Of a DNA stretch of 64,000 nt, positions 1 through 64,000 are shown one piece after another. The notes under the pieces are model-generated. The model made no database searches, had not been told where the DNA came from, and saw only the letters and a list, made by a program, of their open reading frames with translations. Positions within the stretch are counted from its first letter, which is position 1; each line of letters begins with the position of its first letter. Made by a program: the position numbers and the translations under genes. The DNA is taken from NCBI GenBank assembly GCA_034717495.1, contig JAYELL010000002.1, forward strand, positions 1 to 64,000, written 5' to 3'. The stretch is from Chloroflexota bacterium. GTDB lineage: Bacteria > Chloroflexota > Anaerolineae > JAAEKA01.

Positions 1-120
1 GTACACAAGGACCAGGGACACAAGGACCAGGTAGACATGGACCAGGTAGACAAGGACCAGGTAGACATGGACCAGGGAAACAAGGACCAGGTAGACATGG
101 ACCAGGTAGACAAGGACCAG
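1..120. repeat. 15-bp tandem repeat, eight copies
   Basis: Eight consecutive 15-bp units fill the first 120 bases, for example GTAGACAAGGACCAG, GTAGACATGGACCAG and GGAAACAAGGACCAG. On the other strand each unit reads CTGGTCC followed by an octamer such as TTGTCTAC or TTGTTTCC, the same words that make up the octamer arrays elsewhere in this window. The array may continue left of the window. It contains no coding sequence that I can support. Confidence 0.85.
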
Positions 121-162
121 GGAAATAAGTAGGCGCCAGGCCATGGTGGGTGTATCGGCAAA

Positions 163-326
163 CTTGTTTCCTTGTTTACTTGTTTCCTTATTTCCTTGTT
201 TCCCTATTTCCTTGTTTCCTTGTTTCCTTGTTTCCCTATTTCCTTGTTTCCTTGTTTCCCTATTTCCTTGTTTCCTTGTTTCCTTGTTTCCCTATTTCCC
301 TATTTCCCTATTTCCTTGTTTCCTTG
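163..326. repeat. Octamer tandem array (YTRTYTMC family), copy 1
   Basis: About twenty contiguous 8-bp units, mostly CTTGTTTC, CTTATTTC and CCTATTTC in register, form a pure pyrimidine-rich strand upstream of the methyltransferase-like gene. Both overlapping reading frames give only LFPCFLVS-type low-complexity peptides, so this is repeat DNA and not a gene. The first 374 bases hold only this array and the 15-bp array. Confidence 0.85.
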
Positions 327-374
327 ACTGCAACACCTCTTGTCGGGAGCCACAAACTATGATACCATGAATCC

Positions 375-2825
375 ATGATGAGCGGCGCAGGCCAGCACTT
401 TCCACCTTCCACCGCCGAACCCTTCGTCCCTGACCAGCCACCTGCCAAAGAAGCGCTTTGGGCAAGCGAGTGCAAACCCTGGACAACCAGGATGGTCACC
501 CACTACCTGGAGCATTACAGCAGGTCAGGCGATCTGGTATTGGATCCGTTTGCCGGCCAATCGCCACTGGCCGAAGCCAGCCGATTCCTCGACAGACAGA
601 TCCTGCTCAGTCACTTCAGCCCCGCTACCATGCTAGGCGTCAAAACCAGTGCAACACCGCCGGCGCAATCGGTGCTTTCACCGGCATTCAGCCGCGTTGC
701 CGACGCGCCACGCCGGGGCCACCCCCTTTCCGATTACATTCAACAGTTATATGAGACTATCTGTCCCGAATGCGCGCGCAACACGGTCGCCCGCTACTTC
801 GTCTGGGATCGGGTTGCGGGCGAACCAATTGCCAAGGGCTATGTTTGCGATGCCTGCCAGAGCGCGGGTGAGATCGCGAGCGATCTGGCTGACGTCGAAA
901 GGGCAGCAAATTTTGAGATGCGCGGTGCCGCCTATTGGGGTATGCTCAGCCGCCTTGTCGCTCCAGGTGATCCCGAAACTGACCCGGCACGCCAGCTTCT
1001 GAATCTTTATACCCCCCGGGCTCTTGTTGCGTTGGGCGAGTTGATTACAGCCATCGACCAGCGAATAGTCGCGGAGGAGGAGCAAGAGGCAGCCAGAGCT
1101 CTCTTGTTACATGTGCTCGAACGCTGTATTTCACTACACGAACCACCTGAGCAGTTGGATGCGATGGCCATCCATCCAATGACTCGAGCCCATGGCCTGA
1201 CGCCTCCCGACACCTTTGTGGAATACAATGTCTGGCTTGCATTTGAACAGGCCTACCAAACCTTAAAAAACCGGCCCGAACGATCACTTCCCCTGGCTTT
1301 CAACCTCAACAGTTTCCTGGAGGATGCAGACGATCGTCTCTTGCTCCAAAGTAGCGCTCTGCCCGATCTGGCCAAACGATTGGGGCCCGCCAGCGTATCC
1401 CTGATGCTGACCGATCCTCCTCGCCTGGATCCACTGTTTTACGCGACCAGCTTCGTGTGGACCGGATGGCTGTTTGGGCGCGCGGCAGCAGATCGACTCA
1501 GATCTACCCTCACCATCACACGTTGGAATTGGGACTGGTACGCCCGCGTGATGACGACTGCATTCCGCACATTGCGCGAGACAGTCAAGCCCGACGGACA
1601 CCTGGTATTGGCCTTTTCCGATCGAACTACCCGTCGAGCCCTGGCCTTGCTGGTGGCCGCCGCTCAGTCAGGCTGGCGACTGGTGGCACATTCCGTGCAA
1701 ACCGAGCTGGCAGCGCATGATGGTTTGACCTTCTGGCGTTTCGTCCTTCAGCCCCAGGCAATCGGCGAAACGACCTATCCTGCAGGCAATTTATCTGATG
1801 CTTTACGGCAGACAGCTCAAGAGTCGGCCCGCCAGGTCATCGACAGTCGGGGAGAACCCTGTCCGGCCCTTCTGGTCCACTCCGCCAGTGCCATAGCATG
1901 GGCTGAAACCGGTCTGCTGGCGAGGATGGGTGAAACCAGGATGGGCCGCCAACATCCCGTATCATTCCTGGTGGAACAGGCGCGGCTATCGCTAAACCCG
2001 GAATTGCCAGCGCCAGGGTTACGAGTTTTCTCGCCGCCGGACCGGGATCCCCAGGTTTCACTTCAATGGTTTACGGACGAACTTCCGGAACGAGCCCCTC
2101 TGGCAGACCGCGTCGAAGGAAAAACCCGCGACCTGCTGCTTGACCAGTCATGGGCAGAGGCCGACCTCGCGGCAGAGCTGTATAACTGGTTCCCGGGACT
2201 TGAAACACCGGACGCCGGCCTCCTCCAGGCTTGTATTGATTCCTACGCAGTTCACCAGCACGGCCAATGGACCCTGCGAGCGCAGGATCAGCCTGATAAC
2301 CGGGCCATGCAACTGGGAAATCTACTTAACAGACTACACGAATTGGGCCATCGGCTGGGATTCTCGGTCTGGATTTCTCCAGAGCAATTTGATATGGCTG
2401 TCGGCCTCATCCCGTTGAGCCAGGGAGGACCAAAGGAGCCACTGCATTGGGCCCCGGCAAGCCTGGTCTGGCATCAGAACGGCCGTCCCTCCTGCTGTTT
2501 CGCCTTGACCAGCAGCGCTTTCCTGCAGCCGTGGCTCCGCGATCCCGGAACAGCCATCGACGATTCAGCCCGATTCGTTGTCGTTCCGGATGAGCGAGCA
2601 GGTTTGCTGGTTCAAAAACTGCAGCGCACTCCTGCCCTGCATGGCAGGCTCACCTGGACCGGTTGGCTGTTTGTGAAAACCCAAGGCATACATGAACTTG
2701 CAGCCTTGTCCGATCTGACGCTGTCCGGCTTCCGGGCACGTATCGCCATGGACCAGATTCTTACTGCGCCGGCTGAACAGCTCGATCTGTTCGCGGCGCC
2801 AGAAGGAGCACGTCATGCTTTCTAG
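375..2825 (+). CDS. Divergent DNA-methyltransferase-like protein with zinc ribbon
   Basis: This 816-residue protein keeps the outline of an amino DNA methyltransferase. A SAM-binding motif, LDPFAGQ, lies near residues 56-62, where families usually have DPFxGxG. The position of the catalytic DPPY motif reads TDPPR near 346-350. A putative zinc ribbon is formed by C130, C133, C158 and C161; such ribbons occur in large DUF1156-type methylases. The aromatic residue of DPPY is replaced by Arg, so activity is doubtful. Two adjacent ATG codons (375, 378) could start it and no strong Shine-Dalgarno is visible. Its 3' end overlaps the next gene by 11 bp, which suggests co-transcription with an amino-acid enzyme rather than with a restriction partner. 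It may be a regulatory or RNA-acting relative; function is not settled. Confidence 0.6.
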   Translation: MMSGAGQHFPPSTAEPFVPDQPPAKEALWASECKPWTTRMVTHYLEHYSRSGDLVLDPFAGQSPLAEASRFLDRQILLSHFSPATMLGVKTSATPPAQSVLSPAFSRVADAPRRGHPLSDYIQQLYETICPECARNTVARYFVWDRVAGEPIAKGYVCDACQSAGEIASDLADVERAANFEMRGAAYWGMLSRLVAPGDPETDPARQLLNLYTPRALVALGELITAIDQRIVAEEEQEAARALLLHVLERCISLHEPPEQLDAMAIHPMTRAHGLTPPDTFVEYNVWLAFEQAYQTLKNRPERSLPLAFNLNSFLEDADDRLLLQSSALPDLAKRLGPASVSLMLTDPPRLDPLFYATSFVWTGWLFGRAAADRLRSTLTITRWNWDWYARVMTTAFRTLRETVKPDGHLVLAFSDRTTRRALALLVAAAQSGWRLVAHSVQTELAAHDGLTFWRFVLQPQAIGETTYPAGNLSDALRQTAQESARQVIDSRGEPCPALLVHSASAIAWAETGLLARMGETRMGRQHPVSFLVEQARLSLNPELPAPGLRVFSPPDRDPQVSLQWFTDELPERAPLADRVEGKTRDLLLDQSWAEADLAAELYNWFPGLETPDAGLLQACIDSYAVHQHGQWTLRAQDQPDNRAMQLGNLLNRLHELGHRLGFSVWISPEQFDMAVGLIPLSQGGPKEPLHWAPASLVWHQNGRPSCCFALTSSAFLQPWLRDPGTAIDDSARFVVVPDERAGLLVQKLQRTPALHGRLTWTGWLFVKTQGIHELAALSDLTLSGFRARIAMDQILTAPAEQLDLFAAPEGARHAF

Positions 2826-3819
2826 TGTATTGCCTCGAATACCACTTGCCCACCTGCCCACACCACTCGAGGAGTTACCACGCCTGCGGGCCTGGTTGCA
2901 GACAGAAACGGGTGGTGAGCGCAGCGTTCCAAGACTGCTTGTCAAACGAGATGACCAGACTGGATTGGCGGGCGGGGGCAACAAGACGCGTAAGCTGGAA
3001 TATCTCTTTGCGCAGGCAATTGCCCAGGGTGCAGATACTGTTCTTACCGAAGGCGCCCCGCAATCGAACCACTGTCGTCAAACCGCTGCAGCGGCGGCGA
3101 AAACTGGTCTCCGTTGTATTCTGATACTTGGTGGAACAGCACCAATGCTGGAAGGAGGCAACCTGCTGCTTGATCGGCTCCTGGGTGCCGAGATCATTTG
3201 GGCCAAAGACGAAGAACGCCGGGAGACCTTAAAGAATAGGGCAGCGGCGGCAAAAGATGCAGGCCACCACCCTTTTATCGTGCCCTATGGTGGATCCAAT
3301 CCGGTGGGAGCGGCTGCGTATGCGGCAGCTTTCGAGGAACTTTCGACTCAATTGCAGAAGCAAGGTTGGCAGGCTGATCATGTGATCGTCGCGTCCAGCA
3401 GCGGCGGCACGCAAGCTGGTTTGGCTGTCGGCGCCCGGGCCACTGGCTTTGCAGGTCAACTTCACGGGATCAGCATCGACCAGCGAGCCGGCGATTTGCA
3501 GTCTCGCCTGGCGGATCTGGCCGCAGAGACGGCTGCGCTGTTGGGCCAGCGCATGGATTTTTCCGCCGATGACTTCATTGTGCACGATTCCTACCTGGGC
3601 GATGGCTATGGCATCGTGGGGCCAGCGGAACTTGAAACCCTCAACGTACTGGCAAAAACGGAAGGCCTGCTGTTAGATCCAGTCTACACAGGACGGGCAA
3701 TGGCCGGCCTGTTCGACCTTGTCCGCCAGGGCGATTTTGGCGCCGGGGATACGACCGTATTCTGGCACACAGGCGGGCAGCCAGCCCTTTTTGCCTACGC
3801 AGAAACCCTGCAGGCATAA
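2815..3819 (+). CDS. dcyD: D-cysteine desulfhydrase / ACC deaminase family PLP enzyme
   Basis: This 334-residue fold-type II PLP enzyme most likely converts D-cysteine to pyruvate, ammonia and hydrogen sulfide in the cytoplasm. The PLP lysine is expected at K57 in the motif GGGNKTRKLEYL (residues 53-64), and the family SNH motif lies at 84-86. The serine/glycine-rich phosphate-binding stretch SSSGGTQAGL follows mid-protein. Length agrees with the DcyD/ACC-deaminase family (about 330). The ATG is preceded by AAGGAG and overlaps the end of the methyltransferase-like gene by 11 bp. ACC deaminase is the main alternative, but I favour desulfhydrase, as in most non-plant-associated bacteria; sequence alone does not separate the two here. 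Confidence 0.8.
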   Translation: MLSSVLPRIPLAHLPTPLEELPRLRAWLQTETGGERSVPRLLVKRDDQTGLAGGGNKTRKLEYLFAQAIAQGADTVLTEGAPQSNHCRQTAAAAAKTGLRCILILGGTAPMLEGGNLLLDRLLGAEIIWAKDEERRETLKNRAAAAKDAGHHPFIVPYGGSNPVGAAAYAAAFEELSTQLQKQGWQADHVIVASSSGGTQAGLAVGARATGFAGQLHGISIDQRAGDLQSRLADLAAETAALLGQRMDFSADDFIVHDSYLGDGYGIVGPAELETLNVLAKTEGLLLDPVYTGRAMAGLFDLVRQGDFGAGDTTVFWHTGGQPALFAYAETLQA

Positions 3820-3872
3820 CAAGAAGCGTCCACCGCAACCGGCACGCTTTTCCCATTCCAACGGGAGTGGGG

Positions 3873-3901
3873 TATAATAAATCGCCGGCCAGATGGCCGG
3901 C
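3873..3901 (+). promoter_or_regulatory. Putative -10 element followed by leader hairpin
   Basis: A perfect TATAAT lies at 3873-3878 with only a weak -35 region upstream. It is followed at once by a 7-bp hairpin (GCCGGCC, loop AGAT, GGCCGGC, 3884-3901). The hairpin would sit at the very 5' end of the transcript of the MBL-fold gene at 3953, where it could protect the message or act as a terminator for dcyD. The assignment is from pattern only. Confidence 0.4.
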
Positions 3902-3952
3902 TTGTTGCAGAACTGAGCGAGCTTCACTTCTCGCATCTTTTGGAGGCATCAC

Positions 3953-4594
3953 TTGGAAATTAGTTGGTTCGGACACACCTGTTTTCGGCTACAGGACCGC
4001 ATACTTACTGTCGTTTGCGATCCCTACGACGGCAGTGTCGGTATGAGTCTGCCGCGACTCACCGCTGACGTTGTAACTATCAGCCACGGCACAAACGGGC
4101 ATAGCAACGCCAAGGGAGTCAAGAACTGGCGCAAGGTGCTCTCAGGACCTGGCGAGTATGAGATCGAGGGTGTGTTCATCACTGGAATCCCCACCTACCA
4201 TGGCACCGAAGAGAGCGACTCGCGTGAGCCAAACACGGTATTCCTCTTTGAATATCCCGACCTCAACATTTGTCACTTGGGAGATCTGGGGCATATCCTC
4301 AAGGAATCTGAAGTGGAAGCATTGCCAAACATCGATGTCCTGATGGTACCTGTTGGCGGCCGGCACACTCTGGATGCTGCCAAGGCCGCCGAGGTAATCA
4401 GCATCATTGAACCAGCGATCGTGATACCGATGCACTTCCTCATGAAGACCAGCGAAAAGCAATTGGAGTCGGTTGACCGCTTCTTGAAGGAGATGGGTGT
4501 ACCGGCGCCAGAGCCTATTGGCTCGCTGAAATTGACCAAAAAGAGCCAGTTGCCTTCCGAGACTCAGGTCCTGCTCCTGACGCCACGGCAATAG
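3953..4594 (+). CDS. MBL-fold (UPF0173-like) hydrolase with degenerate metal motif
   Basis: This 213-residue protein has the layout of small metallo-beta-lactamase-fold hydrolases: an N-terminal WFGHTCFRL strand, a central GDLGH loop and a terminal IPMHF. The family's HxHxDH metal motif is replaced by HGTNGH, losing the second histidine and the aspartate, so it may bind one metal or none. Translation starts at a TTG with GGAGG seven bases upstream; no better ATG is in frame. It is followed directly by the TPR lipoprotein gene. The family has no agreed substrate. I am sure of the fold and unsure of activity. Confidence 0.75.
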   Translation: MEISWFGHTCFRLQDRILTVVCDPYDGSVGMSLPRLTADVVTISHGTNGHSNAKGVKNWRKVLSGPGEYEIEGVFITGIPTYHGTEESDSREPNTVFLFEYPDLNICHLGDLGHILKESEVEALPNIDVLMVPVGGRHTLDAAKAAEVISIIEPAIVIPMHFLMKTSEKQLESVDRFLKEMGVPAPEPIGSLKLTKKSQLPSETQVLLLTPRQ

Positions 4595-4653
4595 CGTTGA
4601 CTCCTGAAATAACAGTGGTTCCAGGTAGTATCATCCAGCAATCTGCGAAACAC

Positions 4654-5205
4654 ATGCCAAAAACGAAAAGTCTCTTTGCATTACTGATCATTGGAGCCGT
4701 TCTCCTGCTGAGTAGTTGCGCCGCTGAGACCCAGACTGCGGAAGACTACTTCAAACAGGGCAACGAATTCTTCCAGGCTGGCAAGTTGCTCGAAGCACAG
4801 GATGCCTTTCAAAAGGCCATCGATCTGGATGGCAAGAATCCCTCTTTTTTCGCCAACCTGGGCGTCAGCCAATACTCCCTGGGGAAACTGGACGAGGCGG
4901 AAAAGACTTACCTGGAGGGCCTGAAACTGGCTCCGGATGACTCTGAGTTGAACTACCTGTTGGGCGCCGTTTATCTGCAAACCCAGCGGCTGGCCGATGC
5001 CCAGAGTCGCCTGCAGCAGGCCGTGCAGCTGAATCCTGATTTGCCGGAACCCTATTTCGGTCTGGGAGTCCTATATCGCCTCCAGGGCAATCGGGAAGAG
5101 GCCATCAAGGCCTTCGAAAAGTTTCTGGAGATTGGTCCCGGCCAGGATCCGCAGGCGATCCCCGAAGCAGAGGCCCAGCTCAACACGCTTCGAGCTGGAC
5201 AATAA
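4654..5205 (+). CDS. TPR-repeat lipoprotein
   Basis: A 183-residue exported lipoprotein: a charged start, hydrophobic segment and lipobox LSSC with the acylated Cys at residue 22. Three to four tetratricopeptide repeats follow, recognisable by patterns such as FANLGVSQYSLGKLDEAEKT and the final EAIKAFEKFLEI. TPR lipoproteins act as envelope scaffolds. I place the start at the ATG of 4654, since the in-frame TTG at 4597 would put 19 polar residues before the signal peptide. The gene follows the MBL-fold gene closely and precedes the M16 peptidase in the same direction, so they may share a transcript. Confidence 0.8.
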   Translation: MPKTKSLFALLIIGAVLLLSSCAAETQTAEDYFKQGNEFFQAGKLLEAQDAFQKAIDLDGKNPSFFANLGVSQYSLGKLDEAEKTYLEGLKLAPDDSELNYLLGAVYLQTQRLADAQSRLQQAVQLNPDLPEPYFGLGVLYRLQGNREEAIKAFEKFLEIGPGQDPQAIPEAEAQLNTLRAGQ

Positions 5206-5252
5206 ACAGATATGAGCAAAAAACAATTTGTCCCGCTCTGAGACGAGGTTAG

Positions 5253-6548
5253 ATGAAGTTTCAATTAGCAACCGAAAAGACCACACTTGATAACGGTCTG
5301 CGCGTGCTCACCTGCGCCATGCCCCACACCTACTCAGTCGGTGTGGGGTTCTATCTTTCGGTAGGCTCTCGCTACGAAGAGGCATCGACCGCAGGCGCCG
5401 CTCATTTCCTGGAACACATGATTTTTAAGGGTACAGAAAAGCGACCATCCCCCGAAGCGATCGCCGTTGAGCTGGAGGGGAACGGCGGTCTTTTCAATGC
5501 CAGCACGGGCCTGGAAACGACGATTCTTTGGGCCAAAATGCAGCAAGGCCATCTCTCCCTGGCCATCGATATCCTCTCTGACATGCTGCGAAATAGCCTG
5601 CTTGTGCAGGAAGAGATTGAGAAGGAGCGCCGGGTAATCCTGGAAGAGATCAGTTCTTCCCAGGATATTCCGGACGAACTGGTGGGTCTGGTTGCCCGGG
5701 AGTTCACCTGGCCTGACCACCCATTGGGATGGGATGTAGCCGGAACTCCGGAGAGCGTTGCCGGTTTGGCTCGTGAGACCCTTGAAGCTTTCCTGGATAC
5801 CCACTACAATCCGAAAAACCTGGTACTGAGCGTTGCCGGGGATATCCAACACGATGAGGTTGTCGACCTGGCCCACTCGCGCCTTGGCGACTGGCAGACC
5901 GGCCTGATATCCGATTTCCTGCCAGCGCCAAAGAATGGCACGGATCCCGCAGCAACCGTTGTAACCAGGAAAGTCGAACAAACACACCTGCAGTTGCATC
6001 TGCCCGGTATTTCCCGATTGGATAGGGACCGTTATCATCTGGCACTGTTGAATGTGATACTTGGGGAGGGTATGAGCTCTCGCCTGTTCCTGGATGTACG
6101 AGAACGACTGGGGCTGGCCTATGCGGTTGATTCTTACATCAGTTTTCTGGCCGACACCGGAGTCATTGGGGTCTATGCTGCCGTAAACCCTGAGAAGGTT
6201 GATGAGGCACTGCACGCTATCCTCGTCCAATTGCAGCGGCTACGGGATGAACAGGTAGAGGAAAAAACGCTGAATGCGGCCAAGGAGTACGTCAAAGGCC
6301 GACTACTGATGAGCATGGAGGACACCCTGTCGGTGGCAGGTTGGGGTGGGCGACAGGAGATACAGGGCGGTCCCATCGATTCAGTTGAGCAGACCCTGGA
6401 GCAAGTGCGTGGAATCACCGTCGAAGATCTACAGAGTGCCGCAGATCGTCTATTTAAGCCGGAGGGCGCCCGACTGGCCATTGTCGGTCCCCACAAGGAA
6501 GCCGACGCCGCTCATTTCAACTCGATCCTGAACAACGGTACTTTTTAA
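5253..6548 (+). CDS. M16 family zinc peptidase (processing-protease type)
   Basis: A 431-residue pitrilysin/M16B protein. The inverted zinc motif HFLEH is at residues 51-55 with the catalytic glutamate E54, and a glutamate-rich helix downstream (EKERRVILEEI) supplies the third metal ligand. The C-terminal half has the second M16 domain, including the family's substrate-clamp region GEGMSSRLFLDVRERLGLAY. The size is that of single-chain bacterial M16B enzymes such as YmxG/PqqL-like proteins, which degrade short or unfolded peptides. No signal peptide is seen, so it is probably cytoplasmic. It starts at an ATG a few bases after a GAGG and ends 67 bases before the converging transglutaminase gene. 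Confidence 0.9.
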   Translation: MKFQLATEKTTLDNGLRVLTCAMPHTYSVGVGFYLSVGSRYEEASTAGAAHFLEHMIFKGTEKRPSPEAIAVELEGNGGLFNASTGLETTILWAKMQQGHLSLAIDILSDMLRNSLLVQEEIEKERRVILEEISSSQDIPDELVGLVAREFTWPDHPLGWDVAGTPESVAGLARETLEAFLDTHYNPKNLVLSVAGDIQHDEVVDLAHSRLGDWQTGLISDFLPAPKNGTDPAATVVTRKVEQTHLQLHLPGISRLDRDRYHLALLNVILGEGMSSRLFLDVRERLGLAYAVDSYISFLADTGVIGVYAAVNPEKVDEALHAILVQLQRLRDEQVEEKTLNAAKEYVKGRLLMSMEDTLSVAGWGGRQEIQGGPIDSVEQTLEQVRGITVEDLQSAADRLFKPEGARLAIVGPHKEADAAHFNSILNNGTF

Positions 6549-6600
6549 CAATCAGCCCCAGCATACGAAATGTATCACAGGGAAAGACCTCTCATTCTGA

Positions 6601-6620
6601 CCCTTTTTCAAACAGCTACT
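6601..6620. repeat. End fragment of a dispersed inverted-repeat element (copy 3)
   Basis: The sequence ending TTCAAACAGCTACT matches one terminus of the elements at 30618-30682 and 62075-62212. Here only one end is present. On the minus strand it supplies the TAG stop codon of the transglutaminase gene. Confidence 0.55.
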
Positions 6621-8922
6621 CAGACTTTCCGCGTTGCTTGCCAAGCCCTGTGATCGCTGAAAAGCGAGTGCGCAGCCAGGCGCGGCGCATGAGGGGTTGC
6701 AGACCCTTCCACAATTCGAAAGCCGAATCGGCATCCCGCTCGTCCGGCGTGAAGGGGCTATACTGCTCTTGCACATAGATGTCAGTAATCGACGTAATCG
6801 CGTCCTGACCTTCAGGAACAGCGTTGGCCAACACGGCCGCGTGCTCGTTGGGCGTCTGGCTTGGCAAGATGGGCAGCCGCAAACGCCTGGCCCACTGCAT
6901 CAGCCTGCCATAGAGCTTCACGGCAAATTGGGAGTCCAGACGAGCTCGCCTGTTGCGGCTGCTGGAGGGCCGCAACAGAACAAATGCTGCCAGTGCGACC
7001 AGCAATAACATCCCGCCGATTCCCGCAATCCAACTACCACCGCTAATACTTCCCGCGCCGGGATCTGCCGGTGGTGGGCCTCCCTCGCCCAGAGCGGGAT
7101 CTTCACCAAAACGATCTTCTTCTTCCTCCAGGGGATTCACATCCGATTGTGACTCATCCAGTGGCATTTCCGGTGGGCGGTGGGTACGCACAATCTCCAC
7201 CTCCGAGGCAGTTGGCTCAAACTCGATCCAGCCGTAGCCCGGGAAAAAAACCTCGGGCCAGGAGTGACCGTTGTATTCTCTCACCCGAAAAGCCTCAACT
7301 TCCGGAATGTATTCTCCCTGATTGTAACCCGCAACCACCCGCGCTGGAATGCCAAGAGTACGCGCCATCATGGCCAGGGAGCTGGCGTAGTAGTCGCAGT
7401 AGCCCGCTTGCACATCAAAGAGAAAATAATCAACCGCATCCACGCCTGAAGGGGGTGCAGGAATACTGTCATCGTAGGTGAAACCACGCAAGTATTGTTC
7501 GAGGGCCAATACCTTTTCGAAAGGCGTTTCAGCAGAAGCGGTGACTTGAGCCGCCAATTCTCCAACGCGGCTGCTCATGGTGGCAGGAGTGTCCAGATAC
7601 CGGCCCATGAGCCAATCAGGATAATCGCTGCCCGCCTCCTGAAGATCCTCGATATTGGCATCGGATATCTGGGACACAACCAGATAGGATTCACCCGGTC
7701 GCAGATCGGCGCCGCGCCGCCGCAGCATTGCGATCTCCGCCAGGGGCAGCTCTTCGTCACCACTGGCCTCCTCGATGATGCCCAGACTGGCCTCCGCTTT
7801 CAAGCTAATCCGCACAGGTTGAGGCGCGCCAAAGAGGACATTGCCGGCCGGATAGTGGGTTGTTACCGTCTGCGTAATTTCCCGACGCGCCTGGTATTCC
7901 GGAGTTTGCACGTGCGACCCATTGTCAACATACTGGGCAAACGTATTGGAGTTGATCCAGCGTCTTCCGGTGAACGTATCGAAGGTAGCGGCTCGCCAAT
8001 AGCGTCCCGCATTGGAGCGCACATCCATGATAACTGTGTCTCCCAAATCACGGGGACCTGAAAGGGTCAGCGTATCGCCAAAAGCAGGACGTCCCTCGGC
8101 ACCCTGATAGTTGAGTGAGCTAAAGAGACGTCCCCATTCCTCCTGGACCTCACGCCATGGTTCGCGCAGTGGTTCAAGGGAGGAGGACAGGGTTCCGCTG
8201 CCAGCGGCATTGGGAGTCAACAGACCAATAGCCAATACCATCAAGGCAAATATCAGGCCATCCCGGAGAAAGTCGAACTGGATATCGCTGGCATAACGCA
8301 CCCGTTCGTAGCGCCAACCCGCCTCGCGCTCGGCAAGGTGGTTTCGCACCGCAAGCAAAAGAGCGGCAACGACGAAAATCGCCAGGTAAAACCCAAGAGT
8401 CGACGGGCCGAAGTACAGGTTGACCAGCATGATCAAACCAATCGGGATGATTGCTCGCCAAACCTTGCCTTCTCGAAACAGAGCCCAGGCTGAAAGATAA
8501 CCGATCCACCAGAGCAGGAATCCAAGCTCAAGAATAAACACCAGGTTGCTGCGGGCTGGTTGATCACTGAAAAGCAGCAGCAGCCAGCTCCAGAGACTCG
8601 CGCCAATGAAGGCGATGCGTTCTGGTCCGACCAGTTCCCCGGGAATCTGGGGGGCCCGACCGACCCAAATCAACACCCAGACAGTTCCCACGATGAGACT
8701 GTAAAAAACGGGGAAAATCCCGCGCCAGCGGGAATAGCTAATCGCGGTGCCCAGGAGAAATCCGCCGAGTACCACCGGACTCAGAATCCCGAGACCATCG
8801 GTCCACTGTGCCGCCTTGAGCGACATAGTCAGGTTGAGAAGCAAGACCAGCAGTAAAAAGCCGCTCATCCAGGCGCCTGGTACAGCGAAACGCTGCGGGC
8901 GTCGGGATCTGGTCGCTTGCAT
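6616..8922 (-). CDS. TgpA-like membrane transglutaminase
   Basis: A 768-residue membrane protein with six to seven N-terminal transmembrane segments (about residues 19-240), a periplasmic region with a transglutaminase-like core, one further TM segment near 645 and a cytoplasmic DUF4129-like tail. The catalytic Cys is C509 in AGYCDYYASSLA, the His is H553 in YNGHSWPEV, and the acid is provided by the FEPT motif near 568-571. This is the plan of TgpA/DUF3488 proteins, which are commonly encoded near MoxR ATPase and DUF58 genes; those partners are not adjacent here. Enzymatic substrates are unknown. It starts at an ATG preceded by GGAGAC and faces an intergenic region shared with the small gene at 9224. 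Confidence 0.85.
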   Translation of the reverse strand: MQATRSRRPQRFAVPGAWMSGFLLLVLLLNLTMSLKAAQWTDGLGILSPVVLGGFLLGTAISYSRWRGIFPVFYSLIVGTVWVLIWVGRAPQIPGELVGPERIAFIGASLWSWLLLLFSDQPARSNLVFILELGFLLWWIGYLSAWALFREGKVWRAIIPIGLIMLVNLYFGPSTLGFYLAIFVVAALLLAVRNHLAEREAGWRYERVRYASDIQFDFLRDGLIFALMVLAIGLLTPNAAGSGTLSSSLEPLREPWREVQEEWGRLFSSLNYQGAEGRPAFGDTLTLSGPRDLGDTVIMDVRSNAGRYWRAATFDTFTGRRWINSNTFAQYVDNGSHVQTPEYQARREITQTVTTHYPAGNVLFGAPQPVRISLKAEASLGIIEEASGDEELPLAEIAMLRRRGADLRPGESYLVVSQISDANIEDLQEAGSDYPDWLMGRYLDTPATMSSRVGELAAQVTASAETPFEKVLALEQYLRGFTYDDSIPAPPSGVDAVDYFLFDVQAGYCDYYASSLAMMARTLGIPARVVAGYNQGEYIPEVEAFRVREYNGHSWPEVFFPGYGWIEFEPTASEVEIVRTHRPPEMPLDESQSDVNPLEEEEDRFGEDPALGEGGPPPADPGAGSISGGSWIAGIGGMLLLVALAAFVLLRPSSSRNRRARLDSQFAVKLYGRLMQWARRLRLPILPSQTPNEHAAVLANAVPEGQDAITSITDIYVQEQYSPFTPDERDADSAFELWKGLQPLMRRAWLRTRFSAITGLGKQRGKSE

Positions 8923-9223
8923 TCAATAGTCTCCTCTGTTCGAATCGATGGTTAGCGCCACCGGCCGGATACTACGTCCCTAACACAGCAGCCCCTGCAG
9001 AAAGGTTCAACGGCAAACGCACCGAAAATGCGTCCGGTCTATCCTTGATTCTAGAACGGGGCTGCGACAGAGTCAAGTTAGCGGGCTCACTAAACTGTGC
9101 CCGGTTTTGATATGCATTGCCTCCGGCTTACGTCATTGAAACGCCTTGAACTTGCCGATTCCCGATACTGCTGGTATGCTAAAGTGTGTCTTCCGGCAGC
9201 CAGAGGCAAGGAGAATCTCCAAG
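8923..9223. other. Intergenic region between divergent genes
   Basis: About 300 bases separate the transglutaminase start from the small protein gene at 9224. I see no supported ORF and no convincing hairpin. Promoters for both directions must lie here but none stands out. Confidence 0.4.
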
Positions 9224-9523
9224 ATGATGAAGCTATTGATGAGCTGGGACATCAAGAACGGGCGCGAACAGCCCTATTTTGAGTTTATTATTCGAGAGTT
9301 CGCGCCAGGGCTGATGAATTTGGGTCTGCAACCCACGGAAGCGTGGTATACCGTCTATGGCGGTGGACCTCAGATTCTGACCGGCGGTGTCGCTGGCGAC
9401 ATGGAGACAATGAACGAGATTCTTACCAGCGAGGAGTGGAGTGGCCTCAAGGAACGTCTTCTTAGCTTCGTCACCAATTTCGATCACAAGGTTGTGCCGG
9501 CTGACGGCAGTTTCCAGCTTTAG
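9224..9523 (+). CDS. Small conserved-looking hypothetical protein (99 aa)
   Basis: The product is small and soluble, with a compact alpha/beta pattern: MSWDIKNGREQPYFEF, a central YTVYGGG strand and a final VTNFDHKVVP strand. This recalls dimeric ferredoxin-like (NIPSNAP/ABM-type) domains, but I cannot name a family with certainty. The ATG at 9224 follows AAGGAG by about ten bases, and the longer in-frame start at 9146 adds an unlikely peptide. A good terminator lies just downstream at 9562, so the gene is probably monocistronic. Confidence 0.65.
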   Translation: MMKLLMSWDIKNGREQPYFEFIIREFAPGLMNLGLQPTEAWYTVYGGGPQILTGGVAGDMETMNEILTSEEWSGLKERLLSFVTNFDHKVVPADGSFQL

Positions 9524-9561
9524 AAAACCCGACGAATCACGGGACCGACAAGGAATATTGA

Positions 9562-9591
9562 GCCCCACCGGAAGCGGTGAGGCTTTTTCTT
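9562..9591 (+). terminator. Rho-independent terminator
   Basis: GCCCCACCG, a GAAG tetraloop and CGGTGAGGC form a 9-bp stem with one mismatch, followed by TTTTTCTTTC. It ends transcription of the small gene at 9224. Confidence 0.8.
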
Positions 9592-9620
9592 TCGACAAAA
9601 ACCAGGCGGGCTTGAGGCCA

Positions 9621-9947
9621 TCATCCCGATTCAGTTTTTGCGGTCGACCCTTCGGATGCCTTCTTTTCTGATGTCTTTGTTGACCCCTTTTCGGTCGACG
9701 AACTCTCCGACTTGTCCTCGGCCTTGGTTCCCTTCTCATCACGGTTTGACGAAGGCATTGTGGAGGATTTGCCACGATTATCGGTCACATAAAAGCCGGA
9801 ACCCTTGAAAATTATCCCCACAGGTTGGATCACCCGATAAACAGGTCCACCGCACATAGGGCATTCGGTCAGAGGATCCTCACTGAACCTCTGCATCTTA
9901 TCAAATCTGGTGTTACAGCTTTCGCACTGATACTCGTAGATTGGCAT
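9621..9947 (-). CDS. FmdB-type zinc-ribbon protein
   Basis: A 108-residue protein beginning MPIYEYQCESC, the hallmark of FmdB/CxxC_CxxC_SSSS regulators. Two CxxC knuckles (CESC near 8-11 and CPMC near 35-38) make one zinc ribbon. The GSGFY motif is present near residue 50. The tail of about 45 residues is low complexity, rich in Ser, Lys, Glu and Thr. Members have been linked to amidase/formamidase expression in Methylophilus, but most are of unknown role. It reads alone on the minus strand. Confidence 0.88.
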   Translation of the reverse strand: MPIYEYQCESCNTRFDKMQRFSEDPLTECPMCGGPVYRVIQPVGIIFKGSGFYVTDNRGKSSTMPSSNRDEKGTKAEDKSESSSTEKGSTKTSEKKASEGSTAKTESG

Positions 9948-10343
9948 AACAATGGTTTCTAACAGGCACTGCGATTGAATTGGCGGAAGAACACACCAGG
10001 GTGATTATACTCACAGCCCAGAAATCGCCAAACAACAACAGAAAGGGATGGCCCGAAGGTACCGGCATACGTCTGCTTCTGCGCCTATTCGTCTGATGAC
10101 CCGAGGGGATGACGCGAAATAGTGTATTGCCACGACAACGTAAGCGCAAATTCATGTGCATTGATTAGTACTATTGTACTATTGCAATACAATCTTGCGG
10201 TTGATATACTGTAGACATGTCAAGCATTTGGCTGCCCAACGATGCTGCATATCGCTCAGAAGCTCACCGAGGCTTTTTCAGAATCTCTGCCAATAACTTC
10301 TCCACAAATAGAACCATCATCTTGCCTTGAAGGAGGGCGTCGT
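9948..10343. other. Intergenic region with promoter
   Basis: This 396-base stretch between divergent genes has no supported ORF. Its right half is AT-rich and contains the promoter described at 10182-10210 and a repeated TACTATTGTACTATTG motif. Confidence 0.4.
10182..10210 (+). promoter_or_regulatory. Putative sigma-70 promoter
   Basis: TTGCAA at 10182-10187 and TATACT at 10205-10210 are separated by 17 bases. It lies about 130 bases ahead of the HTH gene at 10344, so a long leader would be made. Confidence 0.5.
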
Positions 10344-10859
10344 ATGCCGAAATTGATTTTTGCCAAATCCCTCGAAGACGAGCAGCGCGTTTCACTCGAA
10401 AGGATTATGACAAGCGACGACGATGCGCTGAAGCAACGTGCGCTGATTATCCTTCTCTCGTCGGAGGAGCGTTATCGGGTTCCCGAGATCGCCCCTATCG
10501 TTGGTCTCCACGAAGACAAGGTTCGCAAGTGGATCAGTCGTTTCAATCTGCAAGGTTTGCCCGGTCTTCAACCTGTCAGAAGAAAGCCCGGACCGCGCGG
10601 CAAGTTCAGCGACGCGGACAGATCGCAGATACTGAGCATCGCGTCGACCCCACCGCGGCAGTTGGGCCAACTCCGTTCGAGCTGGACTCTTGACTCATTG
10701 AGAGAATATCTGATCGCCAATGGTGTTATCACTGAGATCAGTCGGGAAAGCCTGCGCCAAATCCTGCTTCAAGCCAATGTCGACTGGCAACGCTTAAGTC
10801 CACCCGCTCCCCAGACATCCCGGTGGCTGAAACACTGGAACGTGGCCAATTACAGCTAA
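10344..10859 (+). CDS. Solo transposase-type helix-turn-helix protein
   Basis: A 171-residue protein resembling the N-terminal DNA-binding part of IS630-family transposases. A first HTH lies near residues 45-75 (VPEIAPIVGLHEDKVRKWI), followed by a linker with PGPRGKFS and a second winged HTH near 100-150 (WTLDSLREYLI...SRESLRQIL). The protein stops where the DDE catalytic domain would begin, and no DDE remnant follows: a strong terminator comes at once. The ATG at 10344 has GAAGGAGG upstream, so the truncated form looks like an expressed gene, perhaps domesticated as a regulator. The longer ATG at 10242 is less likely. Confidence 0.7.
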   Translation: MPKLIFAKSLEDEQRVSLERIMTSDDDALKQRALIILLSSEERYRVPEIAPIVGLHEDKVRKWISRFNLQGLPGLQPVRRKPGPRGKFSDADRSQILSIASTPPRQLGQLRSSWTLDSLREYLIANGVITEISRESLRQILLQANVDWQRLSPPAPQTSRWLKHWNVANYS

Positions 10860-10876
10860 TCCCCATCTCTTTTTTA

Positions 10877-10917
10877 CCGCCAGGCCCGGAGCGTTGTACT
10901 CCGGGCCTGGCGGTTTT
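10877..10917 (+). terminator. Strong rho-independent terminator
   Basis: A perfect 15-bp stem (CCGCCAGGCCCGGAG and its complement) with a 7-base loop is followed by TTTT. It lies 18 bases after the stop of the HTH gene. Confidence 0.92.
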
Positions 10918-10923
10918 GTAATT

Positions 10924-11035
10924 TCCTAATCTGGACAAGCCAGAGGAACGCTGATTTGCGCAGACCTCCGGCGCAGATTCTCGCTGATCTTTTCTGCTCT
11001 CTCTTGGATTGATCTGCGTCCATCTCCGAATTTCA
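10924..11035. repeat. Dispersed repeat, copy A
   Basis: The stretch starting CCTAATCTGGACAAGCC and running through GAGGAACGCTGAT and GATCTGCGTCC is matched, in inverse orientation, by the repeat at 49685-49793. Short core copies (CTGGACAAGCCAG) occur at 40091 and 62892. It is non-coding. Confidence 0.65.
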
Positions 11036-11085
11036 CATTGGCAGGCTGTCGCTGATCCGCAGCGGGCCCCGGATAAACGCTTTTT

Positions 11086-11493
11086 TTAGAGATACCAGGT
11101 CCACTTTGAGCCACGCATGTCGCGCACGATATCGGTGGTTGAAAGCACGCCGACCGGCATCAATCTCCCCTCCTGAGTTTCCGTTACTACCAGGCGATGG
11201 ATTCCTTTGTCCACCATCACCTGAGCAGCGTCCGCTATCGAGTCCCCAGGCGCAACACTGATGACCTTGTCGGTCATGATCTCCTCTGCGGTTTCTTCCG
11301 CAAGGTCCTTCCCCAGCATTGGGATAACGTCCATATGAGATACGATCCCAACCACCTCGCCATCTGTACCGGTCACAACCAGAGCGTGAATGTCTGTATC
11401 GCTGAGAATTCGAACTACTTCCGATAGGGGAGTGTCGGGTTTGCAGCCGATCACACCATTATGCATGATGTGCTTGACAAGCTTTTCTGCCAT
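11086..11493 (-). CDS. Two-CBS-domain protein
   Basis: A 135-residue protein made of two CBS domains in tandem: an HIMHNGVIGCKPDTPLSEV start and a second repeat EIMTDKVISVAPGDSIADA, each with the GIVSHMDV / VGVLSTTDI signature. CBS pairs bind adenosyl nucleotides and act as energy sensors. The start is the ATG at 11493, preceded on the minus strand by GGAGG; the ATG at 11535 adds 14 unlikely residues. It is a stand-alone cytoplasmic protein with no obvious partner in the neighbourhood. Confidence 0.88.
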   Translation of the reverse strand: MAEKLVKHIMHNGVIGCKPDTPLSEVVRILSDTDIHALVVTGTDGEVVGIVSHMDVIPMLGKDLAEETAEEIMTDKVISVAPGDSIADAAQVMVDKGIHRLVVTETQEGRLMPVGVLSTTDIVRDMRGSKWTWYL

Positions 11494-11666
11494 ACGGTTT
11501 CCTCCAAATCCAGATAATCCAGGTCGAAATACCATAGAGAAATCAAGGCCGCCAACGTTGATGGGGTCAGCTGGCGGCGGATTCCCAGCACCGTCGCTGG
11601 CAAAATGGCTTCAGATAGTGAACGAAACAATTATACGGGCGAACTGAAACCATTGTCAAGGTGTTC

Positions 11667-12803
11667 CTATGGCAATGGGTAGCAGTTTCCGCTCTCCGCA
11701 ATCACCGAATGATCCGGATTGGCGACCAGAATGCACATCAGAGTCGCGCCGGATGGCCGGCTGTCAACGGTGTATTCGCCAAACGGAGTTGGACCCCCGT
11801 ACAGGATCCACGGACCACTTCCCGGCATCCCGGCCTGCTCCGGCGGCACCGTATCGTAGAAAAAATGTACATGCTGACCTGGCAACACTGCTTCAAAGCC
11901 GAAGGTCTCGAAGTCAACCAGATAACGGCTCCCGTCGTGAGTAATATGGTTGATACTGGCCGTATTAGGCACTGACGGTGGCGTCTCCGGAAGGCCAGCA
12001 ATATCAAGCTCAAAACGCCAGCGCCACTGCGTGGTGTCACCATTCTCCGGAACGATGTCGATCCTCGCCAGATAGGTCTTGTTTTCCATCGACAGGCCGG
12101 AAGGTGCCGGCCAGTGATTTTCTCTGTTGGGGATCAACGGCAATACCTGGCATTCGGCCTCGCCGCCGAAAACACAGAAGGGAGGCAGCGAATCGCTGTG
12201 CTCATAGACAACCTGACCATCATCGTTCGTTTCGATCGAAAACAGAACCTCCTGGATGCCCGCTCCATCGTAAAGGCTGTCGCGAACGTCAAATATCTCA
12301 ACCTGAAATACCAGGCTATCCTGAAAAACCATGGGGTCAGCCACTTGCGATTGCTCGAATCCAGGTAACAGGATTACCCGCCCCTGGTTGCTGTTGGAAC
12401 TTCCCCGTAGAAAATCGTTGCCATCATCGCCATCGACGTCGCTCTGGCCTATCGACAAAATGAAAGGTGTCTCGGTCGGTGCTGCGTCCGGCACCGGCGT
12501 GTCGCTGGCCTCCGCGGCAACCGGGGTATCCGTCGGTGGTACAGCGGTATCCGTCGGCGGCGCGGGTGTATCGGTAGGCGAGACAGCGGCAGAGTCTTCC
12601 GCTGCGGCAGCTTCGGTTGCACGGGCAGCCACCGTTTTTTCCACCGATTGCGCGATGCCACTCTCCGCCTCAGCTGTCAGGGCCAGAGCAGTCTCCACAC
12701 CCTGAGCAATCTGATCACCCGAAGGTGCAGGTTGAGCACAGGCTGCCATACCGATCAAACACATCACCGACACAGCTATCAGTTTTTCTCGAATTAGTTT
12801 CAT
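11667..12803 (-). CDS. Secreted lipoprotein with Thr/Pro linker
   Basis: A 378-residue lipoprotein with signal peptide and lipobox near residue 22 (MAAC). An Ala/Glu-rich helix follows, then a linker of repeated PPTDT units and a C-terminal beta-rich domain of about 250 residues that I do not recognise. It starts two bases after the stop of the CHAT-domain gene, so the two are translationally coupled and probably work together at the envelope. Four to six cysteines in the C-terminal domain could form disulfides. Function unknown. Confidence 0.75.
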   Translation of the reverse strand: MKLIREKLIAVSVMCLIGMAACAQPAPSGDQIAQGVETALALTAEAESGIAQSVEKTVAARATEAAAAEDSAAVSPTDTPAPPTDTAVPPTDTPVAAEASDTPVPDAAPTETPFILSIGQSDVDGDDGNDFLRGSSNSNQGRVILLPGFEQSQVADPMVFQDSLVFQVEIFDVRDSLYDGAGIQEVLFSIETNDDGQVVYEHSDSLPPFCVFGGEAECQVLPLIPNRENHWPAPSGLSMENKTYLARIDIVPENGDTTQWRWRFELDIAGLPETPPSVPNTASINHITHDGSRYLVDFETFGFEAVLPGQHVHFFYDTVPPEQAGMPGSGPWILYGGPTPFGEYTVDSRPSGATLMCILVANPDHSVIAESGNCYPLP

Positions 12804-12805
12804 GG

Positions 12806-15346
12806 TCACTTTCCCTCTGCCTCTGGCAAAAACTCCTGTACCTTTTCCAGATTCGGCCGACAACCCTCTTCGATGACTATATCCTGCAAGGTTGCGTCGA
12901 ACAGATCAAGTTCACCCAGGTCAATACATTCCCTATAGGCTTCCGCGGCGATTTCCAGTTGCTCCTGAGCCTTCGTTTGCTCTCCCCCTACCTGTTGAAC
13001 AATTCCCTGTACAAAATGTGCGGCACCGAGTGCTTCGTAGGCCTGCGCAATGATTCTGTATTGCTGCGTATCGCCCAGAAGACTCAATGCCTCGTCGGCC
13101 AGGTTTCCCGCCGCGCTGGCTCGTTCCTCAGCAACATCCAGGTCTCCGCCGTTGAATGCAATCTCAGCGATCAACGCCTTGGTTTTTGACAACTGTATCC
13201 GGGCGATTGCTTTGAGCAGGCTGTCGCCGGTCCGATCCGCGAGCCTTGCGCCCTCCTCCATGGCACCTGCCGCTCCACTGATGAGGACCTCTGTTTCGGC
13301 ATGTTGAGACCGCTCCGCCACAGGAATGGCCTGCAGCCGGCGCCGGAAGACACTTCCGAGGGCAATCATGGCTCGAGCATAGTCTTGGTTGATATCAATT
13401 GCCCGAGTGAAGTAGGCCTCAGCATCGTCATACTGATCCTGGGAAAGATACTCGCGTCCGATGAAGAAATAGAGCAACTCCTTGCCATCCTTGTCGTCCC
13501 ACTCCTTCAATGCTTCCTCCGCCTGAAGAAAGGTTTCAAGAGCCTTGTCCGATTGGCCCAGGAGTTGCTCGGTCAACCCCGATGTGAGCCAGAACAATGC
13601 CTTCGACCGGGTCGCCAGCCCGCTGCGGACAGCTCGATTCACCGTGGGGTTGCCCAGGTCAAAGCTTTCGGGCAGAAGCAAAAGCTTGCCCAAACTGTGA
13701 GTGCCAACAATGGATGACTGTTCCTTTGCTACCTCCGGCGCCAGATAGAAGGATATCTGCAGCCCCGACTCGCCGGCCTCGTCGACCAGGTCGCCATAGA
13801 CCACCATATGGGCCTTGACTCTTCCCGCCAGGTCGGCGGCCCACTGCTGTCTTTCCTCGGAGGTCGTCCCCTCACCAGTGCCGAAAACAATGTTCTTTTC
13901 GGAATCAGGCAGTGTGTCGTGCCATACAAGAAAGTCGGCGGCCCCTTCGACATCCGGGTTTTGCTGAAGCTCTTTGACGAGGCCCTCCGCCAGCCAGCCA
14001 CTGAGCACACGGCCCGTCTCCGAAGGTAGTGAACGTCCTGGTTCATCCCGCTGGCCAAAATCGGCCACGGCGACATTGAAGCCACCACCCATGATCACCG
14101 GTGTGGGCACGTTGGTTGATGTTGGCGTGGCACTGACGATGGATTCAACCCGATTCAGATTGACGGCATTCCAGGCGATTACGGCCAGCAGGATCGCGAC
14201 AATCACAACAGCACCCGCGCCTGCTAAAAGGGGCAAGGAAAATCGAGGCTTGACATCCCAGAGCACACCATCCGGCGATCGCATATAGAGCACCGGAGTA
14301 CCCCATTCTATCGAGTTCTGAATGGCCAGGTCGATGGCTTTGCGAGCCTCGGAAACGGCGGCGTCGACCGGCAGGTTGGCGGCCAGGGCGCCGTAGAGTC
14401 CAGTTGTAAATTCGATCGCCGCCCGGTCGGATATCTCATACTGCATCGCCAGAACTGCTGGCAGGCCGCGCTGGACCAGGGCAGCCGCCAGGCTGGAAAA
14501 AAGGCTCTGCTCCCCACCCTTTGCTCCCTCGCACGCGTTGAGAACTACCATCCTCAAGGTCGGCTGATCTGACAAGACCTGGCCCAGTTGGCTTGCAGTC
14601 ACCAGGGAAGGGTTGCCGCTGTCATCCGCGAGCAGCAACACCCCTTCCTGGGCCACATCATCGTAGGCAGCGTGTCCGATGAAATGGAAGATATGCCAGG
14701 GTCCCTCCTGCATCGCCTGGTGCAGATCCCGCCAGCTATCCCCCTCCAACCAGACCAGCTCCACCTTCCGTTTGCGTCTGAGTGGCGCCAGTGCCTGTTC
14801 CAACCGTTCGCGCTCGCGCCTGACGTCCAGGTCATCCATATCCTGAGGCCGGGCGACCATGCCCAGGATGCGTAATGGTGGCTTCACCGAGAGCCCGGAG
14901 TCGGGAAGAGCAAGTTCGAGATAACGAACCAGGGGGGTGTAACGTGACAGAGAGATGAACTCGCCATGTCTCGAATCGTAGAGGAACTCCCAGGGAATGC
15001 CCTCCAGCTCGGGCGCCGCTATGCGCAGCCGGAGTCGCAGCCCCACGCCAGCATCCTGAGTGGCCTGCCGGCTGCGATCATAGACTGTGCGAACATCTCC
15101 TGAGATGAACGTATCGAAAATGGCAGACCCAAACAGCCGGGCCTCTTCTATGCCTTCAGGGCCCGCGGGACCCAGAATCGCCTTCTCCAGCCTTGCCAGT
15201 TTCTCTTGGAGATCACCATCGGCAAGTAGAAAGGGTATGACACTGCTGCCCTGTCCCGACGGGGATTGCAGAACCTCGATCTCATAGCGCCCATCATTGG
15301 CCGCGCTAATCTTCAGATCAAAATCCCGATAGCTGATCTTTGTCAT
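12806..15346 (-). CDS. CHAT-domain protease-like protein with TM segment and TPRs
   Basis: The protein has an N-terminal CHAT (caspase-like) domain in which the dyad is intact: H225 in HFIGHA and C272 in LNACEGA. A single transmembrane segment lies at about 372-393, and the outer part of some 450 residues ends in TPR-like repeats (LEWDDKDG...YYFIGREYLSQDQYDDAEAYFTRAIDINQDYA region). The protease domain is therefore probably cytoplasmic and the TPR part extracytoplasmic. I start it at the ATG of 15346, which begins the conserved MTKISYRDFDLKI strand; an ATG at 15418 would add 24 residues. Its target is unknown; the neighbouring lipoprotein is the likely partner. Confidence 0.82.
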   Translation of the reverse strand: MTKISYRDFDLKISAANDGRYEIEVLQSPSGQGSSVIPFLLADGDLQEKLARLEKAILGPAGPEGIEEARLFGSAIFDTFISGDVRTVYDRSRQATQDAGVGLRLRLRIAAPELEGIPWEFLYDSRHGEFISLSRYTPLVRYLELALPDSGLSVKPPLRILGMVARPQDMDDLDVRRERERLEQALAPLRRKRKVELVWLEGDSWRDLHQAMQEGPWHIFHFIGHAAYDDVAQEGVLLLADDSGNPSLVTASQLGQVLSDQPTLRMVVLNACEGAKGGEQSLFSSLAAALVQRGLPAVLAMQYEISDRAAIEFTTGLYGALAANLPVDAAVSEARKAIDLAIQNSIEWGTPVLYMRSPDGVLWDVKPRFSLPLLAGAGAVVIVAILLAVIAWNAVNLNRVESIVSATPTSTNVPTPVIMGGGFNVAVADFGQRDEPGRSLPSETGRVLSGWLAEGLVKELQQNPDVEGAADFLVWHDTLPDSEKNIVFGTGEGTTSEERQQWAADLAGRVKAHMVVYGDLVDEAGESGLQISFYLAPEVAKEQSSIVGTHSLGKLLLLPESFDLGNPTVNRAVRSGLATRSKALFWLTSGLTEQLLGQSDKALETFLQAEEALKEWDDKDGKELLYFFIGREYLSQDQYDDAEAYFTRAIDINQDYARAMIALGSVFRRRLQAIPVAERSQHAETEVLISGAAGAMEEGARLADRTGDSLLKAIARIQLSKTKALIAEIAFNGGDLDVAEERASAAGNLADEALSLLGDTQQYRIIAQAYEALGAAHFVQGIVQQVGGEQTKAQEQLEIAAEAYRECIDLGELDLFDATLQDIVIEEGCRPNLEKVQEFLPEAEGK

Positions 15347-15442
15347 CGATGTTTGGGTGGTCGCGTGCGACAAGTCCGGGTACAGATGCCATCTGACCTG
15401 ATGTTTTTCGCACGGCATCCATGAGTCCCATACGCCAAAATC

Positions 15443-16009
15443 TCACTCAAATTTCGATTCCGGGAATGGCGCGTGATGGATATTCACTTTCAACCTGTTC
15501 AACTGCAGCCCCATCTGATCCTCGATAACCTCGCGGGTCACGGCCATAACCTCTTCTGTTTTCATCGGCACGTCCACATCGGGCGCCGTTTCCAGGTCGA
15601 GTTGGATATCGACGCTATTTCCCCGCGCCCTCACATTGGGTGTTGACCTGATCACGTCAGCCAACTGGTCGACATGCCAGGAAAGCCGTCGCGCCACCGA
15701 CTCCGTCGTAACTGCTGCCTCGCCGCCCGATTGCAGAGAAACCTTTACGGCAGGGGTCTTATCGCGACGAAGTTCGAGCCACAGAAGCCCAGCGGCGATT
15801 ATCGTGCTGAGGACAATCGTCGCCGCCCGCAGCAAGGGGTAAAGCCAGGATGGATTAAACCCGGCCAGTGTGGCAAGACTCTGTTCCAGCCAAAGCAAAC
15901 CCTGTTGCACCCAGCTAAGGGCTGTCTCTGGAATAGCCGCCACCAATACGACGGCCGCCCAGGCCAGTATCAACACCAAAATAGTTATGACGCGGTTGAA
16001 AGCGTTCAC
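15443..16009 (-). CDS. AmaP-like alkaline-shock membrane-anchor protein
   Basis: About 188 residues: two N-terminal TM segments (roughly residues 8-28 and 58-80) followed by a cytoplasmic domain of Asp23/AmaP type with SVARRLSWHVDQLADVIRSTPNVRARG. AmaP anchors Asp23 at the membrane in Gram-positive bacteria; here no Asp23 gene is adjacent. The start is probably the GTG at 16009, placed five bases after AGGTGG; the GTG at 16018 is an alternative. The octamer array at 16019 abuts the start site, so the ribosome-binding region borders the repeat. Confidence 0.7.
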   Translation of the reverse strand: MNAFNRVITILVLILAWAAVVLVAAIPETALSWVQQGLLWLEQSLATLAGFNPSWLYPLLRAATIVLSTIIAAGLLWLELRRDKTPAVKVSLQSGGEAAVTTESVARRLSWHVDQLADVIRSTPNVRARGNSVDIQLDLETAPDVDVPMKTEEVMAVTREVIEDQMGLQLNRLKVNIHHAPFPESKFE

Positions 16010-16018
16010 GGTAACCAC

Positions 16019-16191
16019 CTGTTTCCTTGTCTACTTGTTCCTTGTCTACCTGTCTACTTGTTTCCTTGTCTACCTGTTTCCTTGTTTCCTTGTCTACCTG
16101 TTTCCTTGTCTACCTGTTTCCTTGTCTACCTGTTTCCTTGTTTCCTTGTCTACCTGTTTCCTTGTTTCCTTATCTACCCGTCTACTTGTTC
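16019..16191. repeat. Octamer tandem array (YTRTYTMC family), copy 2
   Basis: About twenty-one 8-bp units, for example CTGTTTCC, TTGTCTAC, TTGTTTCC and CTGTCTAC, lie in phase between the AmaP-like gene start and the end of the YfhO-like gene. Some units differ by a 1-base loss. Translations give only YLFPCLPVS-type peptides. Confidence 0.85.
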
Positions 16192-16196
16192 CTTTT

Positions 16197-19100
16197 TCAC
16201 CTTCTGCCATACCGCCGCAACAGGCCCGCAATCAACAAACCACCCAGTAACAGGTACCCAAGTCCCGTGATGATCGCGCCAGTGCGCAGGCTTTCCGGTT
16301 GGAACACCAGCTCGACCCGGTGACTGCCTTGATCCAGGGCAATGCCACGAAACAGGTAGTTCGCTTTGAGAATCGGTGCTTCTGCCCCGTCTACCAGGGC
16401 ATGCCAACCATCGTACCACGTGTCGCCAAGGATTAATAGTCCGGGAGATTCCAGAGTGGTTTCGACGATGACCCGCTCAGGTTCGTAGCTAATGGGCGTC
16501 ACATGTGCAAGTCCATCTTTGCCGGTGAGGCTATTCGCCCAGTCCAGCAGGCCAGACGCTTCCAGGTCCCCTTGGACCAAGACCGCCTGGTCACCTGGCT
16601 CGAAGTCGGGCTGCGCCATGCTTTCCAGGGCTGCTCCGTCGTCGGCGACAATGGTTGCCTTGTGTACCACGTAGGCGCGAGGCAAAGTCTGAAGATTCTC
16701 GTACACCTTGACATCACCAGAGTGCACCCGGCGAAATCCCCCATCGGCAGGCAGGGTAAGCGCGGCATGGGCATCTGTGCTGTCATCGATCAGGCTGATT
16801 CCGCGTAATACGAAATCACCTTCAGGGATCATCGATCGAACGGTGATCGTTTCCAGTGCTGCAGGTTGCGCAAATTCAAGTGATGCCAGATAGTCCCATC
16901 CTGGTGAATCATGGGACCATGGCTGTCGTACCTGAGGTTGGGCATGGTTGGATGCGCTGGTCCATTCACCCTCTGCCGAGTCTCGCCCGGCAACCAGGAT
17001 GAATCCGCGCTGATCCCCTGTGGTCGTCACGACGCTTACTTCGGCGACCGGGCTGTTCTCCGGCAGAGACTCGCCTTCCTGGATGTGGCTGAACAGGCCC
17101 AACCGCGTCGACTCCAGGCGATTGCCCACATCGATCTCGACCTGCTCACCTGGCTCCAACTCAGTCGACAGTTCCAGATCGTAATAAACGCCGTCGACCC
17201 AGGCGTCAAACCCCTTATCAGTGATGACATGATCAACGCCCAGGAGTCGCAGAAGGCGGCTGGGCGGCACCGTGTGCAGTTGCTCGCGCAGACGGCCATC
17301 CGCAGAGATCTCTCCTTCGGGAAGCAGCAACGATTGCAGTTGAACAAAACGCTGCAAAGGCAATACGCCGCCACCATAACCGTCAACGCCGGGCAATCGC
17401 CAGAGCAACGCAAGATTCGGTGCTACGATCTCCTGCAGCTTCGTCGCTACGACCAGATCGTAGATAGCCTGCTCAGGAAGTTGACCGGCATAGATCCTTT
17501 CGATTTCCGCCAGATCACCCGGATCGTAGGTAATCCCCGACATACTCAGGAATCGTCCGGGCAGGCGCCCCGACTCCACCGCTTGCTGGTTCGCTGCAAG
17601 GAGATGAGCCGGTGCCGTGCGAAGGCTGGTAACGGCCTCAGGTGCCGTCGGGCGGGCGTGGTTGAGAGACAGACTTGCCAGCGCCAGTTCTCCCAGGATC
17701 AGAATAATCAGCAGCGCCGCTCGCCAGCGAGCCAGCCTTGGCCAGGCAACAAAAAAGAGCGTCAATCCGCCGGCAATCACCCATAGAACCAGTGTCAGCA
17801 GATTAGGCCACTTCTGCAATACCAGGAATGCCAGCGTGAGGATCACCAGGATGACAAAAAGAAGCCTCCGCTTGCCAGTGAGTTGTCTCATGCCGTCAGA
17901 AAGCCCACCGGCGCGTGGCAGTGCCGCCGACAGGCCTTGCACCCCATAGGCTGCCAGAACGCTTACGCCCGCCGTATAGAGAAGCATCCAGCGGGCCGGA
18001 GCCCGAAACAGATCAAACCCAGGGACAAGCAGGTAGAGCAGATAGTAGACCGGGTTATACAGGCCGAACCCAAGAAAGATGCCCAGAAAAACAAAGGCCG
18101 TCGCCAGGCCCATGGGTGAAAGGATCGTTTGATCCCGCTTTCCTCTTGCAGCGTTCAAAATGGCCAACATAGCAAGGACTACACCGGTGACGCCAACGAA
18201 GGCAAGATACTCAGAGAAAGCGGGGGTGCCGAATCGATCAGCCAGATTCTCACCGTAGGTAGGCAAGAGTGACAACAACAGACCGCGCGGTTGCAGCGAA
18301 AAGGAGACAACCTCCCGATAGGGCAGCCCGGCGCTGCGCACCGACTGTCCCGTGAGCTGCAATGTGGGAAGCAATTGTACGGCAGAAATGAGTAACCCCA
18401 GAATAACCGCTGATGCCAGCACCACAAGGCGAACTCCGGTCTCCTTGAAAGCGGTGGTGCTGAATGGGGCGGGCTTCTTTTGGATGCGCCGTCCAGCCCA
18501 TGCCCCCAATGCCACGATTCCCGGCCAGAGTGCAGCGATGCCGGTCCCCACCAAATTGATAAAGGAAGCCTGGGAATGCCCGGCCAGAAGCTGTATGCCA
18601 ATCACCAGCGCCAGACCAGCCAGGGCAAACAAGTTGATTCCGGGCACCGACTCGATGGTGTGATCGACGCCTCCCACCTGCCGCCATCGGTTACCGGTTG
18701 CCTCTTCCAACAACCAGAGCAACCAGGGCAGCCAGGCAGCGGCGCTCACCTGATTGACCTGACCGACATGGGCGCCAAGGTAACCGCTCAAGGCAAATAA
18801 CAGGCCGCCAACCAGGGCGGGCACCCAACGCAGCCCGGCTACCCGACGCAAGTAGATCACCATGCCAAGACCGGCAATCCAGAGGTGTAACACGACCGAT
18901 GCTATCAGGCTTTTGGCAGGTTCAATCCCGATAAAGAGCCAATGGGGCGGGTAGAGAACAGCCGTTTGCGGGTTTGCCAGGAAAGGTACCCCCAGGAACA
19001 GATAGGGATTCCACAGGGGAAGGTTTCCCTCGCGAAGGCTGGCATTGGCGAAATCCCGATATGGCAGAAAGTAGGTGAACGCGTCACCTGTGGCCAGCAC

Positions 19101-19211
19101 GCGATTTGTGACGACGAGCCGCCAATAGATCAGTCCGATTCCTCCCGCCAGGATGAGAGCTGCCAGGATGAGCCTGGACGCTCCAGAGCTGGCTCCGGTC
19201 CTAGTGGTCAT
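16197..19211 (-). CDS. YfhO-like polytopic membrane protein
   Basis: This 1004-residue membrane protein has the bacterial YfhO layout: about a dozen TM segments, the N-terminal loop motif GDAFTYFLPYRDF near 42-54 and WNPYLFLGVPF near 66-76, a large extracytoplasmic domain in the C-terminal half and a last TM segment near 980. YfhO proteins are GT-C-fold enzymes tied to teichoic-acid or glycolipid glycosylation in Gram-positives. It starts inside the end of the GT39 gene with an 11-bp overlap, so these are one operon. The substrate is not evident. Confidence 0.85.
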   Translation of the reverse strand: MTTRTGASSGASRLILAALILAGGIGLIYWRLVVTNRVLATGDAFTYFLPYRDFANASLREGNLPLWNPYLFLGVPFLANPQTAVLYPPHWLFIGIEPAKSLIASVVLHLWIAGLGMVIYLRRVAGLRWVPALVGGLLFALSGYLGAHVGQVNQVSAAAWLPWLLWLLEEATGNRWRQVGGVDHTIESVPGINLFALAGLALVIGIQLLAGHSQASFINLVGTGIAALWPGIVALGAWAGRRIQKKPAPFSTTAFKETGVRLVVLASAVILGLLISAVQLLPTLQLTGQSVRSAGLPYREVVSFSLQPRGLLLSLLPTYGENLADRFGTPAFSEYLAFVGVTGVVLAMLAILNAARGKRDQTILSPMGLATAFVFLGIFLGFGLYNPVYYLLYLLVPGFDLFRAPARWMLLYTAGVSVLAAYGVQGLSAALPRAGGLSDGMRQLTGKRRLLFVILVILTLAFLVLQKWPNLLTLVLWVIAGGLTLFFVAWPRLARWRAALLIILILGELALASLSLNHARPTAPEAVTSLRTAPAHLLAANQQAVESGRLPGRFLSMSGITYDPGDLAEIERIYAGQLPEQAIYDLVVATKLQEIVAPNLALLWRLPGVDGYGGGVLPLQRFVQLQSLLLPEGEISADGRLREQLHTVPPSRLLRLLGVDHVITDKGFDAWVDGVYYDLELSTELEPGEQVEIDVGNRLESTRLGLFSHIQEGESLPENSPVAEVSVVTTTGDQRGFILVAGRDSAEGEWTSASNHAQPQVRQPWSHDSPGWDYLASLEFAQPAALETITVRSMIPEGDFVLRGISLIDDSTDAHAALTLPADGGFRRVHSGDVKVYENLQTLPRAYVVHKATIVADDGAALESMAQPDFEPGDQAVLVQGDLEASGLLDWANSLTGKDGLAHVTPISYEPERVIVETTLESPGLLILGDTWYDGWHALVDGAEAPILKANYLFRGIALDQGSHRVELVFQPESLRTGAIITGLGYLLLGGLLIAGLLRRYGRR

Positions 19212-20871
19212 CGGGAATCACTTCCGCCAATTGGGGATCAATGCGAAATAGAGTAATCGAAGAAGTGCCGTCGCCATGACGGACAACGAGTTGCGGGGAC
19301 AAGGTAAAGCCTGCCGACTCCAGCGCTTCCCTCGCCGGTATCGTGTCGCGTCCGGCAGGGAAGGCAATGAACTGCGATCGCAACAGACTGCCCTGGGTCT
19401 TCTGTGCCAGGTCCTCGGTCGATTGCCACCACCGTTGTTCGATATCGCTGTCGTGCAAGTAGAAGCTGTAATGCCATCCAAGCCAATGGTGGTAGAGCAC
19501 CGCGTTACTGGTTGAGTCCTGCCTGAGGAAACCGGCGATTTCATCCACTCCATCATAGGCCGTGTTGTCGCCAACCGGCAAATCAGCCGCCATTGAAATC
19601 CACCCGGATTGAAGCAGTCCGATGCTCAGCAGGAGAAGAAGAAGCACAAATACCGAACGGTGGCCAAGAGCTGCCATCGACGAAAAAGATCGCTGGCCTG
19701 GACCTGATTTCTGCAGCGCCGCAAGCAGAAGGAACACCCCTCGCGCAAGTAGCAGCGAGAGAATGGGTACCACAGGCAGAAGATATCGGTCCCAGGGCGC
19801 CAGACTGGTAACCAGATGAGCCGCCAGATAGGCCGCGAGAAATCCAGCAACCCACAAGTCGGTTCGGACGGCCAGGGACAGACGACCACGCCACCCTGGC
19901 TGGCAATCCCTTTCAACGCCCGACCGATTCCTTGATCGGAATATCGACCAGCCCACAAGCATGAAGGCCGGGATTATGGCAAAACCCAGTATCGGTGACC
20001 CGAAGACGTTTCCCAGGAGTTCGAGCCATTTCCCGAGCGAATTTGCCAGGCCGGGCGCCGATGCCAGTTCGACTCCGCCGTAGGTCGTCAGGCTTCGATC
20101 CCAGAAGCTGGGCATCCACTGCCAGCGCAGGCTATCCCACCAGGTAACCACAGCGAAGATCAACAGGAATCCATTCGTGATCCGCCATGCCGATCGTCTC
20201 GTCAGTTGGGGCGCCAGCCATAAACAGGCCAAAAGAACCAAGGGAATCAACATAACTGCATGTTGTTTAGTGGCGTACGCCAGACCACAGGCGATGCCAG
20301 CGATCCACCCGTGGCCCTCGGTCGCCGCCCAAAGGCCCACCAGGAAAAACAACACCAGCCAGGGATCGGTCAAGAGGGTGCCTGAAAGGCGAACAGCCAG
20401 GGGAGAAAGCGCAAAGAGAACCGCAGCCAGAATGGCGACGCCCTGCCCATAAGAACGCCGGGAGATGCCGTACAACAGACCGATGCTGGCGAGGCTGATG
20501 GCAAGCGCCGCCGTACGCGCCACCAGCACCAGAAGCTTAGCGTCCAGGCGGGATTCGGGACCATAACCGGCCAGGCGGAAGAGACCTGCCAGAAGATAAA
20601 GCAGGAAGGGGGGCTTATCTACGTAAACGCCAAGCAGAGTCGGATCGCTGCCACCCGCGATCTGCAGTGCCCAGCCGGCATACAGCGCCTCATCGGGATG
20701 CAGTCCCGGTTGGCTGAGGAACAGATACCGCATCCCGGCAGCAAACGCCAGCACCGCTGCCAGAAGCAGCCATGAGTGGTTTCTCAACCATGACCATAGC
20801 GCGCCAACGTCACGAGAGGCCGCGGTGTAACGATATTGAGAAGAAAGCGTGCGCTGCAGGGATGCCGACAC
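19201..20871 (-). CDS. GT39 (PMT/ArnT-like) glycosyltransferase
   Basis: A 556-residue GT-C glycosyltransferase. The catalytic loop motif HPDEALYAG is at residues 58-66, with the acidic pair D60-E61 typical of ArnT/PMT enzymes, followed by VDKPPFLLYL. Ten to eleven TM segments fill most of the protein. It probably transfers a sugar from a polyprenyl-phosphate donor made by the adjacent GT2. Translation begins at a GTG immediately after the TAG stop of the GT2 gene (20872), and it overlaps the downstream YfhO gene by 11 bp, a tight coupling. Confidence 0.88.
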   Translation of the reverse strand: MSASLQRTLSSQYRYTAASRDVGALWSWLRNHSWLLLAAVLAFAAGMRYLFLSQPGLHPDEALYAGWALQIAGGSDPTLLGVYVDKPPFLLYLLAGLFRLAGYGPESRLDAKLLVLVARTAALAISLASIGLLYGISRRSYGQGVAILAAVLFALSPLAVRLSGTLLTDPWLVLFFLVGLWAATEGHGWIAGIACGLAYATKQHAVMLIPLVLLACLWLAPQLTRRSAWRITNGFLLIFAVVTWWDSLRWQWMPSFWDRSLTTYGGVELASAPGLANSLGKWLELLGNVFGSPILGFAIIPAFMLVGWSIFRSRNRSGVERDCQPGWRGRLSLAVRTDLWVAGFLAAYLAAHLVTSLAPWDRYLLPVVPILSLLLARGVFLLLAALQKSGPGQRSFSSMAALGHRSVFVLLLLLLSIGLLQSGWISMAADLPVGDNTAYDGVDEIAGFLRQDSTSNAVLYHHWLGWHYSFYLHDSDIEQRWWQSTEDLAQKTQGSLLRSQFIAFPAGRDTIPAREALESAGFTLSPQLVVRHGDGTSSITLFRIDPQLAEVIPDDH

Positions 20872-21603
20872 CTAATCCATGACCCGGTAGCGCAGCAAGG
20901 CCCAGACCGCCTCAAAGGCATCGGAGATGCCGATCTTTTTCCCCTCATGATATTCCCGACCCGTATAGGAAATCGGAACCTCGTAAATCCGGTATCCACG
21001 CTTCAGCACCTTGGCGGTAATCTCCGGTTCGATCTGGAACCGTTCAGATCTGAGAGGAATCGGCTTCAATACATCGGCTCGAAAGGCCTTGTAGCAGGTT
21101 TCAATGTCGGTCAAAATGCTATTATAGAGTACATTCGCCAGGAGCGTGAAGAACTTGTTGAAAACCATGTGCCAAAACATCATCGCTTTGTGCGGTCCAC
21201 CCAGGAATCGAGAGCCATAGACCACATCGGCGCGCCCTTCAACGATCGGCAACAGCATCGCGGGATAGTCTCGCGGGTCGTATTCCAGGTCCGCATCCTG
21301 GATGATAAGTATGTCACCAGTGGCAGCCTCGATGGCCGTTCGAACGGCCGCTCCCTTGCCCCGGTTGCGCTTGTGGAACAGGACAACTATGTCTCCCTGG
21401 GAAGCTTCATCCTCCAATATCGCCCGGGATTTGTCGGTCGAGCCGTCATCGACGACGATGATTTCCTTTTCGAATTGCAGCGGACGCTCGACGTAAATCT
21501 GCTCATTCTCGCCAAAATCGAGGTCCACCGAACGTACTCGCCGCAAAATCTCACGCAAAGTGTTTTCCTCATTATGTACCGGAACCAGGATCGATACCTT
21601 CAC
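20872..21603 (-). CDS. GT2 polyprenyl-phosphate glycosyltransferase
   Basis: A 243-residue family-2 glycosyltransferase of the DPM1/GtrB type. The nucleotide-binding strand is VSILVPVHNEENT, the VDDGSTD motif lies at 51-57, and the metal-binding DAD is at 103-105 (IQDADLEYDP). The C-terminal part keeps RGYRIYEVPISY. It has no C-terminal TM pair, so it is the cytosolic form. It would charge a lipid carrier with a sugar for the GT39 gene that begins at the next base. It is the first gene of the minus-strand glycan operon. Confidence 0.88.
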   Translation of the reverse strand: MKVSILVPVHNEENTLREILRRVRSVDLDFGENEQIYVERPLQFEKEIIVVDDGSTDKSRAILEDEASQGDIVVLFHKRNRGKGAAVRTAIEAATGDILIIQDADLEYDPRDYPAMLLPIVEGRADVVYGSRFLGGPHKAMMFWHMVFNKFFTLLANVLYNSILTDIETCYKAFRADVLKPIPLRSERFQIEPEITAKVLKRGYRIYEVPISYTGREYHEGKKIGISDAFEAVWALLRYRVMD

Positions 21604-21782
21604 AGTTTCTCCTTAGCTGGCGACCTGTCAGTCAACATCGTAATGCGCCGGTCAACATGACCAGCGCACAGTGTCGATTATAGCCCAGAGCGGCTGCCTT
21701 TGGCAAAGATGATCTTTGTAGCGGTCCAGAGGCTGTGCTACAATACCAAGAACCACAAGTTGGACCGACTCAGGAGAGAGTA

Positions 21783-22028
21783 ATGACACCAGCCGATCCC
21801 ACAACGCCAGAACCTTCTCCGGAACAGGCCGCGCAAGCCAGGCCACCGGTTGGTCTGAGCTTCGGCGACGGCTTTCAGTTTGGCTGTGGTTTTTTCGTAG
21901 CTGGCTTGATTGCCGGCTTGCTCGCTCTTCTGGTTCTACTCCTGACTCTTCTGATTCTCTCGCTGACCGGCTTCAACCTCTTTGGTGATCTTCTCGGAAG
22001 CACAACATCTTTTTTCCCCCTTGTTTGA
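21783..22028 (+). CDS. Small single-pass membrane protein (81 aa)
   Basis: A proline- and glutamate-rich N-terminus of about 35 residues precedes one long hydrophobic segment of about 30 residues (GCGFFVAGLIAGLLALLVLL onwards). The start ATG follows GGAGAGAG. A TACAAT -10 match lies at about 21739. No family is recognised. Confidence 0.6.
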   Translation: MTPADPTTPEPSPEQAAQARPPVGLSFGDGFQFGCGFFVAGLIAGLLALLVLLLTLLILSLTGFNLFGDLLGSTTSFFPLV

Positions 22029-22060
22029 TCCCAATCCAAGCGGCCCTGCAATGCCTGATT

Positions 22061-22110
22061 GATGCCAAAACGCCTCGTCCCCATGAGGTGACCAGGCGTT
22101 AAATGGCATC
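22061..22110. terminator. Long imperfect hairpin between convergent genes
   Basis: GATGCCAAAACGCCT pairs with AGGCGTTAAATGGCATC with two bulged bases. It lies between the ends of the small membrane protein gene and the minus-strand response regulator, where a terminator is expected. There is no long T-run, so the function is not certain. Confidence 0.45.
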
Positions 22111-22183
22111 GACAGAGTGGGGACTTGCTCAACGAGGCTGCCGCCCACCTTGCCAGGTTCTATCGATTCCGGGAAACAGGCGA

Positions 22184-22795
22184 TCAATCTTCCTCGGGCA
22201 GAGTCATCTGATGAGCCAGGATGATTGCTTCCGCAACCTCGCGCATGGACTTACGATTATTCATGCTCATGCGCTGAATATTGCGAAACGCCTCCTGCTC
22301 GGTCATGTCCCGATGGTCCATCAATATCCCCTTTGCGCGGTCCACCGCGACCCGGGTCGCCAGCCTATCTTCAAGTCGCGCCGCGTCCTTTGATATCTCC
22401 TGGTACTCCTCGAAGCGGGCCAGCACAACCTCTATTGCCGGCAGTAGATTGGACTCGTCGAAGGGTTTGATCACATAGCCTGAGACACCTGCCTCCGCAG
22501 CCCGCTCCACCAAATCACGCTGGCTGTAGGCGGAGAGCAGCAACACCGGTGCAACACCTTCCTCGGTCAGTATCCTGGCAGCTTCAATGCCATCCATGTC
22601 AGGCATCTTGATGTCCATGATCACCAGATCGGGCTTGAGTTCCCGGGCCAGGTTGACGGCACTGAGTCCGTCGCCGACATCGCCAATTACCAGGTACCCG
22701 AGATTGCTTAACATCTCCCTCAGGTCCTGCCGAATGAGGGCCTCGTCGTCGGCGATGATTACTCGATTGGGTTTCTTATTTTCGTCCACTTCCAT
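22184..22795 (-). CDS. pdtaR: PdtaR-like response regulator with ANTAR output domain
   Basis: This 203-residue regulator has a receiver domain with the acidic pocket at D16-D17, phospho-acceptor D61 in VIMDIKMPDMDG and the conserved K110 in YVIKPF, followed by an ANTAR domain (about 135-195; ATRVAVDRAKGILMDHRDMT). ANTAR dimers bind paired RNA hairpins and stop premature termination. It lies 46 bp downstream of its sensor kinase, matching the PdtaS-PdtaR arrangement known from Actinobacteria. ANTAR-type RNA targets (paired hairpins with AnnGA loops) were not searched for systematically in this window. Confidence 0.85.
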   Translation of the reverse strand: MEVDENKKPNRVIIADDEALIRQDLREMLSNLGYLVIGDVGDGLSAVNLARELKPDLVIMDIKMPDMDGIEAARILTEEGVAPVLLLSAYSQRDLVERAAEAGVSGYVIKPFDESNLLPAIEVVLARFEEYQEISKDAARLEDRLATRVAVDRAKGILMDHRDMTEQEAFRNIQRMSMNNRKSMREVAEAIILAHQMTLPEED

Positions 22796-22840
22796 CTCCT
22801 TGCCGGTGCCTCCGTTGGGCCAGTCACCAGAATTGATTTC

Positions 22841-24319
22841 TTACAGATTATCTTTTTGGAAAGTCACCAGGGCTTTGGTACCACCGCTGGTCTGTTCCAT
22901 GGAAAAACACCCTTTCAGGTCACTTTCCACCAGAGCCCGCACGATCATCAGACCAAGTCCACTGGTTGTTTGGGGGTCGAAGGTTTCTGGCAGACCGCCG
23001 CCGTCGTCGGAAATCTCCAGTGTCACTTGATCGCCTGCATCGACCAGGCGTACCAGGACGCTGCCTGACTCCTTGTCAACAAACGCATGTTCCAGGGCGT
23101 TCAGCACCAACTCATTGGCCGCCAGGGCGCAGGCTGTCGCCTGCTGGCTGGGTAGATAAATGACTGGTCCGATCACGTTCAGGTCGATGTTCTTGTCGGG
23201 ACTGACAGCCGCCCGTTGGGTCTGTTTGACGATTCTTTGGCAGACATCCCGAATATTGATGGCCTGTTTGTCATCGCCCGACAGGAACTCGTGAATGATT
23301 GCCACTGCCAACACCCGGTTTACCGCCTCATTCAACTGCTGTCGGGTCTCCCGATTATCGGTGCGGCGGCCCTGCATGCGCAGGATCGAGGCAACGGTCT
23401 GGAGGTTATTCTTAACCCGGTGATGGACCTCCTTGATCATGGTCGCCAGAATCTGAAGCTCCAGTTCCCGGCGTCGAGCCTCGGTGTCATCGTGTACCAT
23501 GATAATGGCGCCACGTAGGGTAGGCACGCTATTGCCCGTGCTGATACGATTGCGCGGCCACCAGCCGGGACCATAACTCCGGATTGGAACAACTTTGCGT
23601 GTCCAATGACGGTCCCCTTCCACCACCTCATGCTCCTGACAGATGCCGGTCTTGAAGGCATCCCTCACAAGCATTTCGTCGCGCGTCTGGAGATCGCCGA
23701 TGTGCTTGTCGTGCAGATCGTCCAGATAGCCCAAACGTCGATAGTGGTTATTGGCGATGCCGCTCAGGTAACGGATGTGGTAGGTTTGATCCACGAAGAG
23801 GATGCCGTCCCATTCACCAAACCGACTCAATTGCTCTGCGCCTTCCAGATCTCCGCGCAACACCATGGTCTGAAGCCACGTAACCGCCTTTCGAAAGCTG
23901 CGATGGCGGCGCTTGTGCCGTTCATAGGCAATCAGATTGGTCTCGATCTGGAGCACCGCAATAGTTCGGCCACTGGAAGAAATAACCGGCAGCACCTGTT
24001 GGATAATGGGAGTTCCCTGGTCGAGCAGGTTCCTCTGACGCTGCCCTCTTCGCCCCTGCATCAAGCCGGACGATATCAGAGGGTTCTCCTGGAAAGAAAG
24101 AGGTCGTCCGACCCAGGGCTCACGGTACAGCGTGGCGATGGAGTGAGGCTGTGCCTGGGCAACCACCAGGGCGACATCGCCATCCCGTACCAACAGCGTT
24201 ACGTCGGCACGGCTGATATCGGATATCAGGGCCAACCCTTGTTCAACCCGTTCCAGATGGTCGATCTCATCGGCAGTAAACCGGTAACGCCACTCCGCGC
24301 CGTATGTTGACAGGTCCAT
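22841..24319 (-). CDS. pdtaS: PdtaS-like sensor histidine kinase
   Basis: A 492-residue soluble kinase with an N-terminal GAF-like domain (about 1-140), a PAS domain (about 165-280) and a HisKA_2/HATPase module. The phospho-acceptor His is near residue 299 in KEVHHRVKNNLQTVASIL, and the ATP-binding N box and DGGGLP glycine loop follow. I choose the ATG at 24319 (MDLSTYGAEWRYRF), which fits the start of known PdtaS proteins; an ATG at 24373 would add 18 residues. It works with the ANTAR regulator encoded next. Confidence 0.85.
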   Translation of the reverse strand: MDLSTYGAEWRYRFTADEIDHLERVEQGLALISDISRADVTLLVRDGDVALVVAQAQPHSIATLYREPWVGRPLSFQENPLISSGLMQGRRGQRQRNLLDQGTPIIQQVLPVISSSGRTIAVLQIETNLIAYERHKRRHRSFRKAVTWLQTMVLRGDLEGAEQLSRFGEWDGILFVDQTYHIRYLSGIANNHYRRLGYLDDLHDKHIGDLQTRDEMLVRDAFKTGICQEHEVVEGDRHWTRKVVPIRSYGPGWWPRNRISTGNSVPTLRGAIIMVHDDTEARRRELELQILATMIKEVHHRVKNNLQTVASILRMQGRRTDNRETRQQLNEAVNRVLAVAIIHEFLSGDDKQAINIRDVCQRIVKQTQRAAVSPDKNIDLNVIGPVIYLPSQQATACALAANELVLNALEHAFVDKESGSVLVRLVDAGDQVTLEISDDGGGLPETFDPQTTSGLGLMIVRALVESDLKGCFSMEQTSGGTKALVTFQKDNL

Positions 24320-24569
24320 GATTCCCGAGAAACCGCAGCTTCCATAGTTAAAGGCCGATGGCAAGAACGCCATCGGCCAAATTGGCTGTACATCGTTAAA
24401 AATGACTCAGGCTGCGTCAATCAATACTAGCACAGTTGTCATGATACAGCAAACGTCGATTTGATCGCTTGTGTATCGAGGTAGGTGCCGCATTCGCCTG
24501 AACACTCAGGGGGCTATGCCAATGATAATCACCGGTACCGGAGGGGTGGTTCGCCCATGCCGCAGGACA

Positions 24570-24725
24570 TTATGTACTTCCTTCTCGTTCCTTCGACTCC
24601 TTGATCAGACAAACTTTCGCATCAACAGCCGTGATAGCATCCTCGACCTCTTGATACAGTTCTGGTTGGTGCACCAACAAATACTCTTCTCCGTTCAGAT
24701 GTGAATACCGCTTGACGATCCTCAT
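24570..24725 (-). pseudogene. Truncated N-terminus, probable type II restriction endonuclease
   Basis: A 51-codon ORF starts MRIVKRYSHLNGEEYLLVHQ and stops early. The opening (RYSHLNG, then VDA) resembles, from memory, the N-terminus of BglII-type endonucleases, which run to about 220-250 residues; the match has not been searched. It begins 6 bases after the end of the methyltransferase remnant on the same strand, the layout of an M-R operon. What follows carries no continuation that I can read in any frame. It is best treated as a decayed gene. Confidence 0.4.
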
Positions 24726-24731
24726 GAGGAA

Positions 24732-25293
24732 CTACCCTTCTTCCTCTCCCTTTCCATGATAAGCATTTGACTGCCACTCGATTGGTACCTGAGTAATCTT
24801 TTCTTTGCCTGTAGGCTTGTGAACCGGTTTACCCATAGGGCGAATTCGTAATGTGCCCGCATAATAGGCTGCAATACGCTCTCGGATAAAGTCGGTGTAT
24901 CGAGCTTCCCGCTCGGCCCCCATTGCCCGCCGGTTTCGAAGATATAGTCCAAGACGTTTGAAGATAGGGTAGTAGAGAATATCGAGCGGAAAGACCTCAC
25001 CATCTTCGACGAAGTTACCCACCTGCCAGCAAATGCTGCCGTCATCAGCCAGCACACGATAAAGCTCTGCAATGGTGGCGGCCTGCTGCTCCAGGTAGGC
25101 TTCGATGGCCACCCGATTCTCTTATTCTTTCCCGAGGTTGTATGGAGGCGACGTAAGAATCAACTTCACCGATTTATCCGGCACCTCAGCAAGGAAATCA
25201 TTCACATCGCCTTCATAACAGCACCAGATTGGCATCGGATGAATAGTGATCCTTCATTGCCCACGAGCCATCGACATTTATCTGGTGAAACAT
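24732..25293 (-). pseudogene. Broken DNA adenine/cytosine-N4 methyltransferase
   Basis: From an ATG at 25293 the minus strand encodes a methyltransferase start (MFHQINVDGSWAMKDHYSS). The frame breaks after NLVL and resumes one base shifted at EGDVNDFLAEVP, leading to the catalytic motif LILTSPPYNLGKE. An in-frame TAA follows directly, where homologues have a Tyr codon (KEYE). The frame then stays open to 24732 with YRVLADDGSICWQVGNF, the typical second conserved region. One frameshift and one nonsense codon thus inactivate a short beta-class methylase. With the endonuclease remnant downstream it is a dead type II R-M pair. Confidence 0.75.
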
Positions 25294-25456
25294 AGGCACC
25301 TTCTATACCTGTCCTATTCTAACGGGTTATGTCTACCAGCTCTCGGTAGAGAAGCCACCCCGTATTGATAATCGTGGAAAGCGAGGAAAAAAATCCGAGG
25401 CATTGAAACACACCGATCCCCCGCGAATAGATTGCGAGGGAGGTGTGATAAGTGTC

Positions 25457-25533
<77 letters not shown>

Positions 25534-25597
25534 ACGAACACGACGATTATAGCACGCGGCCTTTGTTTCGCCAAATGCTAACTTTGTGGGAGTGGCA

Positions 25598-26545
25598 TTA
25601 CGAGCAGCCATCATCCCCCAGCCTGGCCCCCAGGAATCCGGGCCGTCCCCGCACAAAATCTGAAACCGGCATGGCGCGCTTTCCAGCCGGCTGCACACTA
25701 TCAAGGATCAAGACACCCTCTCCGGTCACGACCCCAATACCATCAGGTCCTCTGATAACAGTCCCAGCAGGCCGATCCGACCTGGATTCCTGATCCGCGC
25801 GGCCGGACAATACCTTGAGCGGCTGGCCGCTGTAGGTTGTGAAAGCCGCGGGCCAGGGGTAATAGGCTCGAATAGCCAGGGCGATCTCTGCTGCAGCCTT
25901 TCGCCAATCGATGCATCCCTGTTTCTTGCGCAGCGGCCGACAGATCGTGGCCAGGGTCTCCTCCTGCTCCTGAGGATTGATCTCCCCGGCCAGCCACCTG
26001 GGCAGCGTCTCGCCGAGCAGACCCGCACCATGGTGGGCCAACCGGTCTGTCAAGGTAGCACCTGTATCGTCATCACGAATCGGCATTGCCGCCTGGGCCA
26101 GCAGGGGTCCAGTATCCAAATGCTCGTCCATCAACATGATGGTGCTGCCGGTCACCTGATCGCCCGCCAGGATTGCCGCCTGCACCGGTGCAGCCCCTCG
26201 CCAACGGGGTAAGAGGGATGCATGCACGTTGATGCAACCGTGAGCAGCAAGATTTAGCAGCGCAGGCCGCAGGATCTGCCCAAAGGCGGCAACCACAATG
26301 ACCTCCGGCGCGAGACGCGCCAGGTCCGCTACCGCTTCCGGGTTCCTGAGGCTCTGAGGCTGTAGCACAACCATCCCCTCTTGCCGCGCGTAGTACTTCA
26401 CGGGCGACTCCCGCAGCTTTCGACCGCGCCCGCCTGGCCTGTCTGGCTGGGTCACCACCCCCACGATATCGTAGGGTCCGGAAACCAGTGTTGCCAGGCT
26501 TGGCACGGAAAAATCGGGCGTCCCCATAAAAAGAACACGTGTCAT
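25598..26545 (-). CDS. fmt: Methionyl-tRNA formyltransferase
   Basis: A 315-residue enzyme that formylates initiator Met-tRNA with 10-formyl-THF. The start MTRVLFMGTPDFSVP is characteristic. Catalytic residues lie in the expected places: N106, H108 (INVHASLLPRWRGAAP, 105-120) and D144 (MDEHLDTGP). The C-terminal OB-like domain is complete. The ATG at 26545 has GGAGGAGG upstream; a longer start at 26653 is unlikely. No def gene is adjacent. Confidence 0.95.
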   Translation of the reverse strand: MTRVLFMGTPDFSVPSLATLVSGPYDIVGVVTQPDRPGGRGRKLRESPVKYYARQEGMVVLQPQSLRNPEAVADLARLAPEVIVVAAFGQILRPALLNLAAHGCINVHASLLPRWRGAAPVQAAILAGDQVTGSTIMLMDEHLDTGPLLAQAAMPIRDDDTGATLTDRLAHHGAGLLGETLPRWLAGEINPQEQEETLATICRPLRKKQGCIDWRKAAAEIALAIRAYYPWPAAFTTYSGQPLKVLSGRADQESRSDRPAGTVIRGPDGIGVVTGEGVLILDSVQPAGKRAMPVSDFVRGRPGFLGARLGDDGCS

Positions 26546-26643
26546 CCGAGTACCTCCTCCAGCAATTTTAGCACAGGCTGGCGATTCATTCCATTTTTCC
26601 ACCCAGATTCTGAAACCCTGACACCACTTGACCGTATAGAAAG

Positions 26644-26736
26644 TAGGAAACAAGGAAACAAGGGCGGCTAACCTATTTACTTATTTACTTGTCTACTTGT
26701 CTACTTATCTACTTGTTTTCTTGCCTGCTTGTCCAC
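26644..26736. repeat. Octamer tandem array (YTRTYTMC family), copy 3
   Basis: Eight octamers in phase (CTATTTAC, TTATTTAC, TTGTCTAC twice, TTATCTAC, TTGTTTTC, TTGCCTGC, TTGTCCAC) occupy 26673-26736. A short inverse piece (GTAGGAAACAAGGAAACAAG, 26644-26663) faces it, so the two can pair. The array lies in the divergent promoter region of fmt and the DUF4870-like gene. Confidence 0.8.
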
Positions 26737-26763
26737 AGTATGAATTGATCGAAGGAGGATAAT

Positions 26764-27504
26764 GTGACCGAAAACATCAGCACCGGCAAAGGTGCTCAGG
26801 TCAATCTGCCCATCGAGGGCTACGAAAATCTGACGGTTAGAGAGGTGGTTCCTCTGCTACCCGAGTTGGATAGAGATGGTCTACAGGCCATCAGAGACTA
26901 TGAAGCTGCCCACAGCAACCGTACGACCATCCTGCGAGCGGTCGACAAACGAATGGGTGATCTGGATACAGCGACGGATGAAGTGAAAGTTGATGGGATT
27001 GATAGCGACGTTTCAAGCGATTCTCCCAACCAGCGGACTGAGTCGGTCGAAAAGACAGCCGAGTCACTGCCGGAGGAGACACCAACGCTGACCGATCGTT
27101 TGGTCGGCACCACCGAGTATGATCCGGCTGCCAGCAACGACGATAAGGTTATGGCGGCTCTTTCCTACACGGCCCAATTGCTGCCGGTGTTTGGCTTGCT
27201 GCTGCCAATCATCATCCTGATCTCGGAGACAAGCAACAAACGACCCTTCCAGCGCTATCACGCCGTGCAATCGCTGGTGCTCTCCCTGATCCTTTGGGGG
27301 CTGCAGTCGATCATGTGGATCATTGTGATCCCCATTCTCACGGCGTCGATCATCTGTCTGCCGTTCCTGTGTGTTCTGCTGCCGGTGATGATCTTCCTCT
27401 GGCTACTGCCACTCTACTATGCCATTCTGGCTTACGAGGGCAAAAAGTTCAGCATTCCTGGTCTCACCCAGTTCCTGGAGGATCAAGGCTGGTTGAATGT
27501 CTAA
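26764..27504 (+). CDS. DUF4870-like membrane protein with acidic N-terminal region
   Basis: A 246-residue protein starting at a GTG with GAAGGAGG upstream. The first 60 residues form a soluble module (PIEGYENLTVREVVPLLPEL, then AIRDYEAAHSNRTTIL). A disordered acidic linker follows, and the C-terminal 110 residues hold three to four TM segments of DUF4870/Tic20-like type (KVMAALSYTAQLLPVFG; PFQRYHAVQSL). The role of this family is not known. A terminator at 27535 makes it monocistronic. Confidence 0.75.
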   Translation: MTENISTGKGAQVNLPIEGYENLTVREVVPLLPELDRDGLQAIRDYEAAHSNRTTILRAVDKRMGDLDTATDEVKVDGIDSDVSSDSPNQRTESVEKTAESLPEETPTLTDRLVGTTEYDPAASNDDKVMAALSYTAQLLPVFGLLLPIIILISETSNKRPFQRYHAVQSLVLSLILWGLQSIMWIIVIPILTASIICLPFLCVLLPVMIFLWLLPLYYAILAYEGKKFSIPGLTQFLEDQGWLNV

Positions 27505-27534
27505 TCGCCAGATTCTGAGCAACGATTGAGCTTA

Positions 27535-27568
27535 ACGACCCCACTGGTGTCCAGTGGGGTCGTTTTTG
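27535..27568 (+). terminator. Rho-independent terminator
   Basis: A 13-bp perfect stem (ACGACCCCACTGG), loop TGT and its complement are followed by TTTT. It closes the DUF4870-like gene. Confidence 0.92.
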
Positions 27569-27579
27569 TGTCTGACGTG

Positions 27580-27609
27580 TTCGCACATTCGTTTCCTGTC
27601 TGGTATAAT
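27580..27609 (+). promoter_or_regulatory. Putative ruvB promoter
   Basis: A perfect TATAAT lies at 27604-27609 with a weak -35 (TTCGCA) 18 bases upstream. The ruvB start codon is 45 bases downstream. Confidence 0.55.
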
Positions 27610-27653
27610 CAGCCCCGCTGATCTGAATCAACCCAACCTTGCCGATCATTGTC

Positions 27654-28688
27654 ATGGAAGAACGCACAATATCCGCCAAAAAGCGCCCGGAAGAGATCGT
27701 CCTTGATTCCGCGTTAAGGCCCAAACTGCTTGAGGAAATGATCGGGCAGGACCGTCTCCGCAGCAATCTGGAGATATTGATCGAGGCCGCCCGACAACGA
27801 GAAGAGGCCCTTGATCACGTGTTACTCTACGGCCCGCCCGGCCTCGGCAAAACCACCCTTGCCCACATATTGGCCAACGAGATGGGGGTCAACATGAAGG
27901 TCACCGCCGGACCGGCCATCGAGCGCGCCGGCGATCTGGCGGCAATCCTCACCAATCTGCGCAAGGGCGACATCCTTTTCATCGACGAGGTACACCGATT
28001 GGGCAGGGCAGTGGAGGAAATCCTCTATCCAGCCATGGAGGATTTCGCTCTGGACATCGTGATCGGCAAGGGTCCCAGTGCCCGTTCCATTCGCCTCAAG
28101 CTGCCACGCTTCACGGTGATCGGCGCGACCACGCGCCTCGCCCTGTTGACGGCACCACTGCGCTCCCGCTTCGGTGCGATTTACCGCTTCGATTTCTACC
28201 AACAGGCGGCGATTGAACAGATTGTCGACCGGGCGGCCAGGCTGCTGGAGGTCGACATCACACCTGAAGGCGCCCAGGAGATCGCCCGGCGGGCGCGCGG
28301 AACCCCTCGGGTGGCCCTACGCCTCTTGCGGCGAGTCAGAGACTATGCTCAGGTCAGGGCAGACGGCATCATCACACCCGCAATCGCAGACACAGCCCTG
28401 GCGCTGCTCGAGGTCGATTCGCTGGGTTTGGACGACCTGGACCGAAAGGTACTGCACACGATTATCCAGAAATTCGACGGTGGGCCGGTGGGCCTGGAGA
28501 CCATTGCTGCGGCGATCAGCGAGGATTCGGCCACCATCATGGACGTGGTAGAGCCTTACCTGCTTCAGTTGGGGTTTCTGGACCGCACCCCGCGAGGGCG
28601 GGTGGCGACTCGTGCAGCCTACCAACACCTCGGAATCGCCCGGCCCGAATCGGACTCGCCATCTGGCCAGCAACCGGGCCTCTGGTAG
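27654..28688 (+). CDS. ruvB: Holliday junction branch-migration ATPase RuvB
   Basis: This 344-residue AAA+ motor drives branch migration with RuvA. Walker A is GPPGLGKT at 60-67, Walker B ILFIDEVH at 107-114, sensor 1 lies in GATTR and the arginine-finger/sensor 2 region in [19 protein letters not shown]. The C-terminal winged helix ends in [17 protein letters not shown] use the ATG at 27654; a TTG at 27639 is less likely. ruvA and ruvC are not adjacent. Confidence 0.96.
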
Positions 28689-28753
28689 GTGTCCCAGTCA
28701 CTTACATTTGCATCAACTGCCTCTCTCCCCCGCACTGAACTCGGGTCTCTTCA

Positions 28754-29470
28754 ATGACTGTCACACCCTCACCACGTATCGGCATTACGACCCGGACGAA
28801 TGAGAGACCTTACCAGAATCGCTGGTTTCGTGACTATTGGTGGGCAGTCGTCTGGGCTGGCGGCGAACCGGTGGTGCTGACGCCGGAAACGGCCGATCTG
28901 GCACCGGATGAACAAATCGCGCGTCTGGATGGCCTTTTTTTGCCCGGGGGCGGCGACATCCACCCTCGTTTCTACAACGAGCCGCTTCAGGGCAGTGATC
29001 CCGATGACATTCACATCGACCGAGACGAACTTGAGCTTCCACTGGCGCGTGCAGCGTTGCAGGCCGGTATTCCCATCCTGGGCGTATGTCGGGGCCTGCA
29101 GGTGTTGAACATCGCAGCAGGAGGCAGCCTGCTACAGCATGTAGAAGGCCATAAATCTCCCGAGGAAAGCGTGCGATATCATGATGTCGACGTGACATCA
29201 GGATCCCTCCTGGCCAAAGTCCTGGGCCTGGATGGGCACTTTGTTACCAACACTTATCACCACCAGGCGGTGACCATGGACACTCTGGCGCCAGCATTCC
29301 TCCCATCGGCGTCCACGACCGGGGAGCCGCTGCTGATTGAGGCACTCGAAACAGGAGAAGAGGGATGGGTCCTGGCCGTCCAATGGCATCCTGAACGGTT
29401 TTTCGAACTGCATGAGGTCCACCGCCGTCTCTTCAAAGAGTTCGTAGCCGTCGCAGAAGCAGGGCGATGA
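28754..29470 (+). CDS. Class I amidotransferase-like gamma-glutamyl hydrolase (C26, PuuD-like)
   Basis: A 238-residue glutamine-amidotransferase fold protein. The nucleophile is C112 in GVCRGLQVLNI, and the His/Glu pair is H212 and E214 in QWHPERF. The oxyanion-loop motif FLPGGGDIHP lies at 62-71. PuuD hydrolyses gamma-glutamyl-GABA in putrescine breakdown; no other put genes lie nearby, so the natural substrate may be another gamma-glutamyl compound. It overlaps queA by 4 bp (ATGA). Confidence 0.88.
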   Translation: MTVTPSPRIGITTRTNERPYQNRWFRDYWWAVVWAGGEPVVLTPETADLAPDEQIARLDGLFLPGGGDIHPRFYNEPLQGSDPDDIHIDRDELELPLARAALQAGIPILGVCRGLQVLNIAAGGSLLQHVEGHKSPEESVRYHDVDVTSGSLLAKVLGLDGHFVTNTYHHQAVTMDTLAPAFLPSASTTGEPLLIEALETGEEGWVLAVQWHPERFFELHEVHRRLFKEFVAVAEAGR

Positions 29471-30534
29471 AAACATCCGATTTTGACTACTATCTTCCCG
29501 CCGAACGGATCGCTCAAGTCCCCATTGAACCCCGGGACGCATCCCGCCTTCTGGTGGTACACCGGAACAGCGGAAGGCTGGAGCACCGGATGTTCAGGAA
29601 TGTGGTCGACTATCTTGAGCCCGGTGATCAACTGGTGGGCAACGACAGCCGCGTCATTCCAGCCCGCCTGTTTGGCCACAAACCGACCGGGGGCCGCGTC
29701 GAGATCTTGCTTTTACACCCCTTGGCTGACGGCAACTGGCAGTGCCTGGTGCGGGGCAAGGGATTGCGCCCCGGCGTAACCATCCTCATCGAGACGCCCA
29801 AGGCGTCCGAAGCCGCTATCACCGGCACCATCGTCGCCGAAACAGACTCGGGCAGTCGCGTGGTCCGGTTCTCGCCTGCAGTTGGCGAGTGGCTGCATGA
29901 GGCCGGCCAGGTACCCTTACCGCCCTACATTCACCAGGAGCTGGACGACCCAGAGCGTTACCAGACCGTCTACAGCCGTATCGAGGGCTCGGTAGCCTCC
30001 TCGACAGCCGGGCTACACTTTACTCCCGACCTGCTGGTGGCCCTGCGTCGCCAGGGCATCGGTCTGGCTTTCATTACCCTGCATATCGGTCTCGATACCT
30101 TTCAGCCTGTGCGCACCGAACGTGTCGAAGACCATCCCATGCACAGCGAATGGGCAACGCTTTCGGCAGATGTCGCCCGTCGGGTCAACGAGGCAACGCT
30201 GGCAGGAGGACGGATCGTGGCTGTGGGTACCACAGCCGTCAGATCCCTGGAATGGGGGGCGACAGGTGCTCAAGGCCTTGATCCATACGACGTCGATGCC
30301 TGCCCATGGAGACGGGTGGCCGCTTTCGAAGGAGAAACCAATCTCTTCATCCGGCCTGGCTACCGCTTTCGTGCCGTGGATGCGATGATCTCCAACTTTC
30401 ATCTGCCCCGCAGCACGTTGTTGATGCTGGTCAGTGCATTTGCGGGCAAGGACCTGATCGACCACACCTACCAGGAGGCAATCAAGGAGGGCTACCGCTT
30501 TTATTCCTTCGGAGATGCCATGCTGATCCTTTGA
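29467..30534 (+). CDS. queA: tRNA preQ1(34) S-adenosylmethionine ribosyltransferase-isomerase
   Basis: A 355-residue enzyme making epoxyqueuosine in tRNA from 7-aminomethyl-deazaguanine tRNA and SAM. The start MKTSDFDYYLPAERIAQVP is diagnostic, as are GLHFTPDLL, HPMHSEW and FIRPGYRFRAVDAMISNFHLPRSTLLMLVSAF. Length is the family norm. It starts within the stop of the C26 amidohydrolase gene and ends near a hairpin shared with the convergent RND operon. Confidence 0.95.
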   Translation: MKTSDFDYYLPAERIAQVPIEPRDASRLLVVHRNSGRLEHRMFRNVVDYLEPGDQLVGNDSRVIPARLFGHKPTGGRVEILLLHPLADGNWQCLVRGKGLRPGVTILIETPKASEAAITGTIVAETDSGSRVVRFSPAVGEWLHEAGQVPLPPYIHQELDDPERYQTVYSRIEGSVASSTAGLHFTPDLLVALRRQGIGLAFITLHIGLDTFQPVRTERVEDHPMHSEWATLSADVARRVNEATLAGGRIVAVGTTAVRSLEWGATGAQGLDPYDVDACPWRRVAAFEGETNLFIRPGYRFRAVDAMISNFHLPRSTLLMLVSAFAGKDLIDHTYQEAIKEGYRFYSFGDAMLIL

Positions 30535-30566
30535 GGGCATAAGGATTATGCCAACCGTGCCAACAG

Positions 30567-30605
30567 AAAAACGAGGTCTGCCCGATTTCTGCAGGCGGAC
30601 CTCGT
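30567..30605 (-). terminator. Rho-independent terminator of the RND operon
   Basis: ACGAGGTCTGCC and GGCGGACCTCGT form a 12-bp stem (one G-T pair). Read on the minus strand it is followed by TTTTT (30571-30567), so it serves the minus-strand efflux genes; queA converges on it. Confidence 0.75.
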
Positions 30606-30617
30606 CGTGATTCATCA

Positions 30618-30682
30618 GAAACTGTTTGAAAAGTCTTGTCCATGGGTTTGTTGGGTCTTCAAACCCTCTTCAAACAGCTACT
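30618..30682. repeat. Dispersed inverted-repeat element, short copy 2
   Basis: The element runs from GAAACTGTTTGAAAAG to CTTCAAACAGCTACT, so its ends are inverted repeats of one another. An internal part, CATGGGTTTGTTGGGTCTTC, matches the longer copy at 62075-62212 in inverse orientation. It starts at the stop codon of the RND pump gene on the minus strand. Confidence 0.65.
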
Positions 30683-33600
30683 AAGCCTGGCTTGCCGCCT
30701 CCTGTTGCTCTTTGGCGTCCCGTTTTTGCTCTCTGCGCGCCGCCCGATCCAGTCGCCACCGATGATAACGCCCGGTCGCGCCCTCGACCAGACTGTAGGC
30801 CGTGGGTACCAGGAGAATCGTCAGCAAGGTGGAAGTGATCAAGCCTCCAATGACCGTTATCGCCATGGGTTGGCGGAAGCCACTGCCTGAACCCAGGCCG
30901 ATAGCGACGGGCAACATGCCCAGAATCAGCGCCAGAGTCGTCATCAGGATGGGCCGCAAGCGGATGGGACCGGCGATCATCAGAGCGTCGTCCCGCGGGA
31001 CTCCCTTGTCACGTCTCAACTTATTCGTCAGGTCCACCAGAAGAATCGAGTTCTTGGTAACCAGCCCCATCAGAAGGATAAGGCCGATCATAGCAGTCAT
31101 ATCCAGCGGGAAGTTGAAGATAAGCAGGGCCAGCAGGCCACCAATGGCCGCCAGAGGCAACGCCAACATGATGACCAAAGGTTGAACAAAGGAACCAAAC
31201 AGGGAGGCCAGCACCATATAGACAAAGACCATGGCCAACAGCATGGCGGTTCCCATAGCTGTAAAAGCCTCATCCTGCATCTCCTGTTCACCACTGAATT
31301 TCCAGGAGACATCCGGCGGAAACTGCGTGTTTTCCAGCGAATATGTCACATCCTCCACCACGTCCTCAACGACGCGATCGAAGGTGTTGGCACCGATAAT
31401 GACGGCATTCTGGCGGTCGAGTCGATTGAACTGCGTTGGACCGCTCGCCGCCTGCAGATGAGCAATCTGACGCAATGGCACGAAACCCCGTTCCGTCGGC
31501 ACCTGCAGATCGAGGATCTGGTCGAGTTCATCCCGATCCTTTTCCTGTAACTGGACACGGATCTCAGCCTCAGGACCTTCGCCCCGGAAGGTCGCCACCT
31601 CCGAACCCTCGACCAGGGTACGGACTGTGCTACCAATCGTCGCTATGTTGAGGCCGAGATCCGCGGCTCGACGCCGGTCCACCACCAGAAGAACCTCGGG
31701 CTTTCCCGGTCGATAGGACACATCTACGTCCACCAGTCCCGGTACCTGCTTCAATTGCTCCGCGAGGCCAACACTGAATTGATTCAGTTCGTCGGGGTCG
31801 CCGATGGTCTGGAGAATGATCTGGACCGGTTTTCCCAGAACGGAGGTTCCTCCGCCCATCATGGACATGAAGTCGCCGCCGCTGATGGATAGTCCCGGCA
31901 CCTCAGCGAACTCGGTTCGAGCGGAGGCGATGAAATCCTCCAGGGGTTTACCCTCAGCCAGCGCAACAAAAAAGGTGGCATTTTCGGGGGTTCCCAATCC
32001 GCCCACACTGGTCAATACGGAGTCAACGTCCTCCCGAGCCAGAAGTCTTGTCTCCAGTTCGCGGCTGGCCTGGTCGGTTTCGGCCAGGGCCGTGCCGGGA
32101 GTCAGCGACAGGGCCATATTCACAGTACCCTGGTCAATTGTGGTCATAAAAGCTTTGTTCAGGAACGTGGTCCCGTACAGAGCGCCTACCAGGAGGGCCA
32201 CGCCGGCCAGAAGGGTAATCCAGCGGTGCCGCAAGGTCCAACCGAGAACTGTTTGATAGGCCCGATCCAACCAACCGAGACTGGCATGGGCATGTTCCAG
32301 GGATTCTGCCTCTTCCTCGGTGAACTTCGCCTCCTCCTGCTTGAAAAACTTGGCAGACAGCATGGGTGCAAAGGTTAGCGCTTCGAACAAGGAGATCAAT
32401 ACGGCCACGCTTACTACAACGCCAAAGGAGTTGAGGAACTTTCCAACCAAACCGCCAACGAAAGCGATGGGAAGGAAGACCGCAACAATGGTCAGAGTCA
32501 TGGCGACGACCGGCGTGGCAACCTGGGCGGTGCCGTCACTGGACGCCTGTTCGGGCGTTTTACCCATCTCCATGTGGCGGAAGATGTTCTCCCGGACCAC
32601 AATGGCATCGTCGATGATCAGACCAACAGACAGACTCAACGCCAGAAGTGACACAATGTTCAGGGTCATGTCCAGCGCCGCCATGACAGCAAAGGTGCCC
32701 AGCAGAATGAAAGGCAAGCCGGCAACGGTCACCAGGGTGTTGCGGATGTTTCGGAAAAAGATGAATACGACTAAAGAAGCCATCAACGCGCCGATAAGCA
32801 ACTCGCGCATGGCATCGTCAAAGCTTTCTTCCACAAACTCCGACTGATCCTGCACGACGATCAAGTGAAGGTCGGGCCGCGCCTCGCCCAGGAGGTCCAG
32901 TTCCTTGTGAACACGCCCGGCTACCTGAACCGTGTTGGTACCAGACTGCCTGTTGATGGCGATGGTCACCGAGTCCTGTCCATCCAAGCGGCTGTAGGTG
33001 TCCAGTTCCTTCCAGCCATCCTGCACAGTCGCGACATCGCCGACGCGAACGGCCCCCAGAGGTGAAGCGATCTGAAGATTGGCAATATCATCGACCGTGT
33101 CAAAGTTGCCCGGGGTACGAATCAGCAGATTTTTGCCTTCCTGCTGCACGCTGCCGCCGGGGATACTCCAGCTCTCGGCCATGATAGTGCCTATGACCTG
33201 TTGCGGCGCAACATTGCGGGCCTTGAGAGCACTCGCATCCAACAGTACCTGGATCTCGCGCTCCTGCCCACCGCTCACGGAAGCATCGGCCACTCCTTCG
33301 ATCCGTTGAAGGCGGGGAAGGACCTCATCAGAAACGGTCAAGCGAACATTCTCAGCCGCAGCCGTTCCTGCTTGCGCCGACACCGATACATTCATGATCG
33401 GAAAAGAGGAAGGATCGAAAGCCTGCAGGGAAGGCTCGAGAATATCCTCCGGCAGCTCGCTCCGCACATTGGCTATCTTCTCGCGAATATCCTGAATTGC
33501 CTGGTCGACATCCTTGTCCAGATTGAAGCTGACCAACACCATGGAGAAGCCTTCGCCCGACTGGGATTGTACCTCTTCGGCCCCTGGGGCAGTTACCAAC

Positions 33601-33809
33601 GCCTCTTCGATAGGTCGAGTAACCTGATTCTGCACTTCCTCGGGACCGGCGCCCGGATAGACCGTTATCACGGCCAGTGTAGGAAAGGAGACATCCGGAA
33701 AGAAGTCCAACGGCATATTGTTGTACGCAATGATGCCCACCACCGCCAGGGCCAGCATGATCATGGTGATGAAGACAGGATTTTTGATCGAGACATCCCA
33801 AATTTTCAT
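30681..33809 (-). CDS. RND efflux pump, inner-membrane permease (AcrB/HAE1 type)
   Basis: A 1042-residue RND transporter with 12 TM segments and two large periplasmic loops. Family signatures include the N-terminal SIKNPVFITMIMLALAVVG, FFPDVSFPTLAVITVYPGA, the proton-relay aspartates in TM4 (VGLIIDDAIVVREN) and the C-terminal LLGLVTKNSILLVDLTN-type motif. It exports drugs, lipids or other amphiphiles using proton motive force. It follows the fusion-protein gene by two bases. No outer-membrane TolC gene lies in this window. Confidence 0.93.
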   Translation of the reverse strand: MKIWDVSIKNPVFITMIMLALAVVGIIAYNNMPLDFFPDVSFPTLAVITVYPGAGPEEVQNQVTRPIEEALVTAPGAEEVQSQSGEGFSMVLVSFNLDKDVDQAIQDIREKIANVRSELPEDILEPSLQAFDPSSFPIMNVSVSAQAGTAAAENVRLTVSDEVLPRLQRIEGVADASVSGGQEREIQVLLDASALKARNVAPQQVIGTIMAESWSIPGGSVQQEGKNLLIRTPGNFDTVDDIANLQIASPLGAVRVGDVATVQDGWKELDTYSRLDGQDSVTIAINRQSGTNTVQVAGRVHKELDLLGEARPDLHLIVVQDQSEFVEESFDDAMRELLIGALMASLVVFIFFRNIRNTLVTVAGLPFILLGTFAVMAALDMTLNIVSLLALSLSVGLIIDDAIVVRENIFRHMEMGKTPEQASSDGTAQVATPVVAMTLTIVAVFLPIAFVGGLVGKFLNSFGVVVSVAVLISLFEALTFAPMLSAKFFKQEEAKFTEEEAESLEHAHASLGWLDRAYQTVLGWTLRHRWITLLAGVALLVGALYGTTFLNKAFMTTIDQGTVNMALSLTPGTALAETDQASRELETRLLAREDVDSVLTSVGGLGTPENATFFVALAEGKPLEDFIASARTEFAEVPGLSISGGDFMSMMGGGTSVLGKPVQIILQTIGDPDELNQFSVGLAEQLKQVPGLVDVDVSYRPGKPEVLLVVDRRRAADLGLNIATIGSTVRTLVEGSEVATFRGEGPEAEIRVQLQEKDRDELDQILDLQVPTERGFVPLRQIAHLQAASGPTQFNRLDRQNAVIIGANTFDRVVEDVVEDVTYSLENTQFPPDVSWKFSGEQEMQDEAFTAMGTAMLLAMVFVYMVLASLFGSFVQPLVIMLALPLAAIGGLLALLIFNFPLDMTAMIGLILLMGLVTKNSILLVDLTNKLRRDKGVPRDDALMIAGPIRLRPILMTTLALILGMLPVAIGLGSGSGFRQPMAITVIGGLITSTLLTILLVPTAYSLVEGATGRYHRWRLDRAARREQKRDAKEQQEAASQA

Positions 33810-33811
33810 GG

Positions 33812-35068
33812 CTACTGCTCCATCAGCTCGACGGTAGCGAACATGCCAGGTTTGAGATCTCCGGCACCGTCGCCGGCAGGCCGGATTGTGACTTCGATCG
33901 TACGTGTGGCATGATCAAAGCTCGGCGCGATTGCCGAGACAACGCCGTCAAAGGAACGCCCCGGGAAGGCATCGACACGAATCCTTGCGGGCATCCCCTC
34001 GGAGATATCCTGGTAACGCGACTCCTCCACCTTAACGAGTATCTTGACATCATCGGAGAAAAGGATCATGAGAAGCGCACCGGGGCCTGCCATCGCCCCT
34101 TCGGTCGCATCCAACTGGTAGACAAAGCCATCCGTCGGTGATTCGATGGTGGCCTTTCCCAATTGCAGTTGTGCCAGGTAAAGGCCCAACTCCGCTTGCT
34201 TGACGCCCGCTTCGGCAGCCCGGATCTGAGCGGGTTCCGCACCACGCTCCAACATCGCCAACTGTGCCTCAGCGCCTTTCAACTGGGCATAGGCTCCTGC
34301 AATCATATCCGCAGTCGCGCCCTTCAACACTTTGTCATACCCGGCCCGCGCTGCTTCCAGACCCAGGGTAGCCATTTGAAGCTCAAGGCTTTCCGGCATC
34401 ATGCTGGCAAAGGGCTGACCCGCGATGCGGTCATACATGCCCTGGGCGATATTCACACCAGCCTCTGCTTGCTTGAGTTGAGAAAGGGCCAGTCGCTTGT
34501 CCTCTTCGGAGGCCCCTTTCAACGCCTGCTCGTAAGCGGCGCGGGCAGCATCCACGGCGGACCGGGTGGCATCCAGATCGGTCTGTTTGGGCTCCGTCAT
34601 CGCCAAATCCAGTTGTGACTGGGCCAACTCCAGGCCGGCCAGCGCCTGGGCCTGTTGAGCCTCGTAGATGGCGCTGTCGACCCTGAGTAAAATATCACCC
34701 TCATTGACATGGTCGCCAACGTCGACGTTGAGGTCCATGATCTGGCCTGCCAGCTCACCGATCACCGGTACAACCCGATCGGCCATGATCTCGCCGTTAT
34801 AGGTCAGGGCCGGCGCACCAAACAAAGCAACAGCGCCCCCACTTTCCGATTCGATCCCCTGAGCGCTTTCTGTCGATGGTGTGCTGACTACAATGGGCGT
34901 TGGCGTGGCCTGCTGGCCGGCGACTGCCGCCGCCACCGGCTCTACAGGCTCTGCCTGGCCCGTGGTGAACGGCTCGGTCGCTGAACAGCCAACCAGGAAT
35001 AGAAGGATCAGCAGGGCCGCCGCCGACCCAACGCGTCTCAGGGCAATGTTACTTTGATCGTTCATCAT
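33812..35068 (-). CDS. RND periplasmic adaptor lipoprotein (AcrA/MFP type)
   Basis: A 418-residue membrane fusion protein with signal peptide and lipobox LVGC (Cys near 28). A biotinyl-lipoyl half motif (DRVVPVIGELAGQIMDLNVDVGDHV), a long coiled coil (about 140-300, with repeated YEQALKGASEEDKRLALSQLK-like heptads), the second lipoyl half and a beta-barrel domain (KILVKVEESRYQDISEG) follow in order. It is the first gene of the pump operon, transcribed with the AcrB-type permease. Confidence 0.9.
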   Translation of the reverse strand: MMNDQSNIALRRVGSAAALLILLFLVGCSATEPFTTGQAEPVEPVAAAVAGQQATPTPIVVSTPSTESAQGIESESGGAVALFGAPALTYNGEIMADRVVPVIGELAGQIMDLNVDVGDHVNEGDILLRVDSAIYEAQQAQALAGLELAQSQLDLAMTEPKQTDLDATRSAVDAARAAYEQALKGASEEDKRLALSQLKQAEAGVNIAQGMYDRIAGQPFASMMPESLELQMATLGLEAARAGYDKVLKGATADMIAGAYAQLKGAEAQLAMLERGAEPAQIRAAEAGVKQAELGLYLAQLQLGKATIESPTDGFVYQLDATEGAMAGPGALLMILFSDDVKILVKVEESRYQDISEGMPARIRVDAFPGRSFDGVVSAIAPSFDHATRTIEVTIRPAGDGAGDLKPGMFATVELMEQ

Positions 35069-35096
35069 GGAAACTTCCTCAATTCATAAGCTGGGA

Positions 35097-36734
35097 CTAC
35101 CTGCCCCAGGAAATCGGCTGATCGGCCACGAAGCCATACTGGATGGGGACATCGATGGAAAGCTGCCGTTGATTACTGCCGTCAGCATTCATCACCCATA
35201 TCGCCCAATCGCCGCTACGATTGCTGAGAAAAACAATCGATTGGCCATCGGGACTCCACGCCGGTGCCACATTGTGGGGCAACGCATCCACCAGCGTAGT
35301 GGCAGGCCTGGTCAAGGCCACCACATTCTGCCCGTCAGCAGTAGCTGTGAAGATCTCCCAATGGTCCTTCTCCTGGCTCTGGAATGCCAGACGGTTGCCT
35401 CCCGGCTGCCACGCCGGGTCCTGAAAGCGAAACTCGTTCAGGATCGCCTGATTTTCCGCGCCATTGTAATCGCCGGTGAGTTGAATACCGGTGCCACTGT
35501 GGTAGAGCACTCCGGCGTCACCCCAATCAGCCGCCATGGCGGAGTTCAAAGTGGGCAGGTCACGAAAATTACCACCGTCCCGATCCACGCGACTGACTCC
35601 CCAGAGATCCATGGTTTTGAGGGGAAAGAGCAGGTTGTAAGGAAATTGATCGGGCAGACAAATGCCATGTCCGGCATCACGACAAGCACCCTCGCCGTTG
35701 ACTCTGGAGAAGGCGATCGACTGTCCATCGGGACTCCAGGTTGGCCCGCGCAACGGTTCCGCACGGGTCAGCATCTGGCGCTCGTTGTTGCCGTCAATGT
35801 CGATCAGGTGAAGCGTATGCTGCCCACCTCCCCGCCAGAATGCAACGGTCCGGCCATCGGGACTGATGGCAGGATCGGCGCCGTCGGTCAATGGCCTTAG
35901 CGAGTCACTGCCGAGATCATAGCTGTAGATCTTGCCACCCGACCGGTCCTGAAACACAAGCTTGCCTGTTAGCCCGGTCGACCTGGCGGAAGTCGCCGCT
36001 GCAATCGGCAATGGCTCTGCGGCACTGACCACATCGGACACCGGCAACGCATCGACCTCGCCGTCCACCTCCAGAAACGCGGCACTTGCCCAGCCGAAAC
36101 CGTCATCCTGCAACGCCACCTGGATCCAATCCGCATCGACATTTCGACCCAGAGCAGCAACCGCCTCGGAAGGAGCCAGACGGCCGATCACAGGATACCC
36201 GGTGCCAGGACCTGATCGCACGTTGAGTCGCTGACTGGCGGTCGTCACCGTTGCATCCATCGATAACTTATCAGCTCCCGATGAAACCGCTTCGGATGTG
36301 GATGAAGTCACAGTTGGATCATCAGGTGATTGCGCGTCAACGCCGCCGCTGAATCCAGCCGCGTAATCGCTGGTCACGGGCAAGTATTCCACGGCAAACA
36401 CGACCAACTCATCGGTCTGCACCCAACCCGACAGGCCATCGGGAACTACCACAGAGACCCAGCTGGCGTCCTCCGAGCGACCGATTGCCCACAAAACAGT
36501 ACCCCGTGGAAGCGTTTCCAGCACCTCGCCTCCTGGAGACTCGTGCATTGTGGCGCCACGAGCACGCACAATGGCCAGCGTCTTGGATCCGAGCAGGTTT
36601 CGCGACTCTTGCGGCGCGTACGCCAAAACGGGCGTGGTCAGCATCATGAAAAAGACCAGCAACATACTCGCTGTTGCCGCGGGCATCCTCATAATCCTCA
36701 GGGAATCCCGATTAACTATTCCACCGTTCTTCAT
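35097..36734 (-). CDS. Secreted SH3b / TolB-type beta-propeller protein
   Basis: A 545-residue exported protein with an N-terminal signal peptide ending near AYA (residue 40), two bacterial SH3 domains (about 50-110 and 160-225; typified by LNVRSGPGTGYPVIGRLAPSE) and a C-terminal PD40/TolB propeller of five to six blades with repeats like PTWSPDGQSIAFSR and PAWSPDGQSIVFLS. SH3b modules bind cell-wall or glycan ligands and propellers bind proteins. It ends 28 bases before the adaptor gene start, so it may head the pump operon, though its role there is unclear. Confidence 0.82.
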   Translation of the reverse strand: MKNGGIVNRDSLRIMRMPAATASMLLVFFMMLTTPVLAYAPQESRNLLGSKTLAIVRARGATMHESPGGEVLETLPRGTVLWAIGRSEDASWVSVVVPDGLSGWVQTDELVVFAVEYLPVTSDYAAGFSGGVDAQSPDDPTVTSSTSEAVSSGADKLSMDATVTTASQRLNVRSGPGTGYPVIGRLAPSEAVAALGRNVDADWIQVALQDDGFGWASAAFLEVDGEVDALPVSDVVSAAEPLPIAAATSARSTGLTGKLVFQDRSGGKIYSYDLGSDSLRPLTDGADPAISPDGRTVAFWRGGGQHTLHLIDIDGNNERQMLTRAEPLRGPTWSPDGQSIAFSRVNGEGACRDAGHGICLPDQFPYNLLFPLKTMDLWGVSRVDRDGGNFRDLPTLNSAMAADWGDAGVLYHSGTGIQLTGDYNGAENQAILNEFRFQDPAWQPGGNRLAFQSQEKDHWEIFTATADGQNVVALTRPATTLVDALPHNVAPAWSPDGQSIVFLSNRSGDWAIWVMNADGSNQRQLSIDVPIQYGFVADQPISWGR

Positions 36735-36848
36735 TTGCTACTCCTGGAATGGACATTCTTCTAGGTATACTCCCAGTATAGTCGCTTGTCAATTTTCGTG
36801 CATGTGCCAGAGGGGACATTCATGGGCCCATTTTTCCCGGCCCATAGG

Positions 36849-36870
36849 CCGATAGTCACATGACTATCGG
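36849..36870. promoter_or_regulatory. Perfect 10-bp inverted repeat, possible operator
   Basis: CCGATAGTCA, a CA spacer and TGACTATCGG form a perfect palindrome about 30 bases ahead of the kinase promoter. No T-run follows, so an operator is more likely than a terminator. Confidence 0.5.
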
Positions 36871-36898
36871 CTAACAGGAGGATGTGTCGGTCGGCATA

Positions 36899-36928
36899 TT
36901 GATTCCGATTTCCGCCTTGTGTTATACT
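36899..36928 (+). promoter_or_regulatory. Putative sigma-70 promoter of the NarL-type two-component genes
   Basis: TTGATT at 36899 and TATACT at 36923 are 18 bases apart, 33 bases ahead of the kinase start codon at 36961. Confidence 0.6.
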
Positions 36929-36960
36929 AATGGAACAGTTGGCGCACACGAGGTCAGTCG

Positions 36961-38241
36961 ATGGTAGACAAGCTGAGAGAGTGGCTCAATCCAGACCCGG
37001 GTACCCCGGGATCGTTTCGCGTCGGTTTCATGGCCGCCTATGTTTGGATAGTCGGCGGCATCGTACTGTACTTGAACCTGATCAGCCCCTGCGCGACCGG
37101 GCCCAGGTCGGGGCGATTTTTTGCCATGCTGTTAATGATCGCAGCACTACCCGTGGTGGAGCGTTTCGAACTGGCCCGTGGCCACTTATTGGAACCATCC
37201 CGTCTCGGTGTAGTTTTGCTCACGATGCGAATGGCTCTCGTCCAGGGAATAGTGCTGCTCGACTGTTCTGGATTGGCTATTCTTCTTTATCCGGTTATTC
37301 CCTTTGCTGCCTATTTCGCCATCGGGCCAAAGGCAGGTCTGATATTCGCCCTTTTCTACTGGGTATTGGGCAGTGCAGGAGCCCTGTTCCTGGACCAGGC
37401 CGCTCTGTTATCAGACAGCACAGGAATCACAAACAGCGTTATCTATACCCTGGCCATGATCTTCATGCTCTCCATCGCCCGAATCCTTCGCCGCGAGGAA
37501 GGCAGCCGCCAGCAGATGAGACAGCTTCTGGACCGGCTGGCCACCTCCCACCGGCAGCTCGAGGTCTACGCAATAGGAGCCGCCGAATTGGCCGCCGCCG
37601 AAGAGCGCAACCGGCTGGCGAGAGAGATCCATGACAGCCTGGGCCATCACCTGACGGCGGTCTCCATTCAGTTGGAGAAAGCCCAGGCCTACCGTGAACG
37701 CAGTCCGGAAGAGGCGGAACAGGCGATTGTCGATGCCCGCTTGTCGGCTCAAGCTGCGCTTCAGGATGTACGCCAATCCGTTGCCGCCTTACGCAGTCCC
37801 GAGGAGGTCTTCTCCCTTAGGGAGGCGCTGGAAGACCTGGTCAGCAGATTGGACAGCGACACTCTGTCCGTGGAACTCCACGTCGACGGCGACGAATCTG
37901 GCTATGCCCGGCCGGCCCTGGTCGCCCTTTATCGAGCCGCCCAGGAAGGCCTGACCAACGTTCAAAAACATGCCAGCGCCCACCATGTAATCCTGGATGT
38001 GCAGCTTGGTGATGAACTGGCCCGTCTCAATGTTCGCGACGACGGCGATGGTTTCGACACCGGCGATCTTGGGGAGTTTGCATCCTCCCCGGATGCCAGC
38101 TTCGGCTTGCTTGGATTGCAGGAACGGGTCGAACTGGTGCGAGGAGAGATTGCCATCATCAGCGATCCGGAGAGGGGAACGGAGCTTGTCGTTACCGTGC
38201 CAAAGAATCCCGCCCAGTTGCAGCTGTCAGGTGCAGCATGA
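36961..38241 (+). CDS. NarL-family sensor histidine kinase
   Basis: A 426-residue membrane kinase: five to six TM segments in the first 175 residues, a coiled-coil linker and a HisKA_3/HATPase unit. The phospho-acceptor is H224 in REIHDSLGHHLTAVSIQLEK. The ATP-binding NVRDDGDGFD and GLLGLQERVELV motifs are intact. No separate sensor domain is present, so it may sense the membrane or a quinone-linked signal. It overlaps its response regulator gene by 4 bp. Confidence 0.92.
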   Translation: MVDKLREWLNPDPGTPGSFRVGFMAAYVWIVGGIVLYLNLISPCATGPRSGRFFAMLLMIAALPVVERFELARGHLLEPSRLGVVLLTMRMALVQGIVLLDCSGLAILLYPVIPFAAYFAIGPKAGLIFALFYWVLGSAGALFLDQAALLSDSTGITNSVIYTLAMIFMLSIARILRREEGSRQQMRQLLDRLATSHRQLEVYAIGAAELAAAEERNRLAREIHDSLGHHLTAVSIQLEKAQAYRERSPEEAEQAIVDARLSAQAALQDVRQSVAALRSPEEVFSLREALEDLVSRLDSDTLSVELHVDGDESGYARPALVALYRAAQEGLTNVQKHASAHHVILDVQLGDELARLNVRDDGDGFDTGDLGEFASSPDASFGLLGLQERVELVRGEIAIISDPERGTELVVTVPKNPAQLQLSGAA

Positions 38242-38897
38242 GTGATGTCACTGTGCTGGTTGTCGACGATCAGAGACTGGTGCGTGAAGGAATCGCATCC
38301 TTGCTGAACATCCAGGATGGCGTGGCCGTTGTCGGACAGGCCACCGATGGACGCCAGGCGGTTGAAAAAGCGCTTGCCTTGCGCCCCGACGTCATCTTGA
38401 TGGACGTGCGGATGCCGGTGATGGATGGTATTGCTGCCACGGCTCAGATCCGTCAACGCATGCCCTCCTGTCAGATCTTGATGTTGACCACCTTTGACGA
38501 CGATGAATATATCATCAAATCGCTCCATGCCGGGGCCACTGGCTATCTTCTCAAGGACATTCCGGCGACACACCTGGCTCAAGCCGTGCAATTGGCCAAT
38601 GCAGGCATCTATCAGTTGGATCCCTCAGTGGCTGGCAAATTGGTTGGCATGCTCAATACGCAACCTGAGAAGCGCCCCTCCCCCTCCCCAAAAAAGCCCC
38701 AGAGCCATGGCCTGACCGATCGCGAGCTTGAAGTGCTTCGTCTCATTGCCACCGGCGCCACAAACCGGGAGATCGCCGATCAGTTGGTCGTCAGCGAAGG
38801 CACTGTCAAAAACCACGTCTCCAATATCCTCAGCAAAATGGGACTGAGGGATCGCATCCAGGCGGCCCTTTACGCTTTCGAGCACGATCTGGCATAG
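38238..38897 (+). CDS. NarL/LuxR-family response regulator
   Basis: A 219-residue regulator with receiver domain (D10-D11 pocket, phospho-acceptor D56 in VILMDVRMP, Lys in GYLLKD near 106) and a C-terminal LuxR helix-turn-helix (LTDRELEVLRLIATGATNRE region, about 153-210). It pairs with the overlapping kinase. The cognate target cannot be read from this window; the nearby multihaem operon is a candidate only by proximity. Confidence 0.93.
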   Translation: MSDVTVLVVDDQRLVREGIASLLNIQDGVAVVGQATDGRQAVEKALALRPDVILMDVRMPVMDGIAATAQIRQRMPSCQILMLTTFDDDEYIIKSLHAGATGYLLKDIPATHLAQAVQLANAGIYQLDPSVAGKLVGMLNTQPEKRPSPSPKKPQSHGLTDRELEVLRLIATGATNREIADQLVVSEGTVKNHVSNILSKMGLRDRIQAALYAFEHDLA

Positions 38898-38906
38898 GGA
38901 GTCCCC

Positions 38907-40091
38907 ATGACCAACATCTTCACCCAGGCGGTTCATGCCGGCGAGGGCGCTTCGGCCCCCAAAGCTACCCCGGTAACAACGCCGATTTACCACAGTGTAG
39001 GATTCGTACACGGTTCGGCCCGGCATATGGACGCCGTTTTTGGTGGCGTTGAGCCCGGTTATGTCTACAGACGCTACGGGAGTCCCACGGTGTCAGCTTT
39101 CGAGAGTGCCATGGCCACGCTGGAGGAGGGAGATGCCGCTTTTGCCACCGCATCGGGCATGGCCGCGGTCCACGCTGCGCTATTGGCTGCCGGTGTGCGT
39201 GCCGGCAGCCACGTTATCGCCGCCAGCGCCTGCTACGGCGCGACCTACGCGCTGCTCAACACGCTGATGGCGGAGCAAGGCACGGTGACCCATTTCATGG
39301 ACATAACCGATCTCGAGCAGATTCGTGCCGTTGCTCAGGAAATAAATCCGGCGGCAATCATCACCGAAACGGTCTCCAACCCGCTTCTCACTGTAGCCGA
39401 TGTGCCAGGTTTGGCCACGATCGCCAAGGGGGTCGGGGCTTCGCTGATCGTCGATAGCACCTTCTCCACGCCCTATCTTTGCCGACCCCTTGACCTTGGC
39501 GCCGATTTCGTCGTTCATTCAGCCAGCAAATATATCGGCGGACACGGTGATGTACTGGCCGGGGTTGTGGTAACCTCGAACGAGAATCGCAGCCGGTTAT
39601 TTGCGATAGAAAAGATGATCGGTGCCGTATTGGCGCCGGAGGTCGCGTGGCTGGCGCTCCGGGGACTCAAGACCCTTGCCCTGCGCATGAGGCAACAATG
39701 TGCCAATGCCCGGGAGATCTCGGCCTGGCTTGTTCAACATCCCGCCGTGAACCATGTACACTATCCCGGTTTAGCGGGCCACGCCCAACATGCATTGGCT
39801 CTCCAGCAGTTCGGCACCCGGGGATTCGGGGCCATGATCGCTTTTGAGTTGAAGGAAGCCACCCGGGAAGCGGCTTTCCGTTTTCTCGACTCGTTGCAGT
39901 TGATCCTTCCCGCCACTACCCTGGGCGACGTCTTCTCACTGGCTCTCTATCCTGTCATGGCAAGCCATCGCGCTGTACCGCCGGAGGCCCGCGCCGAACT
40001 CGGCATCACAGATGGTTTGTTGAGGCTGTCTATTGGAATCGAGGGTGCGGAGGACCTGATGGAGGATCTGAACCGGGCGCTGAGTACCTGA
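38907..40091 (+). CDS. Trans-sulfuration PLP enzyme (Cys/Met metabolism)
   Basis: A 394-residue fold-type I PLP enzyme of the cystathionine gamma-synthase / methionine gamma-lyase family. The PLP lysine is K208 in HSASKYIGGHGD (204-215). The substrate region Y53-R55 in GYVYRRYGSPT and the C-terminal RLSIGIEGAEDLMEDL are typical. Family members cannot be told apart safely by eye; candidates are methionine gamma-lyase, cystathionine gamma-synthase/lyase and O-acetylhomoserine sulfhydrylase. It follows the response regulator by nine bases and may share its transcript. Confidence 0.88.
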   Translation: MTNIFTQAVHAGEGASAPKATPVTTPIYHSVGFVHGSARHMDAVFGGVEPGYVYRRYGSPTVSAFESAMATLEEGDAAFATASGMAAVHAALLAAGVRAGSHVIAASACYGATYALLNTLMAEQGTVTHFMDITDLEQIRAVAQEINPAAIITETVSNPLLTVADVPGLATIAKGVGASLIVDSTFSTPYLCRPLDLGADFVVHSASKYIGGHGDVLAGVVVTSNENRSRLFAIEKMIGAVLAPEVAWLALRGLKTLALRMRQQCANAREISAWLVQHPAVNHVHYPGLAGHAQHALALQQFGTRGFGAMIAFELKEATREAAFRFLDSLQLILPATTLGDVFSLALYPVMASHRAVPPEARAELGITDGLLRLSIGIEGAEDLMEDLNRALST

Positions 40092-40106
40092 CCTGGACAA
40101 GCCAGA
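40091..40106. repeat. Dispersed repeat core, copy C
   Basis: ACCTGGACAAGCCAGA right after the trans-sulfuration enzyme stop shares the core of the repeats at 10924, 49685 and 62892. The remainder of the repeat is absent. Confidence 0.5.
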
Positions 40107-40191
40107 ACCATTAACGAAGTTGGCCCCCTGCCGGCAGGGGATTGCCAGCAAGAGGCCATGCAAAGACGAGTAAACGTGGGTGTGTTTTCGT

Positions 40192-41745
40192 CTATGCGCC
40201 AGTTTTAGTCTTGGATGGGGGGCGCTGGCGCGAAAGCCAGAACCCTACCCCGCCCAAGATTGCGATGACAGCCAGAGCTGCCAGCCACGGGTTAAAGGAA
40301 ATCCTCATTCCTTCGGAAGAGCCCGCTTCCACCTCACCACTGAGGACTACCGGTGTCGGCAAGGGCACAGGCTCGGGTACGACAACATTCATCTTGAGAG
40401 GTTGTCGGACGCCGGCATCGGCCGAGCTAAGCGAGGTAAACAAGGTAACCTCGTCGGCAGTGTAGCCAAGCGCCTCGAAGTCCATCACACCATCGGCCAC
40501 GTGGCAGTCGGGGCAACTAAGGGCCGCATCACCTCCCGCAGTGCCATGGCTGATCTGGATATAAGTGGTGAGTTCCTTGGGTTCCCAGGACCCACTGTAG
40601 TCCATGTCGGACTGCTCGGCACCGACGAGAATCGCCTTTTCAAGATCACCCTCTGTGAAGAAGGGATCCAACTTCAAGGGAATCGGTATGCCAGAATCTG
40701 CGTCTACTGGTACGATACCTGTGTATTCCTTAAAGGGTTGAATACGAGAGTTTTCGTCGGCGCGATCGCCGGGCCAGGGTTCGTCCGGTTTTGCCATACC
40801 GCCGTCAAACCAGCGGAAAACTACCGGCACCGAATTTGGGGGTTGCACATCGCTGACAGGCGAAAAAAGTTCGGTAATCGGGTCAAAATCTGGTTCGGCT
40901 GTCCAATCACGATGGATCAGACCTCCGGTGCTCTGCACGTGGCAGGCGCGACAGTCCAGACGAAGGTGATTGTTCAGGATCGGATCCCCATGGGGAGTGC
41001 TGGTATGACAGGTATCGCATAAAAGACGATCATCGGGCAGATCGCGGCTGAAAAGCGTCGGTCCGAACCCGGTAACCTTGTGGTTCTCTGATTCATGGCA
41101 GTCCACACAATCGAAACCGGCATCGGCATGATAGTCGCCGACGCTGGTTTCGCCGTGCCTGTCAGCTACGGGAGCGAAGTCGACGCCACGTATTATCAAG
41201 GGGCCACCCTCGACATTCTGGTGGCACAGCAGACAGTTCTGAGAAGGTGGCCGCTGTGCCTGACGGGCGCTCATCAAGGTCTGATCCTGTGTCAGCTTCC
41301 AGTTGCCTTCATCGTCCCTCTCCGGGAACCGCAGACTGGTGTCGTAGGTAGGAGAATGGCAGATCAGACAGTCGATCCCAGCCTTCTCCGCGGCGGTCAC
41401 CTCATCGGGTGGCATGGGTAAACTGCCATCGCCGATATGACAGCGACCACAACCTCCAGGAATGTTCAGCTCCGAATTGAGGATTCCCAACCAGTTGATC
41501 CGCGCGATGGTAGCCGGGATGGGACTGTAGTGATCCATTTTTTCTTCCCACGTGTAGTGGACGGTGTGGATCACGTCGTCGGTAATGCCGGCATGACACA
41601 TCTCACAGGTTTCTGGCCCGTTATACTCTTCGATGTATTTGTGAGGTTCCGGTGCCTGCGCCAGCCCCGAACAGGGTAACAACAATGCGAGCGCCACTGC
41701 GGCGATTACCAGATACAGGATATGGGAACGTGTTGCGACCCTCAT
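40192..41745 (-). CDS. Octahaem c-type cytochrome with C-terminal TM anchor
   Basis: A 517-residue exported cytochrome with signal peptide (cleavage near GLAQA, residue 31) and eight CxxCH haem sites (CEMCH, CGRCH, CLICH, CLLCH, CVDCH, CDTCH, CRACH, CPDCH). A Pro/Val-rich linker and a TM segment near 485-505 tether it to the membrane with the haem domain outside. Eight haems recall octahaem tetrathionate reductase or hydroxylamine-type enzymes, but I see no CxxCK active-site haem or catalytic tyrosine pattern that would settle it. It is the last gene of the minus-strand operon; its ATG overlaps the cytochrome b gene stop by 4 bp. Confidence 0.88.
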   Translation of the reverse strand: MRVATRSHILYLVIAAVALALLLPCSGLAQAPEPHKYIEEYNGPETCEMCHAGITDDVIHTVHYTWEEKMDHYSPIPATIARINWLGILNSELNIPGGCGRCHIGDGSLPMPPDEVTAAEKAGIDCLICHSPTYDTSLRFPERDDEGNWKLTQDQTLMSARQAQRPPSQNCLLCHQNVEGGPLIIRGVDFAPVADRHGETSVGDYHADAGFDCVDCHESENHKVTGFGPTLFSRDLPDDRLLCDTCHTSTPHGDPILNNHLRLDCRACHVQSTGGLIHRDWTAEPDFDPITELFSPVSDVQPPNSVPVVFRWFDGGMAKPDEPWPGDRADENSRIQPFKEYTGIVPVDADSGIPIPLKLDPFFTEGDLEKAILVGAEQSDMDYSGSWEPKELTTYIQISHGTAGGDAALSCPDCHVADGVMDFEALGYTADEVTLFTSLSSADAGVRQPLKMNVVVPEPVPLPTPVVLSGEVEAGSSEGMRISFNPWLAALAVIAILGGVGFWLSRQRPPSKTKTGA

Positions 41746-42824
41746 TGTTCACCTCCCCCGGCCTGGTGACAGGAGAGACATTGATCGTTGGTTCGTCCCT
41801 TATGATCGATCGGCGCCGGCGCGATCAGACCATCCGGGTCGTGACAGAGCAGGCAGTCGCTGTGTTCCGGTCCGACATCATGGGAGCTGATGGTAACTGG
41901 CGCCGGGGTCGGCTGTGGAATCACGGCAGGCGCTTCCGGTGGTGCCGGTCGCTGCGATGCCAGTTCCAGTGTCGGAAGTGGCACAGGCTTATACGCCTCT
42001 TCCTCGGCGGCAATCCGCGGTACTGTGGAGATCGCCGTCGTCTCATCGGTTAGAAACCACCAGGTTGCCAGAAACGATCCGATGATGAAGAGGGTGGCAA
42101 TAGGAGTGTAGATGACCAATCGCCGCCAGCGGGTTTCTGCGTCTGGTGGCTGCCGAACCTCACCAGCCAGGCGTTTTTCCAGCTCGGCGCTGTGTTCCTC
42201 CTTCATGGCCTCTTCGTCGAGGTACCCTGTGAAGATGCTCTTGTTGAACCGGGAGATATGCACGAAGTAGGCATGCCAGGTAAGGATGGTAAGAATTGCC
42301 AGTATCGCCTCAAGTCCATGCGCAATCTTTGCGGCCGGTACAACCTCACCGGAAAGATACTTGGTCGTCGTGATGGGATTCCACAACACGTAGCCGGTGA
42401 CAGTCATCAGGGCTGTACCCCAGATCACACCCCAATACTCCAGTTTTTCCATGAAGTTGTAGCGGGCGTAATCGGGATGTTTCTCGGAGATGTCCAGGTT
42501 ATACTTGATCGCGTCTACGAAGTCGGTGAAGTCTTTCAGGGTCGGGAACATGTCGAGCTCAACGCGCATCACAAAGACGCGATAGCCGACCTGAACAATA
42601 TGGGCAATGGAAACCAGGATGAGCACTACAGCCGATATATGGTGTATCGTGCGCACCTGCTCAATGCCGCCCATGAAACGGATCATGCTCACAGCCCAGC
42701 CAGAATCCGCGTATTTCTGTGGAACGCCTGTCAAGCCAAGAACGGTAAAGGACAACAGCAACAGAAGGTGAAGTATCCTGTCCGACTTGATGAAGCGAAG
42801 GTATTGTCTGCCTTGATCACTCAT
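41742..42824 (-). CDS. Cytochrome b fused to dihaem c tail
   Basis: A 360-residue protein whose first 210 residues hold four TM segments of a dihaem formate-dehydrogenase-gamma or cytochrome b561-like unit. Candidate haem-b ligands are His in RILHLLL (TM1), IHHISAVVL and IAHIVQ (TM2) and AHGLEA/WHAYFVH (TM4). A fifth TM (about 238-258) and a proline-rich linker lead to two CxxCH sites (CLLCH, CLSCH) near the C-terminus. The layout suits quinol oxidation or quinone reduction, passing electrons to or from the soluble multihaem partners. It overlaps both neighbours by ATGA. Confidence 0.88.
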   Translation of the reverse strand: MSDQGRQYLRFIKSDRILHLLLLLSFTVLGLTGVPQKYADSGWAVSMIRFMGGIEQVRTIHHISAVVLILVSIAHIVQVGYRVFVMRVELDMFPTLKDFTDFVDAIKYNLDISEKHPDYARYNFMEKLEYWGVIWGTALMTVTGYVLWNPITTTKYLSGEVVPAAKIAHGLEAILAILTILTWHAYFVHISRFNKSIFTGYLDEEAMKEEHSAELEKRLAGEVRQPPDAETRWRRLVIYTPIATLFIIGSFLATWWFLTDETTAISTVPRIAAEEEAYKPVPLPTLELASQRPAPPEAPAVIPQPTPAPVTISSHDVGPEHSDCLLCHDPDGLIAPAPIDHKGRTNDQCLSCHQAGGGEQ

Positions 42825-43945
42825 GACTCCGCTCCTTTTCGCTCCGCCCGTCGAACTCGAATCCGCTTCTGTGCATCAATTACGATGTACAGGATGAAGA
42901 ACCCAAGTAACGCCGGTATCAGGATGCGATAAAACCAGGTGACGGCAGTGACAAGGGGAAAGGTTTCCCAGTTCGGCCAGTAGTGGCCCAGCCAGCTTTC
43001 TGCAAAGTTGGTATTGGCATCAGGGTGGCATTCCCGACAGGTCTCGACCAGGTTTTCCTGGAGGCCCATGGCAGCTTCAGGATCATCGAGGCTGGCAATG
43101 GCGTGGGTGCCATGACAATCTGTACAGACAGCCTTATTGGTCGGTTGGTCCGGAGAGATCTTGTCGAACAACATAACCGTGGTGCCATGAAAGTCAGCCA
43201 CGTATGTCTCGAAGACCTGGGTTGAGATATCGTGCCGCTCCATCATTTCCTCGTCAGCATGACAGGTGCCACACATCTCCGGCGATTGAAGTCGGAATTC
43301 CAGTGAGCGGGGGTCGGTCGCCGTGTGGGCAGGATGGCAAGAGATACATGATGGCGCATCGGGATCTCCTGCTTCCAGCGCTTCGCCATGCACGCTGCCC
43401 ATGAATTTGTGATGAATGACGCTGTGGCATTTCAGACACATGTCCGATGAGGCGGTTGGCGGAATATCATCGTGCTTTTCGCTGCTGATGGGTTGAATAT
43501 TGTGGCTGCCATGGCAGTCCGCGCAGACAGCCGCCTCTCGCACACCGGAAGCAGCCACCCGGGCATGAACACTGTCTACCTGCTTCAGTGCCTCATCGGA
43601 ATGGCAGTTGGCGCAGCTCTGGCTGTAGTGAATCGTGAGGTCGCGTCGATCCTGGATCACGATCTCACCATGGGGATAGCCTTCGATGTCCGTGTGACAT
43701 TCCTGGCAGCCAAGGCCCGTATGCACGGAACCCTCCAACTCAGCGCCATCCACCGTCACAGGCAATATGTGCCCCGAGGCCAGCTCCATTTCGAGCCCTT
43801 CCTGCTGGTGGCAAACCAGACAGTCCTCATTGCTCTGAGGCGTGGCCTCCTGGGCATTCACAGTAGCAGCCGGAAGCATCACGACGGCCGCCAATACCAA
43901 TGCTGCTGTCGATACCAGCAACAGGAGTTTCCAGCGGTTCGTCAC
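42821..43945 (-). CDS. Nonahaem c-type cytochrome with C-terminal TM anchor
   Basis: A 374-residue cytochrome with N-terminal signal segment (cleavage near VNAQA) and nine CxxCH sites (CLVCH, CQECH, CANCH, CADCH, CLKCH, CISCH, CGTCH, CTDCH, CRECH). A TM segment at about 335-355 ends in a basic tail, so the haem domain is extracytoplasmic. Extra histidines such as GSHN and GTHA near haem sites can serve as distal ligands. It starts at a GTG overlapping the upstream gene stop by four bases. It is a likely electron wire within the complex. Confidence 0.88.
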   Translation of the reverse strand: MTNRWKLLLLVSTAALVLAAVVMLPAATVNAQEATPQSNEDCLVCHQQEGLEMELASGHILPVTVDGAELEGSVHTGLGCQECHTDIEGYPHGEIVIQDRRDLTIHYSQSCANCHSDEALKQVDSVHARVAASGVREAAVCADCHGSHNIQPISSEKHDDIPPTASSDMCLKCHSVIHHKFMGSVHGEALEAGDPDAPSCISCHPAHTATDPRSLEFRLQSPEMCGTCHADEEMMERHDISTQVFETYVADFHGTTVMLFDKISPDQPTNKAVCTDCHGTHAIASLDDPEAAMGLQENLVETCRECHPDANTNFAESWLGHYWPNWETFPLVTAVTWFYRILIPALLGFFILYIVIDAQKRIRVRRAERKGAES

Positions 43946-45042
43946 TCTGACACCTCCGTTCGGGCAGCGGGGATATCGGTGACAATCACGTCCCGGTTGG
44001 CTTGCAGCTCTTCGTCGATCACATCAGATTCCATGAGGAAGAGATCATCCTGGCCGTGACAGTTGTTGCAGCTCTCATTTTGAGGGGTGATGCGCTGCAT
44101 GTTGTGAGGCGTCGTGTACTTCCACGTGGGAACCTCATCGAATTCTGGCAGCAACCCCTCGCCGTAGAAATCAAAGATCTCGCTGGTGGCCGGCACATGT
44201 CGCACCAGAACCCAATCCCATGGGCGGTCTTCGCTCTGAATCGGATTGTGTCCGATCTTGAAGGTCATTTCCGATTCGTCGGTGGTGAAGTATGGAATGT
44301 CCTGCTCATCCCGCCCGGTATGGCAATTGTAGCAGGACTTATACTCGCCCGCCGCATGGCATACCTGGCAGGACACGGTGTTGTTATGAATGGCGTGCTG
44401 CAGATTGCCATCGCCGGGCTCGATATTTTCATGACAGCCTGCCTGGGTACAGGATGGCTTTGGTGCGCCTTCGTAACGCGTGCCGTGGCTAATGTTATGA
44501 TATTCATCCATGGTGTGACACTTGGTGCAGGGCATGCCGGCCTGTTTCCAATGGGCGCTGGCGGGGATACCCTCATGTTTGCCCTTGTATTCATCGGCGA
44601 TACGTGCACCATGGCAGCCACCACAGGTCAGATTGACGTTGGCAACCCGTTTCACCTTATGGCCGGAGATCAGGCCACCATCCAACGCAGATGGACGACT
44701 GATATGACAATCCCCACAATCGGCATGACAGGAGGTACAATGGGTTGTGTAGGCAGTTGCCATCTCCGGAATCGTAAAGTCTGCCCCGCGATCTTTCAGC
44801 ACCTCTTGATAACCGTGCTGCATGCGGTGCTGGCTGTCGCGAACCTGTTCCACAACCCCAACATGGCAGCTGCCGCAGGGTTCATCCGGGCTGGCGCTTA
44901 CCTTGGCGACCAGGCCGTCGTGGGCCTCGTCCTTGTTCAGCGTCTCCGATTGGCCGCCGTGGCAGGCGATACATCCCGGCTCGCTATGGATATCTTCCTC
45001 GAGGAACTCCTGGCTGACCAGAACCTTTTCCCATACCTCCAA
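43942..45042 (-). CDS. Ten-haem cytochrome part, downstream of an in-frame TGA
   Basis: The reading frame carries nine CxxCH sites and one rare CTQAGCH (CX4CH), ten haem sites in 366 residues. As written it would start at a TTG (45042) and lacks any signal peptide, which a c-type cytochrome needs. The frame is open upstream, without a shift, into the ORF at 45061-45402 apart from a single TGA. I therefore read it as the main part of one 11-haem protein whose start lies at 45402. Homologues I recall have Trp at this point, so TGG to TGA is likely. See the companion entry. Confidence 0.7.
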   Translation of the reverse strand: MEVWEKVLVSQEFLEEDIHSEPGCIACHGGQSETLNKDEAHDGLVAKVSASPDEPCGSCHVGVVEQVRDSQHRMQHGYQEVLKDRGADFTIPEMATAYTTHCTSCHADCGDCHISRPSALDGGLISGHKVKRVANVNLTCGGCHGARIADEYKGKHEGIPASAHWKQAGMPCTKCHTMDEYHNISHGTRYEGAPKPSCTQAGCHENIEPGDGNLQHAIHNNTVSCQVCHAAGEYKSCYNCHTGRDEQDIPYFTTDESEMTFKIGHNPIQSEDRPWDWVLVRHVPATSEIFDFYGEGLLPEFDEVPTWKYTTPHNMQRITPQNESCNNCHGQDDLFLMESDVIDEELQANRDVIVTDIPAARTEVSE

Positions 45043-45060
45043 CGGAGGTAATTCTCCCGC

Positions 45061-45402
45061 TCAGCCTTCACCTGAAGCCAGCTCGGAAACCACCTCGATG
45101 GGTTCCTCCGCTAACTGCTGCAGCAGTTCCTTGTTGGTGTGACACGCCACGCAATTGTCGGACGCCGGCGCATCGGCCACCAGGGCCAGCTGTACGGGTT
45201 GTTCCTCGTCCACTGTCTCCCCGGCCGGTGATTGGCTCGTGTCTTTAGCGGGGACAGTGGTCAATTCGAGAGAACTGCCCGTGGACCGGCTCGCCAGCGC
45301 CTGTGACATCGGCGCCGATTGAACCAGCAGGGCCACAAGGGTCACAACCATCAGACCCAATACAATCCACAGCCAGATGGGGCGAAATCTTGCTTGTTTC
45401 AA
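45061..45402 (-). CDS. Signal-anchor and first haem of the interrupted 11-haem cytochrome
   Basis: A 113-residue ORF with a basic start and one TM segment (about 9-28), a linker and one haem site, CVACH, then VVSELASGEG before a TGA. After that codon the same frame continues AGELPPLEVWEKV without a shift into the ten-haem part. The first section supplies the export signal that the second section lacks. It may be a true nonsense mutation, a sequencing error, or a readthrough site. If translation stops here, the product would be a membrane-anchored monohaem protein. Confidence 0.65.
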   Translation of the reverse strand: MKQARFRPIWLWIVLGLMVVTLVALLVQSAPMSQALASRSTGSSLELTTVPAKDTSQSPAGETVDEEQPVQLALVADAPASDNCVACHTNKELLQQLAEEPIEVVSELASGEG

Positions 45403-45432
45403 GGGCTGGCTCCTTACCCGAAAGCGGGAAAC

Positions 45433-45466
45433 GCCTGTCTCGCATCGTGATCGATGCGAGACAGGC
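45433..45466 (-). terminator. Perfect 15-bp hairpin after the rhodanese gene
   Basis: GCCTGTCTCGCATCG, loop TGAT and its exact complement lie between the rhodanese gene and the cytochrome genes downstream on the minus strand. On that strand only GTTTCCC follows, so it may be an attenuator or RNA-stability element that separates expression of the first gene from the rest. Confidence 0.6.
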
Positions 45467-45493
45467 AGAGTCGGTGTCGTTTAGCAACAGTCG

Positions 45494-47548
45494 TTAAGAA
45501 CCAGACTCCGTCGGATAGCCCTGGACGTGGACACCAGGGTTGAAGCGTTTGACAAACACCTCAGGATCATCGGTCCAGCCGCTCATGCCATGCAGCAGCG
45601 AACTGGCATCGTATCCTAACGCATTCAACGCCGACGTAACCTGGCTGGCTGTCTGGCCGGTATAGCAGGCAACCACGATTTCCCGGTCGGTGGGCAGCGA
45701 ATCAAGCACGTCTGGCTGGAACAACTCTTTGGGGCTGTACCAGACAGCGCCGTCGATGTGGCCCTTGTCGTAGTCCTCTTGCGAGCGGACCGAGATGATA
45801 TAGGGATCGTTGTCGGTGTCGCCATCATTGAGATTCTCAAAGAGAGCCTCTGCCGATGTATACCTTGGCCCACCGCCGTCGAAGTAGGCATCACCCGCCG
45901 GTGCAGGCTCGGCTGCCAGCGGTGAAGCAAGATCGAAGGTGCCCTCGGCTTCAAAGGGCTCGGTAACCGTTGCATATCCCATTGGCGTGGCGTCGGGATT
46001 AAAGCGTTTGTTGTAGACCTCGGGATCGTCGCTCCAGCTGCTCATTCCAAACAGCAGATTCTTGGCGTCCAGGCCGGCCGTGTTCAACTGAGAAGTAACG
46101 TGGCTGGCAGTCTGGCCGGTGTAGCAGTAAACCACGATTTCCTGATCGGCAGGCAACGCTGCCAGAGTTTCAGGATTGAGAACATCTTTGGGGCTCATGT
46201 TGACGGCACCAGCGATATGGCCCTTGGCGTAGTCGTCGGGACTGCGCACAGAGATGATGTAGGGGTCATTGCCTTCATCGCCGTCGTTGAGATTCTCGAA
46301 CAACGCCTCGGCAGTAATGTTCTTGGTACCCTGGCTGAAGTAATCCACCGCAGCCACCTGAACCGCGTTGTCGGCCATTCCTGTTTCCGTGGCCTTGTCC
46401 CCGTCGGTTTCCAGTGGGTAGTCAGGCGAGGTTGCAGGATCATAACGCCCGGTCGCCAACACCTCATCGTCTTGCGTCCAGCCCATCATACCATACTTCA
46501 TGTTGACGGTGTCATAACCCAGCACACCGAGCACCGTGTTGGCCAACTGGCCGGTGTGACCGGTATAGCAGTAGGTCACGATCGGCTTGTCAGAGGGCAG
46601 CTTGGCAAGATTCGCCGGATCAGCGATGGTCTTCCAGGGAATGTTGATCGCACCGGGAATGTGACCCAGGGCGTAGTGATCGGGCCCGCGCACCGACACG
46701 ATCACCGGATCGTTGTCGGGATCGCCGTCGTTCAGGTTCTCAAACACAGCATCCGCAGTGATCACCGGTTTCATGCCCTCGGCATTCAGATAGGCATCCA
46801 CCGCAGCTCGCACCACGTCGTCGGGCATATCGGTTTCGATGGCCAGTTCGGGGAAGTCATAGGTCTCGGTCGCCTCGTTGGGCTCCGTCTCCAACGGATA
46901 ATCGGGCGAGGTTGCCGGATCGTAGCGCTTGGTGGCCAGCACCTCATCGTCCTGCGTCCAGCCCATCATGCCGAATTTCAGGTTTATGGTATCATAGCCC
47001 AGCAGGTTGAGTGCCGTCGCCGCCGCCTGGCCCGTGTGGCCGGTATAGCAGTAGGTCACGATTGGCCGGTCGGTGGGCAGCTTGGCCAGGCTCTCCGGCT
47101 TGGCGATGTTCTTCCAGGGAATATTGATCGCGCCAGGAATGTGACCCAAAGCGTAGTGGTCGGGCGAGCGCACTGACACAACAAAGGGATCGTTGTCGGG
47201 ATCGCCGTCGTTCAGGTTCTCGAAGAGGGCATCCGCCGTCATCACCGGCTTGGCGTCCGATGTCACATAGGCCTCGGCGGCAGCCTGGACTGCCTCAAAT
47301 GCACCTGCCTCAGGTTCCGGTTCTGGTTCGGGAGTAGCCGTCGGTGGCACCGGGGTTGCCGTCGGTGGCACCGGAGTTGCAGTTGGCGGTACCGGGGTGT
47401 TTGTCGGTGGCACCGGGGTGTTTGTCGGTGGCACCGGCGTGTTGGTGGGCGGCACAGCTGTGGCCTCAGGTTCAGATGAACCTCCACACCCTGCCAGAAC
47501 AATGAGCAGCAGGACCAGCAGTCCTACTAACAAACGGTGACGAGTCAT
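45494..47548 (-). CDS. Tetra-rhodanese lipoprotein
   Basis: A 684-residue lipoprotein with lipobox LAGC (Cys 21), a linker of [14 protein letters not shown] repeats (30-80) and four rhodanese domains of about 150 residues. Active-site cysteines are at C167, C327, C475 and C628 in YCYTGH, YCYTGH, YCYTGQ and ACYTGQ. Each domain begins with an acidic FENLNDGD and DPDND motif that could bind calcium. Rhodaneses move sulfane sulfur. Domains 1 and 2 are nearly identical in sequence, as are 3 and 4 to a lesser degree, which shows recent duplication. It has AGGAGGAG before its ATG and is the first gene of the cytochrome operon. Confidence 0.9.
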
Positions 47549-47720
47549 TATCTCCTCCTGATCATCGAAAGTTCAACGGAAGCTCCGACATGCTGTTGCA
47601 CTCGAAGGATTGCCGTCTTCGGATTGGAAATCATGGGCATAAGCTGCCAGACATGCGAAAAGATCGCGTGTCCACACACCCACGTACTTCTGATAATACC
47701 CGATCTCTAATAAAAGTTTT

Positions 47721-47762
47721 ATGACATAGATCATGTATTTATATTGGATTTTCTGATATACT
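47721..47762 (+). promoter_or_regulatory. Putative LysR-type binding site and promoter
   Basis: ATGACATAGATCAT (47721-47734) is a 4-bp-armed dyad of T-N11-A type, followed by TATACT at 47757. It lies in the 268-base region between the divergent rhodanese and LysR genes, the usual place for LysR control of both. The intergenic region is AT-rich and holds no ORF. Confidence 0.4.
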
Positions 47763-47816
47763 CTAATTCGAGATGATGATCATAGAGTCAAATGGGTAAG
47801 AAGGGACAGGTCCCCC

Positions 47817-48800
47817 ATGCTAAATCTGGAAAGCCTGCGAGTATTCGTGATGGCAGCAGAAACCGAGAACTTGACGCGAGTGGCCCGCCAGTTGAACATG
47901 AGTCAACCCAGTGTAAGCCAGCACGTGCAGTCGCTGGAACGACACCTGGGAATCGAGCTTTTCGTTCGCCATGGTCGCCGGATTAAACTCAGCCCGGTCG
48001 GGCAGACACTTCTGCCGTTATCGAAAGATCTGTTGCGTTCCAGCAAACAACTGGAGGAGGCAGCCCTTGCCCTGACCGGCGAAGTCTCCGGTCACCTGAC
48101 CATCGGCTGCTCAACTTCCTCCGGAAAATACGTGCTGCCCCACCTTCTGGCCCGTTACAGAGAGGAGTTCCCTTTGGTTCGGGGCACAGTGAAAGTCGGC
48201 CACAGATCCCGAGTCATCGAGTGGCTGCTGGCTGGCGAAGTTGACCTGGCCGTGACCAGCGAACGCGTCAATCGAGGCGGACTCCACCATCGTCTCTTCT
48301 TCGAGGATGAGATCGTTCTGGTCGTGCCAGGCAATCACGAATGGGCCGATCGGGAATCCATCAATCCCAACGAGCTGTACCACGAACGATTCATCCTGCG
48401 GGAACCAGACTCAGGAACACACTCTGCCCTGGTGGAGGGCTTGGATCAAGCAGGCATAGACATCGAACGGATGGAATGTGTACTCGTCCTCGACAACTCG
48501 GAAGCCATCATCATGACGGTCGAGGAAGGGTTTGGGCTTGGGTTCGTTTCCAAAGTCACAGCGGAGCGCGGCGTCGCCTGGGGCAGTATCAAGGCCCTTG
48601 CACTGAAGGGAATCAGTATGAAACGCTGGCTGCACATGGTCGACAATGACAGAACTCCCCATTCGCCGGCGCTCAATGCCTTCACGATGTTCGTCGATGG
48701 ACTGGAGGGGGCAGCCTCCAGCGTGCGCACCGGACGGCTGACAGTTCTGCCCGACCCGCCGCCCTCCCATACCGTGGTTGCGCCTGCCTGCACAGACTGA
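47817..48800 (+). CDS. LysR-family transcriptional regulator
   Basis: A 327-residue LTTR with the N-terminal winged helix (MLNLESLRVFVMAAETENLT; MSQPSVSQHVQSLERHLG) and a periplasmic-binding-fold effector domain (GHLTIGCSTSSGKYVLPHLL onward). The resemblance to CysB/CbbR-type regulators is general. It is divergent from the rhodanese-cytochrome operon, so I infer that it controls it, perhaps in response to a sulfur or redox signal. Confidence 0.9.
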   Translation: MLNLESLRVFVMAAETENLTRVARQLNMSQPSVSQHVQSLERHLGIELFVRHGRRIKLSPVGQTLLPLSKDLLRSSKQLEEAALALTGEVSGHLTIGCSTSSGKYVLPHLLARYREEFPLVRGTVKVGHRSRVIEWLLAGEVDLAVTSERVNRGGLHHRLFFEDEIVLVVPGNHEWADRESINPNELYHERFILREPDSGTHSALVEGLDQAGIDIERMECVLVLDNSEAIIMTVEEGFGLGFVSKVTAERGVAWGSIKALALKGISMKRWLHMVDNDRTPHSPALNAFTMFVDGLEGAASSVRTGRLTVLPDPPPSHTVVAPACTD

Positions 48801-48814
48801 TCATCCATCAGAAC

Positions 48815-48844
48815 TTGACATGCTTTTCCTGTTATGTCATAACA
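48815..48844 (+). promoter_or_regulatory. Promoter -35 with perfect inverted repeat (operator)
   Basis: A consensus TTGACA (48815-48820) is followed by TGTTATG-T-CATAACA (48830-48844), a perfect 7-bp inverted repeat that covers the expected -10. It is 36 bases before the start of the DeoR-type regulator at 48881 and is well placed for autoregulation. Confidence 0.65.
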
Positions 48845-48880
48845 TGACCAATTCTGTTGTGTTTCACAAGGACGGACGAA

Positions 48881-49429
48881 ATGATGCCAACTGACCGACA
48901 CCGTTATATTTTGAAGCAGCTCTCAGACCAGAACACGGTGCGCATCGAAGACCTGGCTGAACAACTGGGCGTGTCTGGCATGACCATCCATCGAGATCTG
49001 AAGCGGTTGGACCAGGCTGGCCAACTGAAAAAGGTTCGAGGCGGCGCCATCCTGCCCGACGAAACAACCCGCAGTGACGAAGACTGTGTGACCTGTCTTG
49101 GCACCTCAACCGGGCGCATCCGCGTACTAATCGAGTTCAACGATGGGACCCGGCGGCGGGCCTGTTGTCCTCATTGTGGGCTTTTGGCCTATGCCCGATC
49201 ATCCGAACAGGTACGAACATTCCTTGCGACCGATTACCTGTTTGATCGGACTTTCAATGGCAAAAGGGGCAGTTATCTGATCAGCCCGTCGATCACGCTA
49301 TGCTGCACCCCAACAGTACTTGTATTCGAAAGCAAAAAAGATGCCATACGCTTCCAACGCGGCTTCGGCGGGCAGGTCATGGATTTCGGCCCAGCGGCGC
49401 ACTATGTCCAAGATGACCTGAGAATCTAG
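48881..49429 (+). CDS. DeoR-type HTH fused to NosL-like metal-binding domain
   Basis: A 183-residue regulator. Residues 5-60 form a DeoR winged helix (RHRYILKQLSDQNTVRIEDL; MTIHRDLKRLDQAGQLKKVRGG). The rest resembles NosL, the Cu(I)-binding accessory protein of nitrous oxide reductase: HCGLLAYAR, FLATDYLF and LVFESKKDAIRFQRGFGG. Cysteines at 69, 72, 95, 96, 99, 141 and 142 could bind a metal. Unlike NosL it has no signal or lipobox, so I infer a cytoplasmic metal sensor. The start is the ATG at 48881 after AAGGACGG; an ATG at 48884 is possible. Confidence 0.75.
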   Translation: MMPTDRHRYILKQLSDQNTVRIEDLAEQLGVSGMTIHRDLKRLDQAGQLKKVRGGAILPDETTRSDEDCVTCLGTSTGRIRVLIEFNDGTRRRACCPHCGLLAYARSSEQVRTFLATDYLFDRTFNGKRGSYLISPSITLCCTPTVLVFESKKDAIRFQRGFGGQVMDFGPAAHYVQDDLRI

Positions 49430-49794
49430 CCAATGGTCAGTGGTCACAGTTGGCGGGGACGCCTCGCCGAAGGACTTGCATTCGCATCGGCATATTGGTG
49501 TACTGGCGTCTCGCATCGCTTACCTCTCCGGGGTGGTTCCCAGCGGTGCTTCGCATCCACTCCACTGGCCCTGCGGGACTCAGGAAAGTACCTTTCGAGT
49601 CAGATTCTTGCACACTGGGCAAGGAAATTATCCGCGAACCTAACGACGGCGTACCGCAGACCTGTCCTGAGCGTAGCCGAAGGATCAACGCTGATGAACG
49701 CAGATAATCGCAGATCCATCATAAAAAGATCTGCGATTATCTGCGCCGAAGGTCTGCGTAATCAGCGTTCCTCTGGCCTGTCCAGGTTAGGAAT
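49430..49794. other. Non-coding region with repeat
   Basis: This 365-base stretch has no supported gene. Its left half shows nothing distinct. The right half is the dispersed repeat and hairpin described separately. Confidence 0.5.
49685..49793. repeat. Dispersed repeat copy B with perfect 16-bp hairpin
   Basis: The inverse of this stretch matches 10924-11035, including the CTGGACAGGCCAGAGGAACG end. Inside it, GCAGATAATCGCAGAT (49700-49715) and its exact complement (49729-49744) form a 16-bp stem with a 13-base loop. The words GAGCGTAGCCGAAGGATC just before it are a widely scattered bacterial repeat motif. Confidence 0.7.
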
Positions 49795-50628
49795 ATGAAG
49801 CTAGCCGTATTATCCGATATTCACGCCAACCTGCGTGCGCTTGAAAGAGTCCTCGAGGATATCGACTGCTGGAAACCAGACGCGGTGGTAGTTGCGGGAG
49901 ATGTGGTAAATCGCGGTCCGCAGCCACTGGCATGCCTCCAGCTGATCCTGGAACGACAGGCTCGCGATGGGTGGCATCTGGTTCGAGGTAACCATGAGGA
50001 TTACGTCATTGCCCAATCGAAACCAGATTCGCCTCGCAGCGGACCATTAGGGGAGATCTTTCGCAGTTCACTTTGGACATATCGCCAGTTGAATTGCGAC
50101 GTGCAAGCATTGGAGGCAATGCCCTTTCAACAGAGTCTGCCAACGCCAAATGGACATGAGGTTCGAATCACGCATGCCTCCACGCGCGGCAACCGGGATG
50201 GCATTTATCCCACGACCGACGACATTTCACTTCGCAAGCAGATCGGGCGTCCAGTGGTTCCCCTGTTTGTGGTTGGCCACACCCACTGGCCGTTGGTGCG
50301 TCAGGTAGACGAGACCCTGGTGGTGAATGTGGGTGCCGCCGGTTTACCATTCGACGGCGATCAGCGGGTCAGCTATGGTCAGATGACATGGCACATGAAT
50401 GGCTGGCAGGCCAGGATCGTTCGGCTGGAGTATAACCTTCAGCTGGCCGAACGTGACTTTTTCGATACTGGTTTTCTCGAGGATGGTGGCCCCCTGGCCC
50501 GGCTCATGAGAATTGAACTCCTGGAAGCCAGGTCTCAGCTCTACCAGTGGGCAGTTGCTTATCAGGATGCCGTAATGGCGGGCGAGCTCACCCTTGCCGA
50601 GTCGGTGGAGCGGGTCCTTGCTCAATAG
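49795..50628 (+). CDS. Calcineurin-like metallophosphoesterase
   Basis: A 277-residue cytoplasmic phosphoesterase with the full set of metal motifs: DIHAN near 8-12, GDVVNRGP, RGNHE and the C-terminal GHTHWP. It belongs to the YfcE/ApaH-like superfamily (diadenosine polyphosphate, phosphodiester or protein phosphatase activities). Which substrate it takes cannot be told. The ATG at 49795 directly follows the dispersed repeat. Confidence 0.88.
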   Translation: MKLAVLSDIHANLRALERVLEDIDCWKPDAVVVAGDVVNRGPQPLACLQLILERQARDGWHLVRGNHEDYVIAQSKPDSPRSGPLGEIFRSSLWTYRQLNCDVQALEAMPFQQSLPTPNGHEVRITHASTRGNRDGIYPTTDDISLRKQIGRPVVPLFVVGHTHWPLVRQVDETLVVNVGAAGLPFDGDQRVSYGQMTWHMNGWQARIVRLEYNLQLAERDFFDTGFLEDGGPLARLMRIELLEARSQLYQWAVAYQDAVMAGELTLAESVERVLAQ

Positions 50629-50636
50629 AGCCGGCG

Positions 50637-50668
50637 AAAAAGAAAAACTCGACCGCCGGCGGGTCGAG
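50637..50668 (-). terminator. Rho-independent terminator for the minus strand
   Basis: CTCGACC and GGTCGAG form a 7-bp stem around GCCGGCG. On the minus strand it is followed by TTTTTCTTTTT, so it ends the transcript of the Gly/Ala-rich protein gene. Confidence 0.85.
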
Positions 50669-50706
50669 CATTCATCATCTTGGAAAAAGCGAGCACCTGA
50701 AGGATT

Positions 50707-51390
50707 TCATTCCTCCCCAGGCCGTCGCAACACTCGGCGCATGACCTGCGTGCCACCCCTGGCCGACTCTGTGGTGACAACCCAGGTTGCTTCCGCGCCA
50801 GCATCGGCCACTTCCCTCACGCCCTCGATGGTGCCATGAGCTGCGCCTTTCACACCGCCGGCCACGGCACCGACTGCCATTGACGTTCCACCCAGAGCTC
50901 CGAAAGCCGCTTCCGCGGTAGCATCAAAAACCTCCTGGGCGAATTCCTTGCTGGTGGCCTTGGCCTGGACGGCGCCCTTTTCCTCATCTTCCAGCGCTAC
51001 CAGAAATGCCTCGGTCATCTTGCCGGCAGCCCTGCCAGAACTGCGAAGGATGCTGCGGGTTGCTTCGCCGAAGGACTCGCCACCGATCGTTAACGCCATC
51101 AAGAGACCCTCGGCTGTGCCCTTGAAAGCACCTGCCCAGGCACCTGAGGACCGCGCGCCGCCGACAACAGATGTTGTGAGGGCATCGCCAAGGGCCTTAG
51201 CCAGATCATCAGATGCCTCAACCGCCTTATCGGAAAGGCGTTCCGACTCGGCCGCAGCCATGCTGGCGGAACCATCAGCTGTCGCAACAGCGCCACTTGC
51301 TGTCATCCCGGCTATCTGCCCGACCTGTTGGAGCCGTTGCGCTACGGAGCTTGTTCCCTCAAACGTCTTCGCTTCGTTTTCCTCACTCAT
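50707..51390 (-). CDS. Gly/Ala-rich hypothetical protein
   Basis: A 227-residue protein with no recognised family. It is rich in Ala, Gly, Ser and Glu, with glycine-zipper-like patches (GGTSMAVGAVAGGVKGAAHG, near 165-185) that could pack as short membrane-associated helices, while the remainder looks like amphipathic helix. No signal peptide. It starts at the ATG at 51390 with GGAGG upstream; the ATG at 51444 gives an unlikely leader. Confidence 0.65.
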   Translation of the reverse strand: MSEENEAKTFEGTSSVAQRLQQVGQIAGMTASGAVATADGSASMAAAESERLSDKAVEASDDLAKALGDALTTSVVGGARSSGAWAGAFKGTAEGLLMALTIGGESFGEATRSILRSSGRAAGKMTEAFLVALEDEEKGAVQAKATSKEFAQEVFDATAEAAFGALGGTSMAVGAVAGGVKGAAHGTIEGVREVADAGAEATWVVTTESARGGTQVMRRVLRRPGEE

Positions 51391-51923
51391 TATCCATCCT
51401 CCGGCTCTCGCGGGGAAAGCACTGTGCTCACGCATTCTCCCCACTCGATCGTGGGTTCAGAAGCAACGGGCAATCACCATTGGCAATCCCACCGGTAACC
51501 ACGGTCGGCGAAATCCAACTGGTTGTCATACTGGGCCATTATAGCCCAGCCAACATGGGTTGACAAGGTTTGTTGCCCCGGAAAAACCGTGGGGGCTTCC
51601 TGTTCGCGGTTCTTCCAACATTGAACCTTAAACGATGGCTCATGGTGTTATGAACGGATGGTGCTTGCAGCACCATCCCCCTGGCCAGGGACATTCGAAT
51701 CTTCCACAGACGCTGGTTCCATCTTCGTGACCGGCGCGATGTGGCATGTTTATCGAGGAGGTGTCCCGCCCAATGAGCCCCTGCAATCGCACCATGAAGT
51801 TTGGCAGGCTTCCATAGTTCCAGGTAGATAGGGCGATACTGGGCCTGTCTGCAAGGCTGGTCATTCCCCATTTGCCTGCTTATCCCAAACAAGAACGATA
51901 CCTGATAATATGGAGGAGAAACC
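51391..51923. other. Intergenic region with hairpin
   Basis: About 530 bases without a supported gene. GGATGGTGCT, loop TGC and AGCACCATCC (51656-51678) form a perfect 10-bp hairpin without a T-run. The short minus-strand ORFs here lack coding signs. Confidence 0.5.
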
Positions 51924-53831
51924 ATGTCCGGTAAACGATGGGCCATATTGCTTGGCCTGCTGATCATCTCCAGTTTGATCCTGACAGCCTGTCCAGCCCC
52001 AGAAGCAGAGGTCGTCACCGTAAAGGAAACGGTCGTAGTAACCGAAGAAGTGACCGTCGTCGAAACAGTCGTGGTAACCGAGGAGAAGATCGTCACCGAA
52101 GAAAAGATCGTCGAGGTCACGCCGACTCCAGATGCCAGCATGGAGAAGACCACCATGCAGTGGAATCTCGGCTCGGAACCTCCGACGTTGGATCCCTCGC
52201 TGGCCACCGACAATATCTCAGTTGACCTGGACGAGAACCTCTTTCTGGGTTTGACCGGCTTCGACGAAGGGGGCATCATCGAGCCGGAACTGGCCACCGA
52301 ATGGAGCATCTCCGACGATGGCTTGACCTGGATCTTCAACATGAGGGATGATGGCTTATGGATCAACTTCAAGCCCAGCACCGGCATCACGGAACAAGGC
52401 CCTGTGACTGCCCACGATATCGTCTACGGCGTGAAGCGTACCTGTAACCCAAATACGGGATCGTCCTACGCTTATGTAGACTATATCATCGCCGGTTGCC
52501 AGGAACTGAACACGGCCGATGTGGAAGGCCTGGGTGAAGAGGAACTACAGGCATTGCTCGACGGTGTCGGCGTCGAGGCTCTTGACGATTACACGATTCA
52601 ATTTACGTTGAACACACCGGCTCCCTACTTCCCGGCCATCGCCGGCATGTGGGTCAACCGCCCCATGCCCCAGGCCACCATCGAGGAATTCGGTGAGAAG
52701 TGGACCGAGGCGGGCAACATCGTCACCAACGGCCCCTACATGCTCAACGAGTGGTTCCACAGTGACAGCATGACGCTGGAAAAGAACCCCACCTGGTACG
52801 GCTGGAGCGACGGCACCGCGCCCGGCAACATCGACAAAGTCGAATTGTTCATGATCCAGGAGGCCTCCACCGCCTTCGCGATGTACGAGGCGGGCGAGAT
52901 GGATACCGTTCCCGTGCCACTGCCTGACATGGATCGTGTCAAAACCGATCCTGTCCTGAGCGAAGAACTCTACATTGCGCCTGGAGTTTGCACCTACTAC
53001 TACGGCTTCGTCAACACCAAACCCCCGATGGACGACGTGCTGGTGCGCAAGGCCCTCTCCGCCGCCATCGATCGCAAGACCCTGGTGGAGTTCGTGACCA
53101 AGGGTGGCCAGATTCCTGCCAACACCTTCGCTCTCTCCAACATCTTCGGCAACGCGGCCGAGGATCCCGACATTGCCCCGTGGGCGCTGTCGGAGGAGCA
53201 GGGTGGCTGGGGCTACGACAAGGGCCTTGAACAGGCCAAGGCGTGGCTGGCTGAAGCGGGCTACCCCGACGGTGAAGGTTTCCCGACCATCTCCATCATG
53301 CACAACACCTCCGAGGGGCATGCTGCCATCGCCCAGGCCATTCAGGCCATGTGGAAGGATGGCCTGGGAATCGACGTATCGGTCGAGAACCAGGAGTGGC
53401 GGGTGTTCCTGGATACCATCAAGAAGGAGTCGCCCATCGAGGAGGTGCCCCACGTCTTCCGCATGGGCTGGTGCGCCGACTACCCCGATCAGAACAACTG
53501 GGTCCACGAGGTATTCAACACCGAGGCTGGCTCCAATCGCCTGCGCTGGGACGAGAGCGCCAATGCGCCACTTGCCCCCAATGGCATGAGTTTCAACGAG
53601 CTGACTGTAGCTGCCCAGCGCAGCACCGATCCGGAAGAACGCAAGGCACTGTATAAGGAAGCTGAAATGATCCTCAGCGAAACTGCTGCTGCCTACACAC
53701 CCATCTACTATTATACCACCGTTCAGGTAACCAAACCATACCTGGACCGAACCTACTACAACCTGGGCGGCAACCGCTTCGAGACCTTCGTGATGGACTG
53801 GGAAGGCAAGAAGGACGCAACTGGCATGTAA
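51924..53831 (+). CDS. ABC transporter substrate-binding lipoprotein (family 5, peptide type)
   Basis: A 635-residue lipoprotein with lipobox LTAC (Cys near 23), a Val/Glu/Thr-rich spacer (VVTEEVTVVETVVVTEEK) and an SBP_bac_5 domain of the OppA/DppA family: NLGSEPPTLDPSLATDN, the WSISDDGLTWIFNMRDD strand and the C-terminal AAQRSTDPEERKALYKEAE. GGAGGAGA precedes the ATG. The permease and ATPase genes are not adjacent, so it is an orphan or is served by a distant transporter. Ligand: oligopeptide or related solute, not determinable. Confidence 0.9.
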   Translation: MSGKRWAILLGLLIISSLILTACPAPEAEVVTVKETVVVTEEVTVVETVVVTEEKIVTEEKIVEVTPTPDASMEKTTMQWNLGSEPPTLDPSLATDNISVDLDENLFLGLTGFDEGGIIEPELATEWSISDDGLTWIFNMRDDGLWINFKPSTGITEQGPVTAHDIVYGVKRTCNPNTGSSYAYVDYIIAGCQELNTADVEGLGEEELQALLDGVGVEALDDYTIQFTLNTPAPYFPAIAGMWVNRPMPQATIEEFGEKWTEAGNIVTNGPYMLNEWFHSDSMTLEKNPTWYGWSDGTAPGNIDKVELFMIQEASTAFAMYEAGEMDTVPVPLPDMDRVKTDPVLSEELYIAPGVCTYYYGFVNTKPPMDDVLVRKALSAAIDRKTLVEFVTKGGQIPANTFALSNIFGNAAEDPDIAPWALSEEQGGWGYDKGLEQAKAWLAEAGYPDGEGFPTISIMHNTSEGHAAIAQAIQAMWKDGLGIDVSVENQEWRVFLDTIKKESPIEEVPHVFRMGWCADYPDQNNWVHEVFNTEAGSNRLRWDESANAPLAPNGMSFNELTVAAQRSTDPEERKALYKEAEMILSETAAAYTPIYYYTTVQVTKPYLDRTYYNLGGNRFETFVMDWEGKKDATGM

Positions 53832-53981
53832 ACCACGGGTGTAGTCGCGTTCACTAATTGCTCTGTTAGCCAGGAGAGTGAACTTGTCATTGTGAGGCCC
53901 GGGACCAGGCACCTGGAACACCATGGGTCTCGCCTGGGCCAAAGCAATCTCTCGCGAAGTCTATGTCAACTGAGCAGTCGG

Positions 53982-54020
53982 CCGGTCCGCGGATATCGAG
54001 ATCCGCGGACCGGTTTCTTT
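53982..54020 (+). terminator. Rho-independent terminator
   Basis: CCGGTCCGCGGAT, loop ATCGAG and its complement form a perfect 13-bp stem followed by TTTCTTT. It lies 150 bases after the substrate-binding gene. The rest of the 343-base gap up to 54174 holds G/C-rich sequence and no supported gene. Confidence 0.9.
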
Positions 54021-54174
54021 CTGTTTGACATCCGCTCGCGCGTCGGTATACTCATCCTCAACAGGCGGGCGACGGACGACGGGCCGCAGTCGTTGGTCTG
54101 CGGTCCGCCGTCCCCTGTCCGCAGGCAAACGACCACCTGTCAAACGGCGTCCACTACCTACCCTGGAACGAGAC

Positions 54175-55353
54175 ATGCCTTCCCATGCCATGATGACCTG
54201 GCTCGATAGCCAGCTTCCCCGCTTCCTGGATGATCTTAGAACATTTACGGCGATCGACTCCGGCACCTACAATCCGGATGGCGTCAACACCATTGGCTCG
54301 TTGATGGCCCGCAGGCTCACAGCGCTCGGCTGCACCATCAACCGGTACCCATGCCGGGATCAACGTTTGGGGGATAGTGTCATCGGTACCTTGCGCGGGA
54401 CTGGCAGGGCACGGATCTTGCTTTCAGGTCACATGGATACGGTCTATCCTCAAGGAACGGCCGCCAGCCGCCCCCTGGTGATCGAGGAGGGTCAGGCAAT
54501 TGGACCGGGTACTTGCGACATGAAAGGGGGATTGCTGGCGGGCCTATATGCCCTGGAAGCACTGCAACTCGAAGGCTTCAGCAACTTCGCCGAGATCATA
54601 TTCTTCTGCAACAGCGATGAAGAAATCAATTCCCCCTGCTCGGAACCAGGCTATCTGCCTCTGGTGCGAATGGCGGATGCAGCGCTGGTCCTGGAGGCGG
54701 GCTGGCCTATGGCGCCTCTGCCGTACGGTGCGCTTACAGTGGCGCGTAAGGCAGGAGGACGATTCCGGTTGCAAATCACGGGAATCGAGGCCCACGCGGG
54801 TTCCGAATTTGAGCGGGGAGCCAGTGCAACTCTGGCACTGGCAAGGAAAATCGATGACCTGGCCCGTTTGACGGGCCGGTGGCCCGGAGTCACGGTCAAT
54901 GTGGGCGTGATTCACGGCGGCGTAACCCACAACACGGTGGCCGGTAACGCCTATGCAGAAGTCGACGTGCGGGTTGGCAGGGCCGAGGACGTGCCGGAGG
55001 TCGAACAGGCCATTCGCGCCATTGCAGAGCGCTGCGATGTCGGCGGCACCCAGGGACAACTGGAGGGGGCTTTCATGATGCCGGCAATGGAACCTGTCGC
55101 CAGTGCCTGGCTGGCTGCCCTGGCCCACCGGGAAGCAGCAGCATTGGGCTTTTCGTTATCGGAATTCGTGTCCGGTGGCACATCAGATGCCAGCTATATG
55201 GCAGCAGCCGGAGCGCCTGTATTGGATGGCCTGGGCCCGGTTGGCGCCAAGGACCACAGCCCTGCGGAATACCTGCTCGTCGACAGCATCGTCCCGCGCA
55301 CTGCGTTGCTGGCACGACTGATCATGGCGATCGCGCGGGAAACGCAGCATTGA
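54175..55353 (+). CDS. M20 family metallopeptidase (CPG2-like)
   Basis: A 392-residue zinc aminoacylase or carboxypeptidase. The metal-binding SGHMDTVYP motif carries His and Asp, GPGTCDMKGGLL holds the bridging Asp, and CNSDEEINSP contains the catalytic Glu pair. A dimerisation domain with GIEAHAG lies mid-protein. Glutamate carboxypeptidase (CPG2) is the nearest well-known relative. The ATG at 54175 is preferred; the ORF upstream to 54025 is GC-rich noise. No signal peptide. Confidence 0.88.
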   Translation: MPSHAMMTWLDSQLPRFLDDLRTFTAIDSGTYNPDGVNTIGSLMARRLTALGCTINRYPCRDQRLGDSVIGTLRGTGRARILLSGHMDTVYPQGTAASRPLVIEEGQAIGPGTCDMKGGLLAGLYALEALQLEGFSNFAEIIFFCNSDEEINSPCSEPGYLPLVRMADAALVLEAGWPMAPLPYGALTVARKAGGRFRLQITGIEAHAGSEFERGASATLALARKIDDLARLTGRWPGVTVNVGVIHGGVTHNTVAGNAYAEVDVRVGRAEDVPEVEQAIRAIAERCDVGGTQGQLEGAFMMPAMEPVASAWLAALAHREAAALGFSLSEFVSGGTSDASYMAAAGAPVLDGLGPVGAKDHSPAEYLLVDSIVPRTALLARLIMAIARETQH

Positions 55354-55446
55354 TGCCCTCATTTTTTCCAATCTGCGCAACATGATGCGATTTCCCGAAG
55401 GTGTCACGGTGTTCGTGGAGGACATCACCAGCGACCGTTGGTGTAG

Positions 55447-56463
55447 CTACACCCGTTGGGACACCTTGGTCCTGCACGCTGAGTGAGACCCTGGGGCCCA
55501 GGTATCCAGCGGACTCCTTACAGCCAGGCCGCCCCGGTTGAGCACATGGGTGTAGATCATGGTGGTTTTCACATCCTTGTGGCCGAGGAGTTCCTGTACA
55601 GTGCGAATGTCGTAGCCCTCTTCGAGAAGATGAGTGGCAAAGCTGTGACGGAAAGTGTGGCAGGAAATGCGTTTCGTTATGCCGGTCTGGCTGGCAGCGC
55701 GCTTAACGGCTTTCTGCAAAGTGCTCGGGCTCTGGTGCCAGCGCCGAGTCACCCCACTGCGGGGATCCATGGACAGCTTTGCAGAGGGAAACACATACTG
55801 CCAAATCCATTCCCGGCTGGCGTTACGATGCTTGCGCTCAAAGGCGTAAGGCATATGGACAGATCCGTAGCCTTGTGCGAGATCACAGTCGTGGAGGCGT
55901 TTGACACGCGGCAGGTGTTCTCGCAGTGGCACGACGAGGCTGTCGGGCAGCATGGTGATGCGATCCTTCGCGCCTTTGCCGTCCCGCACGATGATCTGGT
56001 GCCGGGCAAAGTCCAGGTCCTTGGTGCGGAGCCGCAGGGTTTCCATGAGGCGTAAGCCGCTTCCGTAGAGTAGCTGGGCCTGGATCTGCTGAATACCGGA
56101 CATGTAGCCGATCACGAGGTGCACCTCTTCCCGCGTGAGCACGGTTGGTAAACGTCTGGGCTTGCGAGCGCGTACTGCCTGGATCGGGAAACCGGGATCG
56201 ATATCCAGGACCTCTCGATAGAGAAACAGTAATGCACTGTAGGCCTGGTTCTGGGTTGAGGCTTTCACGTTGCGCTCCACGGCCAGGTGGGTGAGAAAGG
56301 CCTCGATCTCCGGCCTTCCCATGTCGCGGGGATGGCGCTTGTTGTGGAAGAGGATGAAGCGCTTGATCCATTGGACGTAGGTCTTCTCCGTGCTGTAGGC
56401 ATAGTGTTTGAGCCGGATGAGATCCCTGACCTGATCCAGGAGTCGTCGAGGCTGGCCTGACAT
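55447..56463 (-). CDS. intI: Integron integrase (IntI family tyrosine recombinase)
   Basis: A 338-residue integrase that recombines attC sites into attI. The SAM-like N-domain ([39 protein letters not shown]) and the catalytic residues R138, K164, H269, R272, H295 and Y304 are all present ([33 protein letters not shown]). The segment at 207-235 ([27 protein letters not shown]) is the IntI-specific insertion that ordinary XerC/D lack. It reads away from the cassette array, the classic integron polarity. An AAGGGGGAAC ribosome site precedes the ATG. Confidence 0.93.
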
Positions 56464-56779
56464 AAAGTTCCCCCTTATTTGAGATGGTTTGGCGCCCGAG
56501 GTTGGTTGTGCTAGAATCGAGAAAGCGCCAAAAGTATACTCGGATTACCGGAGTTGGGCAAGCCTGCTTGTACAGGAGTAGCAGTGTCAGAACGGGGTGG
56601 TCTGCATAATACCGGGAGTGGGATGGATATGCGGACGTTCTTCCAAATATGCGCCTGGATCCGGGTATTACATAGAAGATTTTCTGCATATGGTGGAGAC
56701 TCGGGTATTATCTGCCATCTAATCCACAGAATCACACCGATAGCTGCCTAAGCGCAAATAAAAAAGTGAGGATAAAGTG
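56464..56779. other. Intergenic region expected to hold attI and cassette promoter
   Basis: This 316-base region lies between intI and the first cassette gene. GTTGGGC at 56553-56559 fits the GTTRRRY core of an attI point. AT-rich short inverted motifs (CTGCATAATACC at 56602 and GGTATTATCTGCC near 56704) follow. A TATACT lies at 56536. Which element is attI or the cassette promoter cannot be fixed by eye. Confidence 0.45.
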
Positions 56780-57403
56780 ATGTCTGTTTTATCAAAATTA
56801 GCATCCATGCAAGACCGAAGAGATGAAGAGCCGAACAAGGAATTGGCCAGAGAACTTGTTCGGACGAAAAATACTGAAGGCATCCAAGAAATCGCAGAAA
56901 ATCTCTGGAGCAAGGACAAGAAAATTCAAAGTGACTGCGATGGAGTCATGGAAGAAATCGGCCGTAACGATCCTGAATTGATAGAAGAATACGTATTCGA
57001 TTTTTTGAAATTACTATCAGACAAACGAAATCGTCGAGTATGGCAGTCAATGATCTGCTTATCCTTGATAGCAGAACAAAAAGCACAAGAAATATTTGAG
57101 AATAGGGAATACATCATTGAAGCGGTGGAAAAAGGTTCAGTCATAACACAAGATAATGGCATAAGAACATTGGCGAAAGTTGCTTCGGTAGAAGACGAAT
57201 ACAATCAGGCGATATTTCCATATTTGATAGAAAAACTAAAAACTTGTCGCTCCAAGAGTGTGGCGCAATATGCGGAGAGTATTTTTTGTGCGGTAAAATT
57301 GGAAAATCAGGAAGAATACATCGGCGTATTGAACAAACGATTAGGAGTATTATCGTCTTCGCAGCAGAGAAGGGTAAAGAAAATCTTGCGGCAATTGGAA
57401 TGA
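56780..57403 (+). CDS. Integron cassette gene: HEAT-like helical repeat protein
   Basis: A 207-residue protein, AT-richer than its surroundings, made of amphipathic helix pairs (ELARELVRTKNTEGIQEIAE; NDPELIEEYVFDFLKLLSD; ASVEDEYNQAIFPYLIEKLK) like HEAT/ARM solenoids. No enzyme motif or signal peptide. GAGG lies a few bases ahead of the ATG at 56780 (a GTG at 56777 is an alternative start). It is followed about 100 bases later by attC1, so it is the first cassette next to the integrase. Cassette proteins of this kind mostly have no known role; protein binding is a guess. Confidence 0.7.
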   Translation: MSVLSKLASMQDRRDEEPNKELARELVRTKNTEGIQEIAENLWSKDKKIQSDCDGVMEEIGRNDPELIEEYVFDFLKLLSDKRNRRVWQSMICLSLIAEQKAQEIFENREYIIEAVEKGSVITQDNGIRTLAKVASVEDEYNQAIFPYLIEKLKTCRSKSVAQYAESIFCAVKLENQEEYIGVLNKRLGVLSSSQQRRVKKILRQLE

Positions 57404-57502
57404 CGTTGAGATTTGCAAGGTTTGACGGTAATGTACCTTAATCGAGCAAAGTCGGAAAATGCAATAGGCAGGCAGGTCAGAAAATCAGGATAACGACCGG
57501 GC

Positions 57503-57633
57503 GGCAGCTAACCCAAATTGCAGGCGACTCGGCTTCGCCTCAAGGTAAGCAGCGCGATTTTTAGGTATTTGGTTATGAGCAAAGTCGCGTCAGGGTCAAA
57601 AACGCCGAGCGCCTGAATAACACGTTATGCGCC
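57503..57633 (+). repeat. attC site 1 (integron cassette recombination site)
   Basis: The left arm has CTAAC (57508-57512), an 8-base spacer and CAGGCGACTCGGC (57521-57533). The right arm is GCCGAGCGCCTG (57604-57615), an 8-base spacer and GTTATGC (57624-57630). The arms pair over 12 bp with one extrahelical A, and the two spacers are of equal length, as required for folded bottom-strand attC. The site length of about 125 is in the known range. The predicted cut is G/TT at 57624. Confidence 0.9.
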
Positions 57634-57690
57634 ATAAAACTTTATTGGGCTGGAGAATCCTTTTACGATTGTCTATCATGTAAGTCAGAG

Positions 57691-58017
57691 ATGGTGACTA
57701 TGAGGGAAGCTTCATTCTGGAACGATTTCATTTCAAAGAGTATGACGCTCTATGCAAATTTAATCTTCGTTGTGCTATGGGTCGGGTTAGTCGTCGCGCT
57801 GATCATGAATCATGAGTGGCTCGACGAGATCTGGATCTGGACTCAGGCTTTGCCTACGGTGCCAAAGATTATCGTCTGGGTGCTGTTTCTACCGATCATG
57901 GTAGCGCTATGGATTTGGGAGTCTTCTTGGCCGGCAGTTGGTCGTCTTTTGGGATTTGCCGGTATCGTCGCCTGGACTTTCCTTGCTGTGAACAGCATAT
58001 TTAAACACTTTCGGTAG
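57691..58017 (+). CDS. Integron cassette gene: three-TM hypothetical protein
   Basis: A 108-residue membrane protein with TM segments near 22-42, 58-75 and 85-103; an EWLDEIWIWT loop separates the first two. No family is recognised. The start may be 57691 or the ATG at 57700. It lies between attC1 and attC2 in the cassette orientation and is the second cassette (57625-58212). Such small membrane proteins are frequent cassette cargo. Confidence 0.7.
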   Translation: MVTMREASFWNDFISKSMTLYANLIFVVLWVGLVVALIMNHEWLDEIWIWTQALPTVPKIIVWVLFLPIMVALWIWESSWPAVGRLLGFAGIVAWTFLAVNSIFKHFR

Positions 58018-58127
58018 ATATGCTCTGACGTAATATGCTCCAAGCCGATTTCACCCCAATTAGTCCTTTTGTCAAAGCGTGATCTATAGGCTAGAAATAA
58101 GATATCCCATTCACACGCCCAGAAATG

Positions 58128-58220
58128 GCGGCTAACGTCTCGCTGGAGCGGATCACGCACGAGGAGCGTAAAATCGGTAGGGTAGTCTTGGGGGCCGCTC
58201 AGCTCAAAACCGTTAGCCGT
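58128..58220 (+). repeat. attC site 2
   Basis: GGCTAAC (58130-58136), GCTGGAGCGG (58142-58151), CCGCTCAGC (58195-58203) and GTTAGCC (58212-58218) form two pairs of inverted arms. The left inner arm carries one extra G that would stand out of the stem, the typical attC feature. It ends the second cassette. The unpaired spacers are unequal (5 and 8 bases). Confidence 0.88.
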
Positions 58221-58258
58221 CCTATTTGTATCAATTCATAGTTGTTAGGAGGTTTTCT

Positions 58259-58578
58259 ATGCCCAAGTACCTTTTCTATGGTTCGTATACGCCAGAAGGT
58301 TATAAAGGGCTTATGGAAGAGGGTGGCTCAAAAAGAATTGAGGCAGCAAAACAGGCCTTGGGAAGTGTTGGTGGATCACTTGAGGTCTTTTTTTTTCCTT
58401 CGGTGAAAACGACTTCTATATCATTGTAGATTTGCCTGACAATGTAACCACAACAGCCGTAACTCTCGCTGGCAACATCACTGGAACTTTTAGCATTAAT
58501 GGTGTTGCTCTTCTTACTCCTGAAGAGCTTGATGATGCGATTAAGATGAGTGTTGACTTTCGTCCACCCGGCGAATAG
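58259..58578 (+). pseudogene. GYD-domain protein, frameshifted at a T9 run (cassette 3)
   Basis: A GYD-type small protein (MPKYLFYGSYTPEGYKGLME; GGSKRIEAAKQALGSVGGSL; FGENDFYIIVDLPDNVTTTA). The frame from the ATG at 58259 is lost at nine T's (58388-58396) and stops at 58429. Adding one T joins EVFFFS to FGENDF and gives an intact product of about 106 residues ending PPGE at 58578. It has TTAGGAGG before the ATG. A cassette gene by position (after attC2). Confidence 0.72.
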
Positions 58579-58633
58579 GGCACAAGCTCTGCCCGACTGT
58601 TGATTAATATCACATTGGGATGTTTGAAAGGTC

Positions 58634-58658
58634 GGCTATCCATTCGCTGGAAGCGACC
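58634..58658 (+). repeat. Possible degenerate half attC after cassette 3
   Basis: GGCTATCCATTCGCTGGAAG is similar to the left arm of attC2 (CTAAC is changed to CTATC), but no matching right arm follows. It could mark the deleted end of the cassette array. Confidence 0.35.
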
Positions 58659-58772
58659 TGGGATGCGGCGCGATTTGCTATGAAAGTTGTATGATGGAGG
58701 TTCTAGAAAAGCCTGAGACGGACCGAACCCAGGCGCCTCACCCTGTGTGCCGAGATCAGATGAGGAGGTGAA

Positions 58773-60734
58773 ATGAGAGTAAGGTTGGTCTTTATCGTCA
58801 TCGTGTTTGTTCTATCCTTGGCGAACTGTGCTCAATCTTCTGAAACCTCCATTGAAAGGAGAATCCAGAACGTAGAGGATGGTTTGCTCAGTGCATATGG
58901 TGATCCGCCCTGGGAAAGGATGGAGATAGCAGAACGTATGGCGTACTATAATGTACCTGGTGCGAGTATAACCGTCATCAATGATTATCAGATTGAGTGG
59001 GCAAGAGGATACGGGGTGTTGGAAGCAGGAGGGAGTGAACAGGTTACACCAGAGACACTCTTTCAGGTTGCTTCTGTCGCAAAGCCTGTTGTCGCTGTGG
59101 CTGCCCTGTACTATGTTGAGCGGGGACTTGTTGATCTGGATAGTGATGTTAATAGCAGCTTGGTTTCCTGGCAGGTACCGGAGAACGAATTCACAGCGGA
59201 AGAAAAAGTCACACTGCGCCGTCTCTTGAGCCATAACGCAGGGATGACAGTTGAGGGATTTCGGGGGTATGCTCTTGGTGAGCAGGTGCCCAATCCTCAG
59301 CAGATATTGAATGGGGAATGGCCTGCCAACTCACCTTCGATCCGTGTGGACATAGTTCCAGGAACACAACATCGCTACTCGGGTGGTGGGTATATGATTG
59401 TGCAGCAGCTTCTGGAAGACGTGACGGGTGAGCCTTTTCCGGACATCATACAGAACTCTGTACTTGAGCCATGGGGAATGACTGCCAGTACGCTTGAATC
59501 GCCACTTCCAGAAAGGTTGAGAGCAATCGCTGCATCCGGTCACCGCGCGGATGGGTCACCCATTCCAGGAGGGTGGCATACGTACCCCGAGATGGGGTCA
59601 GGAGCAAGCATGTGGTCGACTTCATCTGACTTGGCGCAATTTGGGATAGGAGTGATGCTATCCTATGCAGGAGAATCTGGAGGGGTTCTTTCACATGCTA
59701 TGGCAATCCAAATGCTGACACCTCAGATAGACGACCGAGGTCTTGGACCAGTATTGGGTGACGACGGTGGCGACCTATTCTTTTTTATGCATCCAGGCGC
59801 AAATGATGGATATAAGTCTGTCTTGGTTGTCTACCCGCAAAGAGGGCAGGGTGTTGTTATCTTGACGAACGGAGACAATGGCGACGCTCTCTGGCGTGAG
59901 ATATTGAACAGCGTCTCCATTGAGTACGGTTGGGTGGGGAAGATAATCGCTGAGAAAAACGTAGCCTGGGTCTGGCTGCTCCTGACAGTGGGCTCTCTGA
60001 TTGTTTTGATCTGGGACTCGGTGCGTGGCACGCCAGTACCTTGGGGGGGCAGGCTGGTGTGGACGTGTATTACCGCCATCTTTGGTCCGTTGGGGCTAAT
60101 GGCCTACTTGCTGTCGTACCGCCAGCCAATGCGCTCAGCAAAGCCACAAGCCACGGTGACGAATTGGCAGCGTGCTCTTGCAGCTACATCATACAGCGTG
60201 GCTGGATATGCCATAGTGTGGCTCCTTGGGATTGTGTACTTTGCCTATTTCCTGCCCAACCCCGAACCAATGCACATTCTGGTTGTCACATACATTGCCC
60301 CGCTTATCATTGGGCTGCTGGCTTTCCGTCCTCTACTTGTGGTCTCACGGCTGGGGGAAAGATACTGGGTTGCACTCCGCCGTACGGCCCTAACCGAGCT
60401 CATCTCGGTGCATCTAGCGTTTGCGGGCATGTTTCCGGTGATCCTTTTCCTGGTGGAGCGGTGGTTTCCAGGCCCCCCTGATCTGAGAAATCCGTTGGTC
60501 TGGTTCATGATTTCACTGGCTGCCATCGCTGCTGCGCTCGTTGTCTACCCGTTCAATGCCTGGATGGCACGCCGCCGGCTTGATTGCCTACCCGTCTGGT
60601 TGCTTGCCGGTGAGGCGACCGTGGAGGAGGACAACATAGTACTGCCGTCTTTGCGAAATGCCTGGGCTGCTCTGCTGCTGAGTTTCGCCCTGTTCATTGT
60701 TTCCCTCGGGCTGACGGCATCGAACCTGTCGTAG
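58773..60734 (+). CDS. Serine hydrolase (beta-lactamase fold) with C-terminal membrane domain
   Basis: A 653-residue lipoprotein-like protein with lipobox LANC (Cys 19) and a class C beta-lactamase/DD-peptidase domain. The catalytic SxxK is S101-K104 (ASVAKP), YSG is Y202-G204, and HPG in FFMHPGANDGYKS stands where KTG is expected. The last 230 residues contain six to seven TM segments. Such proteins act as peptidases or esterases; drug resistance is not implied. It lies right after the cassette region, has no attC on its right that I can complete, and has lower GC than the host, so its status as cassette is open. Confidence 0.85.
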   Translation: MRVRLVFIVIVFVLSLANCAQSSETSIERRIQNVEDGLLSAYGDPPWERMEIAERMAYYNVPGASITVINDYQIEWARGYGVLEAGGSEQVTPETLFQVASVAKPVVAVAALYYVERGLVDLDSDVNSSLVSWQVPENEFTAEEKVTLRRLLSHNAGMTVEGFRGYALGEQVPNPQQILNGEWPANSPSIRVDIVPGTQHRYSGGGYMIVQQLLEDVTGEPFPDIIQNSVLEPWGMTASTLESPLPERLRAIAASGHRADGSPIPGGWHTYPEMGSGASMWSTSSDLAQFGIGVMLSYAGESGGVLSHAMAIQMLTPQIDDRGLGPVLGDDGGDLFFFMHPGANDGYKSVLVVYPQRGQGVVILTNGDNGDALWREILNSVSIEYGWVGKIIAEKNVAWVWLLLTVGSLIVLIWDSVRGTPVPWGGRLVWTCITAIFGPLGLMAYLLSYRQPMRSAKPQATVTNWQRALAATSYSVAGYAIVWLLGIVYFAYFLPNPEPMHILVVTYIAPLIIGLLAFRPLLVVSRLGERYWVALRRTALTELISVHLAFAGMFPVILFLVERWFPGPPDLRNPLVWFMISLAAIAAALVVYPFNAWMARRRLDCLPVWLLAGEATVEEDNIVLPSLRNAWAALLLSFALFIVSLGLTASNLS

Positions 60735-60982
60735 GCATGGAACATTCAACACGGTTTTCGTGGATAAGACACAAAAGCAAAAGGAGAAGGAGAAGGAAAG
60801 ACATTGGAAGTCGTTGGTGAATCCGAACGGTTCCGGCTCACCACTCGCGGGCGGCTGCGCCGCCAGATCCTCGTGTGCATCCCACGCCCTGCGGGCGGGA
60901 AATGTCCCCGCCGTTAGCGCGCCACGGTCTGTCATATTGGATGACTTCGCCGCCGGTCTTTCTACCGACGAGTGCCGATTAA

Positions 60983-61987
60983 CTACTCCTCAGGCGCAAC
61001 AGCCCGCAGCACCTGGGCCAGGTCGGCGCCGAAAAGAGCGGTTCGAGTCGGATTATTGGGATCGCCCCAACGGACCAGCCTGATTTCCCCACCCTCGATC
61101 TCGATTCCGGTAATGGTACTGTCCCCGAAGGAGCAGCAACCGGTGTTGAAATAGCAAGGCTTTTCCCCCGGCAGTACGATCTCGCCCCCAATCTCCTCCT
61201 CGATCCATTGTTTGCCTGTTGCCGACGGCAAGCCCTCTGCCCTTATCGTTTTTTCCATCGCCTGTTGAAAGGAAAGACCTTCCCAGACCGGATGGTGGGT
61301 GTGGCCTGCAATCAAGACGGTACCTGGTTGGCCGGCAGCATAGGAGTACATAGCCAGTTCATGCCGCTTTTTGAGCTGGAAATTGTTGCTGGGCGTGCTG
61401 CTGGGTATGTTCAGAAGCCTTTGAATTGGCCGCCAGATGTAGCGCACTACCAAAAGGGAGAGCCCCGAAAGGTGGTCTGAGTCCAGCGTGCCCTGGTGTC
61501 CATGAACCAGGAACAGCTCGCCCAACTCCTGGCCGCGATCGGTCACCGTGACGCGCAACCCTTCGATGACTTGCTTGCCGCCCAGGAACGGTCCAAGATA
61601 GCGCATCACCTGACGGGAGTCGTACCAATTCAGATCATGGTTCCCCACGAACCTGATATAGCGATCGGGCTGGCGTGCCTCGGCGAACGATTGTTCCCGG
61701 TGCAGCACGTTCTCATAGGCGTCAATGACCGGCTGGGGCAGATTCTCCCACAGCTCCTCCACATCGCCGATCAACCAGAGCTCATATCCCTGCTGCCAAT
61801 AGTGTTCCAGAGCAGCCAGATACACCTGCTCGCAACGCCTGAAATCATCGGCGCCATCTCTGACACCTTTGTGTAAATCGGAGAGCAGGATCAGGCGGAG
61901 GTCGCCGAGTTCGCGCACCTGCTGAAGGCTATTGCTTGCTCGAACCTGATCCAGCCGTTTGGAGACGTTTTCTGCATAGGTGGTCAT
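60983..61987 (-). CDS. Metallophosphoesterase (calcineurin-like)
   Basis: A 334-residue phosphoesterase with motifs LLSDLHKGVRDGAD, WLIGDVEELWE, FVGNHD, FLVHGHQG and IAGHTHHPVW, giving the full two-metal site. The group resembles UDP-2,3-diacylglucosamine hydrolase (LpxH-like) and other cytosolic phosphoesterases. No lipid A genes lie nearby, so the substrate is unknown. It is transcribed toward the serine hydrolase, and its start is preceded by GGAAGGCG. Confidence 0.85.
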   Translation of the reverse strand: MTTYAENVSKRLDQVRASNSLQQVRELGDLRLILLSDLHKGVRDGADDFRRCEQVYLAALEHYWQQGYELWLIGDVEELWENLPQPVIDAYENVLHREQSFAEARQPDRYIRFVGNHDLNWYDSRQVMRYLGPFLGGKQVIEGLRVTVTDRGQELGELFLVHGHQGTLDSDHLSGLSLLVVRYIWRPIQRLLNIPSSTPSNNFQLKKRHELAMYSYAAGQPGTVLIAGHTHHPVWEGLSFQQAMEKTIRAEGLPSATGKQWIEEEIGGEIVLPGEKPCYFNTGCCSFGDSTITGIEIEGGEIRLVRWGDPNNPTRTALFGADLAQVLRAVAPEE

Positions 61988-62374
61988 CGATGATCGCCTT
62001 CCTTATCCGGAGTATCGCGAAGTATAACATAGAGCCAGAGGGATGACAATCAGATCGATTCCCGCCGAACCATGAGTAGCTGTTTGAAAAAGGATGGAAG
62101 GTCTCCCCAGGCCACTCGAAAGCTGCAATTCAGGCCTGGAAACCCGCTTGATGCCGCCAAGCACACTTTGAAGACCCAACAAGCCCATGAAAAAGGCTTT
62201 TCAAACAGTTTCCGAGAAAGGAGTGGACAAAATGCACCATTCTTGTTATAATAATCACACAGAGGAAAGGTTGACGGTTGGCGATCACTGGTGACACCGC
62301 CGTCCACCCGCCATCGTCTACGAACTGATTGGGCACACCCCTGTGCAAGCAAGTCCAGTTGAAAGGAGGCCGCT
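61988..62374. other. Divergent intergenic region with mobile-like repeat
   Basis: This 387-base gap holds the long copy of the dispersed inverted-repeat element (62075-62212) and the promoter region of the cyclic nucleotide-binding gene. No supported ORF. Confidence 0.5.
62075..62212. repeat. Dispersed inverted-repeat element, long copy 1 (MITE-like)
   Basis: About 138 bp bounded by AGTAGCTGTTTGAAAA and CTTTTCAAACAGTTTC, which are inverted repeats of each other. The inside contains AGACCCAACAAGCCCATG, shared with the copy at 30618. No ORF is present, so it would be non-autonomous if mobile. Confidence 0.7.
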
Positions 62375-62848
62375 ATGACCGATACCATCCTGGAGATACT
62401 CCAAGAGATGGATTTCACGCGTGACCTGGAGCCAGACCAGCAAAAAAAGCTGGCGTCTATGGCGTTCCAAGTCAGTTTCCCGGAAGAAACATTGATCTTT
62501 CGTGAGGCCGATGAAGGAGAACTGCTGTACATGATCCGCGAAGGTCAGGTCGCAATAGAGATCCATGTACCGGGCCAGGGTCGTTCTACTATCCTGACCC
62601 TTGGCCCCAGTCAAGTTCTGGGATGGTCGTCCCTGATACCTACTACCCGCAAAACAGCCACTGCCAGGACGGTTTCGCCTGTCCAGGCCCTGGCCATCGA
62701 CGCCAAAGAACTGCGGGACACCATGCAGGCTGACCATGATCTCGGATTCGCGCTGCTCCAGCAACTGGTGGAAGTAATCACTGGGCGCCTGACCGCAACA
62801 CGGCTTCAGCTGCTCGATATCTTTGCACACGAAGCACCTGACACCTGA
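62375..62848 (+). CDS. Cyclic nucleotide-binding domain protein without HTH
   Basis: A 157-residue protein consisting of a single cNMP-binding (Crp-type) domain: the phosphate-binding cassette region is FREADEGELLYMIREGQVAIE, followed by GPSQVLGWSSLIPTTRKTATARTVS. No DNA-binding helix is present. A GAAAGGAGG ribosome site precedes the ATG. It lies 131 bases ahead of the HydB/AsrA-type gene, in a layout known from group 3b hydrogenase clusters, where such proteins are often encoded. A regulatory role is an inference. Confidence 0.85.
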   Translation: MTDTILEILQEMDFTRDLEPDQQKKLASMAFQVSFPEETLIFREADEGELLYMIREGQVAIEIHVPGQGRSTILTLGPSQVLGWSSLIPTTRKTATARTVSPVQALAIDAKELRDTMQADHDLGFALLQQLVEVITGRLTATRLQLLDIFAHEAPDT

Positions 62849-62891
62849 TTAGAGAGTCCCGCCGAGGATTGCACTGCAGATAGTGACCTTA

Positions 62892-62912
62892 TTCCTCTGG
62901 CTTGTCCAGGTT
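62892..62912. repeat. Dispersed repeat core, copy D
   Basis: CCTCTGGCTTGTCCAGG is the inverse of the core CTGGACAAGCCAGAGG of the repeat at 10924. It is a 4-bp-armed palindrome with a 5-base loop, between two plus-strand genes. Confidence 0.5.
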
Positions 62913-62979
62913 TGGGTACTCTCAGTTGAACTGCAACGCGTCAACCCACTCGTTGCATGACCATGCTCTTGGAGGAACG

Positions 62980-64000
62980 ATGCCAGACCTTACCCCAAAC
63001 ATCGGTGCCCATGTGAGCATCGAAAAATCAAGTCTTCAACAAGTCCTGGATGTTCTGAAAACTATGGGTTATTCCCTGGTCGGACCAACGCTGGGCGAAG
63101 GAGCTATCGTCTATGACGACATCGACGGCATAGACGATCTGCCTCGCGGTTGGACCGATCGTCAGGACGCAGCAACCTACCAGCTTCAGAAGCGAGGCGA
63201 TGACTCCTATTTTGGCTACGTCGTCGGCCCGCAATCCTGGAAGAAGTACCTTTACCCGCCTTCGTACAGGCTCGGCACGGTAGAACGAAAGAACGGCAGC
63301 TACAGTTCGACTCCCAACGACGAGGAAGCGCCTCGGTACGCCTTGATCGGCGTGCGGGCGTGTGAGCTAAAGGCCATCACCATCCAGGATAACGTTTTTC
63401 TGGGCGGTGATTACCAGGCGCCCTGTTATAAATCGCGCCGGCAGTCGGCCTTCGTGCTGGCGGTCAACTGCACAGAGCCTGGCGGTACCTGTTTTTGCAC
63501 TTCCATGGACGCAGGTCCCCAAGTCGGCCCCGGCTTCGATCTGGCGCTAACCGAGTTGGACGATGTCTTCGTGGTTGAGATTGGCTCGGACATAGCCCGC
63601 CACGTAATGAGCGAAATCCCCTGGCAACCGAGCGGTGCCTTCGAGCTGCAGGCAGCGCGCCGTGCGATTGCCAGCGCCGAAACGCGAATGGGCCGCCAGC
63701 TGGATACATCAGACCTGCCAGACTTGCTGTACAACAATCTGGATCACCCACGCTGGGATGATGTTGCACAGCGCTGTTTATCCTGCACCAACTGTACACT
63801 GGTTTGTCCCACCTGCTTCTGTAGCGACGTACTCGAAATCAGTGACCTGACTGGTCAAAAGGTAGACCGGGTCCGCGTCTGGGATTCCTGTTTCAGCCTG
63901 GAGTTCTCCCATGTCCACGGTGGCAATATTCGACCCGCTACGCGCTCACGCTACCGCCAGTGGTTGACTCACAAATTCGCGTCGTGGATCGATCAATTCG
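62980..64000 (+). CDS. 4Fe-4S protein of HydB/AsrA type, partial
   Basis: The gene starts at an ATG with GGAGG upstream (62971) and is open at the window end (340 codons seen). Its fold has an N-terminal domain with IGVRACELKAITIQD and a cysteine-rich CTEPGGTCFC, then the ferredoxin-like CLSCTNCTLVCPTCFC cluster at residues 266-281, followed by WDSCFSLEFSHVHGG. This is the beta subunit family of sulfhydrogenase HydB / anaerobic sulfite reductase subunit A, which links electrons to a hydrogenase or reductase. I expect HydG/AsrB-like and hydrogenase genes beyond the end of the window. Confidence 0.82.
   Translation, partial: MPDLTPNIGAHVSIEKSSLQQVLDVLKTMGYSLVGPTLGEGAIVYDDIDGIDDLPRGWTDRQDAATYQLQKRGDDSYFGYVVGPQSWKKYLYPPSYRLGTVERKNGSYSSTPNDEEAPRYALIGVRACELKAITIQDNVFLGGDYQAPCYKSRRQSAFVLAVNCTEPGGTCFCTSMDAGPQVGPGFDLALTELDDVFVVEIGSDIARHVMSEIPWQPSGAFELQAARRAIASAETRMGRQLDTSDLPDLLYNNLDHPRWDDVAQRCLSCTNCTLVCPTCFCSDVLEISDLTGQKVDRVRVWDSCFSLEFSHVHGGNIRPATRSRYRQWLTHKFASWIDQF

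Follow-up and report, generated by a model that had tools for sequence, protein, structure and literature searches.

A predicted selenocysteine-containing multihaem cytochrome and its tandem-rhodanese partner in Chloroflexota

The closest known system to the locus described here is the extHIJKLMNOPQS cluster of Geobacter sulfurreducens, which combines a rhodanese lipoprotein, a selenocysteine (Sec)-containing cytochrome, more multihaem cytochromes, a cytochrome b and a divergent LysR-type regulator (PMC6148476, PMC5877670). Loss of extI impairs selenite and tellurite reduction in Geobacter (PMC5877670, PMC6148476), and the extHIJKL mutants display some Fe/Mn phenotypes (PMC6148476). A 2026 review of selenoproteomes names ExtKL and a protein of the octahaem tetrathionate reductase (OTR) family that contains Sec, and under its cytochrome or haem terms we found no family matching the cytochrome presented below; no published description of it was found in the open-licence literature, and no curated family for it either.

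In this work, we analysed a window of 64,000 nucleotides from a Chloroflexota contig (JAYELL010000002.1), for which an operon of multihaem cytochromes led by a rhodanese lipoprotein had been proposed. The original prediction knew of no named system with such a combination, thereby overlooking the Geobacter ext cluster (PMC6148476, PMC5877670). Common to both are a rhodanese lipoprotein (ExtH in ext) beside a multihaem cytochrome gene with an in-frame TGA predicted to encode Sec, as well as further multihaem cytochromes, a b-type cytochrome and a divergent LysR gene.

Operon layout and haem content

The five genes, designated E to A in their order of reading, were confirmed on the minus strand as the one-direction operon of the original prediction, with its coordinates and strand. 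Gene E (47548-45494, minus) encodes a lipoprotein of 684 aa with the lipobox LAGC, a Pro/Thr-rich linker and four Rhodanese domains (Pfam E-value 3.9e-68), in agreement with the four-domain sulfurtransferase first proposed; of its five cysteines, one takes the lipid and four belong to the active sites (CYTGHT/CYTGQT). After a gap of 91 nt follows D (45402-43942, minus), which, read through its TGA, would yield a selenocytochrome of 486 aa with 11 haem motifs. The remaining genes are C (43945-42821, minus), encoding a nine-haem cytochrome c with a signal peptide and a C-terminal transmembrane (TM) helix; B (42824-41742, minus), a cytochrome b561/FdnI-like membrane subunit with a C-terminal tail of two CXXCH motifs; and A (41745-40192, minus), an eight-haem cytochrome c of the OTR superfamily with a C-terminal TM anchor. 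The cytochrome genes are coupled by the 4-nt overlaps already noted in the original prediction (43942-43945, 42821-42824 and 41742-41745), and a divergent LysR-type regulator gene, F (47817-48800, plus), adjoins the module here and in many relatives.

Haem motifs amount to 10 CXXCH and one CX4CH in D, nine in C, two in B and eight in A, that is, 29 CXXCH plus one CX4CH; since the CX4CH of D is CXXCH in relatives, the 30 haem sites originally counted are right. B matched Ni_hydr_CYTB (PF01292; E-value 2.1e-12) and scored 61 bits against TIGR01583, under the cut-off. The match to a b-type family bears out that much of the earlier label of dihaem cytochrome b, and the two b haems are the part that we infer.

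Between E and D lies a 15-bp perfect inverted repeat with a 4-nt loop (45433-45466, minus), a possible attenuator or processing site, which gave no terminator call and no Rfam family; the repeat carries no strong T-run and may set the ratio of E to D expression. Comparison with plasmids returned no match. Convergent with the operon, a PLP-dependent cystathionine/methionine gamma-lyase-like gene occupies positions 38907-40091 (plus), and a 68% identical copy stands at the equivalent position in a genome of the same family.

The in-frame TGA of D and its hairpin

The TGA at 45063-45061 separates two ORFs of one frame (45402-45061 and 45042-43942, minus), and had been read originally as an in-frame stop splitting them. 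From the comparisons below we regard it as close to certain that this TGA is a Sec codon, and the two ORFs almost certainly form one selenocytochrome of roughly 11 haems. D begins at a TTG preceded by AAGGAG and has an N-terminal membrane anchor, with one haem motif before the predicted Sec and 10 after it. The Sec would be residue 114, within the motif SGEG-U-AGELPPLEVW, in a loop rich in Gly that separates haems 1 and 2; no resolving Cys is present next to it.

Three public Chloroflexota contigs (L009, L010 and L011; 53-56% identity to the joined D) carry a stop at the identical residue, with the motif GEG-stop-AGELPPLEVW conserved on both sides. A homologue search through 400 genomes of the phylum and 396 of the class recovered about 70 more full-length D homologues, almost all of them interrupted by a single internal TGA; judged by its homologues, the predicted D family is widespread in Chloroflexota. 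The stop at site 114 was present in 68 of the 74 Chloroflexota loci read and was TGA in all 68, never TAA or TAG; alignments of D relatives further displayed conserved protein immediately on either side of it. Elsewhere in the operon, TGA acts as an ordinary stop codon that overlaps the start of the following gene. Among the D homologues none has Cys at the Sec site, the replacements being W, L, H or a degenerate motif; such replacements are unusual for a catalytic Sec, yet they are consistent with a Sec that would be useless without its partner. A simple pattern detected a lipobox-like motif in 40 of 66 D proteins, and the rest mostly carry either a membrane anchor or a rhodanese fusion.

Ten nt after the UGA, a spacing that is constant among the relatives, stands at 45034-45050 (minus) a bSECIS-type hairpin, TACCTCC-GTT-GGAGGTA, with a seven-pair stem and a three-base loop (z -3.45). 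Of 63 distinct sequences, 62 have G as the opening base of the loop, and the stem shows two-sided changes at three pairs (for example TACCTCC/GGAGGTA, TGCCTCC/GGAGGCA, TGGCTCC/GGAGCCA and TGCCTCA/TGAGGCA), with the encoded amino acids changing along with the stem (P to A, V to P). Across 14 sequences, 95.9% of cells were paired, vs 36-50% for slid partners, and the hairpin has decayed in older non-Sec forms of D. At two Sec-containing loci (L101 and L130) the standard hairpin is missing (3 of 7 pairs), and these may use a different bSECIS.

That the TGA is an ordinary stop between two coupled genes, the second starting from a TTG eight codons on, draws on a TTG and a GGGAG at about the right place for restart; we reject it as extremely improbable, given that the stretch from TGA to TTG is conserved at the protein level, that TGA is used exclusively at this site (68 of 68), that the hairpin covaries, that two rhodanese-cytochrome fusion genes (L036 and L094) run through the codon, and that restart downstream would produce a haem-binding sequence without the signal peptide which haem attachment needs.

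The genome that holds the window encodes a tRNA-Sec (71.1 bits), SelB (349 bits) and SelA (567 bits), and its SelD match reached 94.5 bits, under the cut-off of 125 bits. SelB is weak as a discriminator, since it occurs in 314 of the 396 genomes of the class. The D tree requires at least four losses of Sec, and because the genomes with a Sec-lacking D retain tRNA-Sec, Sec was lost at the D locus and not together with the machinery. An AlphaFold prediction of D from four sequences gave a pLDDT of 34 and was left unused, and neither D nor C had a useful sequence match in the PDB.

Coupling to the rhodanese and conservation of the module

Rhodanese genes near D were sought with an HMM built from the four rhodanese domains of the window, within 6 kb and at loci with enough context. 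By this measure a rhodanese, normally encoded by the adjacent gene on the same strand, accompanies D at 62 of 63 Sec-containing loci vs none of four non-Sec loci (Fisher p 6.5e-6, the loci not being independent). Sec was lost together with the rhodanese in four of four independent phylogenetic pairs, a number that cannot reach significance. One genus offers a close comparison: one of its genomes (G420) has the order 13-haem gene, E, D with Sec, and a second one (G447), with flanks about 85% identical, lacks precisely the 1.2 kb that hold E, and its D carries TGG in place of the TGA. No protein of the E family was found elsewhere in G447, nor in G435, G442 and G466.

The exception among Sec-containing loci (L047) has no adjacent rhodanese, and a fused copy (L036) occurs elsewhere in the same genome. 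Fusion of a rhodanese domain upstream of the cytochrome is seen in two lineages (L036/L010 and L094), and since both gene orders, E-D and D-E, are found, the adjacency has been kept despite rearrangement. The active-site Cys is retained in 158 of 161 rhodanese domains of the relatives. As far as gene neighbourhoods indicate, the near-constant partner of D is a multi-domain rhodanese lipoprotein. A second tandem-rhodanese protein, 39% identical, is encoded in the same genome as the window (contig C60:43994-44923, minus).

The order E-D-C-B-A recurs in distant metagenome-assembled genomes at about 45-69% identity, far beyond chance, so that the neighbours are conserved together as the original prediction expected. 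The full order occurs in one family (f9, including L009 and L011) and partly in a second one (f15). In the family of the window, two genomes keep D-C-B-A without Sec; one of them (G466) has no E beside these genes, and the contig of the other (G442) stops at D. Elsewhere, most families carry D and E alone, in either order and often with a LysR gene next door (36-48% identity among the LysR proteins adjoining D/E in relatives), from which the core is the selenocytochrome plus the rhodanese, with or without LysR. It is this invariant pair, often with LysR, rather than the five-gene set originally taken as the unit, that recurs; judged by gene content, C-B-A is a clade-specific add-on that would supply a quinone link through B (PF01292).

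Some relatives depart from this layout. At three loci (L084, L116 and L083) the D homologues have grown to 640-860 aa and contain 16-21 haem motifs, and L084 holds, in one cluster, a Sec-containing copy with a rhodanese and a long non-Sec copy. Furthermore, a cytochrome of 300-380 aa with 10-13 haems, distantly related to D, is located upstream of the module at five loci (L097, L082, L114, L098 and L121); it occurs in several families and is present even after rhodanese loss.

Proposed function and rival explanations

The original prediction proposed a quinone-linked conduit for sulfur compounds. Its b-type cytochrome is present and, owing to the tight coupling with a rhodanese whose active sites are intact, the sulfur link is likely. 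Our overall model, in which the selenocytochrome and the rhodanese exchange sulfur while haem electrons pass to or from quinone, has in our estimate a probability of about 0.55. D and E would both be tethered on the outer face of the cytoplasmic membrane, where the rhodanese domains would load sulfane sulfur (polysulfide, S0 or thiosulfate-derived) as a Cys persulfide and hand it to Sec, giving a Se-S adduct that electrons straight from the haem chain would reduce, with release of HS-. In the clade of the window, C with its nine haems and the cytochrome b of B would connect this haem wire to the quinone pool, the eight-haem A may serve as a further electron-transfer or terminal module, and the divergent LysR F probably controls the module. 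Transfer of persulfide to Sec would account for a Sec that is useless without the rhodanese, for the lack of a resolving Cys, and for the export and membrane tethering of both proteins. More tentatively, and with somewhat less than even confidence, the module may represent a new type of respiratory enzyme: a multihaem wire bearing a Sec, at which sulfane sulfur would be exchanged with a tandem rhodanese dedicated to this task, the sulfur chemistry falling to selenium and the haems standing in for the usual resolving cysteine or molybdenum cofactor.

Among the other functions considered, the one that survives best, unlikely as we hold it, is reduction of selenite, tellurite or a metal by a Chloroflexota counterpart of Geobacter ext, with the rhodanese carrying perselenide or guiding oxyanions and the Sec cytochrome reducing them. 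The ingredients shared with ext and the impaired selenite and tellurite reduction after extI loss (PMC5877670, PMC6148476) speak for it. Conversely, the curated ExtKL model (NF040886, cut-off 250 bits) gave no match to D at E<=10 for four members or at E<=0.01 for eight members, on which basis we rejected D as an ExtKL member, and nothing above the cut-off was found in 400 Chloroflexota genomes. Further, no ORF for an ExtI porin or an ExtO Rieske protein was found within 40192-48800, and selenite as the physiological acceptor hardly explains conservation over tens of families. Matches of ExtM/N/O models to some D members were discarded as weak multihaem cross-matches far under the cut-off. A 610-aa ORF with no internal stop elsewhere in the genome of the window (contig C52:21177-22205, minus) scored a weak 43.5 bits against the ExtKL model.

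The Se-S adduct could alternatively form in the reverse direction, in the oxidation of sulfide or thiosulfate, with electrons running into quinone or a terminal oxidase. The steps are reversible in principle and the octahaem A could be the electron outlet; we consider this direction rather unlikely, and weakly favour sulfur reduction, as respiration or as electron disposal. It appears improbable that the module serves extracellular electron transfer or metal respiration and that its rhodanese has given up sulfurtransferase work to act as a redox lipoprotein at the surface: a multihaem chain with a quinone-type cytochrome b and the Fe/Mn phenotypes of the Geobacter extHIJKL mutants (PMC6148476) would agree with it, yet the rhodanese keeps its active-site Cys and is tied to Sec, D and E stand alone in many lineages, and no beta-barrel gene of a porin-cytochrome outer-membrane conduit was found in the operon. 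As regards a haem-wired selenium peroxidase or thiol-redox stress protein, which we hold to be very unlikely, Sec is common in peroxide and thiol chemistry, and D has no peroxidase-like family match and no CxxU/UxxC motif, the coupling to a rhodanese pointing instead to sulfane sulfur.

Returning to the exchange of sulfane sulfur between rhodanese and Sec, the joint loss of the two provides a direct, testable link of the Sec residue to a sulfurtransferase. Taken together, our results suggest an undescribed selenium-based respiration of sulfur compounds in poorly known Chloroflexota and, if true, a selenoprotein family not described so far, from a large phylum whose members are mostly uncultured; annotation would have missed this family as a result of gene callers dividing the gene in two at the UGA.

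Comparison with known systems

Protein A aligns with OTR (1SP3, E-value 1e-24; TIGR04315, 153.6 bits with a cut-off of 375) along its haem arrangement and, unlike OTR, is membrane-anchored at its C-terminus. The OTR residue Cys64 is Gly in 14 of 14 A proteins, Asp150 is replaced, and Lys153 is missing in five of the 14, including that of the window, which has Ile. A function as tetrathionate reductase was rejected on these grounds, the catalytic residues not being conserved and the score lying under the family cut-off. For E, the closest PDB sequence is the four-domain thiosulfate sulfurtransferase 1YT8 (1.3e-9), likewise a tandem rhodanese; E differs from it as an exported lipoprotein tied to a cytochrome operon. 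B and C probably resemble quinone-linked modules (b/multihaem-c) of the CbcL/FdnI type in pairing a b-type membrane subunit with a nine-haem c protein; in contrast to these modules, the subunits here are separate and B has its own two-haem tail.

With regard to ext, Sec would be placed between haems 1 and 2 of 11 in D, whereas in ExtKL it follows a pentahaem part and precedes a small C-terminal one. The ExtI porin, ExtJ and the Rieske protein ExtO belong to ext only, the module being without all three, and conversely the cytochrome b here is b561/FdnI-like and the rhodanese has one to six domains and is sometimes fused to the cytochrome, both unlike ext. If our reading is true, the Chloroflexota module would stand with Geobacter ext as a second pairing of a Sec cytochrome with a rhodanese, built on a different cytochrome, and two such pairings would point to a general chemistry of selenium and sulfane sulfur on a haem wire.
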